Source of the DNA: a virus
Virus record (IMG/VR): IMGVR_UViG_3300017725_000001
Span: 60,178 to 124,177 of that record
Direction: 5' to 3' (one strand)
DNA: 64,000 nucleotides
The translations under genes were made by a program, and so were the position numbers. Within the stretch, counting starts at the first letter, position 1, and the number at the start of each line of letters is the position of its first letter. Under the pieces are notes generated by a model, which did not search any database, had not been told where the DNA came from, and saw only the letters and a program-made list of their open reading frames with translations. Below, in pieces: positions 1-64,000 of the stretch.

Positions 1-197
1 TATGTACTCTGTTTACCAGTAAGTGGATTCTTATATGGAATTCTGTGTGTTTCACTACCCCAACCTAATATAGAAGGATGATTATCACACATTCGCATAA
101 CTGCAAGTTCCCATCCACTTCTGTACTTTGGAACTCTTTTACCTAAGTATTTAGCTGGGTTACTAGGTGTGTATTGTCCTTGTTGAAATTTTTTCAT
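1..197 (-). CDS. gp4: Head completion protein gp4, partial (C-terminus beyond window)
   Basis: Reading on the minus strand from ATG at 197 gives about 65 residues beginning MKKFQQGQYTPSNPAKYLGK, followed by YRSGWELAVMRMCDNHPSI and IPYKNPLTGKQSTY. This pattern (basic start, YRSxWE, IPYxNPLTGK) is typical of T4-family gp4 head-completion proteins, which stabilise the filled head before tail joining and carry an endonuclease-like fold. The gene runs off the left edge, so the C-terminal half cannot be judged. It follows the 211-1092 gene with a 13-base gap and is probably in the same late transcript. Confidence 0.75.
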   Translation of the reverse strand, partial: MKKFQQGQYTPSNPAKYLGKRVPKYRSGWELAVMRMCDNHPSILGWGSETHRIPYKNPLTGKQST

Positions 198-210
198 TTA
201 CCTAACCTTA

Positions 211-1092
211 TTATCTTTTAATTGGTGCAGGTACTATATATGATACTCCATTAATGTTTCTAATTGCTTCACCTGTCTTGAGTTTACCTTTAAATCTCTT
301 TAGGTTGTCTGGATTAGAAGTTTCATTAACATCCGGTAACTCTTTTAACTGTTTCTGATTACTAGTTACTTTACCTGTTGTTTTTAAGTCTTCAATATTT
401 TCAGCATCATTTTTATCAACTTCATACTCTGCAAAGTCATCAACTTCTACAAATCCATCATCAGCAGTAGCCGCATTTGCAAATTCTTCTGCTTGTAATA
501 TTTCAGCTTCTGTTGTAGCTTGACCTTCACTTAAAATTTTAAAACCTTCATATGTAAATGTAAGTCTATAAATTGCTGGAGAACTATCTGAATAATCTAA
601 TGTATCAGCATCAATATTTGTAATGTATGGATTATATATTTCAATAACGTTTTCTAGATTTTTTGCATCTTTTCTAGTAATAATTATGCTTCTTATAAAG
701 TTTCTAGATTCAGGAGTTTTAATTCCTTTTGGATTAGTTAAGAATGCACTATAATCGTCGTTGTTTAAAGGACCATCAACATAATGAGCTGTATAGTCTT
801 TTAAAAACTTTTCTAAAACTGCGTCTTTAGTATCATATGCGGTAAGAGTTATAGGAGTATAATCAATACCAGTAAGAACAGTTTTCTTTGCGTTATATGC
901 ATTCAGTGTTTGCGACCTATAAACATAGGTTGGTATCTGCACGTTTGCAATTCTAACAAGACTCAACGGAGTTGGGCTGTCTATATAATTTAATGAAACA
1001 GTAAAAGAATATTTATTTCTTGGTACTGCGTCGATTTCACCTCTTCGCTGATCTTGACTATAGACTTTATATGCTGAGTCGCCGATTGCCAT
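211..1092 (-). CDS. Tail-tube-like baseplate protein (gp54/gp48-type)
   Basis: A 293-residue protein lying between the tail tube gene and gp4. The N-terminal half has the beta-rich layout of tube-like proteins (KYSFTVSLNYI, IPTYVYRSQTLNAYNAKK, YRLTFTYEGFKIL near residue 180). The last 100 residues are acidic and probably flexible. T4 gp54 (about 320 residues) starts tube polymerisation on the baseplate and has a tube-like fold; length and position fit, but sequence similarity to T4 cannot be checked by eye. A second tube-like protein, the gp48 candidate, is encoded at 59396, so this one is more likely the gp54 role. Generic virion protein is the alternative. Confidence 0.5.
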   Translation of the reverse strand: MAIGDSAYKVYSQDQRRGEIDAVPRNKYSFTVSLNYIDSPTPLSLVRIANVQIPTYVYRSQTLNAYNAKKTVLTGIDYTPITLTAYDTKDAVLEKFLKDYTAHYVDGPLNNDDYSAFLTNPKGIKTPESRNFIRSIIITRKDAKNLENVIEIYNPYITNIDADTLDYSDSSPAIYRLTFTYEGFKILSEGQATTEAEILQAEEFANAATADDGFVEVDDFAEYEVDKNDAENIEDLKTTGKVTSNQKQLKELPDVNETSNPDNLKRFKGKLKTGEAIRNINGVSYIVPAPIKR

Positions 1093-1108
1093 CAGTGGTT
1101 CCTATCTG

Positions 1109-1717
1109 TTATCTAGTAGCGCCAGATTGTGCTGAGTCGCTAGATGCAGATTTTTCACTTAATGCGTCGTTACCATCGATTGAATGAACCGCACTATCAT
1201 ATCTTAATTGGATAGTTACTTGGATCATTGTTGAATCTGCATAGTTTAGATCACCGTACTGAACGTTAGCAATATAACAACCTTGCAATTCCCACTTATC
1301 AAATACAGTTGGTGATGTACTACCATTTGCACCATCTAGTGTTTCTAATGTTACACCAAATTTATATGCATTACCTGAAATTGAACTGTGTTGATCTGCA
1401 TGGTCAACTTGTCTATTTAATTGGTTACCAATTTTCTTAATAACATTTGATTTCATGTCATCTCTGAATACGATTGAAATTGGTTCCCAGGCGTGTTTAC
1501 CTGCAAGATACATTTTTGAGTTGTAAGAATCTACTACGACTTCTTCATGTGTCATTGACGGTCTGCCTGCACTAATAACGTTCTGAGTTACTTCATCTGT
1601 TGATGTTGCACCACCAAGATCTTCAAAGGTAACTCTGAACCTATAACTTAATTTAGGCATTAAAGTTGTTCCTGCTGAAGAGTCTGTTGGTACTCCAAAA
1701 TTTGTAATTACAGCCAT
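1109..1717 (-). CDS. gp19: Tail tube protein gp19
   Basis: A 202-residue protein that polymerises as the inner tail tube through which DNA passes. The segment RPSMTHEEVVVDSYNSKMYL followed by AGKHAWEPISIVFRDDM is characteristic of T4-like gp19 proteins. The C-terminal tail (ALSEKSASSDSAQSG) is low complexity. Length is close to the usual 160-210 residues. The ATG is preceded by GGAGAAATAAA, a good ribosome binding site, and a late promoter motif lies 46-52 bases upstream (1763-1769). The sheath gene gp18 lies upstream on the same strand, separated by two small non-tail genes that are unusual at this position. Confidence 0.88.
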   Translation of the reverse strand: MAVITNFGVPTDSSAGTTLMPKLSYRFRVTFEDLGGATSTDEVTQNVISAGRPSMTHEEVVVDSYNSKMYLAGKHAWEPISIVFRDDMKSNVIKKIGNQLNRQVDHADQHSSISGNAYKFGVTLETLDGANGSTSPTVFDKWELQGCYIANVQYGDLNYADSTMIQVTIQLRYDSAVHSIDGNDALSEKSASSDSAQSGATR

Positions 1718-1762
1718 TTTATTTCTCCTATATACTACTGTAGTATTGTTTATCTTATATTG

Positions 1763-1769
1763 TATTTAT
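1763..1769 (-). promoter_or_regulatory. Late promoter motif for gp19
   Basis: Minus strand reads GATAAATACAATA, matching the T4 late promoter core (TATAAATA) recognised by gp55-type sigma factors. It sits 46-52 bases before the gp19 start codon. Confidence 0.75.
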
Positions 1770-1782
1770 CAAATCAGTGTTC

Positions 1783-1817
1783 AAAAAGATAGGCTTCAGT
1801 AAAAGAAGCCTATTTTT
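1783..1817 (-). terminator. Intrinsic terminator after the 2862-1868 gene pair
   Basis: Nine-base-pair perfect stem (ATAGGCTTC / GAAGCCTAT) with a seven-base loop, followed on the minus strand by CTTTTT. The plus strand also carries TTTTT after the stem, so it could act in both directions. Confidence 0.8.
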
Positions 1818-1867
1818 AGGTAATTTGACAGGCTACTAGTTGTAACCTGCCAAATTGTGTAATAATA

Positions 1868-2182
1868 TTATGCTAAAAATCCGTATGTAGGGAAGGACTC
1901 GTGATCCATTCCTAATCTACCCGGAGTATCGCCAAGATCAATGCCAGCGTCTAGTATGTATTGTCTAAATGCTAGTCTTGCATCTTCGTCGTCAAAATCA
2001 TATCTTACCCATACTGATCCTTCATATAATTTATATGAAACATATACAGTACCTACTGATTCAGGTTTTCCTGCTACTGCATTTGTGATTGTAGTAAATG
2101 CAGGAGATGCTTTAAAAGCGTCAACTGATGCGTGAGGATTACCTGGGGCTTTTCTGATTCTAAATCTAAATTCATCGGCCAT
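1868..2182 (-). CDS. Small hypothetical protein, 104 aa
   Basis: I do not recognise this protein. It is short, mixed charge, without membrane segments or cysteines, and reads MADEFRFRIRKAPGNPHASV at the start. The ATG has a good Shine-Dalgarno (AAGGAGAACTAAA). It lies 11 bases after the 2862-2194 oxygenase gene and before a strong terminator, so the two genes form one late unit inserted between the sheath and tube genes. A partner or substrate role for the oxygenase is possible but is only inference from the pairing. Confidence 0.7.
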   Translation of the reverse strand: MADEFRFRIRKAPGNPHASVDAFKASPAFTTITNAVAGKPESVGTVYVSYKLYEGSVWVRYDFDDEDARLAFRQYILDAGIDLGDTPGRLGMDHESFPTYGFLA

Positions 2183-2193
2183 TTTAGTTCTCC

Positions 2194-2862
2194 TTAGTTT
2201 CTTGCACAGTCAACACCCTTACGGTCTGTTGCTGGGTGAGCATATGGTAATTTGTCTAATAACCATTCTACTGTGTTTGCACGTAAATTGTCATCGAGAC
2301 TTAATGCACACGATAAGTGATATACACCATCAACAAAAGAAAATCCATAATGAACTTTTCTTGTGTTAATTGCATACCATCTACGTGCTTCTGGTTTGAA
2401 AATTTTACCGTCAACTACAAAATGAAATTCTGCAGAATTAGTATGATTTAAATGGCAAATCATTCTAAATGAATCGCCTGTTATTCCGTCTGGAGTTACT
2501 TGTCTCCACTTATCTCTATGTGGTGCAAGATAATCACCTTTGTTGTAAATTAAACAACCTAGTGATTCTGTGTGTGCTGGTAAATCCCAATTTTCTGGAA
2601 TTACACTATATTCATGACCTTCTTTAGGACCATTATAATCGCCACTTACACGAGAACGTAGAATTTTTGCTGGGTCAGCATTCATAGCATCAATTTGCTC
2701 GACTGCGTTGTTAGGTACCCACGCATCTAATTCAATGATGTCACCTGCTGAACCAAAAAGGAAGTTTGTATCAAACGCCATATCAGTTGTCTTCGCTGGA
2801 TTAAAAGTTAATCCTTCAGAAACTGGAGTAGCGATGATTTTGTTTTGTTCTATTTTTACCAT
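2194..2862 (-). CDS. 2OG-Fe(II) oxygenase, aspartyl/asparaginyl hydroxylase-like
   Basis: About 222 residues. The iron-binding facial triad is visible as HRDKW (His and Asp, near residue 115) and a distal His in RKVHYGFSF (near residue 170). These flank a jelly-roll-like segment, FHFVVDGKIF, typical of the Asp/Asn beta-hydroxylase-like family that uses 2-oxoglutarate, oxygen and Fe(II). Substrate unknown. I chose the ATG at 2862 because it follows AAAAAGGACAATACC. A longer in-frame start at 2931 falls at the predicted transcription start of the late promoter at 2935-2941, so it is unlikely. The gene sits between sheath and tube genes, an unusual place for an enzyme. Confidence 0.6.
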   Translation of the reverse strand: MVKIEQNKIIATPVSEGLTFNPAKTTDMAFDTNFLFGSAGDIIELDAWVPNNAVEQIDAMNADPAKILRSRVSGDYNGPKEGHEYSVIPENWDLPAHTESLGCLIYNKGDYLAPHRDKWRQVTPDGITGDSFRMICHLNHTNSAEFHFVVDGKIFKPEARRWYAINTRKVHYGFSFVDGVYHLSCALSLDDNLRANTVEWLLDKLPYAHPATDRKGVDCARN

Positions 2863-2934
2863 GGTATTGTCCTTTTTAATTTTTAAAAAAAACTGTAGTC
2901 CATCTGAACTACAATGCATTGCAATTTGCATTAG

Positions 2935-2941
2935 TATTTAT
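2935..2941 (-). promoter_or_regulatory. Late promoter motif
   Basis: Minus strand reads CTGATAAATACTAATG. The expected start of transcription falls at about 2929, which excludes use of the ATG at 2931 and supports the start at 2862. Confidence 0.7.
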
Positions 2942-2955
2942 CAGAAAGTACTAAA

Positions 2956-2988
2956 AGAAAAAGGCTACTATTAAAAAATAGTAGCCCT
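2956..2988 (-). terminator. Intrinsic terminator after gp18
   Basis: Nine-base-pair stem GGCTACTAT / ATAGTAGCC followed on the minus strand by TTTTTCTTTT. It closes the sheath gene transcript 26 bases after the stop codon. Confidence 0.82.
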
Positions 2989-3013
2989 TTAATTTATTAT
3001 TGTAAGTGTCTTA

Positions 3014-5443
3014 TTAGCTTAATTCGCCAGTGTTTACAATTCTAATTGGAATGTAAATAAACTCTGCCGCTTTAGTTGGCTCAATAGCAACATCAATGTA
3101 AAATTCATTGGCGTCTATTCTAGCCGGCGTATTGTTTGTTGTATCACAAACTACTGCAAAGTCATATATTCCACGTTGTTGTAAAATATTAGCTAGGAAA
3201 CCGTCAAATACTTGTTTAGCATTTGCTCTAGTACTAGTATCATTTGGCTCAAACAAGAACGGTCTTGAAATAACTGCAAAACGTTCTCTTAGGTAAGCTG
3301 TTAATCTAGCAACATTAACTCTGTCTAATGCTGAGGCACTCGCGTGTAATGATTTTTGTCCAAATACTACAACACCTTCTGCAGGAAATTTAGCTATTGG
3401 GTTTAATTTTTTATCATACATTGAGTCTCTTTGACCTTGAGTTACTGCTAGTGACACAAACTCATCTTCGCTATTTAAGTATCCAACATTTGATGCATTT
3501 TGTACAACACCACGTGTTAGACCAGCTGGTGCAAACCATTGAAATGATACATTGTCACTATACGCATAAGTGTATAATGCAATGTGTGATGCTGGTGCTA
3601 CAACGTTATCACCTGTTACAGGATTAGTTGTGTATGCGTGTGGATAATAAACTGCTGAGTAAGTATTCTTTGTTACTAGGCCGTTTTCACCATTTGTAGT
3701 TGCGCCTGTTCCTTGAATCCAAGATACTGCTTCTGTTGGATTTAAACGGAATGGTGCATCAACAATGATAAATGCAGTTTCATCTCTATTACTGTTCAAT
3801 GAAACCATTTCATCATATAGTTCAGGATAACCTGGTGCCGCAAGTAAACGGAATTGAATTGTATCTTGTTGTAGTTCACTTACACCTGCCGAAGCCTGCA
3901 TAGCTGTTACTACTACTTTTCTTTGTGCAATTCTACCAAATGAACCACTGCCATCTGCTTGATTACCTGCTTTGTTTCTCCATTTCCAAGTTGTAGTTAG
4001 AGCTGAATTATATTCTCTAACTGTTCCACCTGATCTACACATATTAAGTCCAGTAATTCCTACTGGGTGTGTTAATGGATCTGGTGCACCTGCTAATAGA
4101 GTTGCTTCAAATGCGCCTGCTGTCGTATCATTTGCAGTAATATCTCCAAATACTACGCCTGCCGCAGTTGATTGATCTGCTTTATCTTTTGCTACCCAAG
4201 CAGTACCATTGTGTCTGTAAATTACAGGATACCCTGAAGCATCTGTATCTATCCAATAGTCACCTGCTGATAAAGAACCGCCTGAACCATCTGTTGTTGG
4301 TGCAGTTGTAACGTATTGTACGTCTGATGCTCTTTGCCATTTTTGTGTTCCTGAATCGCTTACTACTTCGTAAACTGCTAATTCATTTACATCTGGGTCA
4401 AACCATAGTGTACCATTTACTGGTGCACCTACTGGTTCTGTTGTTTTAACTTCCATTACATAACCGCCAGTTGCTACTGATGGATCTGTTGCAACCTGAT
4501 CAAAACCATTTCCAATACTATCATATCTGTTTAAGATTAATGATGCATCAGTTGAAGAAATATCCATCCAGATATCTCCATCAATTAATGTTCTTGCAGT
4601 TGCTGAAGTACCGTCTGCAAATACATCCGAAGTTGTACCTGCCGGTGCTGTGTCTTGTACATAAACTACACTTTGTTTAACAAAGTTACCTGCTGATGTT
4701 GTAAATAATTGAACGTCTAAGTCCAATCCACCACCTGGTTTTGTAGTTTTAATCCAAACGTCACCATCTGATGGTGAACTTGGTGCTGAATAGTGTGGTG
4801 CCATTGTTGGGCCAAAGTTATCAACCCATGCTCCGCCACTAGCCGCAAAATATTTTATTGTTGTTCCAGCTGAACCATTTTCTAATACAACGTGATATCC
4901 ACCTGTTACTACTGACGCAGTAGGTGCACCACTTGATGTAATTTCAACTGTTGGAGTTTGTTCTTCCCAAGCAGTATTTGCAGTACTATACTTCCAAATA
5001 CCAAATGATGAAGTTGAAGGTTTAATCCAGTATGTTAAATTTGCTGGATCTCCTGTTGGCTCTGATGAAGCCGGTCTTAATTCATTTAAATCAACATCTG
5101 CACGTGAGATGTATGCCGCTGAGGCTTGACCTAAGAATGAGTATGCCGCTAATAAACCATATTCGTTAGTTTCATCACCTTGTTGTACTGTTCCACTTAC
5201 CTTACGGAAGTCAACATTACCAAAGTATTGAGTTAATTCTCTCTGTGATGTAACTAATATTGGCTTGTTTGCATTAGCAGACTTTGTATATTTCGCTATG
5301 CCGTCTGACTCAGTAAGGGTTGGATCAACCTTGTCCTGACCAGTGGCAATAAACAACATTGGAACCGTACCAGCGCCTGCTGGGCCGTATACTGATTCGT
5401 CTGTTACTGTTACCTGTACGCCAGGTGAAACAAGATTTGCCAT
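3014..5443 (-). CDS. gp18: Contractile tail sheath protein gp18
   Basis: An 809-residue sheath protein whose subunits form the contractile outer tail layer. It starts MANLVSPGVQVTVTDESVYG, the usual opening of phage sheath proteins. The C-terminal third holds the conserved core (ALDRVNVARLTAYLRERFAV, FEPNDTSTRANAKQVFDGFL, EPTKAAEFIYIPIRIVNTGE). It is about 150 residues longer than T4 gp18. The extra length lies at about residues 125-430, where five short units each contain a GDxWI/GTLWF-type motif (for example GDVWIKT, GDIWMD, GDYWID). This probably forms a surface-exposed bead array on the sheath. Shine-Dalgarno AAAAAGGAGCATATC precedes the ATG. Confidence 0.93.
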   Translation of the reverse strand: MANLVSPGVQVTVTDESVYGPAGAGTVPMLFIATGQDKVDPTLTESDGIAKYTKSANANKPILVTSQRELTQYFGNVDFRKVSGTVQQGDETNEYGLLAAYSFLGQASAAYISRADVDLNELRPASSEPTGDPANLTYWIKPSTSSFGIWKYSTANTAWEEQTPTVEITSSGAPTASVVTGGYHVVLENGSAGTTIKYFAASGGAWVDNFGPTMAPHYSAPSSPSDGDVWIKTTKPGGGLDLDVQLFTTSAGNFVKQSVVYVQDTAPAGTTSDVFADGTSATARTLIDGDIWMDISSTDASLILNRYDSIGNGFDQVATDPSVATGGYVMEVKTTEPVGAPVNGTLWFDPDVNELAVYEVVSDSGTQKWQRASDVQYVTTAPTTDGSGGSLSAGDYWIDTDASGYPVIYRHNGTAWVAKDKADQSTAAGVVFGDITANDTTAGAFEATLLAGAPDPLTHPVGITGLNMCRSGGTVREYNSALTTTWKWRNKAGNQADGSGSFGRIAQRKVVVTAMQASAGVSELQQDTIQFRLLAAPGYPELYDEMVSLNSNRDETAFIIVDAPFRLNPTEAVSWIQGTGATTNGENGLVTKNTYSAVYYPHAYTTNPVTGDNVVAPASHIALYTYAYSDNVSFQWFAPAGLTRGVVQNASNVGYLNSEDEFVSLAVTQGQRDSMYDKKLNPIAKFPAEGVVVFGQKSLHASASALDRVNVARLTAYLRERFAVISRPFLFEPNDTSTRANAKQVFDGFLANILQQRGIYDFAVVCDTTNNTPARIDANEFYIDVAIEPTKAAEFIYIPIRIVNTGELS

Positions 5444-5503
5444 GATATGCTCCTTTTTAAAATATTAGATTATTCTAATTGTTTAGTAATCTCTTATATG
5501 TAG

Positions 5504-5510
5504 TATTTAT
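5504..5510 (-). promoter_or_regulatory. Late promoter motif for gp18
   Basis: Minus strand reads AAATAAATACTACATA, 61-67 bases before the gp18 start. Confidence 0.7.
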
Positions 5511-5546
5511 TTAAAATCGTGTAAAAACCCCGGTTACAGAGTTAAA

Positions 5547-6299
5547 TTATGTTTTAATTGTGCTTAATAGACGATCAAAACTACGACAAATTAGATCTTC
5601 AAACCCTTCTCCCCAATGACCGTGAACGATCATGTGTATTCTATTTTTATCACTATTGTTAATGACTGAATGATGCCTACCTACGTCTATTCCTCTTACA
5701 TCTCCGGGTTTCCACGGAACTAGTCCTGCGTCTTGCATGGCAAACTCTACACCGTCTGGGTTTGTTATTGCTATATTGAATGCGGCTAATTTTCTTTGTT
5801 TAAAATCTACGTGTGGTTTTATATAACCATTTGGTTCTAACAACATAAATCTACATCTGTGTAACTTCTCAAATGGCCATTTCTTTAACCACTCTACAGT
5901 TACAGGACATTGATCAGCTATATCGGTCCAATCAAATGGTGGACTGTCTTCTTTTGTAAATACTCCTTGTTCTATATAAGCATCTGGTGAATCAGTATAT
6001 TGAGAACCTTGTCCATGTACTGCAATACTTGCCCAACCAGGATGTATATCTCCTCTATGTTTAATATATCTATCTAATAATGCTTCAGCTTCTTTAGCTA
6101 CTTCTTTATGTGGAAATTCTATATCAAGTAATAATGTAGGACAATTTGATTCAGTCATAATCCATTTACAATAGTCACGTTTTACTCGTGGATGTTCTTG
6201 CCATCCAACAAAATAATCTGGTACTGGTTTTAAAAATTGATAATGTTGATACTGTTTACAATCGTTAATAAAGTCTTTAACTTTAGTTAAGTTGTCCAT
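5547..6299 (-). CDS. 2OG-Fe(II) oxygenase, aspartyl/prolyl hydroxylase type
   Basis: A 250-residue protein with the full active-site pattern in its C-terminal half: KPHVDFKQRKLAAFNIAI supplies His and Asp, and GRHHSVINNSDKNRIHMIV supplies the distal His and the arginine that grips 2-oxoglutarate. HxxxNxSxxxRxHxxV is the signature of the Asp/Pro hydroxylase-like family. Substrate unknown; phage or host proteins are both possible. It has its own late promoter (6321-6327) and a Shine-Dalgarno GAAGGA. It lies downstream of the dNMP kinase gene and upstream of gp18. Confidence 0.75.
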   Translation of the reverse strand: MDNLTKVKDFINDCKQYQHYQFLKPVPDYFVGWQEHPRVKRDYCKWIMTESNCPTLLLDIEFPHKEVAKEAEALLDRYIKHRGDIHPGWASIAVHGQGSQYTDSPDAYIEQGVFTKEDSPPFDWTDIADQCPVTVEWLKKWPFEKLHRCRFMLLEPNGYIKPHVDFKQRKLAAFNIAITNPDGVEFAMQDAGLVPWKPGDVRGIDVGRHHSVINNSDKNRIHMIVHGHWGEGFEDLICRSFDRLLSTIKT

Positions 6300-6320
6300 A
6301 CTATAAATCCTTCTTTATAG

Positions 6321-6327
6321 TATTTAT
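6321..6327 (-). promoter_or_regulatory. Late promoter motif overlapping the upstream stop codon
   Basis: Minus strand reads AGAATAAATACTATAAAG. The motif overlaps the TAA of the dNMP kinase gene. Confidence 0.7.
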
Positions 6328-6962
6328 TCTATAATTTTACTGATTGTCTGTGTTTTAAATGATTCTAATGTTGAGTTATTATCTAATTGTAAATCGAAAT
6401 CCCAACCTGCCCAGCTCCATTCACTTTTGTGTACATCTGGATAATTTGATTTCATACTATCTACCATATTTGATTTCTTTTTGTAGTTAGCATGATTTAG
6501 CTCTGAAGCATTGTGCCACCATTCTGGTTTTTCTTCTCTCCATACTACTACAGTTCGGCCACCCATGTTTTGAATTGCATCAAGTTCATTAAAAAATCTA
6601 CAATCACTTATAACTACATTTTTTTCTGTCTGTTGTACTTGTCTTTCACAAGCCGCTACCCATATGTCTGGATGAAAATGTGTTCTTAATACATCTGTAC
6701 CAACATACTGAAGTGCATAACGTGGTGTAAAGTTAGGTATATCTAAACGTTTACTCCACCATTCATCTGTTTGTTCTCTAAATGCTCTACTTTCAGTGGT
6801 GTTGCCTTCTAGAAGTATTCTATCCCAACCAAATATATTAGCACAGGCATCTTTTAATACTCCAGCAAAACTTACTCTTTGAAATCCTTCTTCAATTAGG
6901 AATCCTGCGGCTGTATCTTTTCCATGACCAATAAGGCCACATATACCTATTACTTTTTTCAT
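6324..6962 (-). CDS. Deoxynucleoside monophosphate kinase (gp1-like)
   Basis: A 212-residue P-loop kinase beginning MKKVIGICGLIGHGKDTAAG; GLIGHGKDT (residues 9-17) is the phosphate-binding loop. T4 gp1 phosphorylates deoxynucleoside monophosphates for phage DNA synthesis, and its family shows the same GKDT loop and a length near 240 residues. The conserved segment VVISDCRFFNELDAIQNMGG with a DxR motif fits this fold. It has a perfect-consensus sigma-70 promoter of its own, so it is probably expressed early, unlike its late-transcribed neighbours. The promoter is so close that the mRNA would start at or next to the ATG. Other P-loop nucleotide kinases are the alternative. Confidence 0.75.
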   Translation of the reverse strand: MKKVIGICGLIGHGKDTAAGFLIEEGFQRVSFAGVLKDACANIFGWDRILLEGNTTESRAFREQTDEWWSKRLDIPNFTPRYALQYVGTDVLRTHFHPDIWVAACERQVQQTEKNVVISDCRFFNELDAIQNMGGRTVVVWREEKPEWWHNASELNHANYKKKSNMVDSMKSNYPDVHKSEWSWAGWDFDLQLDNNSTLESFKTQTISKIIE

Positions 6963-6968
6963 ACTATT

Positions 6969-6997
6969 ATTATAATGAGTTTTGGGTTAATTGTCAA
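6969..6997 (-). promoter_or_regulatory. Sigma-70 promoter for the dNMP kinase
   Basis: Minus strand TTGACA, 17-base spacer, TATAAT: a perfect consensus. The -35 lies directly downstream of the stop codon of the preceding gene. The predicted start, about seven bases after the -10, coincides with the kinase ATG at 6962, implying a leaderless message. Confidence 0.88.
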
Positions 6998-7619
6998 TCA
7001 CAAAGTTTTTATTTTTTAGTTTTTCTACTACGTTTTCAAACTTTTCTCCTAAGACTTTAATTCTTAGGTATATTCTCTCTCTAGATATCTTTGGAACACC
7101 ATGTACAATCATTCCGTTGAAAAGGGTAGGGTGTTTATTACTATAGTAATGGTTGTATTCTATGTCTTCGTCAGTCCAACCTCTTTTTTCATAGTTTACA
7201 TTACGTTCTGGTTCTTGACCTTCTCTACTATAAAAACTAATTGGCTCACCTGCATCTTCTGGCTCAATAGGAAACATTATACCACACCACATATAATGAT
7301 CAGTATGTGGATGAAATGAGTATCCTGGATCATAATGTAGTAAATCAATATCACGTGGAGCAATGGGTTGTGCAAAATTAAACATATCCACATATTTTTT
7401 CACTACAGGATATTCTAGTAAATCTTTACCTTCAGTTTTTTGAACTGCAATAGCATTCATACCATCACGTCCTTTAAATTCTCTTTTTTCTGGAGATAGA
7501 TATTGCATATAATCACCAAATTGCATTATGTTATGTCTATGTTGATTTACAAATTCTAATAACTCATTACGGTCATACGTAATCTCATCTATAGTACAGT
7601 GGTATTTGCCTAATTGCAT
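6987..7619 (-). CDS. 2OG-Fe(II) oxygenase, prolyl-4-hydroxylase-like
   Basis: A 210-residue protein. The segment YDPGYSFHPHTDHYMWCG gives His-x-Asp; IVHGVPKISRERIYLRIKV near the C-terminus gives the distal His and the arginine expected about ten residues later. This order and spacing fit 2OG-dependent hydroxylases. FNGMIVHGVP resembles the end of the double-stranded beta-helix core in prolyl-4-hydroxylase-like proteins. The substrate cannot be inferred. It follows the gp13-like neck gene by four bases and is probably cotranscribed from the late promoter at 8391. Confidence 0.68.
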   Translation of the reverse strand: MQLGKYHCTIDEITYDRNELLEFVNQHRHNIMQFGDYMQYLSPEKREFKGRDGMNAIAVQKTEGKDLLEYPVVKKYVDMFNFAQPIAPRDIDLLHYDPGYSFHPHTDHYMWCGIMFPIEPEDAGEPISFYSREGQEPERNVNYEKRGWTDEDIEYNHYYSNKHPTLFNGMIVHGVPKISRERIYLRIKVLGEKFENVVEKLKNKNFVIDN

Positions 7620-7623
7620 TTGA

Positions 7624-8364
7624 TTATCCTATTACAAAACCTAAACCTGTACTACCATCGTTGTATAATGTTAGTTCAGTTTCAAGTTTATCAATCTCAG
7701 CCTGTGCATCAGCTCTTAATTGATCTGCGTTCATTGTAGTTCCACCTTGTGGACCTGCTATTTGAGTAAACTTACCTCTTGCTTCTGATAAAATCATCTT
7801 AGCATGAGCAAAGGCATAGTCTTTTAGCCAAGGACTTGCATAAGTGTCTTCTAATAAACTTTCAGTTGGTCTGTAATTGTAACAATGCAGAACTGCATTG
7901 TCATCTGCTTTAATTTTTCTATGTAGGATTAACTTTTTATCTTGAGGTCTCCAAGTAAACAATAATTCTGCACCAAAAAGTCTACCCATTGTTTCTCTAT
8001 TTTGTTGTAAAAAATCAAAACTTGATAATCCACCATTACGTGTACTACCTAATAGGTATGTATTTAGATACGCCGCTTGGAAAGGCTCAATATCGTTACC
8101 AGTACCACTGCTTACGCCTGTTGTACGTCTGTAAATGTCTTTAACTTCCATTACTTCTTCTGGTAATGTGTATTCTGCTTGACCTTCAATCATTTCAAGA
8201 ATCATTAGACTCTCTTCAACTGCATTTTCTGCACGTTGACGGTATTTTTGTAATGACTTGTTTATTGCTAGTTCATAATGTTCCGGATCTAGCTCAACAT
8301 CAATCATTCCTCCACCCATACGAAGTTCTATTTCTTTTTGAAGTTTGTTAAATGCATTCGCCAT
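7624..8364 (-). CDS. gp13: Head-tail neck protein, gp13-like
   Basis: A 246-residue protein with MGGGMIDVELDPEHYELAIN near the N-terminus, then KYRQRAENAVEES, a pattern of small adaptor or neck proteins in marine T4-like phages. T4 gp13 (309 residues) helps form the neck that joins the filled head to the tail. Genes for gp14 and gp15 lie at 13172-15600 on the opposite strand, so the neck set is complete if this call is right. Assignment is from memory of the family pattern, without alignment. It has its own late promoter overlapping the preceding stop region. Confidence 0.6.
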   Translation of the reverse strand: MANAFNKLQKEIELRMGGGMIDVELDPEHYELAINKSLQKYRQRAENAVEESLMILEMIEGQAEYTLPEEVMEVKDIYRRTTGVSSGTGNDIEPFQAAYLNTYLLGSTRNGGLSSFDFLQQNRETMGRLFGAELLFTWRPQDKKLILHRKIKADDNAVLHCYNYRPTESLLEDTYASPWLKDYAFAHAKMILSEARGKFTQIAGPQGGTTMNADQLRADAQAEIDKLETELTLYNDGSTGLGFVIG

Positions 8365-8390
8365 ATGTTAGTTTCTCCTACTACGTATTG

Positions 8391-8397
8391 TATTTAT
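8391..8397 (-). promoter_or_regulatory. Late promoter motif for the gp13-like gene
   Basis: Minus strand reads CTGATAAATACAATACG, 27-33 bases before the ATG, with GGAGAAAC as ribosome binding site. Confidence 0.72.
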
Positions 8398-8403
8398 CAG
8401 ATT

Positions 8404-9711
8404 TTACTTATCGTAGCAGGCTAATAGGATGGTCTCGTTGTTAATTCTACCGTTTAGTTTGGTTTGAGTTGTTTTGAGAGTCTCAAATTGCTTCTCAAAC
8501 TTATGTCTAGTAGCTTTTTTGATTTCTGGTAAGAATTCACTTGGTTTTCGTAGTGTCATTTGTATACTTTTGGTCTCATCATAACCTGTTATTGTAGTTC
8601 CTTTAACACTTAACCCTGTACCAGGTCTTCTAGCATTAAGTGGGTCTACATTTTTAGCATAATAAGCTCCTAGCTTACGATTCTTTGTATTAAACACTAC
8701 TAAGATACGTGTATAAGGTATATTACTAGGTTCTACACTAGCCAAACCATGTGTTGTATCGCTTTGTTTAAATTTAAGTTTTTTAACAATGTCTTCTGGA
8801 CTTTTTAATCTAACTTTACGTGTTTTACGATTAGCTTTTCCTTCAGCTTCTAGTATATCACAAGCATCAACGATTTTTCTAAAACATTGTAGAGCTAATT
8901 TTTTTTGTTTACTATCTAAATGGTCATATCCTTCTTGTAACTGTTCTGCAATGTCTTTTTCTTTTTCATCCATTTTATCAAGTTGAGCTTTTGTAGGAGG
9001 ACTATTTAAATCTTCCATTTCTTGCAACCCAGGAGTATAGTAATTTCTTATAATTCTAGCATGAGCTGTTTTTACACCCAGTCTACGAAACAGTTTAGCT
9101 GGATCAAAATCGTCTAATGCTTTTTTATCATAATTAGTATACCAACTATCTAAAAATTCTTCAATAGGCAATGTCATTTCTAAAGAAGCATGATGAAGAC
9201 GGTCTTGTATACTAGGCTGTTTCTTTATAGCCAGTTTACGTTCTTCTTCAGCTTTCTGTTTTTCTGCTTCTTCTACTTTTTCTTCTCCATCTATCATTGC
9301 TTTTTTAATTTGTTTATGTAAAAAATCAGATGTGGGTTGCATTTTACCCATTGTACCTGGTAAACTATCCCAATACTGATCTTCTTTTTCATTATAATCC
9401 GGTTTACCTAATGTCAACTGTCTACAATTATAACCTACTACTGCTGATAGGTGAACTGCACCTGCTTTAGCTTTACGAATATGTTGCTTATCATATCCAT
9501 TAGCCAACATCCAAGGCCAAATGTGTTCTTGTAGTTCACTAGTTTTATAATGTTCATAATACCAGCTATTAGCTGAACTAGATGCTCGATGAAATTGTTC
9601 ACCAGACCATTCTTCCCAACCATCCCATTTAGGTTCTTGTAGTTTAGATTTAGGTGTGCGATATACTGAAGCTCTTGGCTTCTTTCTTTTCGCGGACTTT
9701 AATAGTCCCAT
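8404..9711 (-). CDS. Conserved-looking hypothetical protein, 435 aa
   Basis: I do not recognise a function. The protein is highly basic at the N-terminus (GLLKSAKRKKPRASVYRTPK), rich in Trp and Tyr around residues 25-70. It has a charged, probably coiled-coil stretch at about residues 140-165 (EEAEKQKAEEERKLAIKK) and a second one at about 245-275. There are no membrane segments. It is probably transcribed from the sigma-70 promoter at 10304-10332 with two small upstream genes, so it is likely an early protein. The basic N-terminus suggests nucleic-acid contact, which is inference. Confidence 0.75.
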   Translation of the reverse strand: MGLLKSAKRKKPRASVYRTPKSKLQEPKWDGWEEWSGEQFHRASSSANSWYYEHYKTSELQEHIWPWMLANGYDKQHIRKAKAGAVHLSAVVGYNCRQLTLGKPDYNEKEDQYWDSLPGTMGKMQPTSDFLHKQIKKAMIDGEEKVEEAEKQKAEEERKLAIKKQPSIQDRLHHASLEMTLPIEEFLDSWYTNYDKKALDDFDPAKLFRRLGVKTAHARIIRNYYTPGLQEMEDLNSPPTKAQLDKMDEKEKDIAEQLQEGYDHLDSKQKKLALQCFRKIVDACDILEAEGKANRKTRKVRLKSPEDIVKKLKFKQSDTTHGLASVEPSNIPYTRILVVFNTKNRKLGAYYAKNVDPLNARRPGTGLSVKGTTITGYDETKSIQMTLRKPSEFLPEIKKATRHKFEKQFETLKTTQTKLNGRINNETILLACYDK

Positions 9712-9727
9712 CAGAAATCTCCTTTAG

Positions 9728-9922
9728 TTATTTTTTGTATATATCATCTTTGGCAGAAAAATGGTTGTTTACGTCTAAATCTTGCAATTCTCGGTCAATC
9801 ATGGATGATACATGACCAGCAAGTGTGGACCATTTAGTTACTAAGATGTTTGCGAATTCTTGTTTGCTTTCGTGATCTAAACGAGCAATAGCTTCAACTA
9901 CTTCTTCAGGTTGGAGTTTCAT
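9728..9922 (-). CDS. Small hypothetical protein, 64 aa
   Basis: Unrecognised. Reads MKLQPEEVVEAIARLDHESK at the start; predicted mostly helical and acidic. Its ATG overlaps the stop region of the 10272-9922 gene by one base, implying translational coupling. It precedes the 435-residue protein in the same early unit. Seventeen bases separate the two genes and contain AAAGGAGATTTC, the ribosome binding site for the next gene. Confidence 0.65.
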   Translation of the reverse strand: MKLQPEEVVEAIARLDHESKQEFANILVTKWSTLAGHVSSMIDRELQDLDVNNHFSAKDDIYKK

Positions 9923-10272
9923 TATACTACCTCTTGGAAACCTAAACTAGCAACAACGTGTTTGTTACCTTCAGGATCAACAACAATATCACCTACTGAA
10001 GTTGAATACATAGGGTGAAGTCTTTCAATATTTTCTTCTGGACCAATATTACCTACTTCAAATACACCTTCAAGACCTTTTTCAGTTGTAATATTTGAAA
10101 CGTGTGTATAATAACCTTTGTCAAATGCTTCTTTAGCAATTGATGAAGTATTATCTCTAGCGAAAGACATATCAAGTTTAAGTTTATGCTTTTCTACAGA
10201 ATTATGACCTTCAGCATTAATTTTATCATGCTCTGCTTTTGTAACGTGAATTTGAAAAAGTTTATATTTCAT
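9922..10272 (-). CDS. Conserved hypothetical protein, 116 aa
   Basis: Function unknown. The protein starts MKYKLFQIHVTKAEHDKINA, and its second half holds IGPEENIERLHPMYSTSVGD and GNKHVVASLGFQEV. I recall closely similar small proteins as common hypotheticals in marine T4-like phages, but cannot verify it here. The first gene of an early unit, it has AAAGGAGCAATAA before the ATG and a TTGACA sigma-70 promoter 32-60 bases upstream. That promoter's spacer contains a perfect 12-base palindrome, a possible operator. Confidence 0.7.
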   Translation of the reverse strand: MKYKLFQIHVTKAEHDKINAEGHNSVEKHKLKLDMSFARDNTSSIAKEAFDKGYYTHVSNITTEKGLEGVFEVGNIGPEENIERLHPMYSTSVGDIVVDPEGNKHVVASLGFQEVV

Positions 10273-10303
10273 TTATTGCTCCTTTATTTCTAACTATACT
10301 TAC

Positions 10304-10332
10304 AGTTTACAGTAAGACGTCTTATATGTCAA
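10304..10332 (-). promoter_or_regulatory. Sigma-70 promoter with palindrome in spacer
   Basis: Minus strand TTGACA, 17-base spacer, TAAACT preceded by TG (extended -10). The spacer carries TAAGACGTCTTA, a perfect 12-base palindrome, between the two boxes. This is a plausible repressor or activator site for the early 10272-8404 operon. Confidence 0.65.
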
Positions 10333-10345
10333 CCTTATTCAGCAG

Positions 10346-10368
10346 AAAAAAACCCTTAAAAATCAAGG
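10346..10368 (-). terminator. Weak intrinsic terminator after the halogenase gene
   Basis: Minus strand CCTTGATTTTTAAGGG followed by TTTTTTT. The stem is only four to five base pairs but the U tract is strong. It separates the metabolic cassette from the next promoter. Confidence 0.55.
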
Positions 10369-10396
10369 ACTTACATCTTTTTTTGTTTTTTGTTGA

Positions 10397-11599
10397 TTAT
10401 TTTCCGGAAAAATGCTTGAAATTATCGTAGTAAAGAGCTAGTGTTGCCCATATAGCATCGGGATAAAGATTAGTATATTTGTTTCCAGTCTTTTTATAGT
10501 GTTCCCATACAGTTTCACTCATATCCATATCTGTATATTCTTTCCAGAAACTTGTATCGTCTCTGTTAGATAATGCATAGTGATGTAATATGTAATCACT
10601 GTTTTCTTTCCAAACTCTGTTGATCATTCTATTGTAAGTTTTGGCGTCATATTCGCGTTTTAAGCACTCTACAAGCGTCGTAATACTATATTGTATCATA
10701 AACAATGCATTTGATTCTAATGGGTCAATAAAGCCTTGACTAAGCCCTATAGCAACCGTATTGCCTGCCCATGGATTCTTTAACCAATTAGGATTCCATT
10801 TAATATTACGTGGTTGTTTACCCATAAATGGTGTTAAGTCTTTTGTATAATCTTTAAACTCTTCTAGTGCATCTTCATTACTAATATGCTTATCACTATA
10901 AACATAACCAGTACCAATACGAGAAGTTAATCCAATTTTAAATTGCCAACCATAATCACGTGCTATACTTCTAGTATATGGAATATGTTCATCTAGCTCA
11001 AACGGACAAACCCAAGCACTATTAACTAAATGCTTTTCATGTATTTCTACTTCAGTTTTATCGTTGACAAATTGTCTACGGAAACCTGTACAATCAATAT
11101 ATAAGTCATACCCCTCTGGTCTTTTATCAAGTGTTTGTACAATATGTTTTACATTTTTACAATTTTCTTTTACTATACGCCCTGCTTCTTCTGCGTGTAA
11201 ATGATATGCTACTGCTCTCCAACCTTTGGCATCATACAGTTCTTCGTTGATTTGATGTTTTGTAACTTCACCTGCTTTGTACTTCTTATACCAATCTTCA
11301 AATACATTATCATCATTAAACCAAAATGTAAATTTAAATTCATCACCATCTGGTTTATCCCAACCTTGTTTTATATTACCATGTTTGTGTATAGCATCAC
11401 ATTTTGACATCCATGTTTCTTCTTGCATACCAAAACTATCAAAAAAAGTTTTGATCATAGGAAGTGTACTTTCACCTACGCCAACTATTGGTATATCACT
11501 ACTTTCAATAAGTGTTATATCATAATCTGGAAAGTTATGCTCTATGTAACCAGCGGCCCACCATCCTGTAGTTCCGCCTCCTATGATGCAAATCTTCAT
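10397..11599 (-). CDS. Tryptophan-halogenase-like flavoprotein
   Basis: A 400-residue FAD-dependent halogenase-family protein. Visible features: nucleotide-binding GGGTTGWWAA (residues 7-16), VGVGESTLPMI (39-49, matching the GEAT/GEST loop), a lysine-rich region near 72-77 where the catalytic lysine of PrnA-type enzymes falls, DCTGF (169-173), and GWQFKIGLTSRIGTGYVYSD (217-236). The family motif WxWxIP appears only as WQFKIG, so true halogenating activity is uncertain. It is about 100 residues shorter than bacterial PrnA. Bacterial enzymes chlorinate or brominate tryptophan or indolic compounds using reduced FAD. It is the last gene of a cassette with RpiB and an SbmA-like transporter. Confidence 0.75.
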   Translation of the reverse strand: MKICIIGGGTTGWWAAGYIEHNFPDYDITLIESSDIPIVGVGESTLPMIKTFFDSFGMQEETWMSKCDAIHKHGNIKQGWDKPDGDEFKFTFWFNDDNVFEDWYKKYKAGEVTKHQINEELYDAKGWRAVAYHLHAEEAGRIVKENCKNVKHIVQTLDKRPEGYDLYIDCTGFRRQFVNDKTEVEIHEKHLVNSAWVCPFELDEHIPYTRSIARDYGWQFKIGLTSRIGTGYVYSDKHISNEDALEEFKDYTKDLTPFMGKQPRNIKWNPNWLKNPWAGNTVAIGLSQGFIDPLESNALFMIQYSITTLVECLKREYDAKTYNRMINRVWKENSDYILHHYALSNRDDTSFWKEYTDMDMSETVWEHYKKTGNKYTNLYPDAIWATLALYYDNFKHFSGK

Positions 11600-11600
11600 A

Positions 11601-12095
11601 TTAATAATTTCCTATACTTTTTATTCTTGTCAGATGTCTACCACCTTCAAATTTAGTAGTAAAAAATGCTTCGCATATTTTCTTTGCTTGAGCAAAACTT
11701 GTAAAATCTGCACCTAAACATAATACATTAGCGTCATTATGTTTACGAGACATTTCTGCTTCTTTTGCACTTCTACATACTACAGACCTTATTAACGGAT
11801 GCCTGTTAGTTGCTATTGACATACCAAAACCAGATCCACATATAAGTATACCTGCATTGTATACTTGCCATCCTGCTTTTATTTTATCTGGTGTTGCATA
11901 ATCTTTTAAAAAGGTTTCAACTACTCTAGGATAGTTAACTTTCTTTTTATCGTCGTATGGTCCAATATCATGAAATAGATCTATATTAAATCTAGTTCCA
12001 ATATCGCTATCAATTGGTATTAACCATTTTGATATTTGATCTTTTAGTTTCATTCCTCTATGGTCTGATCCTATGGATAGACTAATTTGTTTCAT
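11601..12095 (-). CDS. rpiB: Ribose-5-phosphate isomerase B (RpiB/LacAB family)
   Basis: About 164 residues from the ATG at 12095. That ATG follows TATAGGAGATTTT and gives the canonical start MKQISLSIGSDHRGMKLKD. An upstream in-frame start would overlap the transporter gene and is rejected. Family motifs: GSDHRGMKLK (phosphate and ring binding), ILICGSGFGMSIATNRHP (active-site CGSG loop), RSAKEAEMSRKHNDANVLCL (RxxxxAxxxRxHNxANVL). The enzyme interconverts ribose-5-phosphate and ribulose-5-phosphate, feeding nucleotide synthesis. Phage versions would raise pentose supply for DNA. It ends two bases before the halogenase ATG. Confidence 0.88.
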   Translation of the reverse strand: MKQISLSIGSDHRGMKLKDQISKWLIPIDSDIGTRFNIDLFHDIGPYDDKKKVNYPRVVETFLKDYATPDKIKAGWQVYNAGILICGSGFGMSIATNRHPLIRSVVCRSAKEAEMSRKHNDANVLCLGADFTSFAQAKKICEAFFTTKFEGGRHLTRIKSIGNY

Positions 12096-12111
12096 AAAAT
12101 CTCCTATATGA

Positions 12112-13080
12112 TTATTTAGTGATTTGTCTTTCAAATTCACGTAAACGTTTATATACACTTGCAAGTTCAATAATTGTAGGCCATGCTTTAAGTAAATATT
12201 GCAACGACCCTTCTACTCTTCCAAATGCTCTTATTATTTGTTGCATAACGCCAAGTGTTACTACACCTGCAACAATGGCTGGTGCTAAAAATACATAAGC
12301 AGATAAAACATTAGCTTGTAAATAAGCAATTCTGCCTACATTAAAATATAAGTATCTTATATATGATTTAAAGTGAATTGTTCTAACGTCTGCAAATAAT
12401 TCATCTATTCTTTTTGGTCTAACAGTATCGTCATCTTCTGCTATAACTAGTATCTTTCTATAGGCCGCTTCTTTCTTTTGTAGATCATATTCTACACCCA
12501 CGAGTCTAAGTAGCCATCCTAGTCCTATTAAAAATAAAGTGCCTCCAACACTCCATACTATTGCACCTGTAATCAATCCGTACTGCCAATCTCCAAAGAA
12601 GAAGATAGGAATACCTACTGATAGTCCAAATAATATAGGTACAAACTGTACCATAACCATAATTGATTCAATTAAACTTGTACCAAGTGATTCCATTATT
12701 CTGGAAAACTTAATAGTATCTTCTTGAACCCTTTGTGCCGCTCCTTCAATTTTTCTTGCTTTATCATATACTGCATGATACCACTCTACCATTGCAGTTC
12801 TCCATCTAAATAAGAAGTGTGCAGTAAAATAACTTATCACTACTGCTAGTGCGACATATATCATTGCTAGATATATAAAAGTTCCTAAACTAGCCCAATA
12901 CTCACCTATAGTGATTGCATTAGGTGTAGCTAGTGCTTTTTGGATCATATCGTAAAATTGGCCAAACCATTCGTTTATTTTGACATCAATTTTAACTTGA
13001 ACCCATAATGATGATAAAATGATTGCTGAACCTATCCAAGCCCATAGTAACCATTTTCTTTCTGTGTAAAATCTAAACAT
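12112..13080 (-). CDS. SbmA/BacA-like peptide transporter
   Basis: A 322-residue inner-membrane protein with about six to seven hydrophobic segments. Diagnostic SbmA/BacA stretches are INEWFGQFYDMIQKAL (residues 35-50), HFLFRWRTAMVEWYHAVYDK, IEGAAQRVQEDTIKFSRIME, and a C-terminal YLYFNVGRIAYLQANVLSAY. SbmA and BacA take up proline-rich antimicrobial peptides, microcins and other modified peptides using the proton gradient. It is about 80 residues shorter than E. coli SbmA, missing mainly N-terminal sequence. First gene of a late operon with RpiB and the halogenase. What it would import for a phage is unknown; it could also change host sensitivity to peptides. Confidence 0.85.
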   Translation of the reverse strand: MFRFYTERKWLLWAWIGSAIILSSLWVQVKIDVKINEWFGQFYDMIQKALATPNAITIGEYWASLGTFIYLAMIYVALAVVISYFTAHFLFRWRTAMVEWYHAVYDKARKIEGAAQRVQEDTIKFSRIMESLGTSLIESIMVMVQFVPILFGLSVGIPIFFFGDWQYGLITGAIVWSVGGTLFLIGLGWLLRLVGVEYDLQKKEAAYRKILVIAEDDDTVRPKRIDELFADVRTIHFKSYIRYLYFNVGRIAYLQANVLSAYVFLAPAIVAGVVTLGVMQQIIRAFGRVEGSLQYLLKAWPTIIELASVYKRLREFERQITK

Positions 13081-13111
13081 ATTGTTTTCCTTATATTATG
13101 TGGGTATATAA

Positions 13112-13118
13112 TATTTAT
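13112..13118 (-). promoter_or_regulatory. Late promoter motif for the transporter-rpiB-halogenase operon
   Basis: Minus strand reads TGGATAAATATTATAT, 32-38 bases before the transporter ATG. It is paired divergently with the plus-strand motif at 13144. Confidence 0.72.
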
Positions 13119-13143
13119 CCATATCACATTGGGTTCAAAAGGC

Positions 13144-13150
13144 ATAAATA
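13144..13150 (+). promoter_or_regulatory. Late promoter motif for gp14-gp15-NUDIX
   Basis: Plus strand GGCATAAATACAACATAA, 22-28 bases before the gp14 ATG, which has AAGGAAAAC as ribosome binding site. Confidence 0.75.
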
Positions 13151-13171
13151 CAACATAACAAGGAAAACCAT

Positions 13172-14242
13172 ATGCCACGTTTTACACTATATAAGCCTTA
13201 TAAAGGTAATGATTACAAATTCATGGACAGAACTATACGAGAACAGTTCGATATAGGCGGTACGGCTATACACGTCCATAAGTATTTGGGTCCACAACCT
13301 CAACAAGGCAATAATGATCCTAGTGAGCCGAACTACGGCAGTGGTTTAGAAATAGACAATACAACCGGAGAAGAAATAAATCCAGAAGGTATAATTGATG
13401 AAACAAATATTCAAGACTTACTGTTTATGGAAAATAGAGATCGTAAATATGATCCTGATATTTTTGATCTTCGTGGAGTATATAATGTTAGTGACAATGA
13501 CTTTGATTTAACTCAATTTGGATTATTCTTAACCAACGATACTTTGTTTATAAGTTTTCATATCAATGATATGGTAGAAAAATTAGGTAGAAGATTAATG
13601 CCAGGTGATGTTATTGAATTGCCTCATTTAAGAGATGAACTTTTATTAAGCAACGACAGAGATGCTATTAATAAATTTTATGTAGTTCAAGATGCCGCTA
13701 GGGGTAGTGAAGGATTTTCACAGACTTGGTATCCACATATTTGGAGAATTAAAGTAGCACCATTAACAGATACACAAGAATACAAAGATATACTTGGTAG
13801 TGCTAAAGATCCAGGAAGCCTTAAAAATAAAGTTAGTGCTTACAAAACAGAACTTAATATCAGTAATGCTATTGTGAAAAGTGCTGAAGAAGCTGATCCA
13901 TTAGGTTTGCCACTTGCTGAACATTTATTTGGCCAAGAAGAAGTTGATAACGAATACAAACACGGTGAAGCTTTACAACAAGGTGACCAGTTTCCAGGAA
14001 ATCCCAAAGATGGAGAATATTTTATTAGAACAGACTTTACTCCTAATAGACTATTTGTAAGACGTGGAAGCAAATGGCATAGATTATATGACAATGTTAC
14101 TGAACAAACTTGGAGTGATAGAACTTACAATGCTAGTAGCTTTATTAATAATAAGGCTACAACAATTATTGACGATCAAGAGTTTCCAGAACGTCAGCCT
14201 CTATCCCAAGTTATTAAACCAAAAAGTGATTTTAACAAATGA
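13172..14242 (+). CDS. gp14: Neck protein gp14
   Basis: A 356-residue protein. Recognisable stretches are YNVSDNDFDLTQFGLFLTND, DVIELPHLRDELLL, and WYPHIWRIKVAPLTDTQEYK. The last is typical of gp14 neck proteins in marine T4-like phages; it holds the PHxWRxKxxPLTDxQE pattern. T4 gp14 (256 residues) acts with gp13 at the head-tail junction. The extra length lies in the C-terminal 120 residues, which carry another small domain (PGNPKDGEYFIRTDFTPNRL then FVRRGSKWHRL) of a kind often seen in phage structural proteins. Its stop overlaps the gp15 start (ATGA), so translation is coupled. Confidence 0.72.
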   Translation: MPRFTLYKPYKGNDYKFMDRTIREQFDIGGTAIHVHKYLGPQPQQGNNDPSEPNYGSGLEIDNTTGEEINPEGIIDETNIQDLLFMENRDRKYDPDIFDLRGVYNVSDNDFDLTQFGLFLTNDTLFISFHINDMVEKLGRRLMPGDVIELPHLRDELLLSNDRDAINKFYVVQDAARGSEGFSQTWYPHIWRIKVAPLTDTQEYKDILGSAKDPGSLKNKVSAYKTELNISNAIVKSAEEADPLGLPLAEHLFGQEEVDNEYKHGEALQQGDQFPGNPKDGEYFIRTDFTPNRLFVRRGSKWHRLYDNVTEQTWSDRTYNASSFINNKATTIIDDQEFPERQPLSQVIKPKSDFNK

Positions 14243-15600
14243 GCCAACAATACTTTTATGATAAACAAATAAGAAGATACATTCAACAATTTATAAGATT
14301 GTTTAGTGGCTTCAGTGTACAAATGGGTAAAAATGAAGAATCAGGTCTTCCAGTATTTCATAAAGTTCCAGTACGTTATGGTGATATAAACAGAATGGCG
14401 GCTCACATAACAAGAGAGAACAGTGAAAACATTATGAATACTGTTCCATTTATAAGTTGTTATGTAACAAATTTAAATTTAGTACCAGAAAGACGTACAT
14501 ATCAAGATCATGTAGATAAAGTTCAAGTATACGAAAAAAAGTATGACCAAACTACTGGAGAATATAAAAACGAAAAAGGCAATAGCTATACTGTAGAACG
14601 TCATGCTCCAGTTCCTTACATAATGCAAATGAACGCAGATGTATGGTCATCAAATACAGATCAAAAATTACAGTTACTAGAACAAATGCTTGTTTTATTT
14701 AATCCTACATTAGATATTAGAACAAATGCTAGTCCACTAGACTGGACTGCGTTATCTCACGTAGAACTTACTAATACTACCTGGAGTACAAGAAGTGTTG
14801 GATCAAGTATTGACGATATTATTGATGTAGCTACAATGTCATTTGATATACCAGTTTATATAAATCCTCCTGCAAAGGTAAAACAACAAAAACTAATTCA
14901 TACGATTATAAGTGAACTTTATAACTTAGATGATGAAAACTTAGATCTATTTAAAGCTGAACAACCATTTAATAACGAAACTTTACAATATACAGTTGTA
15001 ACATATGAAGATAGAAAAGTAAAATATGAAAACAACAACCTTCAACTATTAAATGCTAATGGAAGCAATTTAGATGATGACGGTAATGTATTAGAATGGG
15101 CCAAAGAACTTACTCCATTTGGAGTATTACGACCTGGAATAAGTCAACTAAGACTTAGAAAATCAAAAGATCCAGGTGCTAAAGATGAAGATATTATAGG
15201 ACGATTAGACGAACATCCAAGTGATCCTAATTTACTAATCGTAGATATTGATCCTTCAACTTTACCTACTAATACACTAAATGCCGTAAATGCTATTTTA
15301 GATCCATCAATTAATTATCCAGGCGATGGAACTGTTCCTAGTGCTGTCACTGGACAACGTTACATACTAATTAATCCTATTCCTTCTACACCAATATGGA
15401 GTGGGTTAGTAGCTAATAAATATGATGTTATTGAATATAACGGTTCAACTTGGAATGTTAGTTTTGATAGCAGTAGTGTAAGTGATACCCAACACGTTAC
15501 AAACTTATCAAGTAGCGACCAACTAGAGTGGAATGGTTCAGAGTGGGTTAATAGTTATGAAGGCGTATATAATGCAGGTTTCTGGAGACTTTACTTATAG
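14239..15600 (+). CDS. gp15: Tail sheath stabiliser / terminator gp15
   Basis: A 453-residue protein. The N-terminus (YFYDKQIRRYIQQFIRLFSG followed by FSVQMGKNEESG and KVPVRYGDINRMAA) aligns by eye with the start of T4 gp15 (YFYNSSFRRYATLMGDLFS, then KFIRVPITY). gp15 caps the finished tail and binds the neck. Residues 1-270 cover the T4-length core. The remaining 180 residues are an extension with two Trp/Asn-rich units (PIWSGLVANKYDVIEYNGST; LEWNGSEWVNSYEG). These look like small carbohydrate-binding or fibre-type repeats, which is inference. Confidence 0.82.
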   Translation: MSQQYFYDKQIRRYIQQFIRLFSGFSVQMGKNEESGLPVFHKVPVRYGDINRMAAHITRENSENIMNTVPFISCYVTNLNLVPERRTYQDHVDKVQVYEKKYDQTTGEYKNEKGNSYTVERHAPVPYIMQMNADVWSSNTDQKLQLLEQMLVLFNPTLDIRTNASPLDWTALSHVELTNTTWSTRSVGSSIDDIIDVATMSFDIPVYINPPAKVKQQKLIHTIISELYNLDDENLDLFKAEQPFNNETLQYTVVTYEDRKVKYENNNLQLLNANGSNLDDDGNVLEWAKELTPFGVLRPGISQLRLRKSKDPGAKDEDIIGRLDEHPSDPNLLIVDIDPSTLPTNTLNAVNAILDPSINYPGDGTVPSAVTGQRYILINPIPSTPIWSGLVANKYDVIEYNGSTWNVSFDSSSVSDTQHVTNLSSSDQLEWNGSEWVNSYEGVYNAGFWRLYL

Positions 15601-15621
15601 TTGTGATGACCCACACGACGA

Positions 15622-16077
15622 TTGTTCACATTGGATAACAAAAATATGATTACAGCCGCAGGATGTATATTTCTTAGCACAGATACAGGAAGAGTTATGC
15701 TTCAACACCGTAGTGGTGAAGTTAACCACCCTAGAACGTGGGGCTTCTTTGGAGGAAAATCAGATAATAATGAAAAACCAATTGATACGTTGTATAGAGA
15801 AATTGAAGAAGAACTAGGATTAGTTCCGGATATTAAAAAAGTTATACCTATTAATAAATTCACAAGTCCTAACAAAAAATTTATATACCATAGTTTTGTT
15901 GTAACTGTAGAAGAAGAGTTTATTCCTATACTGAATAATGAAAGTGATGGTTATTGTTGGGTTAAAATAGGTAATTGGCCTAGACCATTACACCCTGGTG
16001 CTAAAATACAATGTAATTCAAAACAATTTATAAAGAAAATAAAAACTGTGTTCGAGCAACACTCTACGAAGTTATAA
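15622..16077 (+). CDS. NUDIX hydrolase
   Basis: Up to 151 residues. The NUDIX box is complete: G(x5)E(x7)REIEEELGL at residues 45-67, counted from TTG at 15622. The first good ATG is 15646 (MITAAGCIF); neither start has a strong Shine-Dalgarno. NUDIX enzymes split nucleoside diphosphates linked to another group (oxidised dNTPs, NADH, nucleotide sugars, RNA caps). The conserved GWRPGAxxQ-type elements that would tell the substrate are not clear. QHRSGEVNHPRTWGFFGGK resembles dNTP- or sugar-nucleotide-handling members. It shares the late transcript of gp14-gp15 and overlaps the convergent 16064-16777 gene by 14 bases. Confidence 0.85.
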   Translation: MFTLDNKNMITAAGCIFLSTDTGRVMLQHRSGEVNHPRTWGFFGGKSDNNEKPIDTLYREIEEELGLVPDIKKVIPINKFTSPNKKFIYHSFVVTVEEEFIPILNNESDGYCWVKIGNWPRPLHPGAKIQCNSKQFIKKIKTVFEQHSTKL

Positions 16078-16777
16078 TACCCATTTCTTTTCTAGTAAAC
16101 ATTTCATCTAAGAAAGCATTATAAACTTCTTCATTATCATTTTTGTGTATTTTATCAAAATCTGGATCAAGTTCCATTATTTCTGATATAGTTCTTATAT
16201 CTGTGGATAAGCCTAATTGTGTTACTGCTTCTTTCCAACCAGCATAACGTTTTAAATCAAAGAAATCTTTTATATTATTATTTTCTATACCAATTTGTTG
16301 CATCATTCTATCATCATCAACATACCACGTATAATTTGGAAAGTATATATCCCAACCGCCTACGTGATGCCACCATTCAAAACATTCTTTATCTTTTTCA
16401 TAAAACGACCACATAGTAGCTTTTGGAAACATTTGTCTTAGTTGAGGTAAGTGATATGCAAACCAATGACTCTTAATAATCTTCTTTCCTGTATCCCAAT
16501 CAGCAAACGGTTCTTTAAATTCTTTTAATACTTCTTCTTTAGATAGTGTGTTAAGTTTATCAAACTTATGTCCATATTGATTATGTGGACCCCAATATGC
16601 ACCCCTATGCCAACCAATTACTTTACCTTCTGCATCTCTTTTTTCATAAACACGTCTAGGTGTGTTATCAGTCATATTAATATCTTTACATATAAGACTT
16701 AATAAACGTATAACTCCACTCCATCTAGAACCTGGAGCTCCTGTTACTATAATTAGATCTTCACCTTGATAATTCAT
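16064..16777 (-). CDS. Sulfotransferase-like protein
   Basis: A 237-residue protein. The N-terminal IIVTGAPGSRWSGVIRLLS resembles the PAPS-binding loop of sulfotransferases (TGxPRSGTT-like). The central KSHWFAYHLPQLRQMFPKAT followed by EKDKECFEWW resembles their second strand-loop-helix. PAPS-dependent sulfotransferases move sulfate onto sugars, lipids or tyrosine. A generic P-loop NTPase fold is the alternative. It is the last gene of a cassette with an SGNH-like protein, 2OG oxygenases and glycosyltransferases, so a role in modifying a glycan or surface structure is plausible. Its start overlaps the end of the upstream gene by 17 bases. Confidence 0.45.
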   Translation of the reverse strand: MNYQGEDLIIVTGAPGSRWSGVIRLLSLICKDINMTDNTPRRVYEKRDAEGKVIGWHRGAYWGPHNQYGHKFDKLNTLSKEEVLKEFKEPFADWDTGKKIIKSHWFAYHLPQLRQMFPKATMWSFYEKDKECFEWWHHVGGWDIYFPNYTWYVDDDRMMQQIGIENNNIKDFFDLKRYAGWKEAVTQLGLSTDIRTISEIMELDPDFDKIHKNDNEEVYNAFLDEMFTRKEMGIITS

Positions 16778-17570
16778 TAATAATTTTCTCTGTTAAATAT
16801 TTGTGTGTTTTTGGACCAGGATGTGTTTGATCTCTAGCCAGGTCTATCATTTCTTCTTGTGTGTAATATATTGATTTAATATCTTTTGGCTCGTAATCAT
16901 AAAACCAATGCTTTCGTCTTTCATTAGGTTGTAGTATAAAATACTTTGAATTTGGAAATGTTTGTTTTAATGCTAGTTCGAACATTTTAAATATTTTACC
17001 ATTACTGTTTTTAAAAGTTTCTCTTACTTCTTTTACTACTTTTGTATCTTTTTCTTTTGGTATCCAATAACGCATAAGCCAATTGGTATCATTTATACCC
17101 CAGAAGTCATTTAATATAATATACTTTGGATTTAAGTTTGTCAAGTCAAATAACTTATCTGCCATATCTGTAAGAGTATCAAAGTCACTTAAATTGAAAT
17201 GATCTAATCCAAGTTCTTTTGAAACTAAATAAGGTATTGATTTTTCATATGGTAATCCTGTACCAAGTAGTAAACTTGATCCTGCAAATAGTATTCCTAT
17301 ATTGGTTAAATCATCTGGTCCTCTATATCCATATTTGTTCCATGTATACTCAAAGTCTAATTTTGGATCGTTATCCCAATCAAGTTCTTGTATAGCACCA
17401 TGTGTAAAATGATCTGATCCACCTTCACCTACTTTACACTTGTTTCCTGTATCATGTCTTCCGTAATACTTTGTACTAGTATTTGGTTCTCTTATTTGTT
17501 TTTCAGGCCTTAGTGTTTGTTTGTAGTGATATCGTGAGTCTTGTTTATCTGGAAAGTCTTTTTCTATCAT
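16761..17570 (-). CDS. SGNH/GDSL-hydrolase-like protein
   Basis: A 269-residue protein. Block I reads ILFAGSSLLLGTGLPYEKSI (Ser at 98), where classic members have GDS. A C-terminal DQTHPGPKTHKYL supplies the Asp-x-x-His pair (247 and 250). The segment KYIILNDFWGINDTNW could hold the block-III Asn. SGNH enzymes are esterases, often deacetylating or acetylating carbohydrates. Spacing of catalytic blocks (about 150 residues) is normal. The missing GDS Asp makes activity uncertain. It overlaps both neighbours by 4-17 bases, so the cassette is translationally coupled. Confidence 0.6.
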   Translation of the reverse strand: MIEKDFPDKQDSRYHYKQTLRPEKQIREPNTSTKYYGRHDTGNKCKVGEGGSDHFTHGAIQELDWDNDPKLDFEYTWNKYGYRGPDDLTNIGILFAGSSLLLGTGLPYEKSIPYLVSKELGLDHFNLSDFDTLTDMADKLFDLTNLNPKYIILNDFWGINDTNWLMRYWIPKEKDTKVVKEVRETFKNSNGKIFKMFELALKQTFPNSKYFILQPNERRKHWFYDYEPKDIKSIYYTQEEMIDLARDQTHPGPKTHKYLTEKIINELSR

Positions 17571-18520
17571 ACTTTTATAATTCTGTTAGGATCTGGGTTA
17601 TCAATCATATGTTGTACTTTATCACTTACAAAGCCTGTAAATTGAAATGTTACTCTTGGAGTAAATCCAAAGTTGGCTGTACCATGTGGCATATTACACC
17701 AATCGTAAGTTATACAAGTACCTGCTTTATATCCTTGATGGTAAGTGTTACCAAACTGCCATACATGACCATAATCCCAATCTTGTAAATGAACTAGGAA
17801 TCTTCTTAATTTTAAAGGATTCTTGTCTGCACCTGCATCAGTCCATACTTTACGCCAACCTGGTCTTGCATATCTCATTTGTTGATCAATATGTATAGGT
17901 GTAACTTGTCCTAATTTTTGTATATGCATTCTTGACTGATGTACTTCTACTTCTAATGTATCAATCATTCGTAATAATATTTCATACTCTGGTGCAGGGT
18001 TACGTTGAGCATAATAATTCTCTTCACCTTCTTTAAACCTACTTCTTACAATCATATCATGATACATACTACTTACATCTTCTTTACCAGATGCATTTAG
18101 AACGTCTTGTATCTCACCGTCATGCAAGTCTTTGTCTTGTTTGCTTAAATTTCTATTTCTATAGTTTCCTATAGTCATTTCTTTTGAATGTTCTACTGCA
18201 TATCTAACTGCTGGTTCAAAGTCTCCTTCAAATCTACAAGGTATTACAAAGGTTTCTTCGTTTGGATCTGCAAATGGATCAAAATGCCAATTAGCACGTA
18301 ATTTATTATGTTCCCATCTACTTGGAACCCCATCTACTTTAAAGATGTTATCCATCTTCTTATGTTCTTCCATTTGTTCGTCACTATACATTACTTTTTC
18401 GTATGACTCGTCTTGTTGCGTTACACCTTCTTGTTTTGTATGTTCTGCTTTTTTAACTGCATCAACTAAATCATCAATTTTTTCACCACTATAATAATTT
18501 TTATCTGTTTTTTCTTTCAT
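17567..18520 (-). CDS. 2OG-Fe(II) oxygenase-like protein, 317 aa
   Basis: The C-terminal half has a His-x-Asp (TPIHIDQQMRYARPGW) and, about 85 residues later, a distal His followed by an Arg (CNMPHGTANFGFTPRVTFQF). Between them lies a beta-rich stretch (RRFLVHLQDWDYGHVWQFGN), matching the 2OG oxygenase jelly roll. The N-terminal 150 residues are charged, with a segment typical of soluble phage proteins and no known domain. It directly precedes the SGNH-like gene (four-base overlap) and follows another oxygenase (ATG overlapping the stop). Substrate unknown. Confidence 0.55.
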   Translation of the reverse strand: MKEKTDKNYYSGEKIDDLVDAVKKAEHTKQEGVTQQDESYEKVMYSDEQMEEHKKMDNIFKVDGVPSRWEHNKLRANWHFDPFADPNEETFVIPCRFEGDFEPAVRYAVEHSKEMTIGNYRNRNLSKQDKDLHDGEIQDVLNASGKEDVSSMYHDMIVRSRFKEGEENYYAQRNPAPEYEILLRMIDTLEVEVHQSRMHIQKLGQVTPIHIDQQMRYARPGWRKVWTDAGADKNPLKLRRFLVHLQDWDYGHVWQFGNTYHQGYKAGTCITYDWCNMPHGTANFGFTPRVTFQFTGFVSDKVQHMIDNPDPNRIIKV

Positions 18521-19107
18521 TATCTTTCCTTACAGTTTGGTAACGAATTTATAATTGTTTTAAGGTTAGCTTCAGTTAAATATAAGCTCATTAATATATG
18601 ATATATTCCACCTTCCATTGCAAAACTTCCATGTTGCTTACGAGTATTTAATACATACGGAACACCTGGTTTAAATTCTACACGTCTTTCTTCGTATAAA
18701 AAATTCCATTGATGTATTTCTGTTTTATTAAGTGGAATAAAAATTCTTATTTGTGGATTAAATCTAAATGCGTCTCTGTGCATAGTAAAGAAGCTACCAG
18801 CTTCTAATTTTACTGCTCTGCATCTAGCTAGGTCTGACCATTGTGTAAAAAAATCATATAATGCAGTACATTTTAATAAGTTTTCATTTACTGGTTGATC
18901 TTGCTCGTGTTTATTTTTATCTTCAAGTCCAAGTCCTTTTTCTGGACCTGTTAAGTTAATACCTTGTTTACCGTTAGGTCCTTTTTCCCATTCTAATCTC
19001 TCAAGTTCTTTTATTACTTGATCTGAATCTAACTTCTGGTTTAATTCTACTATATCGCCATAACTATTCAGTAGGGTTAATAGATTTATTGGATTTATAT
19101 CGTTCAT
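18520..19107 (-). CDS. 2OG-Fe(II) oxygenase, Asp/Asn hydroxylase-like, 195 aa
   Basis: Contains LEAGSFFTMHRDAFRFNPQI (His-x-Asp), then VEFKPGVPYVLNTRKQHGSF with the distal His, and IYHILMSLYL as the last core strand. This resembles the oxygenase at 2194-2862 in order and local wording (HRD ... YVLNTRKQHGSF against HRD ... YAINTRKVHYGF), so the two look like paralogues. Substrate unknown. The start codon lies inside the upstream 19064-19357 gene by 44 bases; the ATG has AAAAAATGAACG context with only a weak ribosome binding site. Confidence 0.65.
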   Translation of the reverse strand: MNDINPINLLTLLNSYGDIVELNQKLDSDQVIKELERLEWEKGPNGKQGINLTGPEKGLGLEDKNKHEQDQPVNENLLKCTALYDFFTQWSDLARCRAVKLEAGSFFTMHRDAFRFNPQIRIFIPLNKTEIHQWNFLYEERRVEFKPGVPYVLNTRKQHGSFAMEGGIYHILMSLYLTEANLKTIINSLPNCKER

Positions 19108-19357
19108 TTTTTGGTATCTCTCTTAATTTGTCCATTTTAGCAATATGTTCTATTCTCATAATTTGATGATACATTTTAATAACACCTTTAGGTGCATCTG
19201 CCTTCCATATCCAAGGAAATAATCCGTGTACTAAACTTTTAAATGCTATTACTAATAAAGACCATGTATTTTGAATACTATGCCACAAGTGATAAAAGTA
19301 GCCCCAACCTGTTTCTACTTTTAAATGATGAATTGCATTTCGAAACCATTGTGTCAT
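19064..19357 (-). CDS. Small hypothetical protein, 97 aa (DUF6356-like?)
   Basis: Reads MTQWFRNAIHHLKVETGWGY, then LWHSIQNTWSLLVIAFKSLV, then HGLFPWIWKADAPKGV. The repeated histidines, one possible membrane-facing helix (TWSLLVIAFKSLVHGLF) and the HxLFPxxW element remind me of the small DUF6356 capsule-associated family. That similarity is tentative. The gene starts one base after the stop of the upstream glycosyltransferase and is part of the modification cassette. It could anchor an enzyme to the membrane. Confidence 0.5.
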   Translation of the reverse strand: MTQWFRNAIHHLKVETGWGYFYHLWHSIQNTWSLLVIAFKSLVHGLFPWIWKADAPKGVIKMYHQIMRIEHIAKMDKLREIPKNERYKSNKSINPTE

Positions 19358-20449
19358 TTACTGGTCAGTGACCCTCTTTTTCATACTAGCAACAAATTGT
19401 TCACGTAACCATTCAAAGTCATTAATTTTAGTTAATGCTTCGTTATCGTCTTTGTTTGCTATTCCATATTCCTTGCCTTCTAATGCACCTTTTAAACAGT
19501 AACGACCAAAACGAGCTCCAACATCTGTGGTACACCATGTTTCTAATCTTTCATCTGTTTCTTTTTGTTTTTGGTTAGGATTAACTGAACTTGCTAGTTT
19601 AACACATTCACGGAATGCACTACGCCATGTTCTATATGGATCTTTATTAAATCTTGTAATGTTTGATACATCTGCAATAGGTTGATAAAAACTTGCACCA
19701 GTTGTATAATCTGGTAATTCGTGCCCTAGCTCTAATAATTGAACTTTTGGAAATAATTTAACACCACCATATCCATACTCTAATCCATTTACTGGATTTC
19801 TAGCACTCCATACATATGTTGTATTTTTTCTTTTACTCATTGGTGGAATATAGTCAAAACTAAAGTCACCCATAATGTCTGCATCTGCATCAACAATATA
19901 AACCATTTCAGTTTTTGCTAATTCACCTACACGTTTATGAGCATTACCAATACCTTCAACGTTCTTTACGTGTTGTGCATCTTTAAATCTGTTTTTTAAC
20001 TTTTGAAAATTCTCATCTGCTTCAGCTTCGTGGTAACTAATCATAAAGATATCAAATTCTGCAACGTGAAAACTTGCTACCAATTTATTTTCTACCTCAC
20101 CATGAGAAACTCCGTTAGTAGGAACTAATCTAACATCTCCCCAACTTACTGGTCTGTTTGTTCTTTTAACTACTCTAGGAAACGTGTGAATAACTTTTTT
20201 ACCTAAATCACTTGGCCTATAGTGCCAAGGAAATTTTGGGTTAACTTCAATTTCATCAAACACAACCCAAGCCATGTCTGCTTCATCTTTATACTTTTTT
20301 GCTAAATCTAAAATATCGTCTTCATCTTTTAATCTTATTGGTGTTTTAATAATTGGGTAACTTCCAAACATAAATTTTTTGAGTCTATCCCAAGGTGTGA
20401 CAACGTTCTGTCCTGTAAATTCTCTTTGGTTATTTTTTATATTAATCAT
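19358..20449 (-). CDS. Glycosyltransferase-like protein with DxD motif
   Basis: About 363 residues from the ATG at 20449. I chose that start because it sits eight bases inside the preceding gene and follows TTAAAGGCGATTGCA. The C-terminal 200 residues resemble a GT-A fold: EGIGNAHKRVGELAKTEMVY then IVDADADIMGDFSFDY supplies a DADAD metal-binding motif. The N-terminal 170 residues (WVVFDEIEVNPKFPWHYRPS) form a separate domain that I do not recognise. The likely role is transfer of a sugar to DNA, protein or surface glycan; no acceptor can be named. Its partner upstream is another GT-A-type enzyme. Confidence 0.6.
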   Translation of the reverse strand: MINIKNNQREFTGQNVVTPWDRLKKFMFGSYPIIKTPIRLKDEDDILDLAKKYKDEADMAWVVFDEIEVNPKFPWHYRPSDLGKKVIHTFPRVVKRTNRPVSWGDVRLVPTNGVSHGEVENKLVASFHVAEFDIFMISYHEAEADENFQKLKNRFKDAQHVKNVEGIGNAHKRVGELAKTEMVYIVDADADIMGDFSFDYIPPMSKRKNTTYVWSARNPVNGLEYGYGGVKLFPKVQLLELGHELPDYTTGASFYQPIADVSNITRFNKDPYRTWRSAFRECVKLASSVNPNQKQKETDERLETWCTTDVGARFGRYCLKGALEGKEYGIANKDDNEALTKINDFEWLREQFVASMKKRVTDQ

Positions 20450-21092
20450 TGCAATCGCCTTTAACTGTAAATGCACGTGTTCCTATATGTGCTATCTTGT
20501 CACTCAGTTCGTGACTTACATATACTTCATATCCTGCCTCATTAGCTCTTGTACAAAAATATACGTCCTCTCCTATTAAACTTGAATAATCCTCAGAGTA
20601 TTCAATCTTATAAAAAGGCGAAGATAGTTTTTTATAAACTTCTCTTTTTACTAACATCATTCCACTTCCAACAGCCCATACTTTTTCTACGCCTGTACCA
20701 GTAAAAACTCTGTCATCTAAATTGTTCTTACTTCTAAAAGCAACAGGTCTATGTGGTGGAACTCTTGTTGAATAATTTCCAGCAACAATATCTTTGTCTG
20801 CCGCTAATAATATATTTAGGGTATCTACTGGAAAGTTCATATCAGAATCAATCCACATAATGTGGGTACAATTTGTTTCTAATGCTTCAGATACTAACTG
20901 TTGTCTTTGCATAGTAACTTCACTACCCATATTAAAATGGAGAGAAGTTGCTAATCCAGCCTCACCACACTTTCGTTGAAGCATAGCAAGACTGTAAGCA
21001 AAAACCGCAGTAACATTATCTCGCACAGGAACGCAAATAGCTACATTAGCGGAGTTGTTTTTTTTATGATAAAATGATGGTGTTGATACCAT
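20442..21092 (-). CDS. Family-2-like glycosyltransferase, 216 aa
   Basis: A compact GT-A-type protein. After a short leader it reads VAICVPVRDNVTAVFAYSLA, then THIMWIDSDMNFPVDTLNIL with a DSD metal-binding motif, DIVAGNYSTR, and GEDVYFCTRANEAGYEVYV, where the GED acidic residue is the likely base. This order matches small phage glycosyltransferases related to family 2. It probably uses a nucleotide sugar; the acceptor is unknown. The ATG lies six bases after the stop of the upstream gene, and its own stop overlaps the next glycosyltransferase start. Confidence 0.72.
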   Translation of the reverse strand: MVSTPSFYHKKNNSANVAICVPVRDNVTAVFAYSLAMLQRKCGEAGLATSLHFNMGSEVTMQRQQLVSEALETNCTHIMWIDSDMNFPVDTLNILLAADKDIVAGNYSTRVPPHRPVAFRSKNNLDDRVFTGTGVEKVWAVGSGMMLVKREVYKKLSSPFYKIEYSEDYSSLIGEDVYFCTRANEAGYEVYVSHELSDKIAHIGTRAFTVKGDCND

Positions 21093-21097
21093 TCAGA

Positions 21098-21517
21098 TTA
21101 TTTTGCAGATGCTAAATCTGCTTGAAGTTCAGCTTCAATTTGTTGAACCTCATAATTTAATTGTTTAGCAATACTTGTAGCTTCTTTAACCGATGCCTTA
21201 AAAGCTTCATCTGGCAATGCAACCATATAAGCCATATGCTCTGGTTGTACCTTACCAATTGTAAGAATATCAATTGCCGCTAGTTTTGCTAATCTGTGTA
21301 CCCAATATTCTTCTTCAGTGGATTCAATATCTTTTGTAAGATCTTCTACATTATGTTCTGCAGAAAAATCTTTATAAATTGCTTCTAGTACTGGAAGATC
21401 TGGGTGTGATGTTTCACGAGCTTTCATTAGCTCTTGTGTAAGTACTTGTGCCTTTCTGGCTGGAGACGGGTGTGCTCCAAGTACGAACGTTTCAATCTCG
21501 TATCGAGTTCTAATCAT
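21098..21517 (-). CDS. Hypothetical protein, 139 aa
   Basis: Unrecognised. Starting at the ATG at 21517 (preceded by CACAGGAGAAAACA) it reads MIRTRYEIETFVLGAHPSPA. A longer in-frame start lies upstream but has no ribosome binding site. The protein is mostly helical and acidic, ending in a likely coiled coil (IAKQLNYEVQQIEAELQADL). It heads the modification cassette and has both early-type and late-type promoters upstream. Confidence 0.65.
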   Translation of the reverse strand: MIRTRYEIETFVLGAHPSPARKAQVLTQELMKARETSHPDLPVLEAIYKDFSAEHNVEDLTKDIESTEEEYWVHRLAKLAAIDILTIGKVQPEHMAYMVALPDEAFKASVKEATSIAKQLNYEVQQIEAELQADLASAK

Positions 21518-21558
21518 TGTTTTCTCCTGTGTTGAGTTTACTCTACTATTAGTCATAG

Positions 21559-21578
21559 TATTTATATAGTGTATTTAT
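21559..21578 (-). promoter_or_regulatory. Two tandem late promoter motifs
   Basis: Minus strand carries ATAAATA twice, at 21572-21578 and 21559-21565, 13 bases apart, upstream of the 21517 start. Confidence 0.7.
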
Positions 21579-21605
21579 TTTACATTAAAGTAAGCACGTT
21601 GTCAA
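21577..21605 (-). promoter_or_regulatory. Sigma-70 promoter overlapping the late motifs
   Basis: Minus strand TTGACA, 17-base spacer, TAAAAT. The -10 overlaps a late motif and the -35 lies in the loop and arm of the hairpin at 21589-21625. The modification cassette may be expressed both early and late. Confidence 0.6.
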
Positions 21606-21625
21606 GTATAAACAACGTGCTTACT
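21589..21625 (-). terminator. Fourteen-base-pair hairpin, possible terminator
   Basis: Arms AGTAAGCACGTTGT and ACAACGTGCTTACT are perfectly complementary with a nine-base loop. On the minus strand the stem follows TTTTA and is followed by TTAATG, so the U tract is weak. It lies after the 62-residue gene and overlaps the next promoter. Confidence 0.6.
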
Positions 21626-21646
21626 AAAATTATTTTATACAATTTC

Positions 21647-21835
21647 TTATGGGTGACCACCAGTTGCTGACGGATACTGCCAACCACCAAAGGTAGCTGA
21701 AAGTTTGATATTTGACGTCACTGACGGTGATATTGTGTTACCTAATTGGCTCAGTGATACTGTACCACTTAATCCAAAATAGTTACGCACAGTTGACATT
21801 GAAATTGTTGAACCGGTTGCTGGTAATGTCGACAT
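21647..21835 (-). CDS. Small fibre-region protein, 62 aa
   Basis: Reads MSTLPATGSTISMSTVRNYF at the start. The opening (MSxLPxxGxISMxxV) is typical of small phage structural or fibre-associated proteins. It is rich in Ser, Thr and Gly with no charged helices, and has its own late promoter and a strong hairpin after it. Its place at the end of the fibre block suggests a small virion component; exact role unknown. Confidence 0.6.
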   Translation of the reverse strand: MSTLPATGSTISMSTVRNYFGLSGTVSLSQLGNTISPSVTSNIKLSATFGGWQYPSATGGHP

Positions 21836-21856
21836 ATTATTCTCCTGTCAAATTGT

Positions 21857-21887
21857 AATTAACGTTAATTACAAGCATATTGCTTGT
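21857..21887 (-). repeat. Two adjacent inverted repeats in the 5' leader
   Basis: TAATTAACGTTAATTA (21857-21872) is a perfect 16-base palindrome. It is followed directly by ACAAGCA-TAT-TGCTTGT (21871-21887). Both lie between the late promoter and the ATG of the 62-residue gene. Confidence 0.6.
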
Positions 21888-21892
21888 AGTAT

Positions 21893-21899
21893 TATTTAT
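21893..21899 (-). promoter_or_regulatory. Late promoter motif for the 62-residue protein
   Basis: Minus strand TAGATAAATAATACTACA, 58-64 bases before the ATG. Confidence 0.65.
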
Positions 21900-21925
21900 C
21901 TATATAGCTCGTGTTATATAGCAGT

Positions 21926-23569
21926 TTATAATCTTTTCTTTAATTCTTCTATCTCTTTTTGTTGCTCTTTTATAGCTTCTATTAAAATACCTACTATATT
22001 ACCATATGCTACTGATTTCATTCCATCTGGAGCTGTATGTACTACTTGAGGCAATATTTCTTCTACTTCTTGTGCTATTACACCAGTACTATTTCTACCA
22101 TCTTTTTCAAAATGTACACCACGTAATTTACTTACTGTATCTACTGCATTTGTAATAGTTTCAATATTTCTTTTTAATCTTTTATCTGAGTATGCTGTAA
22201 CATCACCAGTTGCTGTAAAGTCACCTGTGTAACTACCACTCATTAAAAATTCTGTTCCACTTAATGATAATCCATTGCCTGCTGTATATGTTGTGTTTGT
22301 ATCAGTTGTAACATATCCTGCACCATTTGCTAATTGATTATTGTCTGTTGGAATTGTTGGTTTATTACTAAGGTCGCTATAATCACCTGACGTTGCTACT
22401 GTTGCAAAACTAGGAACACCTGATAAAGAGCTATAGTTTCCATCAAATACTTCACTTGCATTAGCTAGTTCTACCCAGTTACCTGCATGAGCAAAATATC
22501 CTTTGCCTGTTGCGTGTACATGAGCAAACATTCCATGATATGTACTTGCACTTGGAAGATCACCTATTGTTGCATAGACGTTAGCAAATAAAACTTTATT
22601 ACCGTTCATATCTAAATCTGAATTTGTAATTGTTCCACTTGCGTTTGCTGTTATTCTAGAATCTACTCTAGCATCTGTATAATATAAATTAGAGCCTTCT
22701 GCTAAATCTCCTGTATCTTTAGTACCTAACCAAGTATCTGCTGTACTTGTAAAATCTGCTGTAGCTAATTTTGTTGCTATTGAAGTTGTTATTGTTGTTG
22801 AGAAGTTTGCATCGTCACCAAGTGCCGCCGCTAATTCATTTAATGTATCTAATGTTGTTGGAGCTGTATCAACTAAATTTGATATTGCTGTATCTGTATA
22901 TGTTTCATATGCTGTAGTTATTGCTACTTCTCTAGTATCTGTATAAGTGTTAGCTGTACTAATTGCATCTGCTTCAGCTGTATCTGTATAAGTTTGATAT
23001 GCTGTAGTTATACTTGCTGTAGCTGTAGCAATTTCTGTATCTGTATATGAGTTTGCCGCTGTACTACCACTTGATGTAGATGACGCTATAGCTGATGTAT
23101 ATGCTGTAGTAATTGCTGTTTCACGTGTATCTGTATATGCTTTTGCATCTACTAGTGTGTTTGCTATTGCTGTAACATTATTATTAATTGCTGTTTCGTT
23201 GTTTATAATAGCTGTAGCATTATTTGATATCGCTGTAGCATTATTTGTAATGGCTGTAGCATTATTTGATATCGCTGTAGCATTATTTGATATTGCTGTA
23301 GTATTATTTGATATCGCTGTAGCATTAGATGCAATATTTGCTGTATTAGTAGCAATGTTTGCTGTATTAGTATTAACACTTGCTGTTAAACTTGCATTTG
23401 TTGCATTTTGAGATGGTATCTCAACATTCTGTAATGTAACTGTAGTACCATCATGCGTGAACACATCTACTCCATTAATTTGTAACTGATCTAAATTACT
23501 GTTTGTTAATAATGTTGCACTAGGATCTGCGTCGTGTAATACTATTTTGTTTCCAATTTTAAATGCCAT
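21926..23569 (-). CDS. Tail fibre with C-terminal S74 chaperone domain
   Basis: A 547-residue fibre. Residues 1-60 are a virion-attachment head. Residues 60-140 are a low-complexity coiled coil of repeated TAISNNATAISNN units. After that come fibre-shaft segments with the recurring LDTLNELAAALGDDANF motif. At the C-terminus, YSDKRLKRNIETI and STGVIAQEVEEILPQVV followed by KSVAYGNIVGILIEAIKE mark an S74 (endosialidase-type) intramolecular chaperone. That domain trimerises the fibre and cuts itself off. The segment containing TYHGMFAHVHATG and HAGNWVELA is shared with the fibre at 25482. Confidence 0.85.
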   Translation of the reverse strand: MAFKIGNKIVLHDADPSATLLTNSNLDQLQINGVDVFTHDGTTVTLQNVEIPSQNATNASLTASVNTNTANIATNTANIASNATAISNNTTAISNNATAISNNATAITNNATAISNNATAIINNETAINNNVTAIANTLVDAKAYTDTRETAITTAYTSAIASSTSSGSTAANSYTDTEIATATASITTAYQTYTDTAEADAISTANTYTDTREVAITTAYETYTDTAISNLVDTAPTTLDTLNELAAALGDDANFSTTITTSIATKLATADFTSTADTWLGTKDTGDLAEGSNLYYTDARVDSRITANASGTITNSDLDMNGNKVLFANVYATIGDLPSASTYHGMFAHVHATGKGYFAHAGNWVELANASEVFDGNYSSLSGVPSFATVATSGDYSDLSNKPTIPTDNNQLANGAGYVTTDTNTTYTAGNGLSLSGTEFLMSGSYTGDFTATGDVTAYSDKRLKRNIETITNAVDTVSKLRGVHFEKDGRNSTGVIAQEVEEILPQVVHTAPDGMKSVAYGNIVGILIEAIKEQQKEIEELKKRL

Positions 23570-23587
23570 TTATATATCCTCTACTAC

Positions 23588-23594
23588 TATTTAT
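23588..23594 (-). promoter_or_regulatory. Late promoter motif for the 21926-23569 fibre
   Basis: Minus strand CACCATAAATAGTAGTAG; overlaps the stop of the next fibre gene upstream. Confidence 0.65.
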
Positions 23595-25369
23595 GGTGTA
23601 CTTTGAAATTGAGAAGGTACAAGTTGTTGCCAATCTAGTCCATCCCAACCCTCAAACATCCTTGTTTCTGTGTTAAAATACATTTGTCCTTCTACTGGAC
23701 TTGCTGGTCTTTGTGCTGTAGTTCCTTTTGGTAAAACAAAGCTAGTTGATATTCTTGCATCTACTCTAGCATCTGTATAATATTTTCTAGTAGTACCTTC
23801 TGCTAAATCGTCTGTGGTACGAGTTGATAAATCTGCTGGTAACCCAGTTATTGTAGCACCTGTGAAATTAACACTACCACTAAATGTTGATGCACCATTT
23901 GAATCTATATCACCTGATACATTTCCGCCAAAGTTTGGAGTTCCACTTATTGAACCGTTATCTAGTACAGGGTTTCCGTTAGAGTTATAAATTACACCTT
24001 GTAATACCCCTACTACATTACCTGTATAAATTGGTGTTGAGTATTGCATATCAATTACTTTGGCACCAGTAGTTGGGTGAATTACTTCACCATGTAAGTC
24101 ACCGTCAAATTCATCAAAAGATGCTGTTTTGCCACCAATGCCTACATTGCCACTGGTGTTGTCCATAATAACATTGCCATTGGTATCATATAGTTTACCT
24201 TCAAATGCAGTAGCACTAATACTACTACCAAATGAAACGTGGCTACTATTTGTAGAGGCAATTCTAGCATCTGCATATGCGTTAACTTCATTTGCAAAAT
24301 TTACATATCCAAATTTACTTGTGCTACTGTCATATAAAAGAAAGTCTCCATTAGCAACGGTGTCGCCTGTAAAACCAATATCTGATAAACTTGTTGCAGT
24401 TAAACTATTATTGTTTGCTGTAATACGTGTATTGATTTCATCTTCATAGTTTACAAGTCCCCATTGTGATCCATCATACAATAGCATATCACCAGTAGCA
24501 GATGTATCTGTACTATCAACATCTGATAAACTTTGTATTCCATGATTTGAAATATCTGATACAGTACCTGTAACATTACCATCTAAGTCTGCATGAACAA
24601 TAGGTCCTGGTGTTGCATCATCTTCAATGATAAGTGTGCTACCAGTTCTATCATAAACTGCACCGTTCCAATTACCTAATGTACTTGTTCCAGTAAAATC
24701 TACACTACCTCCAGTAAATGTAGCAATGCCACTAATATTAGTAGTACCTGCATTTAATGTTGTTGCGGTTGCTGTATCAACTGTTAGGGCAGAATCTAAA
24801 TTACCGGTTCCGCTTTCTAAAATTTTATTTGCACCAGTTATATCGTAAACCGAACCGTTCCAATTACCTAGTGTAGTTCCATTAGTAGCATCAAACATTC
24901 CAGTAAGTGTAACTGTACCTGTATGCAAACCTGTTGAATTACCTATGTATTCAGCAGGTGTATTTGCATTACCAACTGTTAAAATATGTTTTGATGTATC
25001 TGTTGGATCTGCTGGCCAATAGCCAATATTTTCTGTTACTAAATTTGTTGTATGTATTGCACCACTTGGACTTGTTACATATATTGTTGTAGCATTTAGA
25101 GAATTTAATTCTAGTGTACCTTTTGTTAATGTACCATCTACTGCACTAATATCATTAAGAGAGTTTGATACTAAATTAATTCCTTCAATTAAAAAGAACT
25201 TTGCTGTAGATGAGTCACGAACAAGCCCAGAATATGTGCTTATACCTCTCTTTGATAAAAAACCAGAATCAACATCTTCTGATGAATCTTGATTAAGTAT
25301 TAGTAAAGGGTCTTTGACAGCAGATTCTGTGCTTTGTAAATTACTTACTTGTATCTTTCTAAATGCCAT
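23591..25369 (-). CDS. Tail fibre or adhesin protein, 592 aa
   Basis: Starts MAFRKIQVSNLQSTESAVKD, the same head style as the large fibre (MAFRQIKSPALANQAV). The body is a beta-rich repeat array of Asn/Thr/Gly segments (GNVTGTVSDISNHGIQSLSD). It includes two related units around TLGNWNG and two around GDFLLYDSS and GDMLLYDGS. Near the end, TTDDLAEGTTRKYYTDARVD is a motif shared by several fibres here, followed by EGQMYFNTETRMFEGWDGLD. No S74 domain is present. Role is inferred from composition and context: a host-contact fibre or its connector. Confidence 0.7.
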   Translation of the reverse strand: MAFRKIQVSNLQSTESAVKDPLLILNQDSSEDVDSGFLSKRGISTYSGLVRDSSTAKFFLIEGINLVSNSLNDISAVDGTLTKGTLELNSLNATTIYVTSPSGAIHTTNLVTENIGYWPADPTDTSKHILTVGNANTPAEYIGNSTGLHTGTVTLTGMFDATNGTTLGNWNGSVYDITGANKILESGTGNLDSALTVDTATATTLNAGTTNISGIATFTGGSVDFTGTSTLGNWNGAVYDRTGSTLIIEDDATPGPIVHADLDGNVTGTVSDISNHGIQSLSDVDSTDTSATGDMLLYDGSQWGLVNYEDEINTRITANNNSLTATSLSDIGFTGDTVANGDFLLYDSSTSKFGYVNFANEVNAYADARIASTNSSHVSFGSSISATAFEGKLYDTNGNVIMDNTSGNVGIGGKTASFDEFDGDLHGEVIHPTTGAKVIDMQYSTPIYTGNVVGVLQGVIYNSNGNPVLDNGSISGTPNFGGNVSGDIDSNGASTFSGSVNFTGATITGLPADLSTRTTDDLAEGTTRKYYTDARVDARISTSFVLPKGTTAQRPASPVEGQMYFNTETRMFEGWDGLDWQQLVPSQFQSTP

Positions 25370-25396
25370 TTTTGCTCCTACAGCTAATTATAATAC

Positions 25397-25403
25397 TATT
25401 TAT
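25397..25403 (-). promoter_or_regulatory. Late promoter motif for the 23591-25369 gene
   Basis: Minus strand GCGATAAATAGTATTA, 28-34 bases before the ATG. Confidence 0.7.
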
Positions 25404-25428
25404 CGCTTTTTAAAGTATTGTATAGTCA

Positions 25429-25463
25429 TTAAAAAAGCGAGTGTAATTTCTTACACTCGCTTT
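25429..25463 (-). terminator. Intrinsic terminator after the 25482-27527 fibre
   Basis: Thirteen-base-pair stem AAAGCGAGTGTAA / TTACACTCGCTTT with a GAAA loop, followed by TTTAATG. Strong, GC-rich core. Confidence 0.88.
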
Positions 25464-25481
25464 AATATATTAGTAATATAA

Positions 25482-27527
25482 TTACTTGTTAGCTTTAAGT
25501 TCTGCTACTTGAGCTGATAATTCCTTAACCGCTTCAATTAGTAGACCTGTAATGTTACCATATGCTACTGATTTTAAACCAGTTGCATCAGTGTGTACTG
25601 CTTCTGGAAGTACTGCTTCTAATTCTTGGGCAACAACACCTGTTGCTCTTGAATCATCTGCAATTCTGTTCCAAGTGTAACCACTAATATTCTCTACTTT
25701 TCCTAGAGCACCATCAATTACTTGAATGTTTCTTTTTAAGCTCTCATCTGAGTATGCTGTAACATCACCAGTTGCTGTAAAGTCACCAGTATATGAACCT
25801 GACATAGCTATGCCATCTGCACTTACTGTGATACCATTTCCGCCACCGACGTTAAATGTACGATCACTTGCTAGTGTACCACCACCTGTTAAGCCGTTAC
25901 CAGCTATCATGTTAGTACCTGTTGCCGCTTTACTTGCTAGGTTGTTAGTCATTGTTGTACTAAAGTTAGCATCATCACCCATTGCCGCCGCTAGTTCATT
26001 CAATGTATCTAAAGCACCTGGTGCTGAATCTACAAGGTTGTTAACCGCAGTTGTAAGATCTGATTGTTTAGCTAGTTCCACCCAGTTACCTGCGTGAGCA
26101 AAAACAGCTTTTCCACCATCATGTACGTGAGCAAACATACCGTGGTATGTACCCGCCGCTGGTAGATCGCCGTCTGTCGCGTAAACGTTAGCAAATTTAA
26201 CTTTACCAGTTGTAGTAATATCATTAGCACCCATGTCTAGAGCATTGCCTTTAATATTAGCTACTGCTGTTGTAATCGCATCTGCTTCTGCTTGGTCTGC
26301 ATATGCTTGAGTAGCCATGTCTGAACCACCAACTGACATACCGCCACCTGAAGCTGAAATGTCTACACCACCTAGGTCAATTGTTGAACCTTTTAGGAAT
26401 AGTTTATTCCAACGATTTGTTGCTGAACCTAAGTTGTAAGTTTCAGTTGTTGCAGGAAGAATGTCTGCGCCAACTGTACCTAATGCAGTATCTACTCTTG
26501 CGTCAGTAAAGTATACATTAGTTGGTGATCCTGATTCAGGAACATCATCAGTTGTAAGTACTGATATTGCACTAGTATAAGCTGTTGTAATTGCAGTTTC
26601 TCTACCGTCTGTATATAAGTTAGCAGAAGTAACAGCATCTGCTTCAGCTGTATCTGCATAACTTTGTAGTGTAGATGTTAATGCCGCGTCTTGTGAATCA
26701 ACATAAGTCTTCGCCGCTTTTAAACCAATGTCTGCAGTTGCAGATGTTTCAAAAGCTACCCTAGCTGTAGTTTCTGCCGCTAGGTTTGTAGTTAAAGTGG
26801 CTTCTGCCGCTCTAGCTGTAGTTGCTTCAGAAGATATAGCTGTTGTATTAGCAATAATATCTGCTTGAGCTGTAGTCATTGCAGTACCATTATTGCTACT
26901 TGTAGTTTGTAGAGCAGTAATAGCACTTGCGTTTGCCGCAATGTTATTAGTTATTGTAGTTGAGAAATTAGCGTCATCACCTAAGGCGTTTGCTAATTCG
27001 TTCAATGTATCTAACGCACCTGGTGCACCGTTGACTACGTTTGAAATCTGTAAGTCCACATAAGTTTTGTTAGAAACGTCCCCACCGTCTGTCGGATTTG
27101 GAACATTTATTATCTTGTTTGAATTCATGTCAATTTTGTCACCAAAACCAACTGAAGTTCCACCACTTGAAGTGATGTTTTTGCCATCTAGCATCTGTAA
27201 AGTACCAGCGACATTTACTGTTTGTGTTGATTGCAGGGTAATTACTCCTGTGCCCTCAGTTTTAACAGTTAAGCCTTGGTCCGTATCTGCTTTAAGAACG
27301 ATTGTACCTGAATCATCATGGATTACTTTTTGGTTATTAATGTAAAGTGATCCTTGAGAAAGGTATAAATCTTTCCATTTTGCAGTAGTAGAACCCAAGT
27401 CGTAACCAGTTGTACCATCCGAATCAACGTCAGGTAGGATTGAACCACCCATCGTTAAATTGGCTAGTAATTCTGAGGCGTCATCAGTTTTAAAACCACC
27501 GTCAATTATAAATTTTCTTTGTGCCAT
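25482..27527 (-). CDS. Tail fibre with C-terminal S74 chaperone domain, 681 aa
   Basis: Starts MAQRKFIIDGGFKTDDASEL, a typical fibre attachment head, followed by DLGSTTAKWKDLYLSQGSLY, which is repeated later as NLGSATNRWNKLFLKGSTID. The shaft holds two LDTLNELA(N/A)A units. Near the end, YSDESLKRNIQVIDGALGKV, ATGVVAQELEAVLPEAVHT and KSVAYGNITGLLIEAVKELS form the S74 self-cleaving chaperone. The preceding TYHGMFAHVHDGGKAVFAHA segment is nearly the same as in the 21926 fibre, so the two share a C-terminal module by duplication or recombination. Confidence 0.85.
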   Translation of the reverse strand: MAQRKFIIDGGFKTDDASELLANLTMGGSILPDVDSDGTTGYDLGSTTAKWKDLYLSQGSLYINNQKVIHDDSGTIVLKADTDQGLTVKTEGTGVITLQSTQTVNVAGTLQMLDGKNITSSGGTSVGFGDKIDMNSNKIINVPNPTDGGDVSNKTYVDLQISNVVNGAPGALDTLNELANALGDDANFSTTITNNIAANASAITALQTTSSNNGTAMTTAQADIIANTTAISSEATTARAAEATLTTNLAAETTARVAFETSATADIGLKAAKTYVDSQDAALTSTLQSYADTAEADAVTSANLYTDGRETAITTAYTSAISVLTTDDVPESGSPTNVYFTDARVDTALGTVGADILPATTETYNLGSATNRWNKLFLKGSTIDLGGVDISASGGGMSVGGSDMATQAYADQAEADAITTAVANIKGNALDMGANDITTTGKVKFANVYATDGDLPAAGTYHGMFAHVHDGGKAVFAHAGNWVELAKQSDLTTAVNNLVDSAPGALDTLNELAAAMGDDANFSTTMTNNLASKAATGTNMIAGNGLTGGGTLASDRTFNVGGGNGITVSADGIAMSGSYTGDFTATGDVTAYSDESLKRNIQVIDGALGKVENISGYTWNRIADDSRATGVVAQELEAVLPEAVHTDATGLKSVAYGNITGLLIEAVKELSAQVAELKANK

Positions 27528-27579
27528 TTTTATGACTCCTTTTTGATCAAAAAAGTTATTGCCACATTGAGTAGCAAAG

Positions 27580-27586
27580 TATTTAT
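27580..27586 (-). promoter_or_regulatory. Late promoter motif for the 25482-27527 fibre
   Basis: Minus strand AAGAATAAATACTTTGC, 53-59 bases before the ATG. Confidence 0.68.
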
Positions 27587-27628
27587 TCTTTTTCTAGCAG
27601 TATTATCAACTTTGATAATAAAGCTACT

Positions 27629-27666
27629 TTAAAAGAGGCGTAACCTTAATTTGTTACGCCCCTTTA
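27629..27666 (-). terminator. Intrinsic terminator after the large fibre
   Basis: Stem AAAGGGGCGTAAC / GTTACGCCTCTTTT (one internal mismatch) followed on the minus strand by TTTTAAAG. It lies 31 bases after the stop codon of the large fibre gene. Confidence 0.8.
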
Positions 27667-27696
27667 AGTTTGGTTACTTAAGAAGCGATATACTCC

Positions 27697-30600
27697 TTAC
27701 ACATCAATGTAAGTAGCGATCACTTTAACTGTAGCTGTACCACTTGTCGGAGTGTAAGTTAATTCAACTTGGTTTCCGTTCATAGTAACACTTGCATCAC
27801 CAATTAAGTCTGCACCAGTATAAACCATTGCGTACTCTGTAATGTATGCAGTACTACCATCATGTACTACTAAAGCTTCACGTGTCTCATAGTTACCTGC
27901 GCCGTCATCAACCTGCATGATGTATTTCGCTGAACGATACAACGCACCGTTGAATGAATCAACTGTAGTTGAACCGGAAGCTGATACTTCACCTTTTTGT
28001 ACGTATGCTTTAATATCAGCCGCTAGTTTGTCGAATGATACTGAGTTAGCAAGTAGTACTGGGTTAAGTCCTGCACCTGGTGATAACACAACAATTTGTG
28101 TACCAACTGGTACTGCTGAGTTAAACGTGATAGTTTTCGCCGCACTATCGATAGTGTAGTGAGTTGATGGATCCTGAATAACACCACCAACAAAAACCAT
28201 TGCTTGGTCTTGTGTTGTAGTGAAAGTTAATGAATACTGCGTTGCAGATCCATCACCATTAATTGTCATTCTCTCTTGTGTTGAGAAAACATTTAACGGG
28301 TTTTTCAGTTCCATACCGTCTTCATTTGAGTTAACTGCTAATACGTATCCGTCTTTGTTAGTGTAATCTGTATCAGATACATCTGTTAAGTCTAGGACTG
28401 ATTCGTTAGTGTCAACCGAGATAACACCTGTGCTGTTATCGTAGCTTACTAAGCCTGCGCCTGCAACGTCATTAACACTAATTGCCGCTCTGCTTCTGGC
28501 ATCAGTGTAGTATAGGTTTGAACCTTCAGCTAAGTCATCTGTAGTATTAGTAGAGATGTCTTGTGCTGAAATTGCCGCATCTAGTACTGCTTTAGATACT
28601 GCGTCACCTGGATTGGCCGCTGTTCCTAAACCTGTTACTAGTTGACCGCCCATAGCAATATCGCCACTCATTGTTCCACCAGCAAGTGCTAGTTTAGTTG
28701 CGATTACTGTGTCTTGAGCCGCATCAGCCGCCGCAAACTCAGTACGGATAGCCGCCCTGTCAGTTGTCGCCGCCGCGTGGTCTGTGTCGTTGTCATTTAC
28801 TTCGCTTGTTAAAGCTGTACTTAGGTTAGTAATGGCAGTTGCGTTTGCCGCTACTGTACCTGTTAGTGTGCTGTCTGCATTTTGGAAAGCAGTAACGATT
28901 TCAGTTAATGAATCTAGCGCCGCTGGATCCGTGTTACTGATAATATCGTTAACTGTGACTACTAAAGCGTCTGTACGTGTCACTTCTGTTGCCAAGTCTG
29001 TTGCTACTGTTGAAATAGACGTTGCATTAGCCGCTTCCGCCGCTGTTGCTCTAGCTGTTTCTGTAGCAATATCTGCCGCATTAGCTTGTTCTGCAGTTTG
29101 AGCTCTAGTTACTTCAGTTGCTAGGTTTGTAGTTAACACACCTTCTGCCGCTGTAGCTCTAGTTTCTTCTGCTTTAACAGCCGCATCTAACTTGTTATCA
29201 GCATCTTTCAATGATGATGCAGTTGAGATGTAGTCTGCTGTTGCATTTGCTGAATATGTACCATCAACACCTAAACCTGCGCCAGCTTGTGTAGCTGTAA
29301 TTTCAGTTAAGTTGTCTGCGATATCAGTTGCATTTGCCGCTTCTGCCGCTTGAGCTCTTGTTGACTCATTTGCGATAGCTGTTGCATTTGCTTGTTCAGC
29401 CGCTCTTGCTGTAGTTGCTTCTGCTGTAATTGCGTTTGCATTCGCTGATTCTGCCGCTCTAGCTGTACTTGCTTCAGACGCTATGTCTGCCGCGTTAGTA
29501 GAGATGTCAGATGCATTAGTTGCGATTGCTGTTGCATTAGTTGCAATGTCTGCTGTATTACCAGAGATTGCTGTTGCATTTGCTGAAACATTTGTAGTTA
29601 GTGTTGCTTCTGCCGCTTCAGCTCTTGTTTTTTCAGCTAGGATTGCCGCATCTAATTTAGAGTCTGCATCATGTAATGATGAAGCTGAATCAATTGCGTG
29701 TGTTCCTGAGTGTGCTGAGTAAGAACCGTCACTTTGTAAACCTGCACCAGTTTCTACTGCATCAATTGCGTTATTAACAGAAGTTAAATCAGCCGCTGTA
29801 CCTGAGTTCAGTTCGTTGATCGCTTCTGATAACGTTTGTGCAGTTGTCTGTAGTGCCGCACTACCTGCTTGTGTTTCTAAAGTAGATACTTTGCCTTCTT
29901 CAGCTGTTAGACGTGTGTCTAATGCTGTGTCAGCCGCCGCAAATTCAGTACGAATTAACGCTCTGTCTGTTGAAGCAGTATTACTTAGACTTGTGATTGC
30001 ACCATTGATTGTACTATCAGCACTTTGGAATGCTGAAACAATTTCAGTTAGTGAATCTAACGCCGCCGGATCCGTATTAGTTAGGATTGAATCAATTCTA
30101 GCTGTTTCCGTGTCGATGTTACTTTGAAGTGTCGCTTCAGCTGTTGTTGCTCTAGCTACTTCGTTATTGATACTTGTTAAGTTAGTAGCAATATCGTTAG
30201 TGTTAGTTGCAATGTTAGCTGTGTGCGTTGAATCAGCAGTAGTTGAACGAGATACCTCGTTTGCTATTGCTGTTGCGTTTGCCGCTTCTGCCGCAAGTGC
30301 TCTTGTTTCTTCTGCTGTTACCGCTTGTGCGTTAGCAAGTTCTGCCGCTCTAGCTGTTGACGCTTCATTTGAAATAGCAGTAGTTAGAGTTGCGTCACCC
30401 GCAATTCTGTCTGCTGTTTCTGTTGCAATGTCACTTGCGTTAGTTGCAATGTCTGTCGCGTTAGTTGCTATATCACCAGTGTTAGCTGTAATAGCTAGTG
30501 TGTTTGCCGCTTCTGCCGCAAGTGCTCTAGTCTTTTCAGTTAGAACTTCTTGGTCAGTATAAGCTTCTGCTGTTGCTTCTGCACCCGCTTTAGCTGTTGC

Positions 30601-32426
30601 AATTCTATCTGTTACAGTATTACCTGCTGTACCGTCTAGTGTTGCATCACCCATTAGTGCTACGTCTGCCGCATCACTGTCTGCGATTGCATTTGCTTCT
30701 GCCGCATCTGCTTTTGTAGTTGCATCAGCCGCCGCAGTTGAAATCGCGTCTGCTTCAGCTGTATCAGCATATGCTTGTGCTGATGCTAAAGTTGATGCAT
30801 CTCCTGCTTGTCTGTTTGTTGTTTCTGCCGCTATTGCCGCCGCATTAACACCTTCAGCCGCTTGTGCTCTTGTAGACTCCGCATTGATATTTGTTTGTAA
30901 TGCCGCGTCACCAGTTGTGATGTCTGAAGCATTCTGCGAAATAGCAGTTGCGTTTGCGTTAATTGCCGCTGTTGCCGCTGAATCACCAGCTTGGAAAGCT
31001 GTAACGATTTCAGTCAGTGAGTCAAGTGCCGCTGGGTCTGTGTTAGTTAGAATGTTATCAATTCTAGCTGTTTCAGTTGCAATGTCAGCTGTATTAGTTG
31101 CGATATCAGCTGTGTTAGTTGCAATATCTGTAGTGTTAGTATCAATCTCACCGTGAAGTTCGTTGATAGCCGCACCAATTGATGTTGCTGTAGTATCAAG
31201 TGGTGTATTTGCTACATCACCAACTACTGTTTCTAACGCACTAATATCTGAAGCATTTGTAGTAACTTTAGCGTCAACTACTGCTACCGCTGTATTGATA
31301 GCCGCTGTCTCTGCCGCTGATACTGTATCTGCGTGTGCTTCAGCCGCCGCTTGTGCCGCGTCTGCTTTTGTAGTTGCATCTGCCGCCGCTGTAGCGATTG
31401 CATCTGCTTCTGCTGTATCTGCGTATGTTTGTGCTGATGCTAAAGTTGTTGCATCTGCTGTTGCAAAGTCTGTTCTTACCGCTGTATCTGCATTTGCTCT
31501 TGCAGTCGCTTCGTTTGCAATGTCTTGTGCATTTGCTAATTCAGCTCCTGATGCACGTGTAACTTCTGCCGCTAAGTCGGTTTGTAGTTGTGAAACTTCA
31601 CCGTCTGTAGCAGATATTTCCGCCGCCAATCCAGTTGTTAGTGTAGTAATGTCACCTTCATTAGCAGTTACTCTAGCATCAAGTGCATTTTCAGCCGCTC
31701 TAGCAGTTGCCGCTTCTGTTGAAATATCAGATGCGTTAGTTCCTTCAGCGCCTTGTGCTCTTGTTGCTTCTGTACTAATTGCAGTTGCATTTGCTTGTTC
31801 TGCAGTTTGAGCTCTAGCTGTCTCGTTTGTAATTAAAGTCGAGTTAGCTGTTATTGCCGCAGTCAATGCACTATCTTGAGATTGAAATTCTGCAACAATT
31901 TCAGATAAACTGTCTAATGCCGCAGGGTCAACGTTTGATATAATGTTTGTTATTTGAGTTTGTAATCCAGCATCTGCCGCTTTATAAGCTGTATCTAGAG
32001 CGGATTCTGCCGCTGTAGCTCTGCTTATTTCACTTGCGATGTCCGTCGCATTTACACCCTCTGCCGCTGTCGCTCTTGACGTTTCAGCCGCGATATCATT
32101 TGCGTTCTGAAGTTCAGCCGCACGTGCTATCACTGCTTCTGCCGCCACTGCTGTAGCAATGTCTGCCGCTACTGCTGATTGAGCTTTTGCATCTGTAAAG
32201 TATTCATTACTTGAACCTTCGGTAATATCATCAGTTGTAATGAACCAATAAAATTTGCCGCTGTAATACTTTTCAGAGCTGAAGTCGCATTGTCGTGTAA
32301 AAGGAAAGCATCTAAGTTGTTTGCTGATGTAGTTGCAGTTTGGCCTGAAACTGAACTCGCATCAAGTTTGGTATCGATAACCGCTTGGTTAGCCAACGCC
32401 GGACTCTTAATTTGTCTAAAAGCCAT
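27697..32426 (-). CDS. Very large tail fibre (about 1570 aa if joined), reading frame broken near its start
   Basis: The ATG at 32426 follows GGAGAAATCTCT and encodes a fibre head (MAFRQIKSPALANQAVIDTK) ending ITAANFIGSL. It then leaves frame and stops at 32169. The -1 frame continues directly with FITTDDITEGSSNEYFTDAK and stays open for more than 1490 residues to 27697. So one gene has a single-base deletion, a sequencing or assembly error, or a -1 frameshift. A slippery-type A AAT TTT lies at 32250-32256. The body is Ala/Thr/Asn/Glu heptad coiled coil (AAEAANATAIANE units) with four DPAALDSLTEIVTAFQ-type blocks. It ends in a beta-rich tip with YSLTFTTTQDQAMVFVGGVI. Long coiled fibres of this sort reach host receptors. 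Confidence 0.7.
32250..32256 (-). other. A AAT TTT heptamer at the fibre frame change
   Basis: In the head frame the codons read GCA AAT TTT ATT GGT. The heptamer fits X XXY YYZ for -1 slippage into the frame of the fibre body. No clear downstream stem is seen, so a simple indel at about 32240 is at least as likely. Confidence 0.35.
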
Positions 32427-32532
32427 AGAGATTTCTCCAATCAAATATATTTGATTTGCCTATAATCTTTATAAGCAAAAGAATACGTACATAAAGTAAG
32501 TATTCTGCATAGGCCGTAAAACCCATACAATG

Positions 32533-32539
32533 TATTTAT
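32533..32539 (-). promoter_or_regulatory. Late promoter motif for the large fibre
   Basis: Minus strand TTGAATAAATACATTGTA. The roughly 100-base leader that follows holds a hairpin (AGAATAC / GTATTCT) before the ATG at 32426. Confidence 0.65.
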
Positions 32540-32574
32540 TCAATATTGCTGTTTATTATATATTATGATATTGT

Positions 32575-33765
32575 TTAAATTGGAAGAAATCTGAAGTCTA
32601 CAACCGCTCCAGTTGATGGAGCATTATTAAGAGTTAATGTAGCTCCTAGTATACTATAATCTGTAGGAGGAAGTATTGCTCCATCTACAATTACTAATAT
32701 ACTATGTACAGTATGACCAGTTGGAATAGTATATTGTGTTGTACTATTGTCGCCAGCATACTGACTACTATTATATATCAAGTTTAGATGTCTATTTTCT
32801 ATGCAGTTATCAGGAAATGCTGTAATACTTGCAAAATGAAATCTATACTTTACATATATATCTGCACCATTATCTGGTGTAACATTAAATACTAGTTTTT
32901 TATTTGAATCTATTGAGAATACATCTGGTCTTTGTAATACATCGTCTACGTATACATCAATAGCTTCTACTGAAGGTAAATCACTAGCTGTTAATTGATA
33001 TTCTGTTGTTGTGCCATCACCTGTAAATGTTTGTGCTGGCTCTATACTAGTTGATGGGAATGCTAAATCATTTCTTAATAGTGCTTCTAAGTCAGTTAAT
33101 TCTGTGCTTGTTGCGAATGCACTATCAGCGCCTTGAAAGGCTGTAACAATTTCACTCAAAGAGTCAAGTGCCGCTGGATCAGTATTTTGAATGATACTAT
33201 CAATTTGATCTTGTAAGCCTTGCGTTACTGTTGCATCACCTACACCAAATCTACCTTGATATACTGCTCCACTTATATATACACTTTTACCTGTAAATGA
33301 TTTACCATTTGGTAAACTATCACCAATAAAGTTTAGTACACCAGATTGATAATCAAAGAACCATTCGTCATTATTACCACTACCTGTTACAAATACTTTG
33401 TTAGCTAAACTTTCAGCACCTGCTGAATCGTTAGTATCATGTATGTAAACACTTACTAGATATGTACTACCAAATTCTGGAGTTATCCAATCTGTAATAC
33501 TTGTTTTCCATGTTCTATTTCCTGTTGATGTAATATCTTCTGAACACTCAACAGCATTATATAATTTTACCTGTGTTGTATCTGCTGATGGTTTTACTGC
33601 TGGTATGCTACCTGCTTCTGCCCAAACTTTATCACCACGTAATAAAAGTGGACTTGCTATTGCTTCGTTGGCCGCTAACTTATTGGCATTAATATCTGTT
33701 TTAGTAGCACCATAACCAATCTTCTTAAATAGGTAGTCAATTTTTTGATTATCACTAATTGCCAT
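32575..33765 (-). CDS. Virion structural / short fibre-like protein, 396 aa
   Basis: N-terminal 60 residues are helical (MAISDNQKIDYLFKKIGYGA). Then come a beta-domain with YLVSVYIHDTNDSAGAESLA and WFFDYQSGVLNFIGDSLPNG, one DPAALDSLSEIVTAFQGADS block, and two similar C-terminal units each with GDGTTTEYQLT / GDNSTTQYTIP followed by VDDVLQRPDVFSID / VDGAILPPTDYSIL. These repeats recur at the tip of the large fibre and are common in baseplate-attached fibres. It is translationally coupled to the PKD protein upstream (one-base overlap), suggesting that the two act together. Confidence 0.7.
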   Translation of the reverse strand: MAISDNQKIDYLFKKIGYGATKTDINANKLAANEAIASPLLLRGDKVWAEAGSIPAVKPSADTTQVKLYNAVECSEDITSTGNRTWKTSITDWITPEFGSTYLVSVYIHDTNDSAGAESLANKVFVTGSGNNDEWFFDYQSGVLNFIGDSLPNGKSFTGKSVYISGAVYQGRFGVGDATVTQGLQDQIDSIIQNTDPAALDSLSEIVTAFQGADSAFATSTELTDLEALLRNDLAFPSTSIEPAQTFTGDGTTTEYQLTASDLPSVEAIDVYVDDVLQRPDVFSIDSNKKLVFNVTPDNGADIYVKYRFHFASITAFPDNCIENRHLNLIYNSSQYAGDNSTTQYTIPTGHTVHSILVIVDGAILPPTDYSILGATLTLNNAPSTGAVVDFRFLPI

Positions 33766-36700
33766 TAGTTAGACTCCCCTATTTGTAAATTTGTAATTTG
33801 TTTTCCTGCTTCTAATGCTATTCTAATCAATACAACATTATTAGTTGCATTACTCATATTCTCACTACCTAATGTCATTGTATAAGTTGAGTTAATACTT
33901 GAATTAGTTGGAATAACGTCTGCACCTGTTAATGCACAACCATCACTACCATTACCACCTGAGCCTGTGTTACTACCTGGAACACCAACACCTGCGTATT
34001 GAGCTGTACCATCTATCCAACCATTTAATCCACTTGCACCGTCAACGGTAGTACCTGGTGCCGCAATCCATAATCCACTTATTCCATTTGTATTAATTGT
34101 AATACTAAAGTTAGCTACAACCTGTCTACGGAATGCGAATGTAAAATATTGTGTTCCTGTGTCTGCACTTCTATCAGGGCCAACTGGAAGATACCCAGTT
34201 GAATAATCTGTTGTATTGTGTTCTAATGTTCCCCAACGTACAGTTGCTTCTTGTGTTCCACTTACACTTACTGCACCAGTAAATGGTGTAGCTGTATAAT
34301 CTGTTGAACCTACTATTGTTGGATTGTCTGTACTATCTGAAACAAAATCTGCTATACGTATTGCATTATCTGTTATTGTTCCATTACCTAAACTACCCGC
34401 TACAGGAATACTATCTTCTATTACACCTGTTGGATTAGATCTATGTACTTGTACTTTTGTATCAAATTCTGTATAACTACTTGTTCCGTTAACATTTTTT
34501 ATTCTAGCTTTAATAGTTTCTATTGCCGCAATATTTGATTGTGTAATATCAATAGTTTGATCAGCAAACGAATAACTTAATGTGTTAGCTGTTGGTATAC
34601 CACTTACTAGATATGAAGCATCTTCTAAGTCCGCATAGTCTTTAAATTGTGTTTGAATTGTACCAGCTGAGGTACCTTCTACATTAGTACCATTACTAAT
34701 TTCTAAAACATTATTAGTATCTCTATATGCTTGTCCTATCCAATTTGATACATTTAATCCAGATAATATTAATTTTGGATTTCCTGTATTATAATATGGT
34801 ATACCTGATATGTATCTATAAGTTCCTGAAACACTTTCAGAAAGAATAGAACTAGTATTATCAAGTGTAGGTACGTCTGTTAGATCATCACACATAACTG
34901 TTACGTAATTTGTTTCACCTGTTGTACTATGTTCTATTCTCTGATCATTAACACCAATAGCATACTCTGCAAATGGTTTAGAAATTTTTGAATCAAATGT
35001 TTGATAGAAACCAGTTGGGTATGTTGAAGCACTTATTGTATTGTGAGCATCATCTTGTTGAGTGATCACTAAATCATTAAATGTACCAGTTTCATTGAGG
35101 GAAGTAGAAAAGGTTGTTGATCCATTTGGCGTACCATTTACTATTGCAGTTACAGTACCCGCTAATCCATTATATGCATTTTCAGCTATTGTTGTGTCAA
35201 GTGTTCCACTAGTATATCTTCTTGCAGTATTTGTATCCAAATCATCACCTGCTGTTAATGGTGACGTTGCACTATTATCTGTGAAATTATATGCTAATTT
35301 TGGATCAGTACCTTGTGCAGGATCTACTAGTGAAATTGTTTTATTTCCAAGTCCGTCTGGAGCAGTAGGAACTGCATGAACTTGAAACGTTAAATTCTGT
35401 GTATCTGTTTGAGCTGTTATATCTGGTGTACCACTAGCTGTATAATCTAGTTGATAGTTACCAGGTGTTTTGCCTGAGAAGTCATGTTGTATAGATCCTT
35501 CAGTAGTTGTTGTATCATTAGAACTTCCATCATTCCAATTAAATTCAGCACTATCTTTATTTTCTGAAGTATCTGTGACTTCTACTATTGCTCTGTTATT
35601 ACCTAAATAATCAAATCCATCATAAACATCAAACTGGTTATCTCCATTCTTGTCTGATACTTGTACTGCCGTTCCAGATATGTTTGCTCTTACGTCTGGC
35701 TCAACGTGTATACTAAACGACGAACTTGTAAATGGACTGCTTGAGTGTCCACTTATTACTTGTAAATTACCTGTATAATCTTGAGGTGTATTATTATTTG
35801 TTAATGTATATTTGTGTGTTATCGTACTGCCTGTATCTCCTGCTTGACCCGATCCTACATTAACTGTTTCTATTGTTCCATCTCCAAAATCCCATCTATA
35901 AGTTATACCATAATCTGCATAACTTCCTATAGTAGCTTCTGTGTTGTTTGTAAATGTAACATCTAATCCATTTGATGATTCTTCATTAATACCTGTTGTA
36001 ATATCTGAAGTTGTATCTGGAGTATGTGTATCATAGATTTTAAATGAGTCACTACCATTTAGTGGTAGTAAACTTTGTGTCATTGTATCGTGTGCATCAA
36101 GTGTTAATGATACTGTACGAGTAACGTCTGTGAGTGTGCTGGCCGAGAATGTGTGAGCTATCCTCGGACCAGCACTACCACCTGAAACTGAGTTGTCAGA
36201 TATAACATCGTCCGCAGAACCGTCGCCCCAATTCCAAGTATATTGGATTGTTGCTCCGGCTGTGTTCGTTGTTGTATTTTGGAAGTAGACAGTATCACCG
36301 TCGTTCCAGGTAGTAACCTGTGAACCGCCTGTTAGTGAGTCAAATGCGACAAAACTAACTACTGGGTTGGCGGTAAAAATTGAAATATAATCTTCTCTTG
36401 TTTTTGATTGTGAGCTACCAGCTCCTACACCTTGATCATGAAATGCTGTAACTTGTACATCAAAAGGAGAATTATCACTGTTATTATAAACGTGTGTTGG
36501 AGTACTATCAGTTGTAGCTGTTGTAACATCTCCATCACCCCAATTAATAGTATATCTATTTGGGTTTCCTTCTGTTGTAATATTAAGTGTTGCTGTTAAT
36601 CCTGCTCCACCAGATGTAATATCTGAAACAAAGTCAACAGTTTTAACGTATGTATTATTTCTTACGTTTTCTATTGTTTGATAAACTTCTGTAAGGTCTG

Positions 36701-36908
36701 CTGTAATTTCTGAATCTTGACTAGAATCAAAATTTGCAAGGGTTGCATCAAGGAATGCTTTTGTAACTAAATCTTGTGGGTCTACTGGATCACTTGCATT
36801 CTTTACTATTTTTGTAGATACATCAATGTTATTTCCTGCACCTGCATCGAGAATTAACTCGTCATCTGATTTAAGTTTTCCAATACTATGGTTTATATTA
36901 ATAGCCAC
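33765..36908 (-). CDS. Large virion protein with PKD-like repeats, 1047 aa
   Basis: Starts with GTG (MAININHSIGKLKSDDELIL) after GAGGAATAAGAATA. Four PKD-type units are visible by their WGDG/FGDG/WNDG motif followed by a HxY/HxF strand: RYTINWGDGDVTTATTD, YTWNWGDGSADDVISD, YRWDFGDGTIETVNVG, EFNWNDGSSNDTTTTEG. They occupy about residues 100-490. PKD domains are beta sandwiches used in surface proteins for protein or glycan contact. Residues 500-1047 are a Thr/Asn/Ser-rich beta array ending in a Gly-rich tip (GVGVPGSNTGSGGNGSDG). Probably a tail-fibre-associated adhesin; no enzyme motif seen. Confidence 0.72.
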   Translation of the reverse strand: MAININHSIGKLKSDDELILDAGAGNNIDVSTKIVKNASDPVDPQDLVTKAFLDATLANFDSSQDSEITADLTEVYQTIENVRNNTYVKTVDFVSDITSGGAGLTATLNITTEGNPNRYTINWGDGDVTTATTDSTPTHVYNNSDNSPFDVQVTAFHDQGVGAGSSQSKTREDYISIFTANPVVSFVAFDSLTGGSQVTTWNDGDTVYFQNTTTNTAGATIQYTWNWGDGSADDVISDNSVSGGSAGPRIAHTFSASTLTDVTRTVSLTLDAHDTMTQSLLPLNGSDSFKIYDTHTPDTTSDITTGINEESSNGLDVTFTNNTEATIGSYADYGITYRWDFGDGTIETVNVGSGQAGDTGSTITHKYTLTNNNTPQDYTGNLQVISGHSSSPFTSSSFSIHVEPDVRANISGTAVQVSDKNGDNQFDVYDGFDYLGNNRAIVEVTDTSENKDSAEFNWNDGSSNDTTTTEGSIQHDFSGKTPGNYQLDYTASGTPDITAQTDTQNLTFQVHAVPTAPDGLGNKTISLVDPAQGTDPKLAYNFTDNSATSPLTAGDDLDTNTARRYTSGTLDTTIAENAYNGLAGTVTAIVNGTPNGSTTFSTSLNETGTFNDLVITQQDDAHNTISASTYPTGFYQTFDSKISKPFAEYAIGVNDQRIEHSTTGETNYVTVMCDDLTDVPTLDNTSSILSESVSGTYRYISGIPYYNTGNPKLILSGLNVSNWIGQAYRDTNNVLEISNGTNVEGTSAGTIQTQFKDYADLEDASYLVSGIPTANTLSYSFADQTIDITQSNIAAIETIKARIKNVNGTSSYTEFDTKVQVHRSNPTGVIEDSIPVAGSLGNGTITDNAIRIADFVSDSTDNPTIVGSTDYTATPFTGAVSVSGTQEATVRWGTLEHNTTDYSTGYLPVGPDRSADTGTQYFTFAFRRQVVANFSITINTNGISGLWIAAPGTTVDGASGLNGWIDGTAQYAGVGVPGSNTGSGGNGSDGCALTGADVIPTNSSINSTYTMTLGSENMSNATNNVVLIRIALEAGKQITNLQIGESN

Positions 36909-36968
36909 TATTCTTATTCCTCACAACCTCGCCGCTCTTGCGTTTTTGTATTAACTTATTAAAGTTAC

Positions 36969-37574
36969 CTACGTAACGTTAGCACGGAAAATAGATAGAA
37001 TAGACCAGCCGTTTGTTGTGTATATCAGATCAGCAGTATCACCTACTGATGCAAATGAAATACTAGTGTAGCCTAATGCTGTACCAGGCGTAACTGTAAT
37101 TGTACCTGTTGGAGTGGCTGTAACTATAATTGTTTTACGTTCACCCACACTTCCATTGGCTAATGCTAAAGATGTATTTGTACTTCCATCTAATAAAACT
37201 GTGCCTTTTGTTGCTGGCACATCTGTTGTTGCTGATGCTGGATTTTGACTAGAAATAATCTTTTCAAAATATCCGATATTCCAAGGTTTAGTTGTACTAC
37301 CAATATTATATTGAATTCCTGATGTGATGTCAGGTAGAACATCACTGCTGATATTACTATTAAGTGTAAGTGACCCACCACTTGCTCCTAGTGTAATAAT
37401 ATCACCATTTACAACAAGAGTACCCTGTACATATAAATGCCCAGAATTAAACATTCCACCTTTGTTGTGCAAAGATGCACCCGCTGGCATTGATGCTTGA
37501 CTTAAAGTTAAGTCTAAATCTTGTGTACTTTCTATAATTAGACGCCCTGCGTCTGGATTAATGTGTGATGACAT
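36969..37574 (-). CDS. Fibre-region structural protein, 201 aa
   Basis: Reads MSSHINPDAGRLIIESTQDL at the start. It contains QGTLVVNGDIITLGASGGSL, then YNIGSTTKPWNIGYFEKIIS. The last is the same NLGSxxxxWxxxYxxxI unit seen in the 25482 fibre. The C-terminal part (ERKTIIVTATPTGTITVTPG) is beta-rich. Probably a virion component at the proximal end of the fibre assembly. First gene of the fibre block, with a late promoter at 37629-37635. Confidence 0.65.
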   Translation of the reverse strand: MSSHINPDAGRLIIESTQDLDLTLSQASMPAGASLHNKGGMFNSGHLYVQGTLVVNGDIITLGASGGSLTLNSNISSDVLPDITSGIQYNIGSTTKPWNIGYFEKIISSQNPASATTDVPATKGTVLLDGSTNTSLALANGSVGERKTIIVTATPTGTITVTPGTALGYTSISFASVGDTADLIYTTNGWSILSIFRANVT

Positions 37575-37628
37575 AGTATACTGTTCCTATTTTTCTACTT
37601 CCATTTTAATTAGTTAAAATTATATATG

Positions 37629-37635
37629 TATTTAT
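37629..37635 (-). promoter_or_regulatory. Late promoter motif for the fibre block
   Basis: Minus strand AGCATAAATACATATAT, 55-61 bases before the 37574 start. Confidence 0.68.
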
Positions 37636-37674
37636 GCTTTTTGCTACGATAGATTGTGTTTTACAATATGGCCA

Positions 37675-37703
37675 TAAAAAAACCCACAAAAAATGTGGGT
37701 TTA
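37675..37703 (-). terminator. Intrinsic terminator of the 37.7-37.9 kb structured RNA
   Basis: Stem AACCCACA / TGTGGGTT with loop TTTTT followed on the minus strand by TTTTTATGG. It lies directly after the closed RNA domain. Confidence 0.85.
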
Positions 37704-37926
37704 GTTACTAATACCAAAATAGGAGGGACTTGGGTACACCCTCAACCCCTCGACTAGATACCATTTCTAACCCAGGGAACCTGCAACCGCTCGGTAGAGC
37801 GATGTGACACAACGCATTTCTGCAACCATGCCTGAGTACCATCTCTTTACAGTCAAGTTCGACGCTCTGGTAAACGCCTCTTCCTTGCACTATTAACATT
37901 GGATGATCAATCCGCTGTTGGTATTA
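37704..37926 (-). ncRNA. Structured non-coding RNA of unknown class, about 220 nt
   Basis: The minus strand between a sigma-70 promoter and an intrinsic terminator is GC-rich for this genome and has no convincing coding content. Its two ends pair perfectly over nine bases (TAATACCAA, 37918-37926, with TTGGTATTA, 37709-37717), so the RNA is closed by a terminal helix that begins at the predicted transcription start. Internal helices include GAGGG/CCCTC enclosing GGGT-GTA-ACCC, CGCTC-TAC-CGAGCG, and GCAT/ATGC. It lacks tRNA, tmRNA and RNase P landmarks that I would recognise. The overall form (terminal helix, about 220 nt, own promoter) resembles stable regulatory RNAs such as 6S-type RNA, but identity is open. 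Confidence 0.7.
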
Positions 37927-37931
37927 TCTAT

Positions 37932-37960
37932 AATATATACTAACTTTACCTAAAGGTCAA
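37932..37960 (-). promoter_or_regulatory. Sigma-70 promoter for the structured RNA
   Basis: Minus strand TTGACC, exactly 17 bases, TATATT. The predicted start at about 37925 coincides with the first base of the terminal helix. Confidence 0.8.
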
Positions 37961-37979
37961 CCTTTTTTTACCAAAAATA

Positions 37980-38132
37980 TTAGATTTTTTGCATTTTGGG
38001 GTCTGAGCTTAAGATATTCTTTTCAGCACGAGGCCTAGATAGCGGTCTTTCCATTTGCTTTCTATGTATTGCTTTATGTGCGTCTTCAGTTCGCTTCTTT
38101 TTACGAGCGATTTCAAAGTCTCTGTGATTCAT
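37980..38132 (-). CDS. Small basic peptide under glutamine-riboswitch control, 50 aa
   Basis: Reads MNHRDFEIARKKKRTEDAHK, then RKQMERPLSRPRAEK: a highly basic, helical peptide. The ATG at 38132 follows AAAAAGGAGAGTGTC, a strong ribosome binding site. A longer in-frame ATG at 38174 lies inside the riboswitch aptamer and is rejected. It begins 25 bases after the second of two tandem glutamine aptamers. Such aptamers, in their downstream-peptide form, typically precede very short genes in cyanobacteria and marine phages; those peptides inhibit glutamine synthetase in known cyanobacterial cases. Whether this one does is inference. Confidence 0.72.
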   Translation of the reverse strand: MNHRDFEIARKKKRTEDAHKAIHRKQMERPLSRPRAEKNILSSDPKMQKI

Positions 38133-38157
38133 GACACTCTCCTTTTTACAGTTAAGT

Positions 38158-38206
38158 GCGTTCCTTCGGTTCATTACCTACTTCCGTCTCTTACGAGATG
38201 AACGAT
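38158..38206 (-). promoter_or_regulatory. Glutamine riboswitch aptamer (glnA / downstream-peptide type), proximal copy
   Basis: Minus strand starts ATCGTTCATCTCGTAAGAGA. It then holds GACGGAAGTAGG and ends CCGAAGGAACGC. The three helices of this RNA class are visible: P1 CGTTC/GAACG, P2 TCTC-GTAA-GAGA, P3 GGT-AATGA-ACC. The conserved ACGGAAGTA (E-loop side) and GAAGGAACG joining sequences are intact. The aptamer lies 25 bases before the start codon, close enough to control the ribosome binding site. Known members bind L-glutamine. Confidence 0.85.
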
Positions 38207-38212
38207 GATAAT

Positions 38213-38264
38213 GCGTTCCTTCAGCCTTAGCTTACTTCCGTCCGAAATCTACAGGATGAACGAT
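38213..38264 (-). promoter_or_regulatory. Glutamine riboswitch aptamer, distal copy in tandem
   Basis: Minus strand starts ATCGTTCATCC, contains GGACGGAAGTAAGC and ends TGAAGGAACGC. P1 CGTTC/GAACG, P2 TCC/GGA with a ten-base loop, P3 AGC-TAAG-GCT. Only six bases separate it from the proximal copy. Helix arms differ between the copies while the binding core is kept, which is covariation within the window and supports function of both. Confidence 0.85.
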
Positions 38265-38300
38265 TGTACTATTATTTACTAAATTATTTACCTGATTTAA

Positions 38301-39281
38301 CTACAAACATAAACTTTCGTATTGTAGCATTAACCTATCTTCTTGCCCTATACCATATTTTCCACCTACAAAAAAGGGCTTTGCCATATGATATCGTTTA
38401 TTATCCCAAGATATTAACTGTCCTGGTTTCCCAAAATCTAATACTTTATTAAGTGATAATCCATGGAACTTTTCTATTGGTAACTGTGACTGATATTCTG
38501 TTGCAATTAGTTGCATCCAAGTATCTTCATCAAATGGCTTACCTGTTAAGTTTCTTATATACTCACCAAACATTTCAAATTTATCGCCTTTAGAAAAAGT
38601 TATAACTGGTTTTTTCTTTTCATCTAAATTATCTAAATTATTTGTAATATCGTAATATGTACTATATGGAAACCATTGATCAAAAATAATTGTTGCTTTT
38701 CCGGGTTGAGCATCTAAGTTAACTAATCCTTGATGTGCGTGTTTTGCTCCTCCGCCTATTGGAAAATACTCTTCTAATTTATAATTTGGATGATGTAATG
38801 GTCTTGGATTTTTCTTTTTTAATTTAGTTAAAACATCTTGTCCATCGCAATGTATTTTTAAACCTTGGCTAAAATTATGAAATGCAATATCTGTAACTTT
38901 TGCAGGTCTTCCTATCTCTTTAAACTTATCTTCCATTATGTTAACAATAGTAGTTGACCAATCATTTAATCTATCAACAAATTCAAACTCTGATGTTCCA
39001 GTTACAAAGTCTAGTTGTACTCTTTTACCTTTGTCATGTGTTTCTTTACTACGTACAGATGATACAATTTGACACCAATCTAATCTTTTATTCACTGTGG
39101 ATCTTGTAAAATTTGCTTCTTCAATTCTTACATATTCTTTATCATTGTTGTACTCAATTTTTTTTAGCACATCGTCAAATAAACGTTTATAACCGTTTTT
39201 AATAAACAGTAATTGTTCTGCATTAAAAAAGTCTGGGTGCTCTATTGATTCGTATAAATCTTCGTTATAAAATTTAGACAT
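38301..39281 (-). CDS. 2OG-Fe(II) oxygenase, 326 aa
   Basis: Contains FSQGLKIHCDGQDV (His-x-Asp near residue 135), a second conserved-looking HAHQGLVNLDAQPG, and C-terminal DNKRYHMAKPFFVGGKYGIG followed by EDRLMLQYESL. The latter gives the distal His and, 18 residues later, the arginine expected to hold 2-oxoglutarate. Core strands KATIIFDQWFPYSTYYD fit the fold. Its ATG overlaps the end of the PRMT-like methyltransferase gene by eight bases, so the two are coupled and may act on the same substrate. Substrate unknown; known relatives hydroxylate proteins or nucleic-acid bases. Confidence 0.62.
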   Translation of the reverse strand: MSKFYNEDLYESIEHPDFFNAEQLLFIKNGYKRLFDDVLKKIEYNNDKEYVRIEEANFTRSTVNKRLDWCQIVSSVRSKETHDKGKRVQLDFVTGTSEFEFVDRLNDWSTTIVNIMEDKFKEIGRPAKVTDIAFHNFSQGLKIHCDGQDVLTKLKKKNPRPLHHPNYKLEEYFPIGGGAKHAHQGLVNLDAQPGKATIIFDQWFPYSTYYDITNNLDNLDEKKKPVITFSKGDKFEMFGEYIRNLTGKPFDEDTWMQLIATEYQSQLPIEKFHGLSLNKVLDFGKPGQLISWDNKRYHMAKPFFVGGKYGIGQEDRLMLQYESLCL

Positions 39282-40167
39282 TTACTATCTCTATATTTGG
39301 AAAAGGTTCGTCCTCAATTCCTGTAATGTGTTTTTCATAATCAATTTTTAATTTTATGGTTGGAGATAATATATCTTTACCGCTAATTAATCGTTGATAA
39401 TAACTGTGTGGTAAATCTTCTCTTGAAAGTTTATTACTAATATGTAAATTATTATGTAGTTTAATATCAAAATACAGAATTAAATATTCGTCATCATCTG
39501 GTATTCTATTAAGCGAAATTTCTTCACAATAATTTTTTAGTTGTCCAGGAGAATCAAACTCTAATATACATTTTGTTTCTGTTATTTTTTCACCAAACTT
39601 ATATAACCTATCATTTATAATATTGTCTGTTATATTAATAGAATCTAATGTTGGCATTTCTAACTTATCTAGTACTGTATGATATTTTCCTAGTAACTCT
39701 CGATTTACTTTTACAGGAGTATCATGTACATAAAGTTTAAATGATTCTGGAATAGCATCTGCTTTATATTTTTCTTTTAAATTTAAATAATCAAATATTA
39801 ATCTACTTTCAAAAATATGATCTCCTATGCCTTCGCAAACTACTAAATCTACAGTATCACCTTTAAATTCGTTAAGAAACTCATCCGATCTTTTATTGTG
39901 TATAATACAACAGTCCTCTACGCCATGTTCCTTTACCATTTGCTCTATTACTTTTATTAGCTTAGGCTCTTGTTCTACTAAATGTACTGTTTCTGCACCT
40001 GCTTTAGCACATTCTATTCCTAGTATACCTGTTCCTGCTCCCAAGTCAATGACTATATCGCCAACACAAACTTTTGCCCTGATTGCCTTCACAAAGTTAT
40101 TAAGCCTGTGAGTATCAGATAGCATATAAAAATGACTATGTGTTTGTGTGTATTTTCCTCTAAACAT
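39274..40167 (-). CDS. PRMT-like SAM-dependent methyltransferase, 297 aa
   Basis: Class I methyltransferase. Motif I VIDLGAGTGILGIECAKAGA (residues 39-58), acidic ribose-binding Glu in HLVEQEP (65), and VVCEGIGDHIFES (110-121). The latter corresponds to the double-E loop (SExMGxxxxxES) of protein arginine methyltransferases, with Glu at 112 and 120. The C-terminal 150 residues would be the beta-barrel of PRMTs. Protein arginine methyltransferases are rare in bacteria and phages. A late promoter motif ends only seven bases before the ATG, so the message would be nearly leaderless. Coupled to a 2OG oxygenase downstream. Confidence 0.7.
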   Translation of the reverse strand: MFRGKYTQTHSHFYMLSDTHRLNNFVKAIRAKVCVGDIVIDLGAGTGILGIECAKAGAETVHLVEQEPKLIKVIEQMVKEHGVEDCCIIHNKRSDEFLNEFKGDTVDLVVCEGIGDHIFESRLIFDYLNLKEKYKADAIPESFKLYVHDTPVKVNRELLGKYHTVLDKLEMPTLDSINITDNIINDRLYKFGEKITETKCILEFDSPGQLKNYCEEISLNRIPDDDEYLILYFDIKLHNNLHISNKLSREDLPHSYYQRLISGKDILSPTIKLKIDYEKHITGIEDEPFPNIEIVNV

Positions 40168-40172
40168 TATAG

Positions 40173-40364
40173 CTATTTATTATTGTTAATATGTTCCTTG
40201 TATGCTTCTTCAAAACCTTCTGTACCATATACGGCACGTTCGTTGTTGTTCCATAATCTTTTGAAGTAGCTGTTGTAACTACTTTTTATTGTTTCTGAAG
40301 ATGTATTTAAATGTCCTTTGACTAACCAAAATAGTCTGCAACATTCTTTATAGTCGGGATCCAT
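40173..40364 (-). CDS. Small hypothetical protein, 63 aa
   Basis: Unrecognised: MDPDYKECCRLFWLVKGHLN at the start, helical, Tyr/Trp/Asn-rich, with two adjacent cysteines. ATG preceded by TTAGGAAGTCCT. It lies 14 bases after the 3' end of tRNA-Trp and would be cotranscribed with the tRNA from the sigma-70 promoter at 40467. Its stop overlaps the late promoter of the methyltransferase gene. Confidence 0.6.
   Translation of the reverse strand: MDPDYKECCRLFWLVKGHLNTSSETIKSSYNSYFKRLWNNNERAVYGTEGFEEAYKEHINNNK
40174..40180 (-). promoter_or_regulatory. Late promoter motif for the PRMT-like / oxygenase pair
   Basis: Minus strand AATAATAAATAGCTATAATG. The ATG starts about seven bases after the motif, giving essentially no untranslated leader and no Shine-Dalgarno. 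Confidence 0.6.
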
Positions 40365-40378
40365 AGGACTTCCTAAAT

Positions 40379-40453
40379 TGGCACCAGCTGGAGGAATCGA
40401 ACCCCCGCCTTCAGTTTTGGAGACTGTCGTGCTACCACTAACACCAAGCTGAT
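40379..40453 (-). tRNA. tRNA-Trp (CCA anticodon)
   Basis: Minus strand folds into a full cloverleaf: acceptor ATCAGCT/AGCTGGT (two wobble pairs), D arm GTG/CAC with TTAGTGGTAG loop, anticodon stem CAGT/ACTG with loop CTCCAAA giving anticodon CCA, T arm GGGGG/CCTCC with loop TTCGATT. The 3' end G-CCA is encoded. Seventy-five bases. The bottom anticodon-stem pair is an A-A mismatch. It has its own sigma-70 promoter immediately upstream. Confidence 0.92.
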
Positions 40454-40466
40454 TAACTGTACCTTC

Positions 40467-40495
40467 ATAGTACTACACGTTATTCAGCTTGTCAA
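40467..40495 (-). promoter_or_regulatory. Sigma-70 promoter for tRNA-Trp
   Basis: Minus strand TTGACA, 17 bases, TACTAT. The predicted start at about 40460 lies seven bases before the mature tRNA 5' end. Confidence 0.82.
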
Positions 40496-40499
40496 GTTT

Positions 40500-41462
40500 T
40501 TAAAATCCGTTTGGAATTAAAATATAATGTATTGTTAATACAATTCCAATAGATGCTAACAACCCTGTTATCATTTTAATAAAATCTTTTCCAATTAATG
40601 GAAATACTACTTTTAGTTTTCCCTTGCCTAGCATTGTAGCCATTGCAAGTTCACGTCCACATAGTAATCCAACAAACACCCAAGTTGTTGACATTGGAAT
40701 ATCGTTTAGTTCTTTAAAGAACCAAAGTACTAACCAATAAAATAAATCAATAATTGTTGCTGATCGAACATACTTTGTATTGTGTTTTTCTAATACTATT
40801 TTTTGTATTTTACCTCCGCTTTCACGGAACATAAATCCTAATCCAATAACAAATACTAAACTAATCATTACCATTAATTCAAAGTTCACTTGTCTTGGTA
40901 GGAATACGGCAATGTTTGCCATGTCATGACTTAACCAAGTCCACCATAAGAAACCAGTAGTTACCCATTGTGCTACTCGCCAGTATGGTTTATGTTTTTC
41001 TTTTACAGGATCGTTTATTTCATCAACAATTTTTGTAATAATAATCCAAATAGCATATGCCGCTACTGCCGCTACTGCATAACCCATAATAGATTTCATT
41101 AACATTTTTTCTAATACGAATGTACTAGCAAATGCACTTAATACTAAAAATGATGTACTAACTGGTACACCAACTCTTGTTAGCAATAATAGTAATGCAG
41201 GTGCCATTGCATGATACCACTTCACTTCCTGCCACGGAATTCTATTAAGTCGCCCGTATGATATATCTCCTCCATTCACTGTCCAGCCATACCATAAGGC
41301 CCAAAGTAAAACTGCCGAAGCAGACAACCATAATGTTTTCCAATGAAATCTTTCGTTGTTTGATGCAATCCATGTACCAAGAGTTTGTACTGAATCGTTT
41401 GCGATAACTGAATAGGCCGCTAATAGAAATCCTAGTCCCATCCAAATAGTTAAGTCACCCAT
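40500..41462 (-). CDS. PiT-like inorganic phosphate transporter
   Basis: A 320-residue membrane protein with about eight to nine hydrophobic helices. The N-terminal LLAAYSVIANDSVQTLGTWI (residues 13-32) matches the PiT (PF01384) signature region, where GANDVANxxGT carries the conserved Asn-Asp. A second related element, RVGVPVSTSFLVLSAFAS, corresponds to the P(V/I)STTH repeat. PiT proteins move phosphate with H+ or Na+. It is shorter than typical PiT (about 400-500 residues). Strong ribosome binding site (AGGGAGGC) and a sigma-70 promoter suggest early expression to raise phosphate supply for DNA synthesis. Sulfate or another anion is possible. Confidence 0.72.
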   Translation of the reverse strand: MGDLTIWMGLGFLLAAYSVIANDSVQTLGTWIASNNERFHWKTLWLSASAVLLWALWYGWTVNGGDISYGRLNRIPWQEVKWYHAMAPALLLLLTRVGVPVSTSFLVLSAFASTFVLEKMLMKSIMGYAVAAVAAYAIWIIITKIVDEINDPVKEKHKPYWRVAQWVTTGFLWWTWLSHDMANIAVFLPRQVNFELMVMISLVFVIGLGFMFRESGGKIQKIVLEKHNTKYVRSATIIDLFYWLVLWFFKELNDIPMSTTWVFVGLLCGRELAMATMLGKGKLKVVFPLIGKDFIKMITGLLASIGIVLTIHYILIPNGF

Positions 41463-41491
41463 TAGTGCCTCCCTTTGTCATATATTGTTTT

Positions 41492-41521
41492 AATATACTA
41501 CAAGGTAATCTATTTTGTCAA
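41492..41521 (-). promoter_or_regulatory. Sigma-70 promoter for the phosphate permease
   Basis: Minus strand TTGACA, 18 bases, TATATT, about 30 bases before the ATG. Confidence 0.78.
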
Positions 41522-41560
41522 TGTTTTTTTAAATTTTTTTACAACCTGTAATTAGGTCAT

Positions 41561-41589
41561 AAAAAAGGGCGACATAAAGCCGCCCTTTT
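41561..41589 (-). terminator. Intrinsic terminator after gp23
   Basis: Minus strand AAAGGGCGGC-TTTAT-GTCGCCCTTTTTT. Strong GC stem and U tract, 25 bases after the capsid gene stop. Confidence 0.9.
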
Positions 41590-41613
41590 AATATATATTC
41601 TAAAATTCTCGAC

Positions 41614-42777
41614 TTATGAGAATGATAGGTTACCAGCTGTAACACCAATTTTTGCTAGGTAGTCAGCCGCGTTACCAAGAGATGAAGCTTGGTTGTTTAG
41701 CTCTACATAACCGTATCTTGTCATGAAAGATACTGTTGGTTCGAATGTTGCTGGATCAAGTACTGTACCTGATGACATTAGTGGGATGTATGGACAATAG
41801 AATGCCGCCGCATCAATCTCACCGTCGCCTTTGTAACCTACTAGTACTGGGCTATCGTCTGCCGCGTACTGGTCAACAAACACTCTCATAGTACCGTTTA
41901 ATGTACCTACGAATTTAGTGTTAGTTGGTGCTTCAAAAGGACCTTCAGTTGTTCTTGCGAACGCTGAAGTTGTCGCTGATTGTAGTACTGTTAACATTGT
42001 TGGTGAAACAACAACGTAGTTACCTGCGCCACGTCTTGTACGTGTAGCAATTAAGTTAGCCGCTCTGTTAATAAGAACTGCTAACGCCGCGTGTTGGTCT
42101 CCAACGAAAGTTGCTTGACCTGATACATTCGCTTGATCGTATGTATCTGTTGCCGCGCCTGCTAAAGTACGTAGTGAAGTTAGAACTTCTTGGTCAATCT
42201 CAGCAGTAATTTCTTGGGCTAAAGCCTGCATAATTTCTGCTTCAACATCTAGACCATGCATTGAATTAGCATCTTGTGCCGCTTCAAATGTCCAACGTGC
42301 TGATAGTTTACGTGTTTTTGCTTCAACAGTTTGTTTCAATACTTGGATTGAAAGTTTACGACCTGCTTCTGCTTCTAAAGAAGAAGTTGAAGTTGGACCG
42401 CCTGTTGATGCGTCACCTGAGTAACCTTTTGCAATAGCAAATGGTGATAGTGCTTCGTCACCAGCCGCAACGCCTGCCGCTGTTTGACCATATCTTACTC
42501 TTAATGTGTGAATTTGTCCTACTGGACCTGTCATAGGTTGTACACCTACTAGTTCGTTTGCGATAACTGTTGGCATCACACGACGGATAACTGGTAGAAT
42601 CACTTTGTTAAGTGAAGCAACGTTACCGGCCATTGTAGTACCAGAATTAGCTGATTCTGAAAGATAGCTCTTTGTGTTTTCAAGAACTGATTCCATTACA
42701 ACTTTTTTGTTACCTTCTAAGCCATCTGTTAGGGCGCCTTTTGTAGCATCCCAATTTTCAAATAGATTCTGTGTCAT
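41614..42777 (-). CDS. gp23: Major capsid protein gp23
   Basis: A 387-residue T4-type major capsid protein. Recognisable blocks: VILPVIRRVMPTVIANELVG then VQPMTGPVGQIHTLRVRYG, ARWTFEAAQDANSMHGLDVE, AEITAEIDQEVLTSLRTLA, RTRRGAGNYVVVSPTMLTVL. It is shorter than T4 gp23 (521 residues), mainly in the insertion domain, as in other marine T4-like phages. The first 60 residues are probably the propeptide removed by gp21. It is the last gene of the 45433-41614 head operon and is followed by a strong terminator. Confidence 0.95.
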   Translation of the reverse strand: MTQNLFENWDATKGALTDGLEGNKKVVMESVLENTKSYLSESANSGTTMAGNVASLNKVILPVIRRVMPTVIANELVGVQPMTGPVGQIHTLRVRYGQTAAGVAAGDEALSPFAIAKGYSGDASTGGPTSTSSLEAEAGRKLSIQVLKQTVEAKTRKLSARWTFEAAQDANSMHGLDVEAEIMQALAQEITAEIDQEVLTSLRTLAGAATDTYDQANVSGQATFVGDQHAALAVLINRAANLIATRTRRGAGNYVVVSPTMLTVLQSATTSAFARTTEGPFEAPTNTKFVGTLNGTMRVFVDQYAADDSPVLVGYKGDGEIDAAAFYCPYIPLMSSGTVLDPATFEPTVSFMTRYGYVELNNQASSLGNAADYLAKIGVTAGNLSFS

Positions 42778-42792
42778 TTGGAATTCTCCTTA

Positions 42793-43896
42793 TTAATTTG
42801 ATATTCCTGCTAACTTTTTAAGGTTAATAATTTCGGCTTCACTTTCAGTGTTCTGCGTGTGTGCCTTGTTACCTGTAATCACAGTCTTCTGCGATTCCGT
42901 TATTGTTTGTGAGCTCTTAACTGTAGTAGCACTTTCGTTTAATACTGTTGGTAAGTATTTGTTAAATTGTGCCTTTAACTTGCTTGTGTCAGTTGACTCA
43001 AGTAAGTTTGTCATTAGTTCACGTTTGTCTTTTGATAGAGGTCCCATAAGGTCAGTTAGCACCGCCTCACGTTCACGACTCTCGTTAATTCTAGCAATCT
43101 TTGTATTCGCTTCCTTAACCTTTGTCTCTCTGTCAGCAATTTCTTCTTTTGAAGCTTCAACTTCCGCTTTAGCTTCAGTAAGTTCTTTTGAAAGTTTTGA
43201 AATATGTGTTCCTTCTGCTAAATGTGAACCCATAAATTCAGCCGCAAATGTTTCAAATAGTTTTCTTCCAAACATATTTTCTTTTGCAGTTTTAATATCT
43301 TCTTTTAATGTACCAAGTTCTGTTGTTAGTGTATTCTCAACAATACCTGCTAGTTTAGAAGAAGCCTTATCTACGAATTCAGTCTTAGCTTTTGCAATTA
43401 TTTCTTTACCTTCTTTAACAAGTTTTACCTTCTGTTCAATTAGGTCTTTCTTGTCTTTATGGAATTCATTAAGTTCTGAAGTAAGTTGTTCCATAACGAA
43501 ATCTTCAAGTTTCTCAAAGTTTCCTTCTTGAACTTGTCTATCATTACGTAACTCAGCGATTTCTTTTTTCAAAGTTTCCATAACGAACTTATCTAAAAGT
43601 GTTGCGTGTTCTGCAATCTTAGCTTTGTACTCAACTTGAGCTTTAACTGCCGCTTGTTTGTCCGCTTTGAATTCTTCTAACTCTGATTTGATTGTATCTG
43701 ATACCATCGCATCAAGTGCTTCCACCATTTGCGTTTTATCAGTTTCATATCTGTTAGCGAATTCTTCACGTAGCTCTGCAGTTAACTCTTCACGAGCTTC
43801 TTGTAGCTTAGATTCCCACGCCTCTGAAAGTGTATTTCTCACTTCCTCTGATATAACTTCTGAACCTAGGAGTTGTTCTATTGCATTGTTAGCCAT
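42793..43896 (-). CDS. gp22: Prohead core scaffold protein gp22
   Basis: A 367-residue, highly charged, nearly all-helical protein (repeated ELREEFANRYETDKTQ, FEKLEDFVMEQLTSELNEF segments) between the prohead protease and the capsid gene, exactly where T4 places gene 22. Three related units of about 45 residues each contain a V/DxxxxETLKKE / DFVMEQLTSE type motif. Scaffold proteins fill the prohead and are degraded by gp21. The C-terminal part (KDKRELMTNLLESTDTSKLK) is typical of marine gp22 proteins. Confidence 0.85.
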   Translation of the reverse strand: MANNAIEQLLGSEVISEEVRNTLSEAWESKLQEAREELTAELREEFANRYETDKTQMVEALDAMVSDTIKSELEEFKADKQAAVKAQVEYKAKIAEHATLLDKFVMETLKKEIAELRNDRQVQEGNFEKLEDFVMEQLTSELNEFHKDKKDLIEQKVKLVKEGKEIIAKAKTEFVDKASSKLAGIVENTLTTELGTLKEDIKTAKENMFGRKLFETFAAEFMGSHLAEGTHISKLSKELTEAKAEVEASKEEIADRETKVKEANTKIARINESREREAVLTDLMGPLSKDKRELMTNLLESTDTSKLKAQFNKYLPTVLNESATTVKSSQTITESQKTVITGNKAHTQNTESEAEIINLKKLAGISN

Positions 43897-44534
43897 TACT
43901 TTCTCCTAATATCTAGTTTTTCAATGAACTTTTGTACTTCCTTCTGAAAGTACTGTTCAGCTAATTTGTCGTTGTTTACTGCGGATGCAACATCCATTAA
44001 TACGTTACCTCGCTTACCATTCATTATTTGTTCGTATAATGGGTCTGGATAAGCGTCTGGTGCACTTGGATTAGCTACAATATCAACTGTTTGTATTTCA
44101 AAATCGCTAACATTGCCGCTGTCTGTTACATTACCACTACCTCTTGATGAAACACCAAGTTTTACTCCATTATCTAAAAGGGTTTTACAAATATTTCCCA
44201 TCGGAGTAGGTAACAGTTTTAAACGACCATAACCGTCTTGACCATCCATCCACATTTTCTCAATCATGTGTGACACACGGTCTAAATTTACTTGCAAATC
44301 ATCTGGATGATCTGCTTCACCTAATACAGAGAATCCAGATTCGATTTTTTCTTGTATTGCTTTAACAGCTTTACTAATTTCGCTTACTGGATAAACTCTT
44401 TGATTTTGATTACGTTTTTCACCTTGTACAAAAATACCTTGCATGAACAGGTTCTTACCATCCTGAGAAGTCTCAGTAATGATTTGAGCCTGATCATACG
44501 ATAGATTTTCTTTTAATGTACTTGATCTTAACAT
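43896..44534 (-). CDS. gp21: Prohead protease gp21
   Basis: A 212-residue serine protease that matures the prohead. GEADHPDDLQVNLDRVSHM (residues 72-90) holds the likely catalytic His 76, and VKLGVSSRGSGNV (124-136) the nucleophile Ser at 129 or 130. Both motifs and the length match T4 gp21 (family S80). Its stop overlaps the gp22 start by one base, so they are translationally coupled. RVYP near residue 47 is typical of the family's N-terminal domain. Confidence 0.93.
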   Translation of the reverse strand: MLRSSTLKENLSYDQAQIITETSQDGKNLFMQGIFVQGEKRNQNQRVYPVSEISKAVKAIQEKIESGFSVLGEADHPDDLQVNLDRVSHMIEKMWMDGQDGYGRLKLLPTPMGNICKTLLDNGVKLGVSSRGSGNVTDSGNVSDFEIQTVDIVANPSAPDAYPDPLYEQIMNGKRGNVLMDVASAVNNDKLAEQYFQKEVQKFIEKLDIRRK

Positions 44535-44536
44535 AA

Positions 44537-45433
44537 TTATTCAGCCTTGCCTTTTTTCTCAGCGCCGTGACCTTTTGCTTCTGGACTTAATTTAGCACCA
44601 TCACCTGGATGTGTTACACCCATGTCTTTTGGAGCATCAACTAAACCTGATTTGTCACCTTCTGAACCTTTTGCAGACATATCAACAGCTTTACCGCCCA
44701 TATCATTCTTACCTGCTACTGGCGATGCTTTACCATCGTCACCTGCTGGCATATCTTTAGGGTGCATACCGTCTTTGCCTACTTTTTTAAGTTCAGCCGC
44801 TTCTTCTAGGTTTTCTTCTGCTTCAGCGTCATCTTTAGCTTCTTCTACTTTATCTTCTTCAGCATCATCTGCTTTAGCTTCTAAAGTTGGTTCTGCTACA
44901 GCTTCCATTTCTGGCATTTCTGGCATATCTTCAGCTGGCGCTTCGTCTTCTGAATCTCCCATAATTTTGGCAAATTCTGTTTTAAGATCCGCTAGTGCGT
45001 CTTCTACGTTTACTAACTTATCTTGGATTTCTTCATGATCGGCTTCGTGATCGTCTGTTTCACCGTCACCGTCGAAGTCTACATCGTCGCCGTCTTTTGG
45101 CTCTTCATCTGATAATTCCATTTCAGCTTCTGGTTCTGACATATCAGGTGATTCTTCACCTTTATCTTCGCCATACATTTCTTCAGCTTCAATTTCGTCA
45201 TCATCTTCTTCGATGTCATCGATAAAGTCATCAGCTTTGTCTCCGCCTAAACCTTCATCAACTGTTTCTTCTTCAGCAACCTCATCTTCAATGATTTCGT
45301 CTTGTTCGACTAGGTCATTCCAGATTTCACGAGCTTTTTCTACGAATGCTTCATGTAATTGGTCAGCGGCTTTAGCCTCTTCACCATTTACTAGTGATTC
45401 GATTACTTTAATATAACGTTCGCGAGTACTCAT
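44537..45433 (-). CDS. Acidic prohead core protein (gp67/gp68-like)
   Basis: A 298-residue, extremely acidic protein (for example DDFIDDIEEDDDEIEAEEMY and EEAKDDAEAEENLEEAAELK) with a helical N-terminal 45 residues and a Gly/Lys-rich tail. T4 gp67 and gp68 are small acidic core proteins encoded between the portal and the protease, and this gene sits exactly there. It is longer than both. It starts the 45433-41614 operon, with AAAGGAGAAAATGCT before the ATG. Assignment rests on position and composition. Confidence 0.6.
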   Translation of the reverse strand: MSTRERYIKVIESLVNGEEAKAADQLHEAFVEKAREIWNDLVEQDEIIEDEVAEEETVDEGLGGDKADDFIDDIEEDDDEIEAEEMYGEDKGEESPDMSEPEAEMELSDEEPKDGDDVDFDGDGETDDHEADHEEIQDKLVNVEDALADLKTEFAKIMGDSEDEAPAEDMPEMPEMEAVAEPTLEAKADDAEEDKVEEAKDDAEAEENLEEAAELKKVGKDGMHPKDMPAGDDGKASPVAGKNDMGGKAVDMSAKGSEGDKSGLVDAPKDMGVTHPGDGAKLSPEAKGHGAEKKGKAE

Positions 45434-45467
45434 AGCATTTTCTCCTTTATCGAGGTTATTACATACA

Positions 45468-45474
45468 TATTTAA
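45468..45474 (-). promoter_or_regulatory. Degenerate late promoter motif for the head operon
   Basis: Minus strand reads CTTAAATATG, one base off ATAAATA, 35-41 bases before the 45433 start. It is the only candidate found for this strongly expressed operon. Confidence 0.4.
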
Positions 45475-45506
45475 GACTTCTTGCCTAAAACCGATATATA
45501 ATACGT

Positions 45507-45532
45507 AAAAAACCGCGGTTTTGAAACCGCAG
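45507..45532 (-). terminator. Intrinsic terminator after the portal operon
   Basis: Minus strand GCGGTT-TCAA-AACCGC followed by GGTTTTTTACG. Confidence 0.78.
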
Positions 45533-45587
45533 TCAGTTTAAATAGTTAAATCTGTTGTATTTGTGCTATTAACGGACTATATAATAG

Positions 45588-45782
45588 CTATTCTTTAGGG
45601 GCCGCACCATATTGTAACTGAACATCTTCTAGTTTATCTTTATGTTCTGCACGTGCTAATTCTCTTCTGTTTCTCATTTTATTAAGATGTCTAAGTGTTA
45701 GTTTAGGTCTACGTGTATCATCTAGATCCCATTGGTTAGACTTATCATCTTCTGCATTCTGAGCTAATTCATTAAATCTCAT
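45588..45782 (-). CDS. Small conserved-type head-region protein, 64 aa
   Basis: Reads MRFNELAQNAEDDKSNQWDL, then RRPKLTLRHLNKMRNRRELA: acidic N-terminal half, basic helical C-terminal half. It overlaps the portal gene end by 11 bases and lies between portal and core genes, where T4 encodes the small core proteins gp67 and gp68. It may be a core component, but I have no sequence evidence beyond position and charge pattern. Confidence 0.65.
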   Translation of the reverse strand: MRFNELAQNAEDDKSNQWDLDDTRRPKLTLRHLNKMRNRRELARAEHKDKLEDVQLQYGAAPKE

Positions 45783-47442
45783 CGCCAGTTCCTATTCCAT
45801 CATCATTTAAATCAGGTGTGTCAACATCTGCACCAGCATCATCTCCTGGTTCTGCATTTTCTGCATCTACATCAGTTGGTTCAAAACTTTCAACATCACT
45901 GTTCCTAATACCTAATCCTCCTAGATCACCTGTTGCACTACTAGTAGGCTGATTGCCTGCTTGGTTTTCTTCTTTCCACAATCTTTCGTTAGCTACTCTT
46001 TCTTCTTCAGTTAATCCTAGATATCTATCTAATAAGAATCTTCTTGATAGATATGGAACACCTTCAAGTTGTCCAAATAGTTGAGCTCGTTGTGCATCAA
46101 TCTCAATAGTTCTATATTGTGAGAAGCTTTGTGGTTCTACAAAGTTTAAATCAAATAAACTAGCACTAACGTCTAGTCCTCTGTGTTTACAAAATAATTT
46201 AAATTCTCTATCTAAAGAGTTTTGTAAAGTTGCTTGTAATCTTTCACAATATTTTGCAAATCTAAATTCTTGAATCATTGCAGTACCAACTCGTCCGTCA
46301 TTAAATGCCGCGATACCATCTTCACTACCTGTTGGTAGATAAGAAGTTGGAACACGTAAACCACGCATTAGTTTATTGTTAAAATATTTTAAGTCATCTA
46401 TTTCACCTAAGTTTTCACCACCTGGTAAAACTTCAACTTTACTTCCTCTTCCTTCTGCTGTTTGTGCAAAGAAATAATCTTCCATAATTGATAACGGATT
46501 ATAGGCCGCATCAACAACCTTAGTACCACCACCACTCATATTTGGAATACGTGTTTGGTGTACTTCGTTTTTAACTCTTTCTACAAAGCCCATAGCTTTG
46601 TGTGCTGGCATATTACCTACGTCAATATAGAACACACGTCTTTCTGGTGCTCTTTGTACACGATAGATAATAATACTATCTTCTAATAATTCTTTTTGTT
46701 TGTATACTTTAAATACTGCTTCTAATATACTGTTACCAAATGGCCAGTTATTATTCATGCCATCACTTAAACTAACATGAACCATATGTTTTGAATCTAC
46801 TGCAAACTCTGAACTCATACTTGATGAGTTATTTGCAGTTACAATTCCTGCATTACCTTTACCTACACTATAACCTGTTGTAGGATTAATAGTAGTTGAG
46901 TCTGTATGTTTTTTAGTATCTGTAGCTACAAGGTCTTGTAAATTTAGAGCAATGTTTTTTACAATATATTGATCAATTTTTCTACCTTCACTTTCGTTAA
47001 CGATAGACTTTGCAACATCACCTGGTTGTACCCAAATAAGTTTGTAAGTTTCTGGATCTCTAATAAAAAATTGATCACCATATTTTATACACGATCTAAA
47101 CATAGTAAACATTCTACGTTCAAAATCATTTATTCTAATCCATTGTTTTAATGTAGTTTCAATAGCATTTACTTCTGAATCTGTTGGCTCTGTTTTATAC
47201 TCAATTTTAAAAGGAAGTTTTGATTCTGCATCTGTCTGTGTACTAAATTCTGCAATAGTATCTAATGCCGCATTAATTTCACTGTCTTGATCCATTTGAT
47301 CATACTGTGTATATCGCTCAATACGATTTGGCTGACCACTGTATACTTCAGGTAGCCAACTCTGCCAACGATTAGTTTTTGTGTTTCCTGCAGATGTACT
47401 ACCACCTACGTTATATCTTGTAAAATGCTTTTTCCAGCTCAT
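45772..47442 (-). CDS. gp20: Portal vertex protein gp20
   Basis: A 556-residue portal, forming the dodecameric ring through which DNA enters and leaves the head. Diagnostic T4-like stretches: QYDQMDQDSEINAALDTIAE near residue 50, YRVQRAPERRVFYIDVGNMP near 265, EDYFFAQTAEGRGSKVEVLP near 325, and LMRGLRVPTSYLPTGSEDG. Length is close to T4 gp20 (524). The acidic C-terminal 50 residues are an extension. A late promoter begins 19 bases upstream of the ATG. Confidence 0.95.
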   Translation of the reverse strand: MSWKKHFTRYNVGGSTSAGNTKTNRWQSWLPEVYSGQPNRIERYTQYDQMDQDSEINAALDTIAEFSTQTDAESKLPFKIEYKTEPTDSEVNAIETTLKQWIRINDFERRMFTMFRSCIKYGDQFFIRDPETYKLIWVQPGDVAKSIVNESEGRKIDQYIVKNIALNLQDLVATDTKKHTDSTTINPTTGYSVGKGNAGIVTANNSSSMSSEFAVDSKHMVHVSLSDGMNNNWPFGNSILEAVFKVYKQKELLEDSIIIYRVQRAPERRVFYIDVGNMPAHKAMGFVERVKNEVHQTRIPNMSGGGTKVVDAAYNPLSIMEDYFFAQTAEGRGSKVEVLPGGENLGEIDDLKYFNNKLMRGLRVPTSYLPTGSEDGIAAFNDGRVGTAMIQEFRFAKYCERLQATLQNSLDREFKLFCKHRGLDVSASLFDLNFVEPQSFSQYRTIEIDAQRAQLFGQLEGVPYLSRRFLLDRYLGLTEEERVANERLWKEENQAGNQPTSSATGDLGGLGIRNSDVESFEPTDVDAENAEPGDDAGADVDTPDLNDDGIGTGDEI

Positions 47443-47460
47443 AATTTATTTCCTTTGCAG

Positions 47461-47467
47461 TATTTAT
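47461..47467 (-). promoter_or_regulatory. Late promoter motif for gp20
   Basis: Minus strand AATAGCATAAATACTGCAAA, 19-25 bases before the gp20 ATG. Confidence 0.75.
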
Positions 47468-47477
47468 GCTATTAGAC

Positions 47478-49502
47478 TTAGAACCTTCTAGAATTCCTAA
47501 TATTGTTCATTTCTATCTTTTCTTTAGCATCTATTTCTGCTTTAATTAGTTCAATATGCTCTTTGTATCGTTTTATTTGAAGTTCTTTATTAGCAACAAC
47601 ACTATTTTCTAATAGTTTAACATGATCTGCATACTTTGTCAAATCATTTTTTAGATCGCTTTTCGACCTATTGGCAACAGGTATCATGTCTATTGGTTTA
47701 ACTACTGCATGACTTTGCCCTTCCAGATGATGACCATAATAACTCTCTGGTAACATTCCATTACCAGGAGCACTACTAACTGCATCACTGTCGCTACTGT
47801 TAGGAGTACTATCCTTGTCAGAATTTTTGTCGGCATTTTCTAAATCTTCAGCAGTTTGTCCAAAGAACTTTGAAGAGGCATTCTTTATCATTGTTGAATT
47901 TTCTTCAAACCATTGTGATACTGATTCGACGCCAGCACTTAATTTATTAATTGGTAATGTAATTGCTTCTTGAGCAGTTAAAAACATTTTAGCCGCATCG
48001 TTCATTGCTTCTACTGTAGTACCTGCCGCTTCTAATTTTTTCTTTGTTTCTTCATTAAGTTTTTTAATTTCTTCTTGGTTTTTACCAATTACTGCTTTAA
48101 AGTCTTTATTAAATAAAAGTACAGTTGACTGAATACCTTGAATTTCTTTACCATATCCTTCTGCTGATGCTGAAAATTGTTTTGTGGTATCAATTTTGCT
48201 TATTTCATTCATTAAGAAATTGTTTACACCTTCACCTGTTAGTGTTCCTTCTCTAACTTTCATTGCTATTGCATCTGTTAATCCTGGAGCCACTGTTTGT
48301 AATGTTGCTAGAGTCCCTTGATCTAAGAATCCTTCTAATGTAAAGTTTCCAATGTCTCTTGAATATGACATTGTTGCTATATTAATTGCTTCTCCTAGAT
48401 TTTCAAATGCTTGTTTTCCTGGACCTTCAGCTCCTTCTATAATTAATGCAAGTTGTTTTTGAATATTTTCTACTGATATAGCTTGGTCTTCTAAACCCTG
48501 TCCTCTTAATATACTAGTACCGGCCGCTAATCTTACATCACTTAATGCTGATACTTGTGCCGCTAGTGCTTGGTTTCTATTTAATTTTGTTAGACTAGCT
48601 AGAGCAGTTGATTCAACTACAAGGTTAGCAAACGAGTTTCCAAGTTCTCTACCTTGTTCTTCCATGGACCTTGAATCTATTTGTCCTGTTATACGTGCCA
48701 TTTCTAAGTAGGCCGCATATTGATTCATTAACTCAGTATTCTGCATACCCAAGTCACCCATGTCATCTGTAACTTCACTTAACTGTTTAAACATTCCTAT
48801 AAACTTTTTACTACCTTTTGAAACGTTTCCGCCTAATGCTGTCATTGTTGATCCATAATTAGATATTGTATCTGCAAACGCATTATAGGTTACACCTGAT
48901 CTAAAACTTTGTTCATACAGTTTATCAAACTCACCTGCACTATCATAAAATATAGAACCACTGTCTATCATTTTTTGTTGTACTTCTGCAAACTGTTCAA
49001 ACTTGGCCGCATTCCAACCTGCCCAGGCTAGTGCAACATCAGCCGCAACATCCATTGCTCCGCCCCATCTTTTCATAAATCCTTCTAGTTTCAAAGCCTT
49101 GGTTAGTTTGGCTAATCCACCTTTTCCATTAGGACCATCCATATTTTTTGATAACGTTTTTAATGCACCAACCATACTACTCATTGGTTTTTCTGCATCT
49201 CCAAAGAATGTTGCTGTATTGTTTACTGCTTTTACTGCACCTACTAATCCTCGTTTACTTTCTTTTGATTGATTTAAATCTGTTTCTGCGTTTGTTTTTA
49301 CTGCATTAATAGTATTGTTTATAGCTTCAATTACTTCATCGTCCATGTCTGACATCTCTTTAACACCGTTTAACATTTCGCTAGTCAATACGTTTGTACG
49401 TTGCATTTGTTGAGCCATTCCAACCAATGTGGTTTCTGTAGCCCATGCAGGTACTTGTATCGTACTTCCATCTGGTAATAGTATGTTAGTTGTCTTTGCC
49501 AT
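47478..49502 (-). CDS. Large tape-measure-like virion protein, 674 aa
   Basis: Starts MAKTTNILLPDGSTIQVPAW, then a long Ala-rich helical body (ALAAQVSALSDVRLAAGTSI) with a Gly-rich hydrophobic centre, ending in charged coiled coil (KDLENADKNSDKDST; KEHIELIKAEIDAKEKIEMN). Size, helix content and position beside the tail-assembly genes gp26/gp51 suggest a tail tape measure or internal tail protein. It is coupled to the 636-residue protein upstream (stop and ATG overlap by one base), with which it shares overall organisation. A head-ejected internal protein is an alternative. Confidence 0.5.
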   Translation of the reverse strand: MAKTTNILLPDGSTIQVPAWATETTLVGMAQQMQRTNVLTSEMLNGVKEMSDMDDEVIEAINNTINAVKTNAETDLNQSKESKRGLVGAVKAVNNTATFFGDAEKPMSSMVGALKTLSKNMDGPNGKGGLAKLTKALKLEGFMKRWGGAMDVAADVALAWAGWNAAKFEQFAEVQQKMIDSGSIFYDSAGEFDKLYEQSFRSGVTYNAFADTISNYGSTMTALGGNVSKGSKKFIGMFKQLSEVTDDMGDLGMQNTELMNQYAAYLEMARITGQIDSRSMEEQGRELGNSFANLVVESTALASLTKLNRNQALAAQVSALSDVRLAAGTSILRGQGLEDQAISVENIQKQLALIIEGAEGPGKQAFENLGEAINIATMSYSRDIGNFTLEGFLDQGTLATLQTVAPGLTDAIAMKVREGTLTGEGVNNFLMNEISKIDTTKQFSASAEGYGKEIQGIQSTVLLFNKDFKAVIGKNQEEIKKLNEETKKKLEAAGTTVEAMNDAAKMFLTAQEAITLPINKLSAGVESVSQWFEENSTMIKNASSKFFGQTAEDLENADKNSDKDSTPNSSDSDAVSSAPGNGMLPESYYGHHLEGQSHAVVKPIDMIPVANRSKSDLKNDLTKYADHVKLLENSVVANKELQIKRYKEHIELIKAEIDAKEKIEMNNIRNSRRF

Positions 49503-51412
49503 TAACGTTTTGCCTCTGCTTCTCTAAACACAAATGTTTTCTTTTTATCTTCTAATTCTTTTAGATACCTTGCATATATTTCTATTGATTTATCTAACGT
49601 TTCTATCTTTTGCATTATATTATTTACTTGAAGTGTCTTATCTGCTCCATCTTCAAGTTCATTTTCTGCCTCTTCTAACATTTCGTTCATCATAGTTTTT
49701 TCTTTTTCAAAACTATCAATATTTTGTTTTGCAATAGTTAATGAAGAATCTATATTTTTTTCGTTTACTTTTGCAAGGGTTTCGTTTAAAACTCTATCTG
49801 TTTGTTCATTATAAATTTCATTAAACCTATCACTACCGCCAAAGAACCCACTTACTGCGTTACCAAATCTTAACATATTCTTTGTTAAGAATTCTGCTGA
49901 GTTACCAATTGTAGCAAAACCCGGTGTTAACATTTCTTGTATATTTTGAAATGTAACAGAAAAGTTATCTATTGCATCAATTGTAGAATCTGCTTGTTCT
50001 GTTTGTTCTTTATAAAAAGTAGGAGATGTTAATTTATCTAAATCTGCCATTGTAAAACTATCTGGAACTATAGTCGCTCCGGCAATTACTGTATTAGCCC
50101 AAGTAAGAATTTCACTGTTTGCTGATAATTTTGGTAATTGTTTTTTTATTAATTTAACAAATTCACGTTGTCTTGCTACTGCCTCTGCTTCTGATGTAAT
50201 CTTTCCTGTGGATGTATCTTCTACCATTTTTACAAACATCTGTGCAACCCCTGGTCCTACTGCCTGTAGTTTATCTAAGAAATCTTGTGGAATATTGTTA
50301 ATTGCTGATTGGTCGTATTGTATATCACCTACTGTACCTTCTACTGCTTTACCAAATGCTTCTTTAAACTCTTCACCCATTGTTGCATTCATTAATGGAG
50401 CAAAATAACCTTTTGCCGCCGTAATATTTTTTATAGCATTAGCACCTAGTGTTTCGTTTAAATATTGAGCATTCTGTAGTATAGCTGTTTGAAAGTCTAC
50501 TGTAGTACGTGCTTCTTCTCTTTGTCTTAGTGTTTCCATTCGTGATTGTCCTAAACTGTCTGCTAAAAACAATCCTAATTTGTTTGCTTTTTCAAATGAA
50601 TTAATTAGTATATCTTGACTTTTAGATTTCATGTTATCAAGTTCTCCTAATTGATAAAGTGTTTCTGCTTCTTGTGCTAGAAATTGTGTCTGTTGTTGTA
50701 TTGTCATACCAAAGTCAGAGAATTTTTCGTTAGTAGATACATCTTCTAAGAACTCTGCTAATATTACCTGCCCTTTGAATACGTCACCTTCTGATGCTGT
50801 AATAAACGGCAAGGCTGATTCTGTTACGTCTGCATATTTTTTAAATCCCATTCCTAAATTTCTAATAGAAGATCTTAATGTTGTATACATATCTATATCT
50901 GATACTACTGAACCATAATTAATTAATTGCCTTGCATACTTGTCTTGTTCAGTTAAGAGTTTTGCATAAACTACACCAATACCAGTTGTTGCTACTATTG
51001 CTTTACCACCTGCGGTAGTTGCACCTCTTAACACTTTACCAAATTTTCCTACTGCTGGTCCCATAAAGTTACCAATTGTTGCACCAGTGTTATATGCTAT
51101 CTTGGCTACTTCATGTGATAATTCTGCAATAGCATTTGCTGGTTGAGCATTTGCCATAAGTCCTTTAATAGTGCCGCCTGTATCTTTAATTATTCCATCA
51201 ATTTTATCTTGGTTTTCTTTTGCTTTTTCTTCTGCTGTTTTTGATTTATCTTTTGCTTTAGATACTTGTATTGCTTTTGAGCCATCACCTATTATTGCCG
51301 CTACTTTAGCGATTGTCATATTGCCTTCGGTTAATTCCGAATTTAACATATCTAAGGCTTCTTCAGTTGCCCAAGGATAGTTTTTTACTAGGTTATCAAA
51401 ATATTCTTGCAT
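49502..51412 (-). CDS. Large tape-measure-like virion protein, 636 aa
   Basis: N-terminal 75 residues are charged and helical. Residues 95-150 have a Gly/Ala-rich hydrophobic patch (GATIGNFMGPAVGKFGKVLR, TTAGGKAIVATTGIGVVYAK), like the membrane-active patch of tape measure proteins. The rest is helical with a C-terminal coiled coil (EKEKTMMNEMLEEAENELED). Starts MQEYFDNLVKNYPWATEEAL. Divergent from gp26/gp51, whose lambda counterparts (gpG/gpGT) chaperone the tape measure. The tape-measure role is therefore inferred from size, helix content and neighbours. A late promoter at 51463-51469 serves it. Confidence 0.5.
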   Translation of the reverse strand: MQEYFDNLVKNYPWATEEALDMLNSELTEGNMTIAKVAAIIGDGSKAIQVSKAKDKSKTAEEKAKENQDKIDGIIKDTGGTIKGLMANAQPANAIAELSHEVAKIAYNTGATIGNFMGPAVGKFGKVLRGATTAGGKAIVATTGIGVVYAKLLTEQDKYARQLINYGSVVSDIDMYTTLRSSIRNLGMGFKKYADVTESALPFITASEGDVFKGQVILAEFLEDVSTNEKFSDFGMTIQQQTQFLAQEAETLYQLGELDNMKSKSQDILINSFEKANKLGLFLADSLGQSRMETLRQREEARTTVDFQTAILQNAQYLNETLGANAIKNITAAKGYFAPLMNATMGEEFKEAFGKAVEGTVGDIQYDQSAINNIPQDFLDKLQAVGPGVAQMFVKMVEDTSTGKITSEAEAVARQREFVKLIKKQLPKLSANSEILTWANTVIAGATIVPDSFTMADLDKLTSPTFYKEQTEQADSTIDAIDNFSVTFQNIQEMLTPGFATIGNSAEFLTKNMLRFGNAVSGFFGGSDRFNEIYNEQTDRVLNETLAKVNEKNIDSSLTIAKQNIDSFEKEKTMMNEMLEEAENELEDGADKTLQVNNIMQKIETLDKSIEIYARYLKELEDKKKTFVFREAEAKR

Positions 51413-51439
51413 AGCTCGTTTTCTGGTGTTTTAATTCGT

Positions 51440-51446
51440 ATAAATA
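51440..51446 (+). promoter_or_regulatory. Late promoter motif for gp26-gp51
   Basis: Plus strand CGTATAAATACACTTG, matching TATAAATA exactly, 68-74 bases before the gp26 ATG. Confidence 0.78.
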
Positions 51447-51462
51447 CACTTGTAATATACAG

Positions 51463-51469
51463 TATTTAT
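51463..51469 (-). promoter_or_regulatory. Late promoter motif for the tape-measure-like genes
   Basis: Minus strand ACCATAAATACTGTATA. Predicted starts of this and the plus-strand motif at 51440 fall within a few bases of each other. Confidence 0.75.
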
Positions 51470-51513
51470 GGTATTCATTAAAGTATACTATAATGTATAA
51501 ATTGGAGAAACTA

Positions 51514-52341
51514 ATGACAAACCCATTAATTCAAGCATATAGAAAACCAAATATGTACGTAAGTTTGCCAAGTGGTGGTAGATTCTATAAAGATAAACCA
51601 ACATTATCAGCAGATAACGAACTAGCAGTATATGCAATGACAGCAAGGGATGAACTTATAACCAAGACACCGGATGCTCTGTTTAACGGAGAAGCCACAG
51701 TAAGTCTAATTAAAAGTTGTTGTCCGGATATTAAAGATCCAAATAATATGCCGGTCAGTGATTTATTAGTAATACTGGTTGGAATTAGACAAGCAAGTTT
51801 CGGTAAGGACATTGATATAGATGTTAAATGTCCAAAATGCGAACACCAAAACCAACTAACACTCAATGCAAGTGCAATGTTATCTAATACAAAATCAACA
51901 ACATCAGATCAAGAAGTTGTTATACAAGATGATATTAAGGTTACTTGTAACCCATATACGTTACAAGATAGAACTACTTTGCAAGTACAACAAATTAAAC
52001 AGCAAAAAATGATTGCTAGTTTAGCTGACGCAAAATTAGATGATGCCGGCAGACAAGAGTTATTTGGTAAAACATTTGTAGAAATTGCAGAACTTACAGT
52101 AGCATTGATTACTAATAGTATTAGTAGTGTTAATGCAAACGGCGATACAATAGTTGACAAAGAAATGATCAAAGAGTGGTTACAAACTATAACCAAAAGT
52201 GATTATGACAAAGTAAAAGCTAAAGTTGAAGAACTCAGCGAATCAGGTCTTGAAACTGCGTTTAACGCAAAGTGTCAAGAATGTCAACATGAATGGAAAA
52301 CTGGTGTAGACTTGGATGTAGCAAATTTTTTCGTGGGTTGA
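51514..52341 (+). CDS. gp26: Baseplate hub / tail assembly protein gp26
   Basis: A 275-residue protein from ATG 51514 (preceded by TTGGAGAAACTA). It opens MTNPLIQAYRKPNMYVSLPS, then GGRFY, a typical gp26 start. Two CxxC pairs, KCPKCEHQ near residue 106 and KCQECQHEW near 257, probably form a zinc ribbon. T4 gp26 helps assemble the baseplate hub; with gp51 it is thought to act as the tape-measure chaperone pair. At codons 270-272 (GCA AAT TTT) there is a slippery heptamer, then five bases, then a stem-loop, so a fraction of ribosomes should move into the gp51 frame. Confidence 0.82.
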   Translation: MTNPLIQAYRKPNMYVSLPSGGRFYKDKPTLSADNELAVYAMTARDELITKTPDALFNGEATVSLIKSCCPDIKDPNNMPVSDLLVILVGIRQASFGKDIDIDVKCPKCEHQNQLTLNASAMLSNTKSTTSDQEVVIQDDIKVTCNPYTLQDRTTLQVQQIKQQKMIASLADAKLDDAGRQELFGKTFVEIAELTVALITNSISSVNANGDTIVDKEMIKEWLQTITKSDYDKVKAKVEELSESGLETAFNAKCQECQHEWKTGVDLDVANFFVG

Positions 52342-52358
52342 TAGCTTCTCGTCAGCCC
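52323..52358 (+). promoter_or_regulatory. Programmed -1 frameshift signal
   Basis: Heptamer A AAT TTT (52323-52329) in the gp26 frame, spacer TTCGT (52330-52334), then stem GGGTTGA / TCAGCCC (seven pairs, one G-U) with a ten-base loop at 52335-52358. Slip-site type, spacer length and stem position are those of known -1 sites. The gp26 stop codon lies inside the stem. Confidence 0.72.
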
Positions 52359-52571
52359 GAAGAAATCATTAAAATAGTTGAACGTTATAATAAAGATCAC
52401 GAAAAGACTGAGTCAAATTATATTGACATAGTGATTCGATCTGAAGGTTCTTTCAGTTATCAAGACATAATGACTATGCCCGTAAACAGTATAGCATTGT
52501 TAGTTGAAAGAATGAATAGTAGGATTGAAGAGTTGAACAAGCAATCTAAACAGGCTTCTGGTCGCCGGTAA
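52323..52571 (+). CDS. gp51: gp51-like protein, made as a -1 frameshift extension of gp26
   Basis: The -1 frame after the heptamer at 52323 gives about 82 residues: KFFRGLIASRQPEEIIKIVE, continuing with YNKDHEKTESNYIDI and MPVNSIALLVERMNSRIEEL. This resembles the small gp51 hub-assembly protein of marine T4-like phages. The only ATG in this frame before the conserved part (52293) has no ribosome binding site and adds a segment that looks unrelated. A gp26-gp51 fusion of about 352 residues by frameshift explains the arrangement, as with gpG/gpGT in lambda. It overlaps the convergent 52546 gene by 26 bases. Confidence 0.7.
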   Translation, partial: KFFRGLIASRQPEEIIKIVERYNKDHEKTESNYIDIVIRSEGSFSYQDIMTMPVNSIALLVERMNSRIEELNKQSKQASGRR

Positions 52572-53016
52572 TTAGTTTATAATACTCTGCAGGCCAATTC
52601 TCATAATAGTTAGTAGTTTTTAGATACTTACGTTTCTTAAGTATATCACCTCGTAATTGAACAAATACACAATCCGTAAAGTTTTTTGCAAAATGTCCAC
52701 TATCACGTGTACTTGTAAAAAGTAATAGTTCAGGATTGGCTTTCATATGATCTTCGCAAAATTTTTCTACAGGACCAATATCATCTATATCACCTAACCA
52801 GTCAATACCAATCTCAAATTTTTCTTGGTCAAATGTTTTTATTTCATCTAGAGAGTTACGTGCATCCAAGAACTGGATTTTCTTTTGCAATCTAGCCTTA
52901 CGTGCAAATGGACATATAGGTTGGGCGTCTAAGTCAGAACGAGGCTTTTCTATCGTATCTTCAGTCCATTGTAAGAATTTAGTAATAAAGTCGTCGAAGT
53001 TCATTATGTCTTTCAT
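52546..53016 (-). CDS. Hypothetical protein, 156 aa
   Basis: Unrecognised. Opens MKDIMNFDDFITKFLQWTED and contains PICPFARKARLQKKIQFLDA and LLLFTSTRDSGHFAKNFTDC followed by VFVQLRGDILKKRKYLK. Three cysteines are present but no clear metal motif. There are two possible starts (53016, 53004); neither has a strong Shine-Dalgarno. It has a late promoter at 53121 and a roughly 100-base leader holding two perfect hairpins with GTA loops, which may control translation. Confidence 0.65.
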   Translation of the reverse strand: MKDIMNFDDFITKFLQWTEDTIEKPRSDLDAQPICPFARKARLQKKIQFLDARNSLDEIKTFDQEKFEIGIDWLGDIDDIGPVEKFCEDHMKANPELLLFTSTRDSGHFAKNFTDCVFVQLRGDILKKRKYLKTTNYYENWPAEYYKLITGDQKPV

Positions 53017-53031
53017 TGCTTGTCAGGTAAT

Positions 53032-53073
53032 TGATGTCTACGACATCACCATCTTCGTTTGACTACGTCAAAC
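53032..53073 (-). promoter_or_regulatory. Two GTA-loop hairpins in the leader of the 156-aa gene
   Basis: Minus strand GTTTGAC-GTA-GTCAAAC (53057-53073) and TGATGTC-GTA-GACATCA (53032-53048), seven perfect base pairs each with the same three-base loop. They end about 16 bases before the start codon. Confidence 0.65.
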
Positions 53074-53120
53074 TCGATGTATTAGCTATCGCTGTCTAGA
53101 AAAGCAAAAATTTGTAATAG

Positions 53121-53127
53121 TATTTAT
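53121..53127 (-). promoter_or_regulatory. Late promoter motif for the 156-aa gene
   Basis: Minus strand AACATAAATACTATTACA. Confidence 0.68.
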
Positions 53128-53129
53128 GT

Positions 53130-53615
53130 TAGTAGAATACTTGCTACTTCACCAGATGTTTTATTCACACTTCGCCTTCCGCAGGCCAAGTGTAAATAAT
53201 GGTCTTCACCGAGAAGCACACACACAATAATATAGTAAACCTAGATTAGCACCTAGGAAGGGCGGTTACGCTGTACCCTTATTACATACTGCTTTACTAA
53301 CGCAGAAACATCCGTTGCTATATTATCAACTTCGGACTATCCTCAAGTTCCAAGTGTCAGGAGAGCTTGATCTTTTTGATTTGTCAAATCAGTGCATTGA
53401 CGTTTTTGGCAACACCAGTATCCGATCATGTGAAACATGACCTCAAGGTGAGTCGACGTACGCCGACCAAACGGAGCCTTGGTGCCTATATTAGTATTGA
53501 GTTGTGTGCCGGTAATTGTCTGACTTTAAGTCTGTTTTGCTTTTTTATTGGGATTGTTATTTGTAATTATATGATGTTTTAATTATTTGCTGTTTATGCA
53601 CTTAAAACCCCAATT
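53130..53615 (-). ncRNA. Large structured non-coding RNA of unknown class, up to about 490 nt
   Basis: No gene fits this interval, yet it is full of helices. A nine-base-pair helix (53227-53235 with 53318-53326) closes a multi-branch junction holding CCTAG/CTAGG, AAGGG/CCCTT and CTGC/GCAG hairpins placed back to back. Further helices: ACACTT-c-GCCT/AGGC-c-AAGTGT (53167-53193), TGATTT-GAC-AAATCA, TCATGT-TTC-ACATGA, CCAA/TTGG and GGCACC/GGTGTTGCC. A sigma-70 promoter (TTGACA-17-TATATT) starts transcription on the minus strand at about 53615. The 3' end is not certain. Size and complexity recall large phage RNAs such as GOLLD or ROOL; identity is not established. Confidence 0.7.
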
Positions 53616-53621
53616 TTCAAT

Positions 53622-53650
53622 AATATAACAAAGATTGATAACGTTGTCAA
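53622..53650 (-). promoter_or_regulatory. Sigma-70 promoter for the large structured RNA
   Basis: Minus strand TTGACA, exactly 17 bases, TATATT. The -35 overlaps the stop codon of the GIY-YIG gene. Confidence 0.82.
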
Positions 53651-54072
53651 CCTTTTTTCAGATGTTCTGTAAGAATTTTTGAACTTCCTACTCTAACATT
53701 AATGATTCCATTATAGTAATCGTCTGTTTCTAGTACCTTGCGATCAAACTGTTCTTTTGCTTCCATATAGCTTAATACGCCTCTACTAGGGCAATAATGC
53801 AATATTTCCTTGGTAAACTTATCTTCACCTAGCTTTAAAACATCAGCATTTAAATGATCTGAAGAACCCCAATAGTCTCTCCAATCACTTTCTTTTGTTC
53901 CACGTCTTTTGTTTTTTCTACCTTTAAGTGGTGGTTTAGTTGTTTTAAACTTTGCTAACTTCTTACCTATATACTTTTTATTATTTGTAGTATTTGTAAT
54001 TAGATATACAAATCCCTCAACGCCTGTTGGAATTTCTGTAACCACTTCACCTTTGTAAGTCCAGTCTATCAT
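53647..54072 (-). CDS. GIY-YIG nuclease-like protein
   Basis: A 141-residue protein with the GIY-YIG core: GFVYLITNTTNNKKYIGKKL (residues 20-39; FVY in place of GIY, YIG intact), a basic patch KGRKNKRRGTKESDWRDYWG with the catalytic Arg, and MEAKEQFDRKVL holding the metal-binding Glu. Such domains occur in Seg-type homing endonucleases and repair nucleases. Only the catalytic domain and no DNA-binding module is present, so it may be a repair or junction enzyme, or a stripped homing nuclease. It is coupled to gp46 by a one-base overlap at the end of the gp55 operon. Confidence 0.75.
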   Translation of the reverse strand: MIDWTYKGEVVTEIPTGVEGFVYLITNTTNNKKYIGKKLAKFKTTKPPLKGRKNKRRGTKESDWRDYWGSSDHLNADVLKLGEDKFTKEILHYCPSRGVLSYMEAKEQFDRKVLETDDYYNGIINVRVGSSKILTEHLKKG

Positions 54073-55859
54073 TATGCGTCAATTACTTCTATTTCAGTAT
54101 TGAATGTTGTAAACCCATTTTCTTTTACAACCTGTAGTACACTTCCTACTCTACCTACTAACTCATCTCTGTGAGAAATTAATATTACGTTCTTGCCTCT
54201 GTCTCTTTCCATCTTTTTAAGAATGCCTAATGCACTCTCTACTCCAATAGTATCCATACCACTATCAACAAGTTCGTCAATACACAATAAGTTAATAGGA
54301 TGATTCATACTTTCAAATACATCTCTAAAACTCCAGCTTAATCCAAGTATAAGTCTATTACGTTCACCTCTACTTAGATTATCAAAGTCTAAGTCTTGAC
54401 CTAGTTGCGTAATTGTAACTGTTAAGTCACTTTGAAATTGTACTTCATGTGGTAGTCCAAGTCTTGTAATATAATATTCAAGCCTTGTATTTAAGAACTG
54501 CAAGTTTTGTTCAATAATCTTTTTACGTATAAAACTATCTTTGTTTGTAAGTAGTTTCATTAAAAAATCTTGATGTTCTTTTAATTCTGTTAATCTATTT
54601 ACTTCTGCCCAATCTACTTCTTGTAATCCTGTAGCCTGTAAAGAATCAATTTGTTCTGCATATGGATTAGCTTCGTTTTCAGCATTTGTTAAATCATACT
54701 TTAGTTGATTTATTTTGTTTTGATGTTCATAGGCTTCATTTAATGTGTTGTACTCTGTTCTAGGAGCATCACCCAATTCACCAATTTCTTCTAATCCTAT
54801 TCTATAATCTTTTAATAAATTTTCATCTTCGTCTATGATCTCTTGACATTCGTTTACTGCTTCAGTTTTACTTGTAACAATTTTATCATGTTGTTCATCA
54901 TGTATTTCTTGACCATAAGCATAACACTTATGATCTTTTGCATGATCTAAATCTTGTTGTGCTTTGTCTCTACGTTTTGTTTCACGTTCAATGTGTGTTG
55001 TAAGTTTTGCAATTTCAGAATTTAATGTATCTATTTGATTTCTTTTTTCTGTAAACTTTGCAAATTCATCGTGTGCTTGTAATTCATTATCAATATTAAT
55101 ATGTTCCAACACTTGTATTTCTTGTTTAGACTCTGTTAAACGTTGATCACGTTTTAGTGTCCATTGTGTTTGTCTACGTTCTAAATCTTTGATACTGCTA
55201 TTAATTCTTTCGTTAGCATCTTCAATACCTTTTATTTTATAAGTTTCTTCTGTAATCTTATCTTTGGTATTTTTTGAAAGTTCTTTTAGTATATCAGCTT
55301 TTTCACTTAATTTTGTAATACCAAGTAGTTGTTCAATCATCTCACGTTGATCGTTAGCTCTCATACTTAAAAAAGGATCTGTGTATGTGTTAAGTGCAAC
55401 AATATGTTTAAACATAGTATGAGTCATACCTAATGTTTGTTCAATTACTGCTTGACTTTGTCTACCTTCGCCTTGCATTTCATCAGTGATGCCTTCAGTA
55501 GTATCGTGATTATTAATTAAATATCTAAATGTGTTCGGCTTACGACCTCTTTCAATTCTATATGCTAGTCCATCTTTTTCAAAGTCACAAGTAACCATCA
55601 TTGCTTTGTTATTAGTTTTATTAACTAGATTATCTTTTTTAATATTATAAAGTGCGTTTCCGTATAACGCATAACTTAATGCGTTAATAATAGTTGTTTT
55701 ACCTGTACCATTACGTGAACCATCTCCACCTAAATCAATGTTGTTACCCAACACAAGTGTAAGGCCGTGTTTATCAAAATGAACAGCCTGTGTGACATTA
55801 CCCACACTCATAAAGTTTTTTACGGTGATGTTTTTAATTTTTAACATATTATCGTTCAA
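54072..55859 (-). CDS. gp46: Recombination nuclease subunit gp46 (SbcC/Rad50-like)
   Basis: A 595-residue ATPase that with gp47 resects DNA ends for recombination-dependent replication. Walker A GDGSRNGTGKTT (residues 45-56), ABC signature LSRGERNRL (495-503), Walker B INLLCIDEL (522-530) and ISHRDE (570s) are complete, separated by a long coiled coil. The zinc hook in the middle is degenerate: KCYAYGQEIH near residue 312 has only one of the two cysteines of CxxC. Its start overlaps the gp47 end by 11 bases. It is longer than T4 gp46 (560). Confidence 0.95.
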   Translation of the reverse strand: MNDNMLKIKNITVKNFMSVGNVTQAVHFDKHGLTLVLGNNIDLGGDGSRNGTGKTTIINALSYALYGNALYNIKKDNLVNKTNNKAMMVTCDFEKDGLAYRIERGRKPNTFRYLINNHDTTEGITDEMQGEGRQSQAVIEQTLGMTHTMFKHIVALNTYTDPFLSMRANDQREMIEQLLGITKLSEKADILKELSKNTKDKITEETYKIKGIEDANERINSSIKDLERRQTQWTLKRDQRLTESKQEIQVLEHINIDNELQAHDEFAKFTEKRNQIDTLNSEIAKLTTHIERETKRRDKAQQDLDHAKDHKCYAYGQEIHDEQHDKIVTSKTEAVNECQEIIDEDENLLKDYRIGLEEIGELGDAPRTEYNTLNEAYEHQNKINQLKYDLTNAENEANPYAEQIDSLQATGLQEVDWAEVNRLTELKEHQDFLMKLLTNKDSFIRKKIIEQNLQFLNTRLEYYITRLGLPHEVQFQSDLTVTITQLGQDLDFDNLSRGERNRLILGLSWSFRDVFESMNHPINLLCIDELVDSGMDTIGVESALGILKKMERDRGKNVILISHRDELVGRVGSVLQVVKENGFTTFNTEIEVIDA

Positions 55860-56871
55860 GTCCTCTGTATATGTCTACTAATAATTCTTTTTTGATTGTA
55901 TCGCTTTGTACTGAATCTAATTGGTTTAAAACAATTTGGTCAACATTCTCTACTTGTATATCTACACCCTTGTTCCAATCATTAGTGTGTTCTTCTTTTT
56001 TACTTGGCATAAGAGCTATCTCTCTTAAATTATATTGTTTAGCAAATGTTTCTTTAATAAAGTTTGCTTCTTCATATGTAATACCAACGTCTAATGTTAC
56101 TCTACAGTATGTTTTATCTGATAGATACTTGTCTGGATCATCAATAAGTTTACTCAATGATAGTGTTCTATACTTTGGTGCATCTGGCCATTGTAAGTAT
56201 TCAATGTCACCATTCCAGTCCAATACCATTGCTCCTCTATCGTCATCCCAAGCATCTGCATAATTGTGTGGGAAACAGTTACCAGGATAGATTACATTCT
56301 TTTGTTGCTGTCTTTTATGAAAGTGTCCACTGAATACTAATTCAGGACCAGCTAAATCGTCTACAGATAATCCACCTGTGTCTGGCATTTCAACTAATGC
56401 ATTCATAAGGAACCTTGGTAGTTCAAAATGACCAAACATATATTTACATTTAATTTTTCTAAGATTCTTCCATTCGTCTTCGCATAACCACGGAATAAAT
56501 GCTACATCACCTTCAACTAAAGGTTTGTCATTAATCATAGTTATATTTTTATAATCTTCAATCATAGACAAACTATGAATTTCACGTTTCTCTCTGTAAT
56601 ACAAATCGTGATTACCAGTAATCATTATTACTTGTTCAAAATTTTCATTGAGTCTACGTAGGTTACTTGTTGTGTAATTTAACGTACTAACGTTAATACT
56701 TGCTCTGTTATGATGCCAGTCACCTAAGAAGAAACATTTTGTTATGCCTCGTTTCTTAGCTTCATCTATCATCCATACAATAAAATCTTCACAGTCTTGG
56801 TTGTGATGTCTACTGTTATTTTTCATACCGAAATGGATATCGGTAAATATCATTGCTTTATCAAAAAACAT
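55849..56871 (-). CDS. gp47: Recombination nuclease subunit gp47 (SbcD/Mre11-like)
   Basis: A 340-residue metallophosphoesterase. Metal-binding motifs in order: IFTDIHFG (Asp 11, His 13), FLGDWHHN (about 49-56), ITGNHDLYY (about 85-93), and FSGHFHKRQ (about 183-191). These match Mre11/SbcD nucleases. It partners gp46 in DNA end processing. Length equals T4 gp47 (339). It lies in the early gp55-47-46 operon. Confidence 0.95.
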   Translation of the reverse strand: MFFDKAMIFTDIHFGMKNNSRHHNQDCEDFIVWMIDEAKKRGITKCFFLGDWHHNRASINVSTLNYTTSNLRRLNENFEQVIMITGNHDLYYREKREIHSLSMIEDYKNITMINDKPLVEGDVAFIPWLCEDEWKNLRKIKCKYMFGHFELPRFLMNALVEMPDTGGLSVDDLAGPELVFSGHFHKRQQQKNVIYPGNCFPHNYADAWDDDRGAMVLDWNGDIEYLQWPDAPKYRTLSLSKLIDDPDKYLSDKTYCRVTLDVGITYEEANFIKETFAKQYNLREIALMPSKKEEHTNDWNKGVDIQVENVDQIVLNQLDSVQSDTIKKELLVDIYRGLER

Positions 56872-56879
56872 TCATTCTC

Positions 56880-57767
56880 CTAGGCAAAGGTTTTCTTAAC
56901 TAATGAATCAAACCAGTCACGTCTTATTATATACTCATGTTTATATTTGTCAAGTGATTCAGTGAGTTTACTGCATCTCTCAATTTCTAAAAATTTTAAT
57001 ATCTTATCAGCATCATTAAACCAATGTGGGTCACGTATGTATAATGCACCTGGGTTATTCCATAATGTGCTATGTGTTCTAATTCCATATTTGTTATCAA
57101 GTAATTTTTCAAATAATAATCTTTTTAAGTTGTCTGCAGGTTCAAGTGTTGGTTTTATATCTTTACCTTCAATTAAACTATTAACATCCCAATGCATATA
57201 ATTTAATTGCCACATATACAATAGATTACCTTTATCAAATTCATCATGCATCTTTTGATGGTATGTGTCATACCATACTTTTTTCCAATTATCTGTTACC
57301 TTGTCATTTACTAATTTGTGATCAGTCCACCATAGTTCACTATGCTCATCAATGGCGTCTTTGTCTAAATTTCCAAAGGCATGAGTAGTTACATAATGAA
57401 GAGCATCTTCGTAAGTATCTTGATCACATATAATAAGTTTATCACATTCTATTTTTTGATCTTGATGTTTTAAGTTACCAAAGAAATTACTCCACAATAA
57501 CATATCATAATCTTTTTCAAACTTACGCATTGGTGCAATAATGTCACCACGTATATTTTCCATAAGTCTATGACAGTCAGTATACTCTTCGTGTCTAATT
57601 CTGTCTAAAATCATACCACTACGATGACCAGCTTGACCAGTCCATTTATAAGTGTCTGGTAAAAACTCATATACTTGTGGACCAATGTTCTTAGTTGTAG
57701 AATTACATAACCACCAAGCTATGCTATCTTGGGTACCGTTATAACTACCGTATACTACTGTAATCAT
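56880..57767 (-). CDS. Hypothetical protein, 295 aa
   Basis: Opens MITVVYGSYNGTQDSIAWWL, then GPQVYEFLPDTYKWTGQAGH and RLMENIRGDIIAPMRKFEKD. Rich in Trp, Tyr, His and Asp, mostly helical, no membrane segment and no known catalytic motif. YGSYNGTQDS might be a nucleotide- or phosphate-binding turn, but that is weak. It lies between gp55 and gp47 with nine-base gaps, so it is an early gene of the replication and late-transcription operon. Its function is unknown to me. Confidence 0.7.
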   Translation of the reverse strand: MITVVYGSYNGTQDSIAWWLCNSTTKNIGPQVYEFLPDTYKWTGQAGHRSGMILDRIRHEEYTDCHRLMENIRGDIIAPMRKFEKDYDMLLWSNFFGNLKHQDQKIECDKLIICDQDTYEDALHYVTTHAFGNLDKDAIDEHSELWWTDHKLVNDKVTDNWKKVWYDTYHQKMHDEFDKGNLLYMWQLNYMHWDVNSLIEGKDIKPTLEPADNLKRLLFEKLLDNKYGIRTHSTLWNNPGALYIRDPHWFNDADKILKFLEIERCSKLTESLDKYKHEYIIRRDWFDSLVKKTFA

Positions 57768-57775
57768 TTAGTCTC

Positions 57776-58663
57776 CTATTTTGATAATGGACTTGGTATA
57801 ATTGGTTTGTTTTTTTCTTTTTCTCTTCGTTCTTGATCAGCTTCCCATTGTGCATTAAAAGTTCTAGTATGACTAGGGTTTAAGCCTTCTTCTTCTAATA
57901 AATCATCTCTAATATTTTGACTTCTTTTTTCTAAATTAAGAACTCTAGTAAAGCTATTATTAATTGCGGCTGTATAATATGCAAATGGATTATTACTTTT
58001 AAGTTCATTAAATTGTAATCCAATTTGTGCAAGTTGTAATAGTGCTTGTCCTCGCATCTCATCTACATATGTATAACCACGCCAGTTACCACGCATACTA
58101 TATCGTTCACATAACTTGATATACATACGAGCTAAATTGTCACTAGTCTTTCCATGGCCTACATTAAAGTGTCCATTATCTACTCCACCTTCCCAATGTG
58201 ATCTTCCTACTTCTTGCCATTTTTTATCATCATCCTTAGCATAATGCTTAAATGGTGGGAAGTTACATTTTGCGTGAAGGTCTGCTTCTGTTTTTGGTTT
58301 GTTTTTTCTATTTTCTAAAGGTACGTGTTCAAATGTCATTACTCTTACTACAACATCAGAATCTTTTATACTCTTAACATCAACTGCAAAGTCGGCTACT
58401 CTTGGTTTAGTTTTTTTACCAGTTAACCCTTGCTCCCATCTAATTACTTCAGCTTCGTGTGCTTGTTTTTGTAATCGTGTTGCTCTGTTTTGTTTTGCTT
58501 CTGCTAATACTGTTCGTTTTTTAAGATCTTTGATGTCTTCAACAATAATGTCAAAATGAGAGAACTCATCCGTTTTAGTCCAACAATAAGACATCTTACT
58601 TTTGTGGATCTCTCTTAACAAGTCCTTATTAGTCAAATAAAACTGTCTCTTAGGTCTGTTCAT
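57776..58663 (-). CDS. gp55: Late promoter sigma factor gp55
   Basis: A 295-residue protein. The C-terminal part resembles T4 gp55: NLARMYIKLCERYSMRGNWR, then TYVDEMRGQALLQLAQIGLQ and NNPFAYYTAAINNSFTRVLN. It corresponds to the sigma region that reads the -10-like TATAAATA element. T4 gp55 is only 185 residues; here about 110 extra residues lie between an N-terminal YLTNKDLLREIHKSK and the core. The many ATAAATA motifs in this window are its expected targets. It begins the early operon and has a near-perfect sigma-70 promoter. Confidence 0.85.
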   Translation of the reverse strand: MNRPKRQFYLTNKDLLREIHKSKMSYCWTKTDEFSHFDIIVEDIKDLKKRTVLAEAKQNRATRLQKQAHEAEVIRWEQGLTGKKTKPRVADFAVDVKSIKDSDVVVRVMTFEHVPLENRKNKPKTEADLHAKCNFPPFKHYAKDDDKKWQEVGRSHWEGGVDNGHFNVGHGKTSDNLARMYIKLCERYSMRGNWRGYTYVDEMRGQALLQLAQIGLQFNELKSNNPFAYYTAAINNSFTRVLNLEKRSQNIRDDLLEEEGLNPSHTRTFNAQWEADQERREKEKNKPIIPSPLSK

Positions 58664-58714
58664 TTAAATCTTTCCGGATATTAGAATTTCTTAATTCTAT
58701 CTTTTGATATGCTT

Positions 58715-58743
58715 ATTATAGTTGAATCCCTACCCAAAGTCAA
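58715..58743 (-). promoter_or_regulatory. Sigma-70 promoter for the gp55-gp47-gp46 operon
   Basis: Minus strand TTGACT, 17 bases, TATAAT. A small hairpin (AGAATT / AATTCT) lies in the leader before the gp55 ATG. Confidence 0.88.
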
Positions 58744-58759
58744 CCGGTTTTTTAATTTG

Positions 58760-58766
58760 ATAAATA
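58760..58766 (+). promoter_or_regulatory. Late promoter motif for the baseplate operon
   Basis: Plus strand TTGATAAATAGTAGTAA, 22-28 bases before the ATG at 58788; GGAGAG is the ribosome binding site. Confidence 0.75.
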
Positions 58767-58787
58767 GTAGTAACGGAGAGTCGTAAT

Positions 58788-59396
58788 ATGCTAATTAACG
58801 AAATATTAAAAGAAAGTGTTGACAATATAGCTGTTTTCTATGGTGGAAGGTTCCAACCTATGCACCAAGGACATCGTGATGTCTACAAACATCTAGTAAG
58901 TAAGTTTGGTGCCGATAACGTATTTATCGCTACTACTTTCAGTCAAAAAGCTCAAAAAGCCCATGCAGGCGGTAATTATGGAGAAGATCCTTTTACATTT
59001 GATGAAAAGTCTTCTATAATGAGTAAGATGTTTGGCATACCAGCAGACAAGATTGTTAAGACAAATCCATATAGACCAGACTTGTCAGCAGTAGGCAAAG
59101 ACCCTAGCAATACTGCTACTATTCTTGTATATGGACAAAAAGACGCGGCAAGGTTAGAAACTGGAAAAGGTTTCTTACACGACTTACCAAAAGATATGAA
59201 CGAATTAGTTCCTACTGCAAATGAACGAGGATATGTATATGTCGCTCCAATTATGCAAGGTGGAATGAGTGCAAGTGACTTTAGAAAAGTTATGGCAAGT
59301 GAAGTTGATAAACAAGAAAAAGTAAAAGCGTTCAATCAGTTCTTTGGAAAATTTGATGAGAACATATTTGCTTTTATTGAGGATAGACTAAAATAA
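58788..59396 (+). CDS. Nucleotidyltransferase, NMN-adenylyltransferase-like
   Basis: A 202-residue HxGH-family protein: FYGGRFQPMHQGHRDVYKHL (residues 17-36) contains the ATP-binding GRFxPxHxGH. A C-terminal GGMSASDFRKVM corresponds to the ISGTxxR-type motif (here SASDFR). The family includes NadM and cytidylyltransferases; NAD salvage is the likeliest role, since GRFQPxHxGH is common in NMN adenylyltransferases. Linked NUDIX and NadM-type genes occur in other T4-like phages, but here they lie far apart. First gene of the late baseplate operon. Confidence 0.75.
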   Translation: MLINEILKESVDNIAVFYGGRFQPMHQGHRDVYKHLVSKFGADNVFIATTFSQKAQKAHAGGNYGEDPFTFDEKSSIMSKMFGIPADKIVKTNPYRPDLSAVGKDPSNTATILVYGQKDAARLETGKGFLHDLPKDMNELVPTANERGYVYVAPIMQGGMSASDFRKVMASEVDKQEKVKAFNQFFGKFDENIFAFIEDRLK

Positions 59397-60016
59397 TGAC
59401 TGTTAAAAATAAAGTAAAATTAGTAATGAAACAAAAGGGTAAACCTTTTAGTATGAATTTTGGCATATTAAAACCATTAAACGAAATAGGTGGGGTTTTA
59501 TTTCCTTACACTCCTACTATTCAGTTTTCACATAATGCTAACTACGGAGCCTACGAAGTACAAGGATCTCAATACCAACAAAATTATTATATGAATACTG
59601 CTAACCCTACTATCAACGTTACTGCATTGTTTTCTTCAAACACTATAGAAGAAGCAAAATATACTGCGGCGGCAATACATTTTTTTAAATCTTGCACCAA
59701 AGGTGATTTTGGTGAACAACGATCAGAGACGGCTGGAACACCACCACCTATTTTAAAATTTAGTGCATATGGAATTGTTCATGCAAGTTATGTGCCAGTA
59801 ATAATGAGAAACTTTAACTACACACTAGTTGAAGACAGTGACTATGTTGATGTAGATATTGGAAATGATCAAAGTACTACAGTTCCAACATTATTATTAG
59901 CTTCAATAGATTTAGTTCCGCAACTTCCTCCAGCTAATATTAAAAAAGAATTTAATATTCAAACTTACTCAGGTGGACATCTTTTGAAAGGTGGAAATAA
60001 AGGAGGATTCATTTAA
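59396..60016 (+). CDS. gp48: Baseplate tail-tube cap gp48-like protein
   Basis: A 206-residue protein: PLNEIGGVLFPYTPTIQFSH then NYGAYEVQGSQYQQNYYMNT, and TNPTINVTALFSSNTIEEAK-type wording (ANPTINVTALFSSNTIEEAK). I associate this pattern with gp48 of marine T4-like phages. It is shorter than T4 gp48 (364). gp48 sits on the hub and, with gp54, starts the tail tube. Start and stop overlap neighbouring genes by one base each (TAATG), so the operon is translationally coupled. Confidence 0.65.
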   Translation: MTVKNKVKLVMKQKGKPFSMNFGILKPLNEIGGVLFPYTPTIQFSHNANYGAYEVQGSQYQQNYYMNTANPTINVTALFSSNTIEEAKYTAAAIHFFKSCTKGDFGEQRSETAGTPPPILKFSAYGIVHASYVPVIMRNFNYTLVEDSDYVDVDIGNDQSTTVPTLLLASIDLVPQLPPANIKKEFNIQTYSGGHLLKGGNKGGFI

Positions 60017-60300
60017 TGGCTACTTACTCATCAGATAGTTTATATAGAAATACAGAAGTAGTAGGTGAAAAATATTTAGATCATTTAAATATTGATTCTA
60101 TTGATATTGATAGCACTTCTACAAAAAGTATTAAACTAGAACTAAAACATCAAAATAAACCAGACTTGTTAGCACATGAATTATATGGCAATGCAAAGTT
60201 ATGGTGGGTGTTTTCGTTGTTTAATCAAGATAAACTAAAAGACCCTATTATAGATTTTAAAGAAGGTATCACAATAAAAGTTCCAGTAAGGTTCTCGTAA
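60016..60300 (+). CDS. gp53: Baseplate wedge gp53-like protein
   Basis: A 94-residue protein. The C-terminal half (HELYGNAKLWWVFSLFNQDK, then EGITIKVPVRF) is the LysM-like segment of gp53 wedge proteins in marine T4-like phages. gp53 joins wedges to each other in the baseplate. It is half the length of T4 gp53 (196), the missing part being C-terminal. Overlaps both neighbours by one base. Confidence 0.68.
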   Translation: MATYSSDSLYRNTEVVGEKYLDHLNIDSIDIDSTSTKSIKLELKHQNKPDLLAHELYGNAKLWWVFSLFNQDKLKDPIIDFKEGITIKVPVRFS

Positions 60301-62768
60301 TGGACTTAAATTATAAAAATTTTAATCCGCTTAACATCAGAAAAAGCGATGCTGATTGGTTAGGCAAGGTTGGCAATAACAAAGGCTTTGAAGTCTTTTC
60401 AAAACCCGAATATGGTTATAGAGCCGCGGCTAAAAATTTATACACATCAAATACAAAATATAATAATAAAAGTGTTAGAGATCTTATAACACGATGGGCA
60501 CCTCCAGGTGACGGGAACAATACACCAGCATATGTAGACAAAGTTGCTAAAGACCTTGGAGTTGATCCAGATGCTGATTTAGGTAATCTAGAATCAAATC
60601 CAGCTCTTACAAAAAAGTTACTAAAGTCAATGACAGAAGTGGAAGGTAGAAATAATAAGTTCACTGATCAAATGATTGACAGCGGTGTAGCAATGGCAAA
60701 CGGAAAAGATCCAAAAGACGTTGATTTTGCCAAGTTAGAAACCGATGGCGAAACACTTGTATACAAAGATAAAATTATTAAAGATGCAGAAGTAGCCAAA
60801 GCTGAAGATGCGGCACTGAAAAAGAAAGCATTAAAAGCTGGTGCTAGAGCAAAGCAAAAAAACTTATTTAACTTATCAACAGAAAACTGGTTAAGTACAG
60901 TTGATAGTCCTACATACAGATGGACTTTTTATATTACTAATAGTAAAATATTTAATGATCCAAGTTTATTAGAAGGATCAGATACAGCGGCTATTAACAA
61001 TAACAATGCAAAGATAATAGCACAGACAGGTGTTACTACTGAGTTTGCAATGGATAACTTTGCTATGATACAAAGAGTGGTACCAGGAATGGAACATGGT
61101 AATACTACTCCAGGTGTTATACAATTTGATCTTATGGAGCCATTGGGATTTACTTTCTTGGATAGAATTTTAAAAGTTGGAAAGTCTCTAGGAAATCCAT
61201 ATAGCTTACCATCACAACATTATGTATTAAAATTAGAATTCTTAGGCAGAGATTTTGAAACAGGTGGTAGTGTAAAATATCCTAATGCATTTTTCTATCC
61301 TATAAAAATAAATCAAGTAAGAAGTCAAACAGGACCAGAAGGAACTAGATACAATATTATTGCATTTAGTATGATTAAACAAGCACAGGTAGAATCAATT
61401 ACAACCGTTGATTTGCTTATACCTAAAGTAAATACAGTTCAAGCATTTGCTGAAGGTTTAGTGACAGCATTTAATAAAGCTGAACTTAATAAGTTACATC
61501 CTAATGAAGTTAAGAACGGAGTTAAACCGCCAAAAGAAATTGAAATTCTTTTTGATAAAACTAGTGACATATCTGGTATATTAGCTCAAGACACTAAATC
61601 AGGAGAACAAATTGGAGACTTTAGTTTAAAATTAAAAGCGTGGGGTTCAACAGCTAACGCAGACAAAGGCGCTGGTATGGCTAATGCTATGGACGATGCA
61701 GATGTGAGAGAAGCATCAATTAATGCATCAACTGCATTAGGTCCAGAAATTAAAAGACAAATTGAACGTAACTGTCCAGCCTGGGCCGCATACGTTAAAA
61801 AAGTTAATGAAGAAACAGGAATAACTCTTAGTATAATTGTTGACCTAGATATAAAATTTGGAATAAGAGATGAAAAAACAGGCCAACTTGAACATAAAAA
61901 AATTACATTTAAAATTGGTATATACACAGATAGCACTGGTGCAAGTATGAATAAAAAGAAAGATATAGAAAGATTACAGAACCAAGCATTTCAAAAACAA
62001 AGATTAAAAAACTTATCTATATGTAAATCGTATAGTTACTTGTATTCAGGAATGAATACCGAGGTACTAAACTATAGTCTTGACATAGAACAATTATATG
62101 TTACATCAAGAATTCCATTAGATGGAGTATATCATTCAGAAGGTAGACAACAATACACCAGTTCAAACCCAACTAAAGCTACCAAGTACTTAGAAGATAC
62201 TGATTACAATCCAATGACTGACTATATTGATTTAGTTCAATATGTAGACAAACCATTAGGTGTTGAAGAGCAACAAAAAAACGAAAACGATAATAGTGAT
62301 ACGTTATATGCTCAAAGGCTTGGAGCTATAGCAATGAGAAGTGCTGATGCGATTAACTTTAACATTGAAATAAAAGGAGATCCATTTTGGCAAGGTAATA
62401 CATTTAGAGCTCATGTACAAGGAACAGATAAATCACCATTGCCGTCAACAGATTCTCTAATGATAACATTATTAAATTATAATCCCAATCCAGACGATTT
62501 ACTAGAAAAACAAGTTAGAGGCCCAGTTGATTTAGTTTCAACTGGAGTATACAAGATAACTAGTATAGAAAGTAGATTTCAAAGTGGAAGGTTTACTCAA
62601 AATCTAATAGGATTTAAGGATCCACTAACTAATCCTGGATTAGTATTGAATCAATTAATACAAATAACAGATGGTAGTGCACCTGCACCAACAAGTGAAA
62701 ACAAATATGTAGGCACACCAATGAAAGAAAAAGCAGTAAACAGCACATTCTTTGATGGAGGAACATAA
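60300..62768 (+). CDS. Baseplate hub protein with N-terminal muramidase-like domain, 822 aa
   Basis: Residues 1-110 read FNPLNIRKSDADWLGKVGNN, then FEVFSKPEYGYRAAAKNLYT and ITRWAPPGDGNNTPAYVDKV. This pattern (NPxNIR, WxG, GxRAxAxxL, RWAPPxxNxTxxYV) belongs to a known phage muramidase or transglycosylase-like domain. A helical linker follows (to about 190), then a virion domain (ENWLSTVDSPTYRWTFYITN, FEFLGRDFETGG-type strands, YNIIAFSMIKQAQ) probably serving as hub, as gp27 does in T4. Coupled directly to the gp5 spike. It may supply the peptidoglycan-cutting activity that T4 has inside gp5. Confidence 0.65.
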   Translation: MDLNYKNFNPLNIRKSDADWLGKVGNNKGFEVFSKPEYGYRAAAKNLYTSNTKYNNKSVRDLITRWAPPGDGNNTPAYVDKVAKDLGVDPDADLGNLESNPALTKKLLKSMTEVEGRNNKFTDQMIDSGVAMANGKDPKDVDFAKLETDGETLVYKDKIIKDAEVAKAEDAALKKKALKAGARAKQKNLFNLSTENWLSTVDSPTYRWTFYITNSKIFNDPSLLEGSDTAAINNNNAKIIAQTGVTTEFAMDNFAMIQRVVPGMEHGNTTPGVIQFDLMEPLGFTFLDRILKVGKSLGNPYSLPSQHYVLKLEFLGRDFETGGSVKYPNAFFYPIKINQVRSQTGPEGTRYNIIAFSMIKQAQVESITTVDLLIPKVNTVQAFAEGLVTAFNKAELNKLHPNEVKNGVKPPKEIEILFDKTSDISGILAQDTKSGEQIGDFSLKLKAWGSTANADKGAGMANAMDDADVREASINASTALGPEIKRQIERNCPAWAAYVKKVNEETGITLSIIVDLDIKFGIRDEKTGQLEHKKITFKIGIYTDSTGASMNKKKDIERLQNQAFQKQRLKNLSICKSYSYLYSGMNTEVLNYSLDIEQLYVTSRIPLDGVYHSEGRQQYTSSNPTKATKYLEDTDYNPMTDYIDLVQYVDKPLGVEEQQKNENDNSDTLYAQRLGAIAMRSADAINFNIEIKGDPFWQGNTFRAHVQGTDKSPLPSTDSLMITLLNYNPNPDDLLEKQVRGPVDLVSTGVYKITSIESRFQSGRFTQNLIGFKDPLTNPGLVLNQLIQITDGSAPAPTSENKYVGTPMKEKAVNSTFFDGGT

Positions 62769-62769
62769 T

Positions 62770-63966
62770 ATGAGTTATAAACATGATGGAGTTAAAGTTA
62801 GTAATGATGTAAAAGCAAATACTGCTCTTAACATTAATAATTTAAGTGGACTATACATAGGTGAAGTTACAGAAAACAGTGACTCGTTATATACTGGCAG
62901 GATTAAAGTTAGAATATCAGATTTTGGTTCCAAAGACACAGATAGAATTTGTTTACTATCAATACCCATGGGTGGGCATACACAAATTAAAGATAGTGGC
63001 GATGACGCAACCAAAGAAGCACAAGCTCCTGTAAGTTATGGATTTTGGCCACAGCCACCAGAAGTAGGAACAAATGTACTAGTTGCATATACAAGTAGTT
63101 TAGAACAAGGTATTGTAGTAGGAAGCCTTATAGCCAAAGATAGAAACTCTATGATGGGTGGAAATGCTAGTGGACAAATTTATGCTAACGGAGAAAAGAG
63201 TTTAGGTCCAGCAGTTGAAAAAAACCCATATGATCAAAATGATGCAGATACTAAACCAATGAATGAATGGTTTCAGGCAGTATTAAACGAACAAGGATTA
63301 AGTTTAGATTATACAAGAGGACATAGTCAGAGTAGTGCTAGAAGAGAAAGTCCAAGTAAAGTGTTTGGTATAACAACACGTGGTGGACATACTTTTACAA
63401 TGGACGATGGAGACGAAAAAGGTAATAGTAAAAATATTAGATTAAGAACACATGGTGGTGCTCAAGTATTACTTGAAGACACTAAAGGTTTTATTTTTGT
63501 TACAACACAGAATGGCGATGCTTGGATTGAAATGGATCAACAAGGTAGAGTTGATGTTTATAGCAAGGGTGGAGTAAGTGTTCACACAGAAGGCGACTAT
63601 AATGTTCATGCTAAAGGCAGTATTAATATGCAGGCAGAAATGGGTGTTAATATAAAAAGCACAGGTGGTGATGGTTTAAAATTAGAAACAAGTGTTGGAA
63701 GTATTGATATCTATAGTGCAGTTGATTTAAATATACAAAGTGACGTAAATTATAATTTAACTGTAGCAGGTAACCAAATTATTAAAGGTGCAAGAATAGA
63801 TATGAATGGACCAGAACCTACACCAGCTACAAAAACAACAATACAAAATCAAACTCAAAACCAAAATGTTAAAGTCAGTGTTGCAAGTAGAGTTCCAGAG
63901 AAGCATCCATGGTTGGGTGTTGATAACCAAGAAACATTTGTTACAGGTAAAGGAAATACAGCATAA
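62770..63966 (+). CDS. gp5: Baseplate hub spike gp5 (OB fold plus beta-helix, no lysozyme domain)
   Basis: About 398 residues from ATG 62770 (GGAGGAACATAAT before it). Residues 25-140 form the OB-fold of gp5/VgrG spikes (LYIGEVTENSDSLYTGRIKV, VGTNVLVAYTSSLEQGIVVG). Residues 235-340 form the repeated beta-helix needle (HGGAQVLLEDTKGFIFVTTQ; GDYNVHAKGSINMQAEMGVN). T4 gp5 has a lysozyme domain between these parts; here only a 90-residue linker lies between them. The muramidase-like domain sits on the upstream protein instead. Confidence 0.88.
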   Translation: MSYKHDGVKVSNDVKANTALNINNLSGLYIGEVTENSDSLYTGRIKVRISDFGSKDTDRICLLSIPMGGHTQIKDSGDDATKEAQAPVSYGFWPQPPEVGTNVLVAYTSSLEQGIVVGSLIAKDRNSMMGGNASGQIYANGEKSLGPAVEKNPYDQNDADTKPMNEWFQAVLNEQGLSLDYTRGHSQSSARRESPSKVFGITTRGGHTFTMDDGDEKGNSKNIRLRTHGGAQVLLEDTKGFIFVTTQNGDAWIEMDQQGRVDVYSKGGVSVHTEGDYNVHAKGSINMQAEMGVNIKSTGGDGLKLETSVGSIDIYSAVDLNIQSDVNYNLTVAGNQIIKGARIDMNGPEPTPATKTTIQNQTQNQNVKVSVASRVPEKHPWLGVDNQETFVTGKGNTA

Positions 63967-64000
63967 TGCCTACTTTTAATTTTGGAAACGTTGTTAATGA
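63966..64000 (+). CDS. Start of the next baseplate gene, partial
   Basis: ATG at 63966 overlaps the gp5 stop (TAATG) and reads MPTFNFGNVVN up to the window edge. Coupling suggests another baseplate gene (gp25 would be expected near here), but eleven residues are too few to say. Confidence 0.5.
   Translation, partial: MPTFNFGNVVN

Follow-up and report, generated by a model that had tools for sequence, protein, structure and literature searches.

Two complete glutamine riboswitch aptamers of the glnA type lie in tandem directly upstream of a gene for a small, strongly basic protein in the window, i.e. the whole stretch of 64,000 nt of viral DNA analysed here (IMG/VR record IMGVR_UViG_3300017725_000001, positions 60,178 to 124,177). 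The same type of sensor was found before very small basic proteins in hundreds of marine phages, which suggests a late gene tuned to host nitrogen. What is new is the cassette pattern itself, comprising an aptamer, a late promoter, a hairpin around the Shine–Dalgarno (SD) sequence and a tiny basic product. The explanation that we favour, with moderate confidence, is that the cassette acts late as a translational switch that senses glutamine and controls a small basic effector of the phage, with glutamine synthetase as the first-candidate target.

An earlier note, made from the DNA letters, had taken the sequence for a phage genome, and the window indeed encodes a T4-type gp20 (E 8e-108), gp23 (E 1e-100) and tail sheath, identifying it as a T4-like phage. 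The major capsid protein gp23 (window 41614–42777, minus strand) is closest (65–70 %) to those of large T4-like phages such as Sinorhizobium phage Phosso and PA5oct, not to those of cyanophages or Mosig; these nearest phages infect varied hosts, and gp23 is therefore uninformative on the host. A tryptophan-halogenase-like protein (PF04820, E 2.8e-76) is encoded at 10397–11599 (minus strand).

Tandem glutamine aptamers in the window

When the window was compared with Rfam using cmscan, three matches above threshold were obtained, comprising one tRNA and two copies of RF01739 (Glutamine, glnA leader) on the minus strand. The upstream copy, aptamer 1 (38210–38264), scored 58.6 bits (E 2.3e-10; 58.7 bits with our own model) and the gene-proximal copy, aptamer 2 (38155–38206), scored 65.7 bits (E 2.6e-12; 65.1 bits with our own model); both are full length and both exceed the gathering score of 35 bits. 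The type-2 glutamine riboswitch (Downstream-peptide/Glutamine-II, RF01704) reached no more than 11.9 bits, its threshold being 33, and the aptamers were therefore assigned to the glnA type. The model ends of the two copies are 3 nt apart and their P1 helices 9 nt apart. A common core (CGUUCAUC, GACGGAAGUA and GAAGGAACGC) is found in both, whilst the P2 and P3 arms differ.

The 50-codon ORF starts 22 nt past the end of aptamer 2. The earlier reading of this region held in part: it had described two complete glutamine aptamers that keep the ligand core whilst their helix arms differ, followed by a small basic peptide under their putative control, and had proposed the Rfam search, in which both copies proved to be type-1 and RF01704 failed. 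Its spacing of six bases corresponds to neither of the distances measured.

In a set of 35 viral aptamers the core was invariant and 92 % of the P2/P3 cells were paired, with 57 double-change cells compared with 19.5 ± 3.7 in shuffles; both sides had changed in all eight P2/P3 pairs. P1 was fixed by the search pattern in this set and so provides no evidence. Judged from its sequence, the window RNA is probably a riboswitch that binds glutamine and changes expression.

The 50-aa basic protein and its relatives

The protein (MNHRDFEIARKKKRTEDAHKAIHRKQMERPLSRPRAEKNILSSDPKMQKI; minus strand, 37980–38132, start at 38132) has 50 residues, a net charge of +8 and a pI of 10.7, and its gene is preceded by the SD sequence AGGAG (38139–38143, minus strand). 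A longer frame of 64 aa from the in-frame ATG at 38174 was rejected, as this start lies inside aptamer 2 and the ATG is not conserved. A profile search of IMG/VR for this protein family, designated family A, gave matches on 523 stretches; a relative is encoded on 470 of these, and 80 loci were retained. The median dN/dS among the relatives was 0.17 (1167 pair comparisons, all <1), indicating that the ORF is a real gene.

An aptamer was detected directly upstream, at a near-fixed position, in all 80 kept loci using the covariance model built here, and since the search had used the peptide only, the presence of the aptamer is an independent observation. Family A relatives occur in the pelagiphages HTVC023P, Mosig and HTVC103P/104P; in Mosig the aptamer (L133 1901–1954) stands before the family A ORF at 1971. 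Three divergent relatives (in HTVC023P, HTVC104P and L218) were without a riboswitch. The last of these, at L218 3889–4041 with 43 % identity, was the one match in 84,980 bacterial and archaeal genomes and lies on a contig, perhaps of phage origin, of a Flavobacterium single-cell genome.

The AlphaFold2 model of the protein (mean pLDDT 78) consists of one helix (residues 3–28) followed by a tail, and the conserved C-terminal SRPRxEKNILSxDPRLQKI of family A has low confidence in it. Foldseek and a PDB sequence search returned nothing useful, and no relative at useful significance was found in Pfam, PHROG, NCBIfam or PDB. DUF4278, the domain that makes up the N-terminal part of IF17, a cyanobacterial inhibitor of glutamine synthetase (PMC6316151), was likewise not detected in the window peptide.

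Glutamine riboswitches before tiny basic proteins in other phages

A pattern scan based on the aptamer only retrieved at least 120 viral stretches, and the first gene past the aptamer could be called in 118. Among the matches listed, all 102 distinct products were of 78 aa or fewer and net positive. Their median charge per residue was +0.156, whereas 181 further small genes on these contigs gave 0.0 (P about 2e-20, from related sequences that are not independent). No nitrogen gene was found directly after a viral aptamer among the matches listed from these stretches.

The products belong to at least five families without detectable mutual relation by profile comparison (hhalign): family A; family B, of 27–51 aa and often with WC near the N-terminus; family D, with GTSGY; family E, with MTKYQ..NPFYP; and the YRG family, peptides with the motif YRGVxY. 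A common origin of the families was considered and received no support from hhalign. Some members of family E (L041, L059 and L128) have an internal YRG motif. A YRG peptide gave a weak match to DUF4278 (E 0.0013, below the Pfam cut-off).

Cassette versions are present in the isolated phages Mosig (host SAR11), Melnitz (OM43) and P-TIM68 (Prochlorococcus). In P-TIM68 (L135 2049–2266, phage positions 194016–194233), a glutamine riboswitch of 35.4 bits is followed by a 47-aa peptide, annotated as hypothetical, that contains the YRG motif twice and matches DUF4278 weakly (E 1.1e-5, also below the cut-off).

Significance of the tandem arrangement

Tandem aptamers were found at nine of 120 loci in the aptamer scan (among the matches listed) and at three of 80 in the peptide scan (L138, L139 and L140); the other 77 kept family A loci have a single aptamer, so that the tandem is the exception. 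Each of 19 records examined held one riboswitch locus, single or tandem. The window has the arrangement of a cooperative tandem, with two complete aptamers before one expression platform, and in its lineage the second aptamer would be expected to give a sharper or shifted response. A neutral recent duplication with no cooperative function is a substantial possibility, if not the reading that we prefer: within family A the tandem is confined to one narrow lineage (the window, L042 and L138–L140), as would suit such an event, yet both cores are intact whilst the helix arms differ, and tandems whose model ends are separated by 0–3 nt turn up again and again, in families A, B, D, E and YRG. It is this recurrence across families on which the case for a function of the tandem is built.

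Late promoter and SD hairpin

A T4-late-promoter-like TAAATA is located at 38273–38278 (minus strand), 10 nt before P1 of aptamer 1. Of 123 distinct upstream sequences, 65 had this motif ending no more than 16 nt from the aptamer, compared with about 1 % expected; its most frequent place was 6 nt before P1. By the T4 rule, the transcript of such a late promoter starts at or just before the aptamer.

The linker between P1 and the ATG contains a hairpin (CACUU..GAGUG, 38135–38158, minus strand) that encloses the SD sequence and abuts P1 of aptamer 2, and is a candidate expression platform. At the loci compared, the 5′ arm directly follows P1 and the SD sequence lies within or just past the 3′ side. 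The arms covary: the mean stem length was 5.01 bp, compared with 3.99 ± 0.11 bp when arms were swapped between loci, and the pairs CACUU/GAGUG, CACCU/GGGUG, CAUCU/AGAUG and CAAUC/GAUUG change together across families. The mean folding energy of the linkers was −5.1 kcal/mol compared with −2.6 kcal/mol in shuffles, a difference weakened by some linkers having been cut at a false GTG start. The hairpin is missing from many YRG loci. Since a covarying, SD-enclosing hairpin adjoins P1, control is likely to be translational.

When P1 was forced or blocked in folding, the predicted accessibility of the SD sequence was nearly equal (0.39 with P1 and 0.37 without), and because P1 alters it so little, secondary structure accounts for neither the switching step nor its sign; the sign of the switch is taken solely from cyanobacterial precedent, where the aptamer before DUF4278/IF17 is an ON switch (PMC6316151). 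If P1 stacks coaxially on the hairpin, an OFF switch could equally result, in which P1, stabilised by glutamine, would stack on the SD hairpin and repress the peptide when nitrogen is plentiful. The zero gap between P1 and the hairpin at many loci of several families fits such an arrangement; as the cyanobacterial type-1 and type-2 glutamine riboswitches both activate expression (PMC6316151), we consider repression a genuine but less probable alternative.

A manA-type RNA downstream of the cassette

Past the riboswitch–peptide unit the window (37676–37960, minus strand) contains a structured RNA related to manA (RF01745), which was also present at L011, L052, L049, L070, L004, L138–L217 and others. 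This RNA, of 200–240 nt, follows most family A loci and several B and D loci. The window copy (37713–37912) was found with cmscan in E-value mode and with nhmmer, the default search with the manA model giving no match; it is full length and scores 46 bits, below the gathering score of 55.2, whereas the Mosig copy, 73.6 % identical, passes with 64 bits. Compensatory changes were seen in 29 of 42 consensus pairs.

The window copy has a Sigma70-like promoter (TTGACC-17 nt-TATATT, 37932–37960) upstream and an intrinsic terminator (37676–37703) directly downstream, unlike a cis-regulatory 5′ leader of a coding gene. A TTGAC-TAnnnT promoter, expected by chance in 1.7 %, stood before 44 of the 46 distinct copies; of the 38 distinct copies with enough flank, at least 30 were followed by a terminator. 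The Mosig copy is followed by a rubrerythrin gene, with no terminator detected. From these signals the window RNA looks like a separate, stand-alone RNA gene rather than a leader. A freshwater-2 RNA (RF02980) lies downstream of the manA-type RNA at L011 4540–4623, L052 5566–5649 and L097 3440–3357; in L011 and L052 a late-promoter-like TAAATA stands just before it, so that here too a structured leader is found at a late promoter.

Proposed function and the glutamine synthetase question

In the explanation favoured here, a T4-type late promoter would start the transcript at or just before the aptamer or aptamers; binding of glutamine would fold the aptamer, and as P1 abuts the SD hairpin, access of ribosomes to the 50-codon gene would change. 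By analogy with cyanobacteria, high glutamine would turn the switch ON. The product, being small and strongly basic, would most likely bind, as IF7 and IF17 do, an acidic protein from the nitrogen assimilation of the host, with glutamine synthetase as the first candidate; the cyanobacterial inhibitor acts electrostatically via arginines (PMC6316151). This is considered the best explanation because of the two RF01739 matches, the P2/P3 covariation, the 80/80 association and the 102/102 small positive products, together with the late-promoter enrichment, the swapped-arm hairpin test, the cyanobacterial precedent, the DUF4278-like peptide of P-TIM68 and the YRG motif in family E. Against it stand the window peptide, which has no sequence or fold relation to any inhibitor, the small effect of P1 on SD accessibility and the three divergent relatives lacking a riboswitch.

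The earlier note had proposed comparing the peptide with glutamine synthetase inactivating factors. In size and charge the peptide resembles IF7 and IF17, but the comparison, made with Pfam, NCBIfam and PHROG models rather than by direct alignment with IF7, revealed no relation in sequence, there being no match to DUF4278 or to any other of these models. Fifteen phage records with the riboswitch, a number of which are fragments, yielded no glutamine synthetase domain or gene. An effect on glutamine synthetase is indirectly favoured by the products being generally small and strongly basic and by some phage peptides being DUF4278-like, and by analogy a role of the peptide as a glutamine synthetase inhibitor is plausible.

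In another reading the riboswitch is real, but the basic peptides have targets other than nitrogen assimilation, such as host transcription, ribosomes, the membrane, lysis or the virion, with glutamine serving only as a late gauge of host state. Placement at a late promoter, the existence of at least five families with no detectable homology and the failure to find a nitrogen gene directly after a viral aptamer (among the matches listed) would all suit this, as would podovirus relatives without a riboswitch that lie beside other genes, one near a peptidase M15 gene. As unrelated families converge on like size and charge, and as one family is similar to the IF17 domain family, we regard it as a real but less probable possibility. 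Chance resemblance or a decayed aptamer, for which no supporting point was found, is already refuted at the sequence level by the RF01739 scores, covariation, strict gene association and purifying selection, and is given practically no credence.

A wider form of the favoured explanation, which we consider unlikely but worth stating, is that marine T4-like phages repeatedly and independently brought small basic proteins of unrelated families under the control of glutamine riboswitches, giving them viral counterparts to the cyanobacterial glutamine synthetase inhibitors. If true, viruses would have converged on controlling nitrogen assimilation in their hosts, with glutamine as the gate late in infection, and this would extend such counterparts to phages of heterotrophs (SAR11 and OM43), hosts not reported to use such inhibitors.

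Comparison with known systems

Earlier work had already established this class of aptamer, the existence of tandem copies and, in cyanobacteria, small peptides as targets (PMC2864571, PMC6316151), tandem glnA aptamers having been described in PMC2864571, and glutamine riboswitches have been reported in T4-like marine phages (PMC9004378, PMC9964418, PMC9602691). No description of the phage rule, family A, the hairpin or the stand-alone manA RNA was found in the open literature, subscription papers and preprints being outside the search. Phage glutamine riboswitches, which had looked like scattered oddities, now form a single widespread cassette whose output is defined as a very small, basic, late protein, and the cassette offers a testable handle on how viruses read, and perhaps steer, nitrogen assimilation in abundant ocean bacteria.

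The Synechocystis gifB leader (RF01739) is alike in aptamer sequence and structure and in the small basic protein gene that follows, and its class includes tandems (PMC2864571). The window copy differs in being in a T4-like phage and in having a late promoter, an SD-enclosing hairpin and a product that is not DUF4278/IF17. IF7 and IF17 are also small and very basic, and IF17 is under glutamine-riboswitch control, but the window peptide has no detectable similarity to them and the window host is not known to be a cyanobacterium. The Downstream-peptide/Glutamine-II RNA (RF01704) similarly leads small peptide genes in marine picocyanobacteria, whereas the window scores only 11.9 bits against its threshold of 33. 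Rfam files manA (RF01745) as a cis-regulatory leader, whereas the phage copies carry their own promoter and usually a terminator.

The riboswitches of Melnitz, Mosig and AG-345-P14 (PMC9004378) belong to the same aptamer class and, like the window, to marine T4-like phages. In PMC9004378 the Melnitz switch is linked to tmRNA, whereas the common target here is a small basic ORF. In Melnitz EXVC044M (L137 2999–3165; 46398–46564, plus strand), the aptamer overlaps the annotated tmRNA at the 3′ end of the latter, and next come an SD sequence and an unannotated basic ORF of 32 codons (MTLYQQWCYLKAQKEYRRRQKILMYFRIRLKG, family B), the record annotating an ORF on the opposite strand instead. The cassette suggests that the Melnitz switch has a main target other than the published tmRNA. 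Mosig has a family A peptide directly past the aptamer, as in the window.
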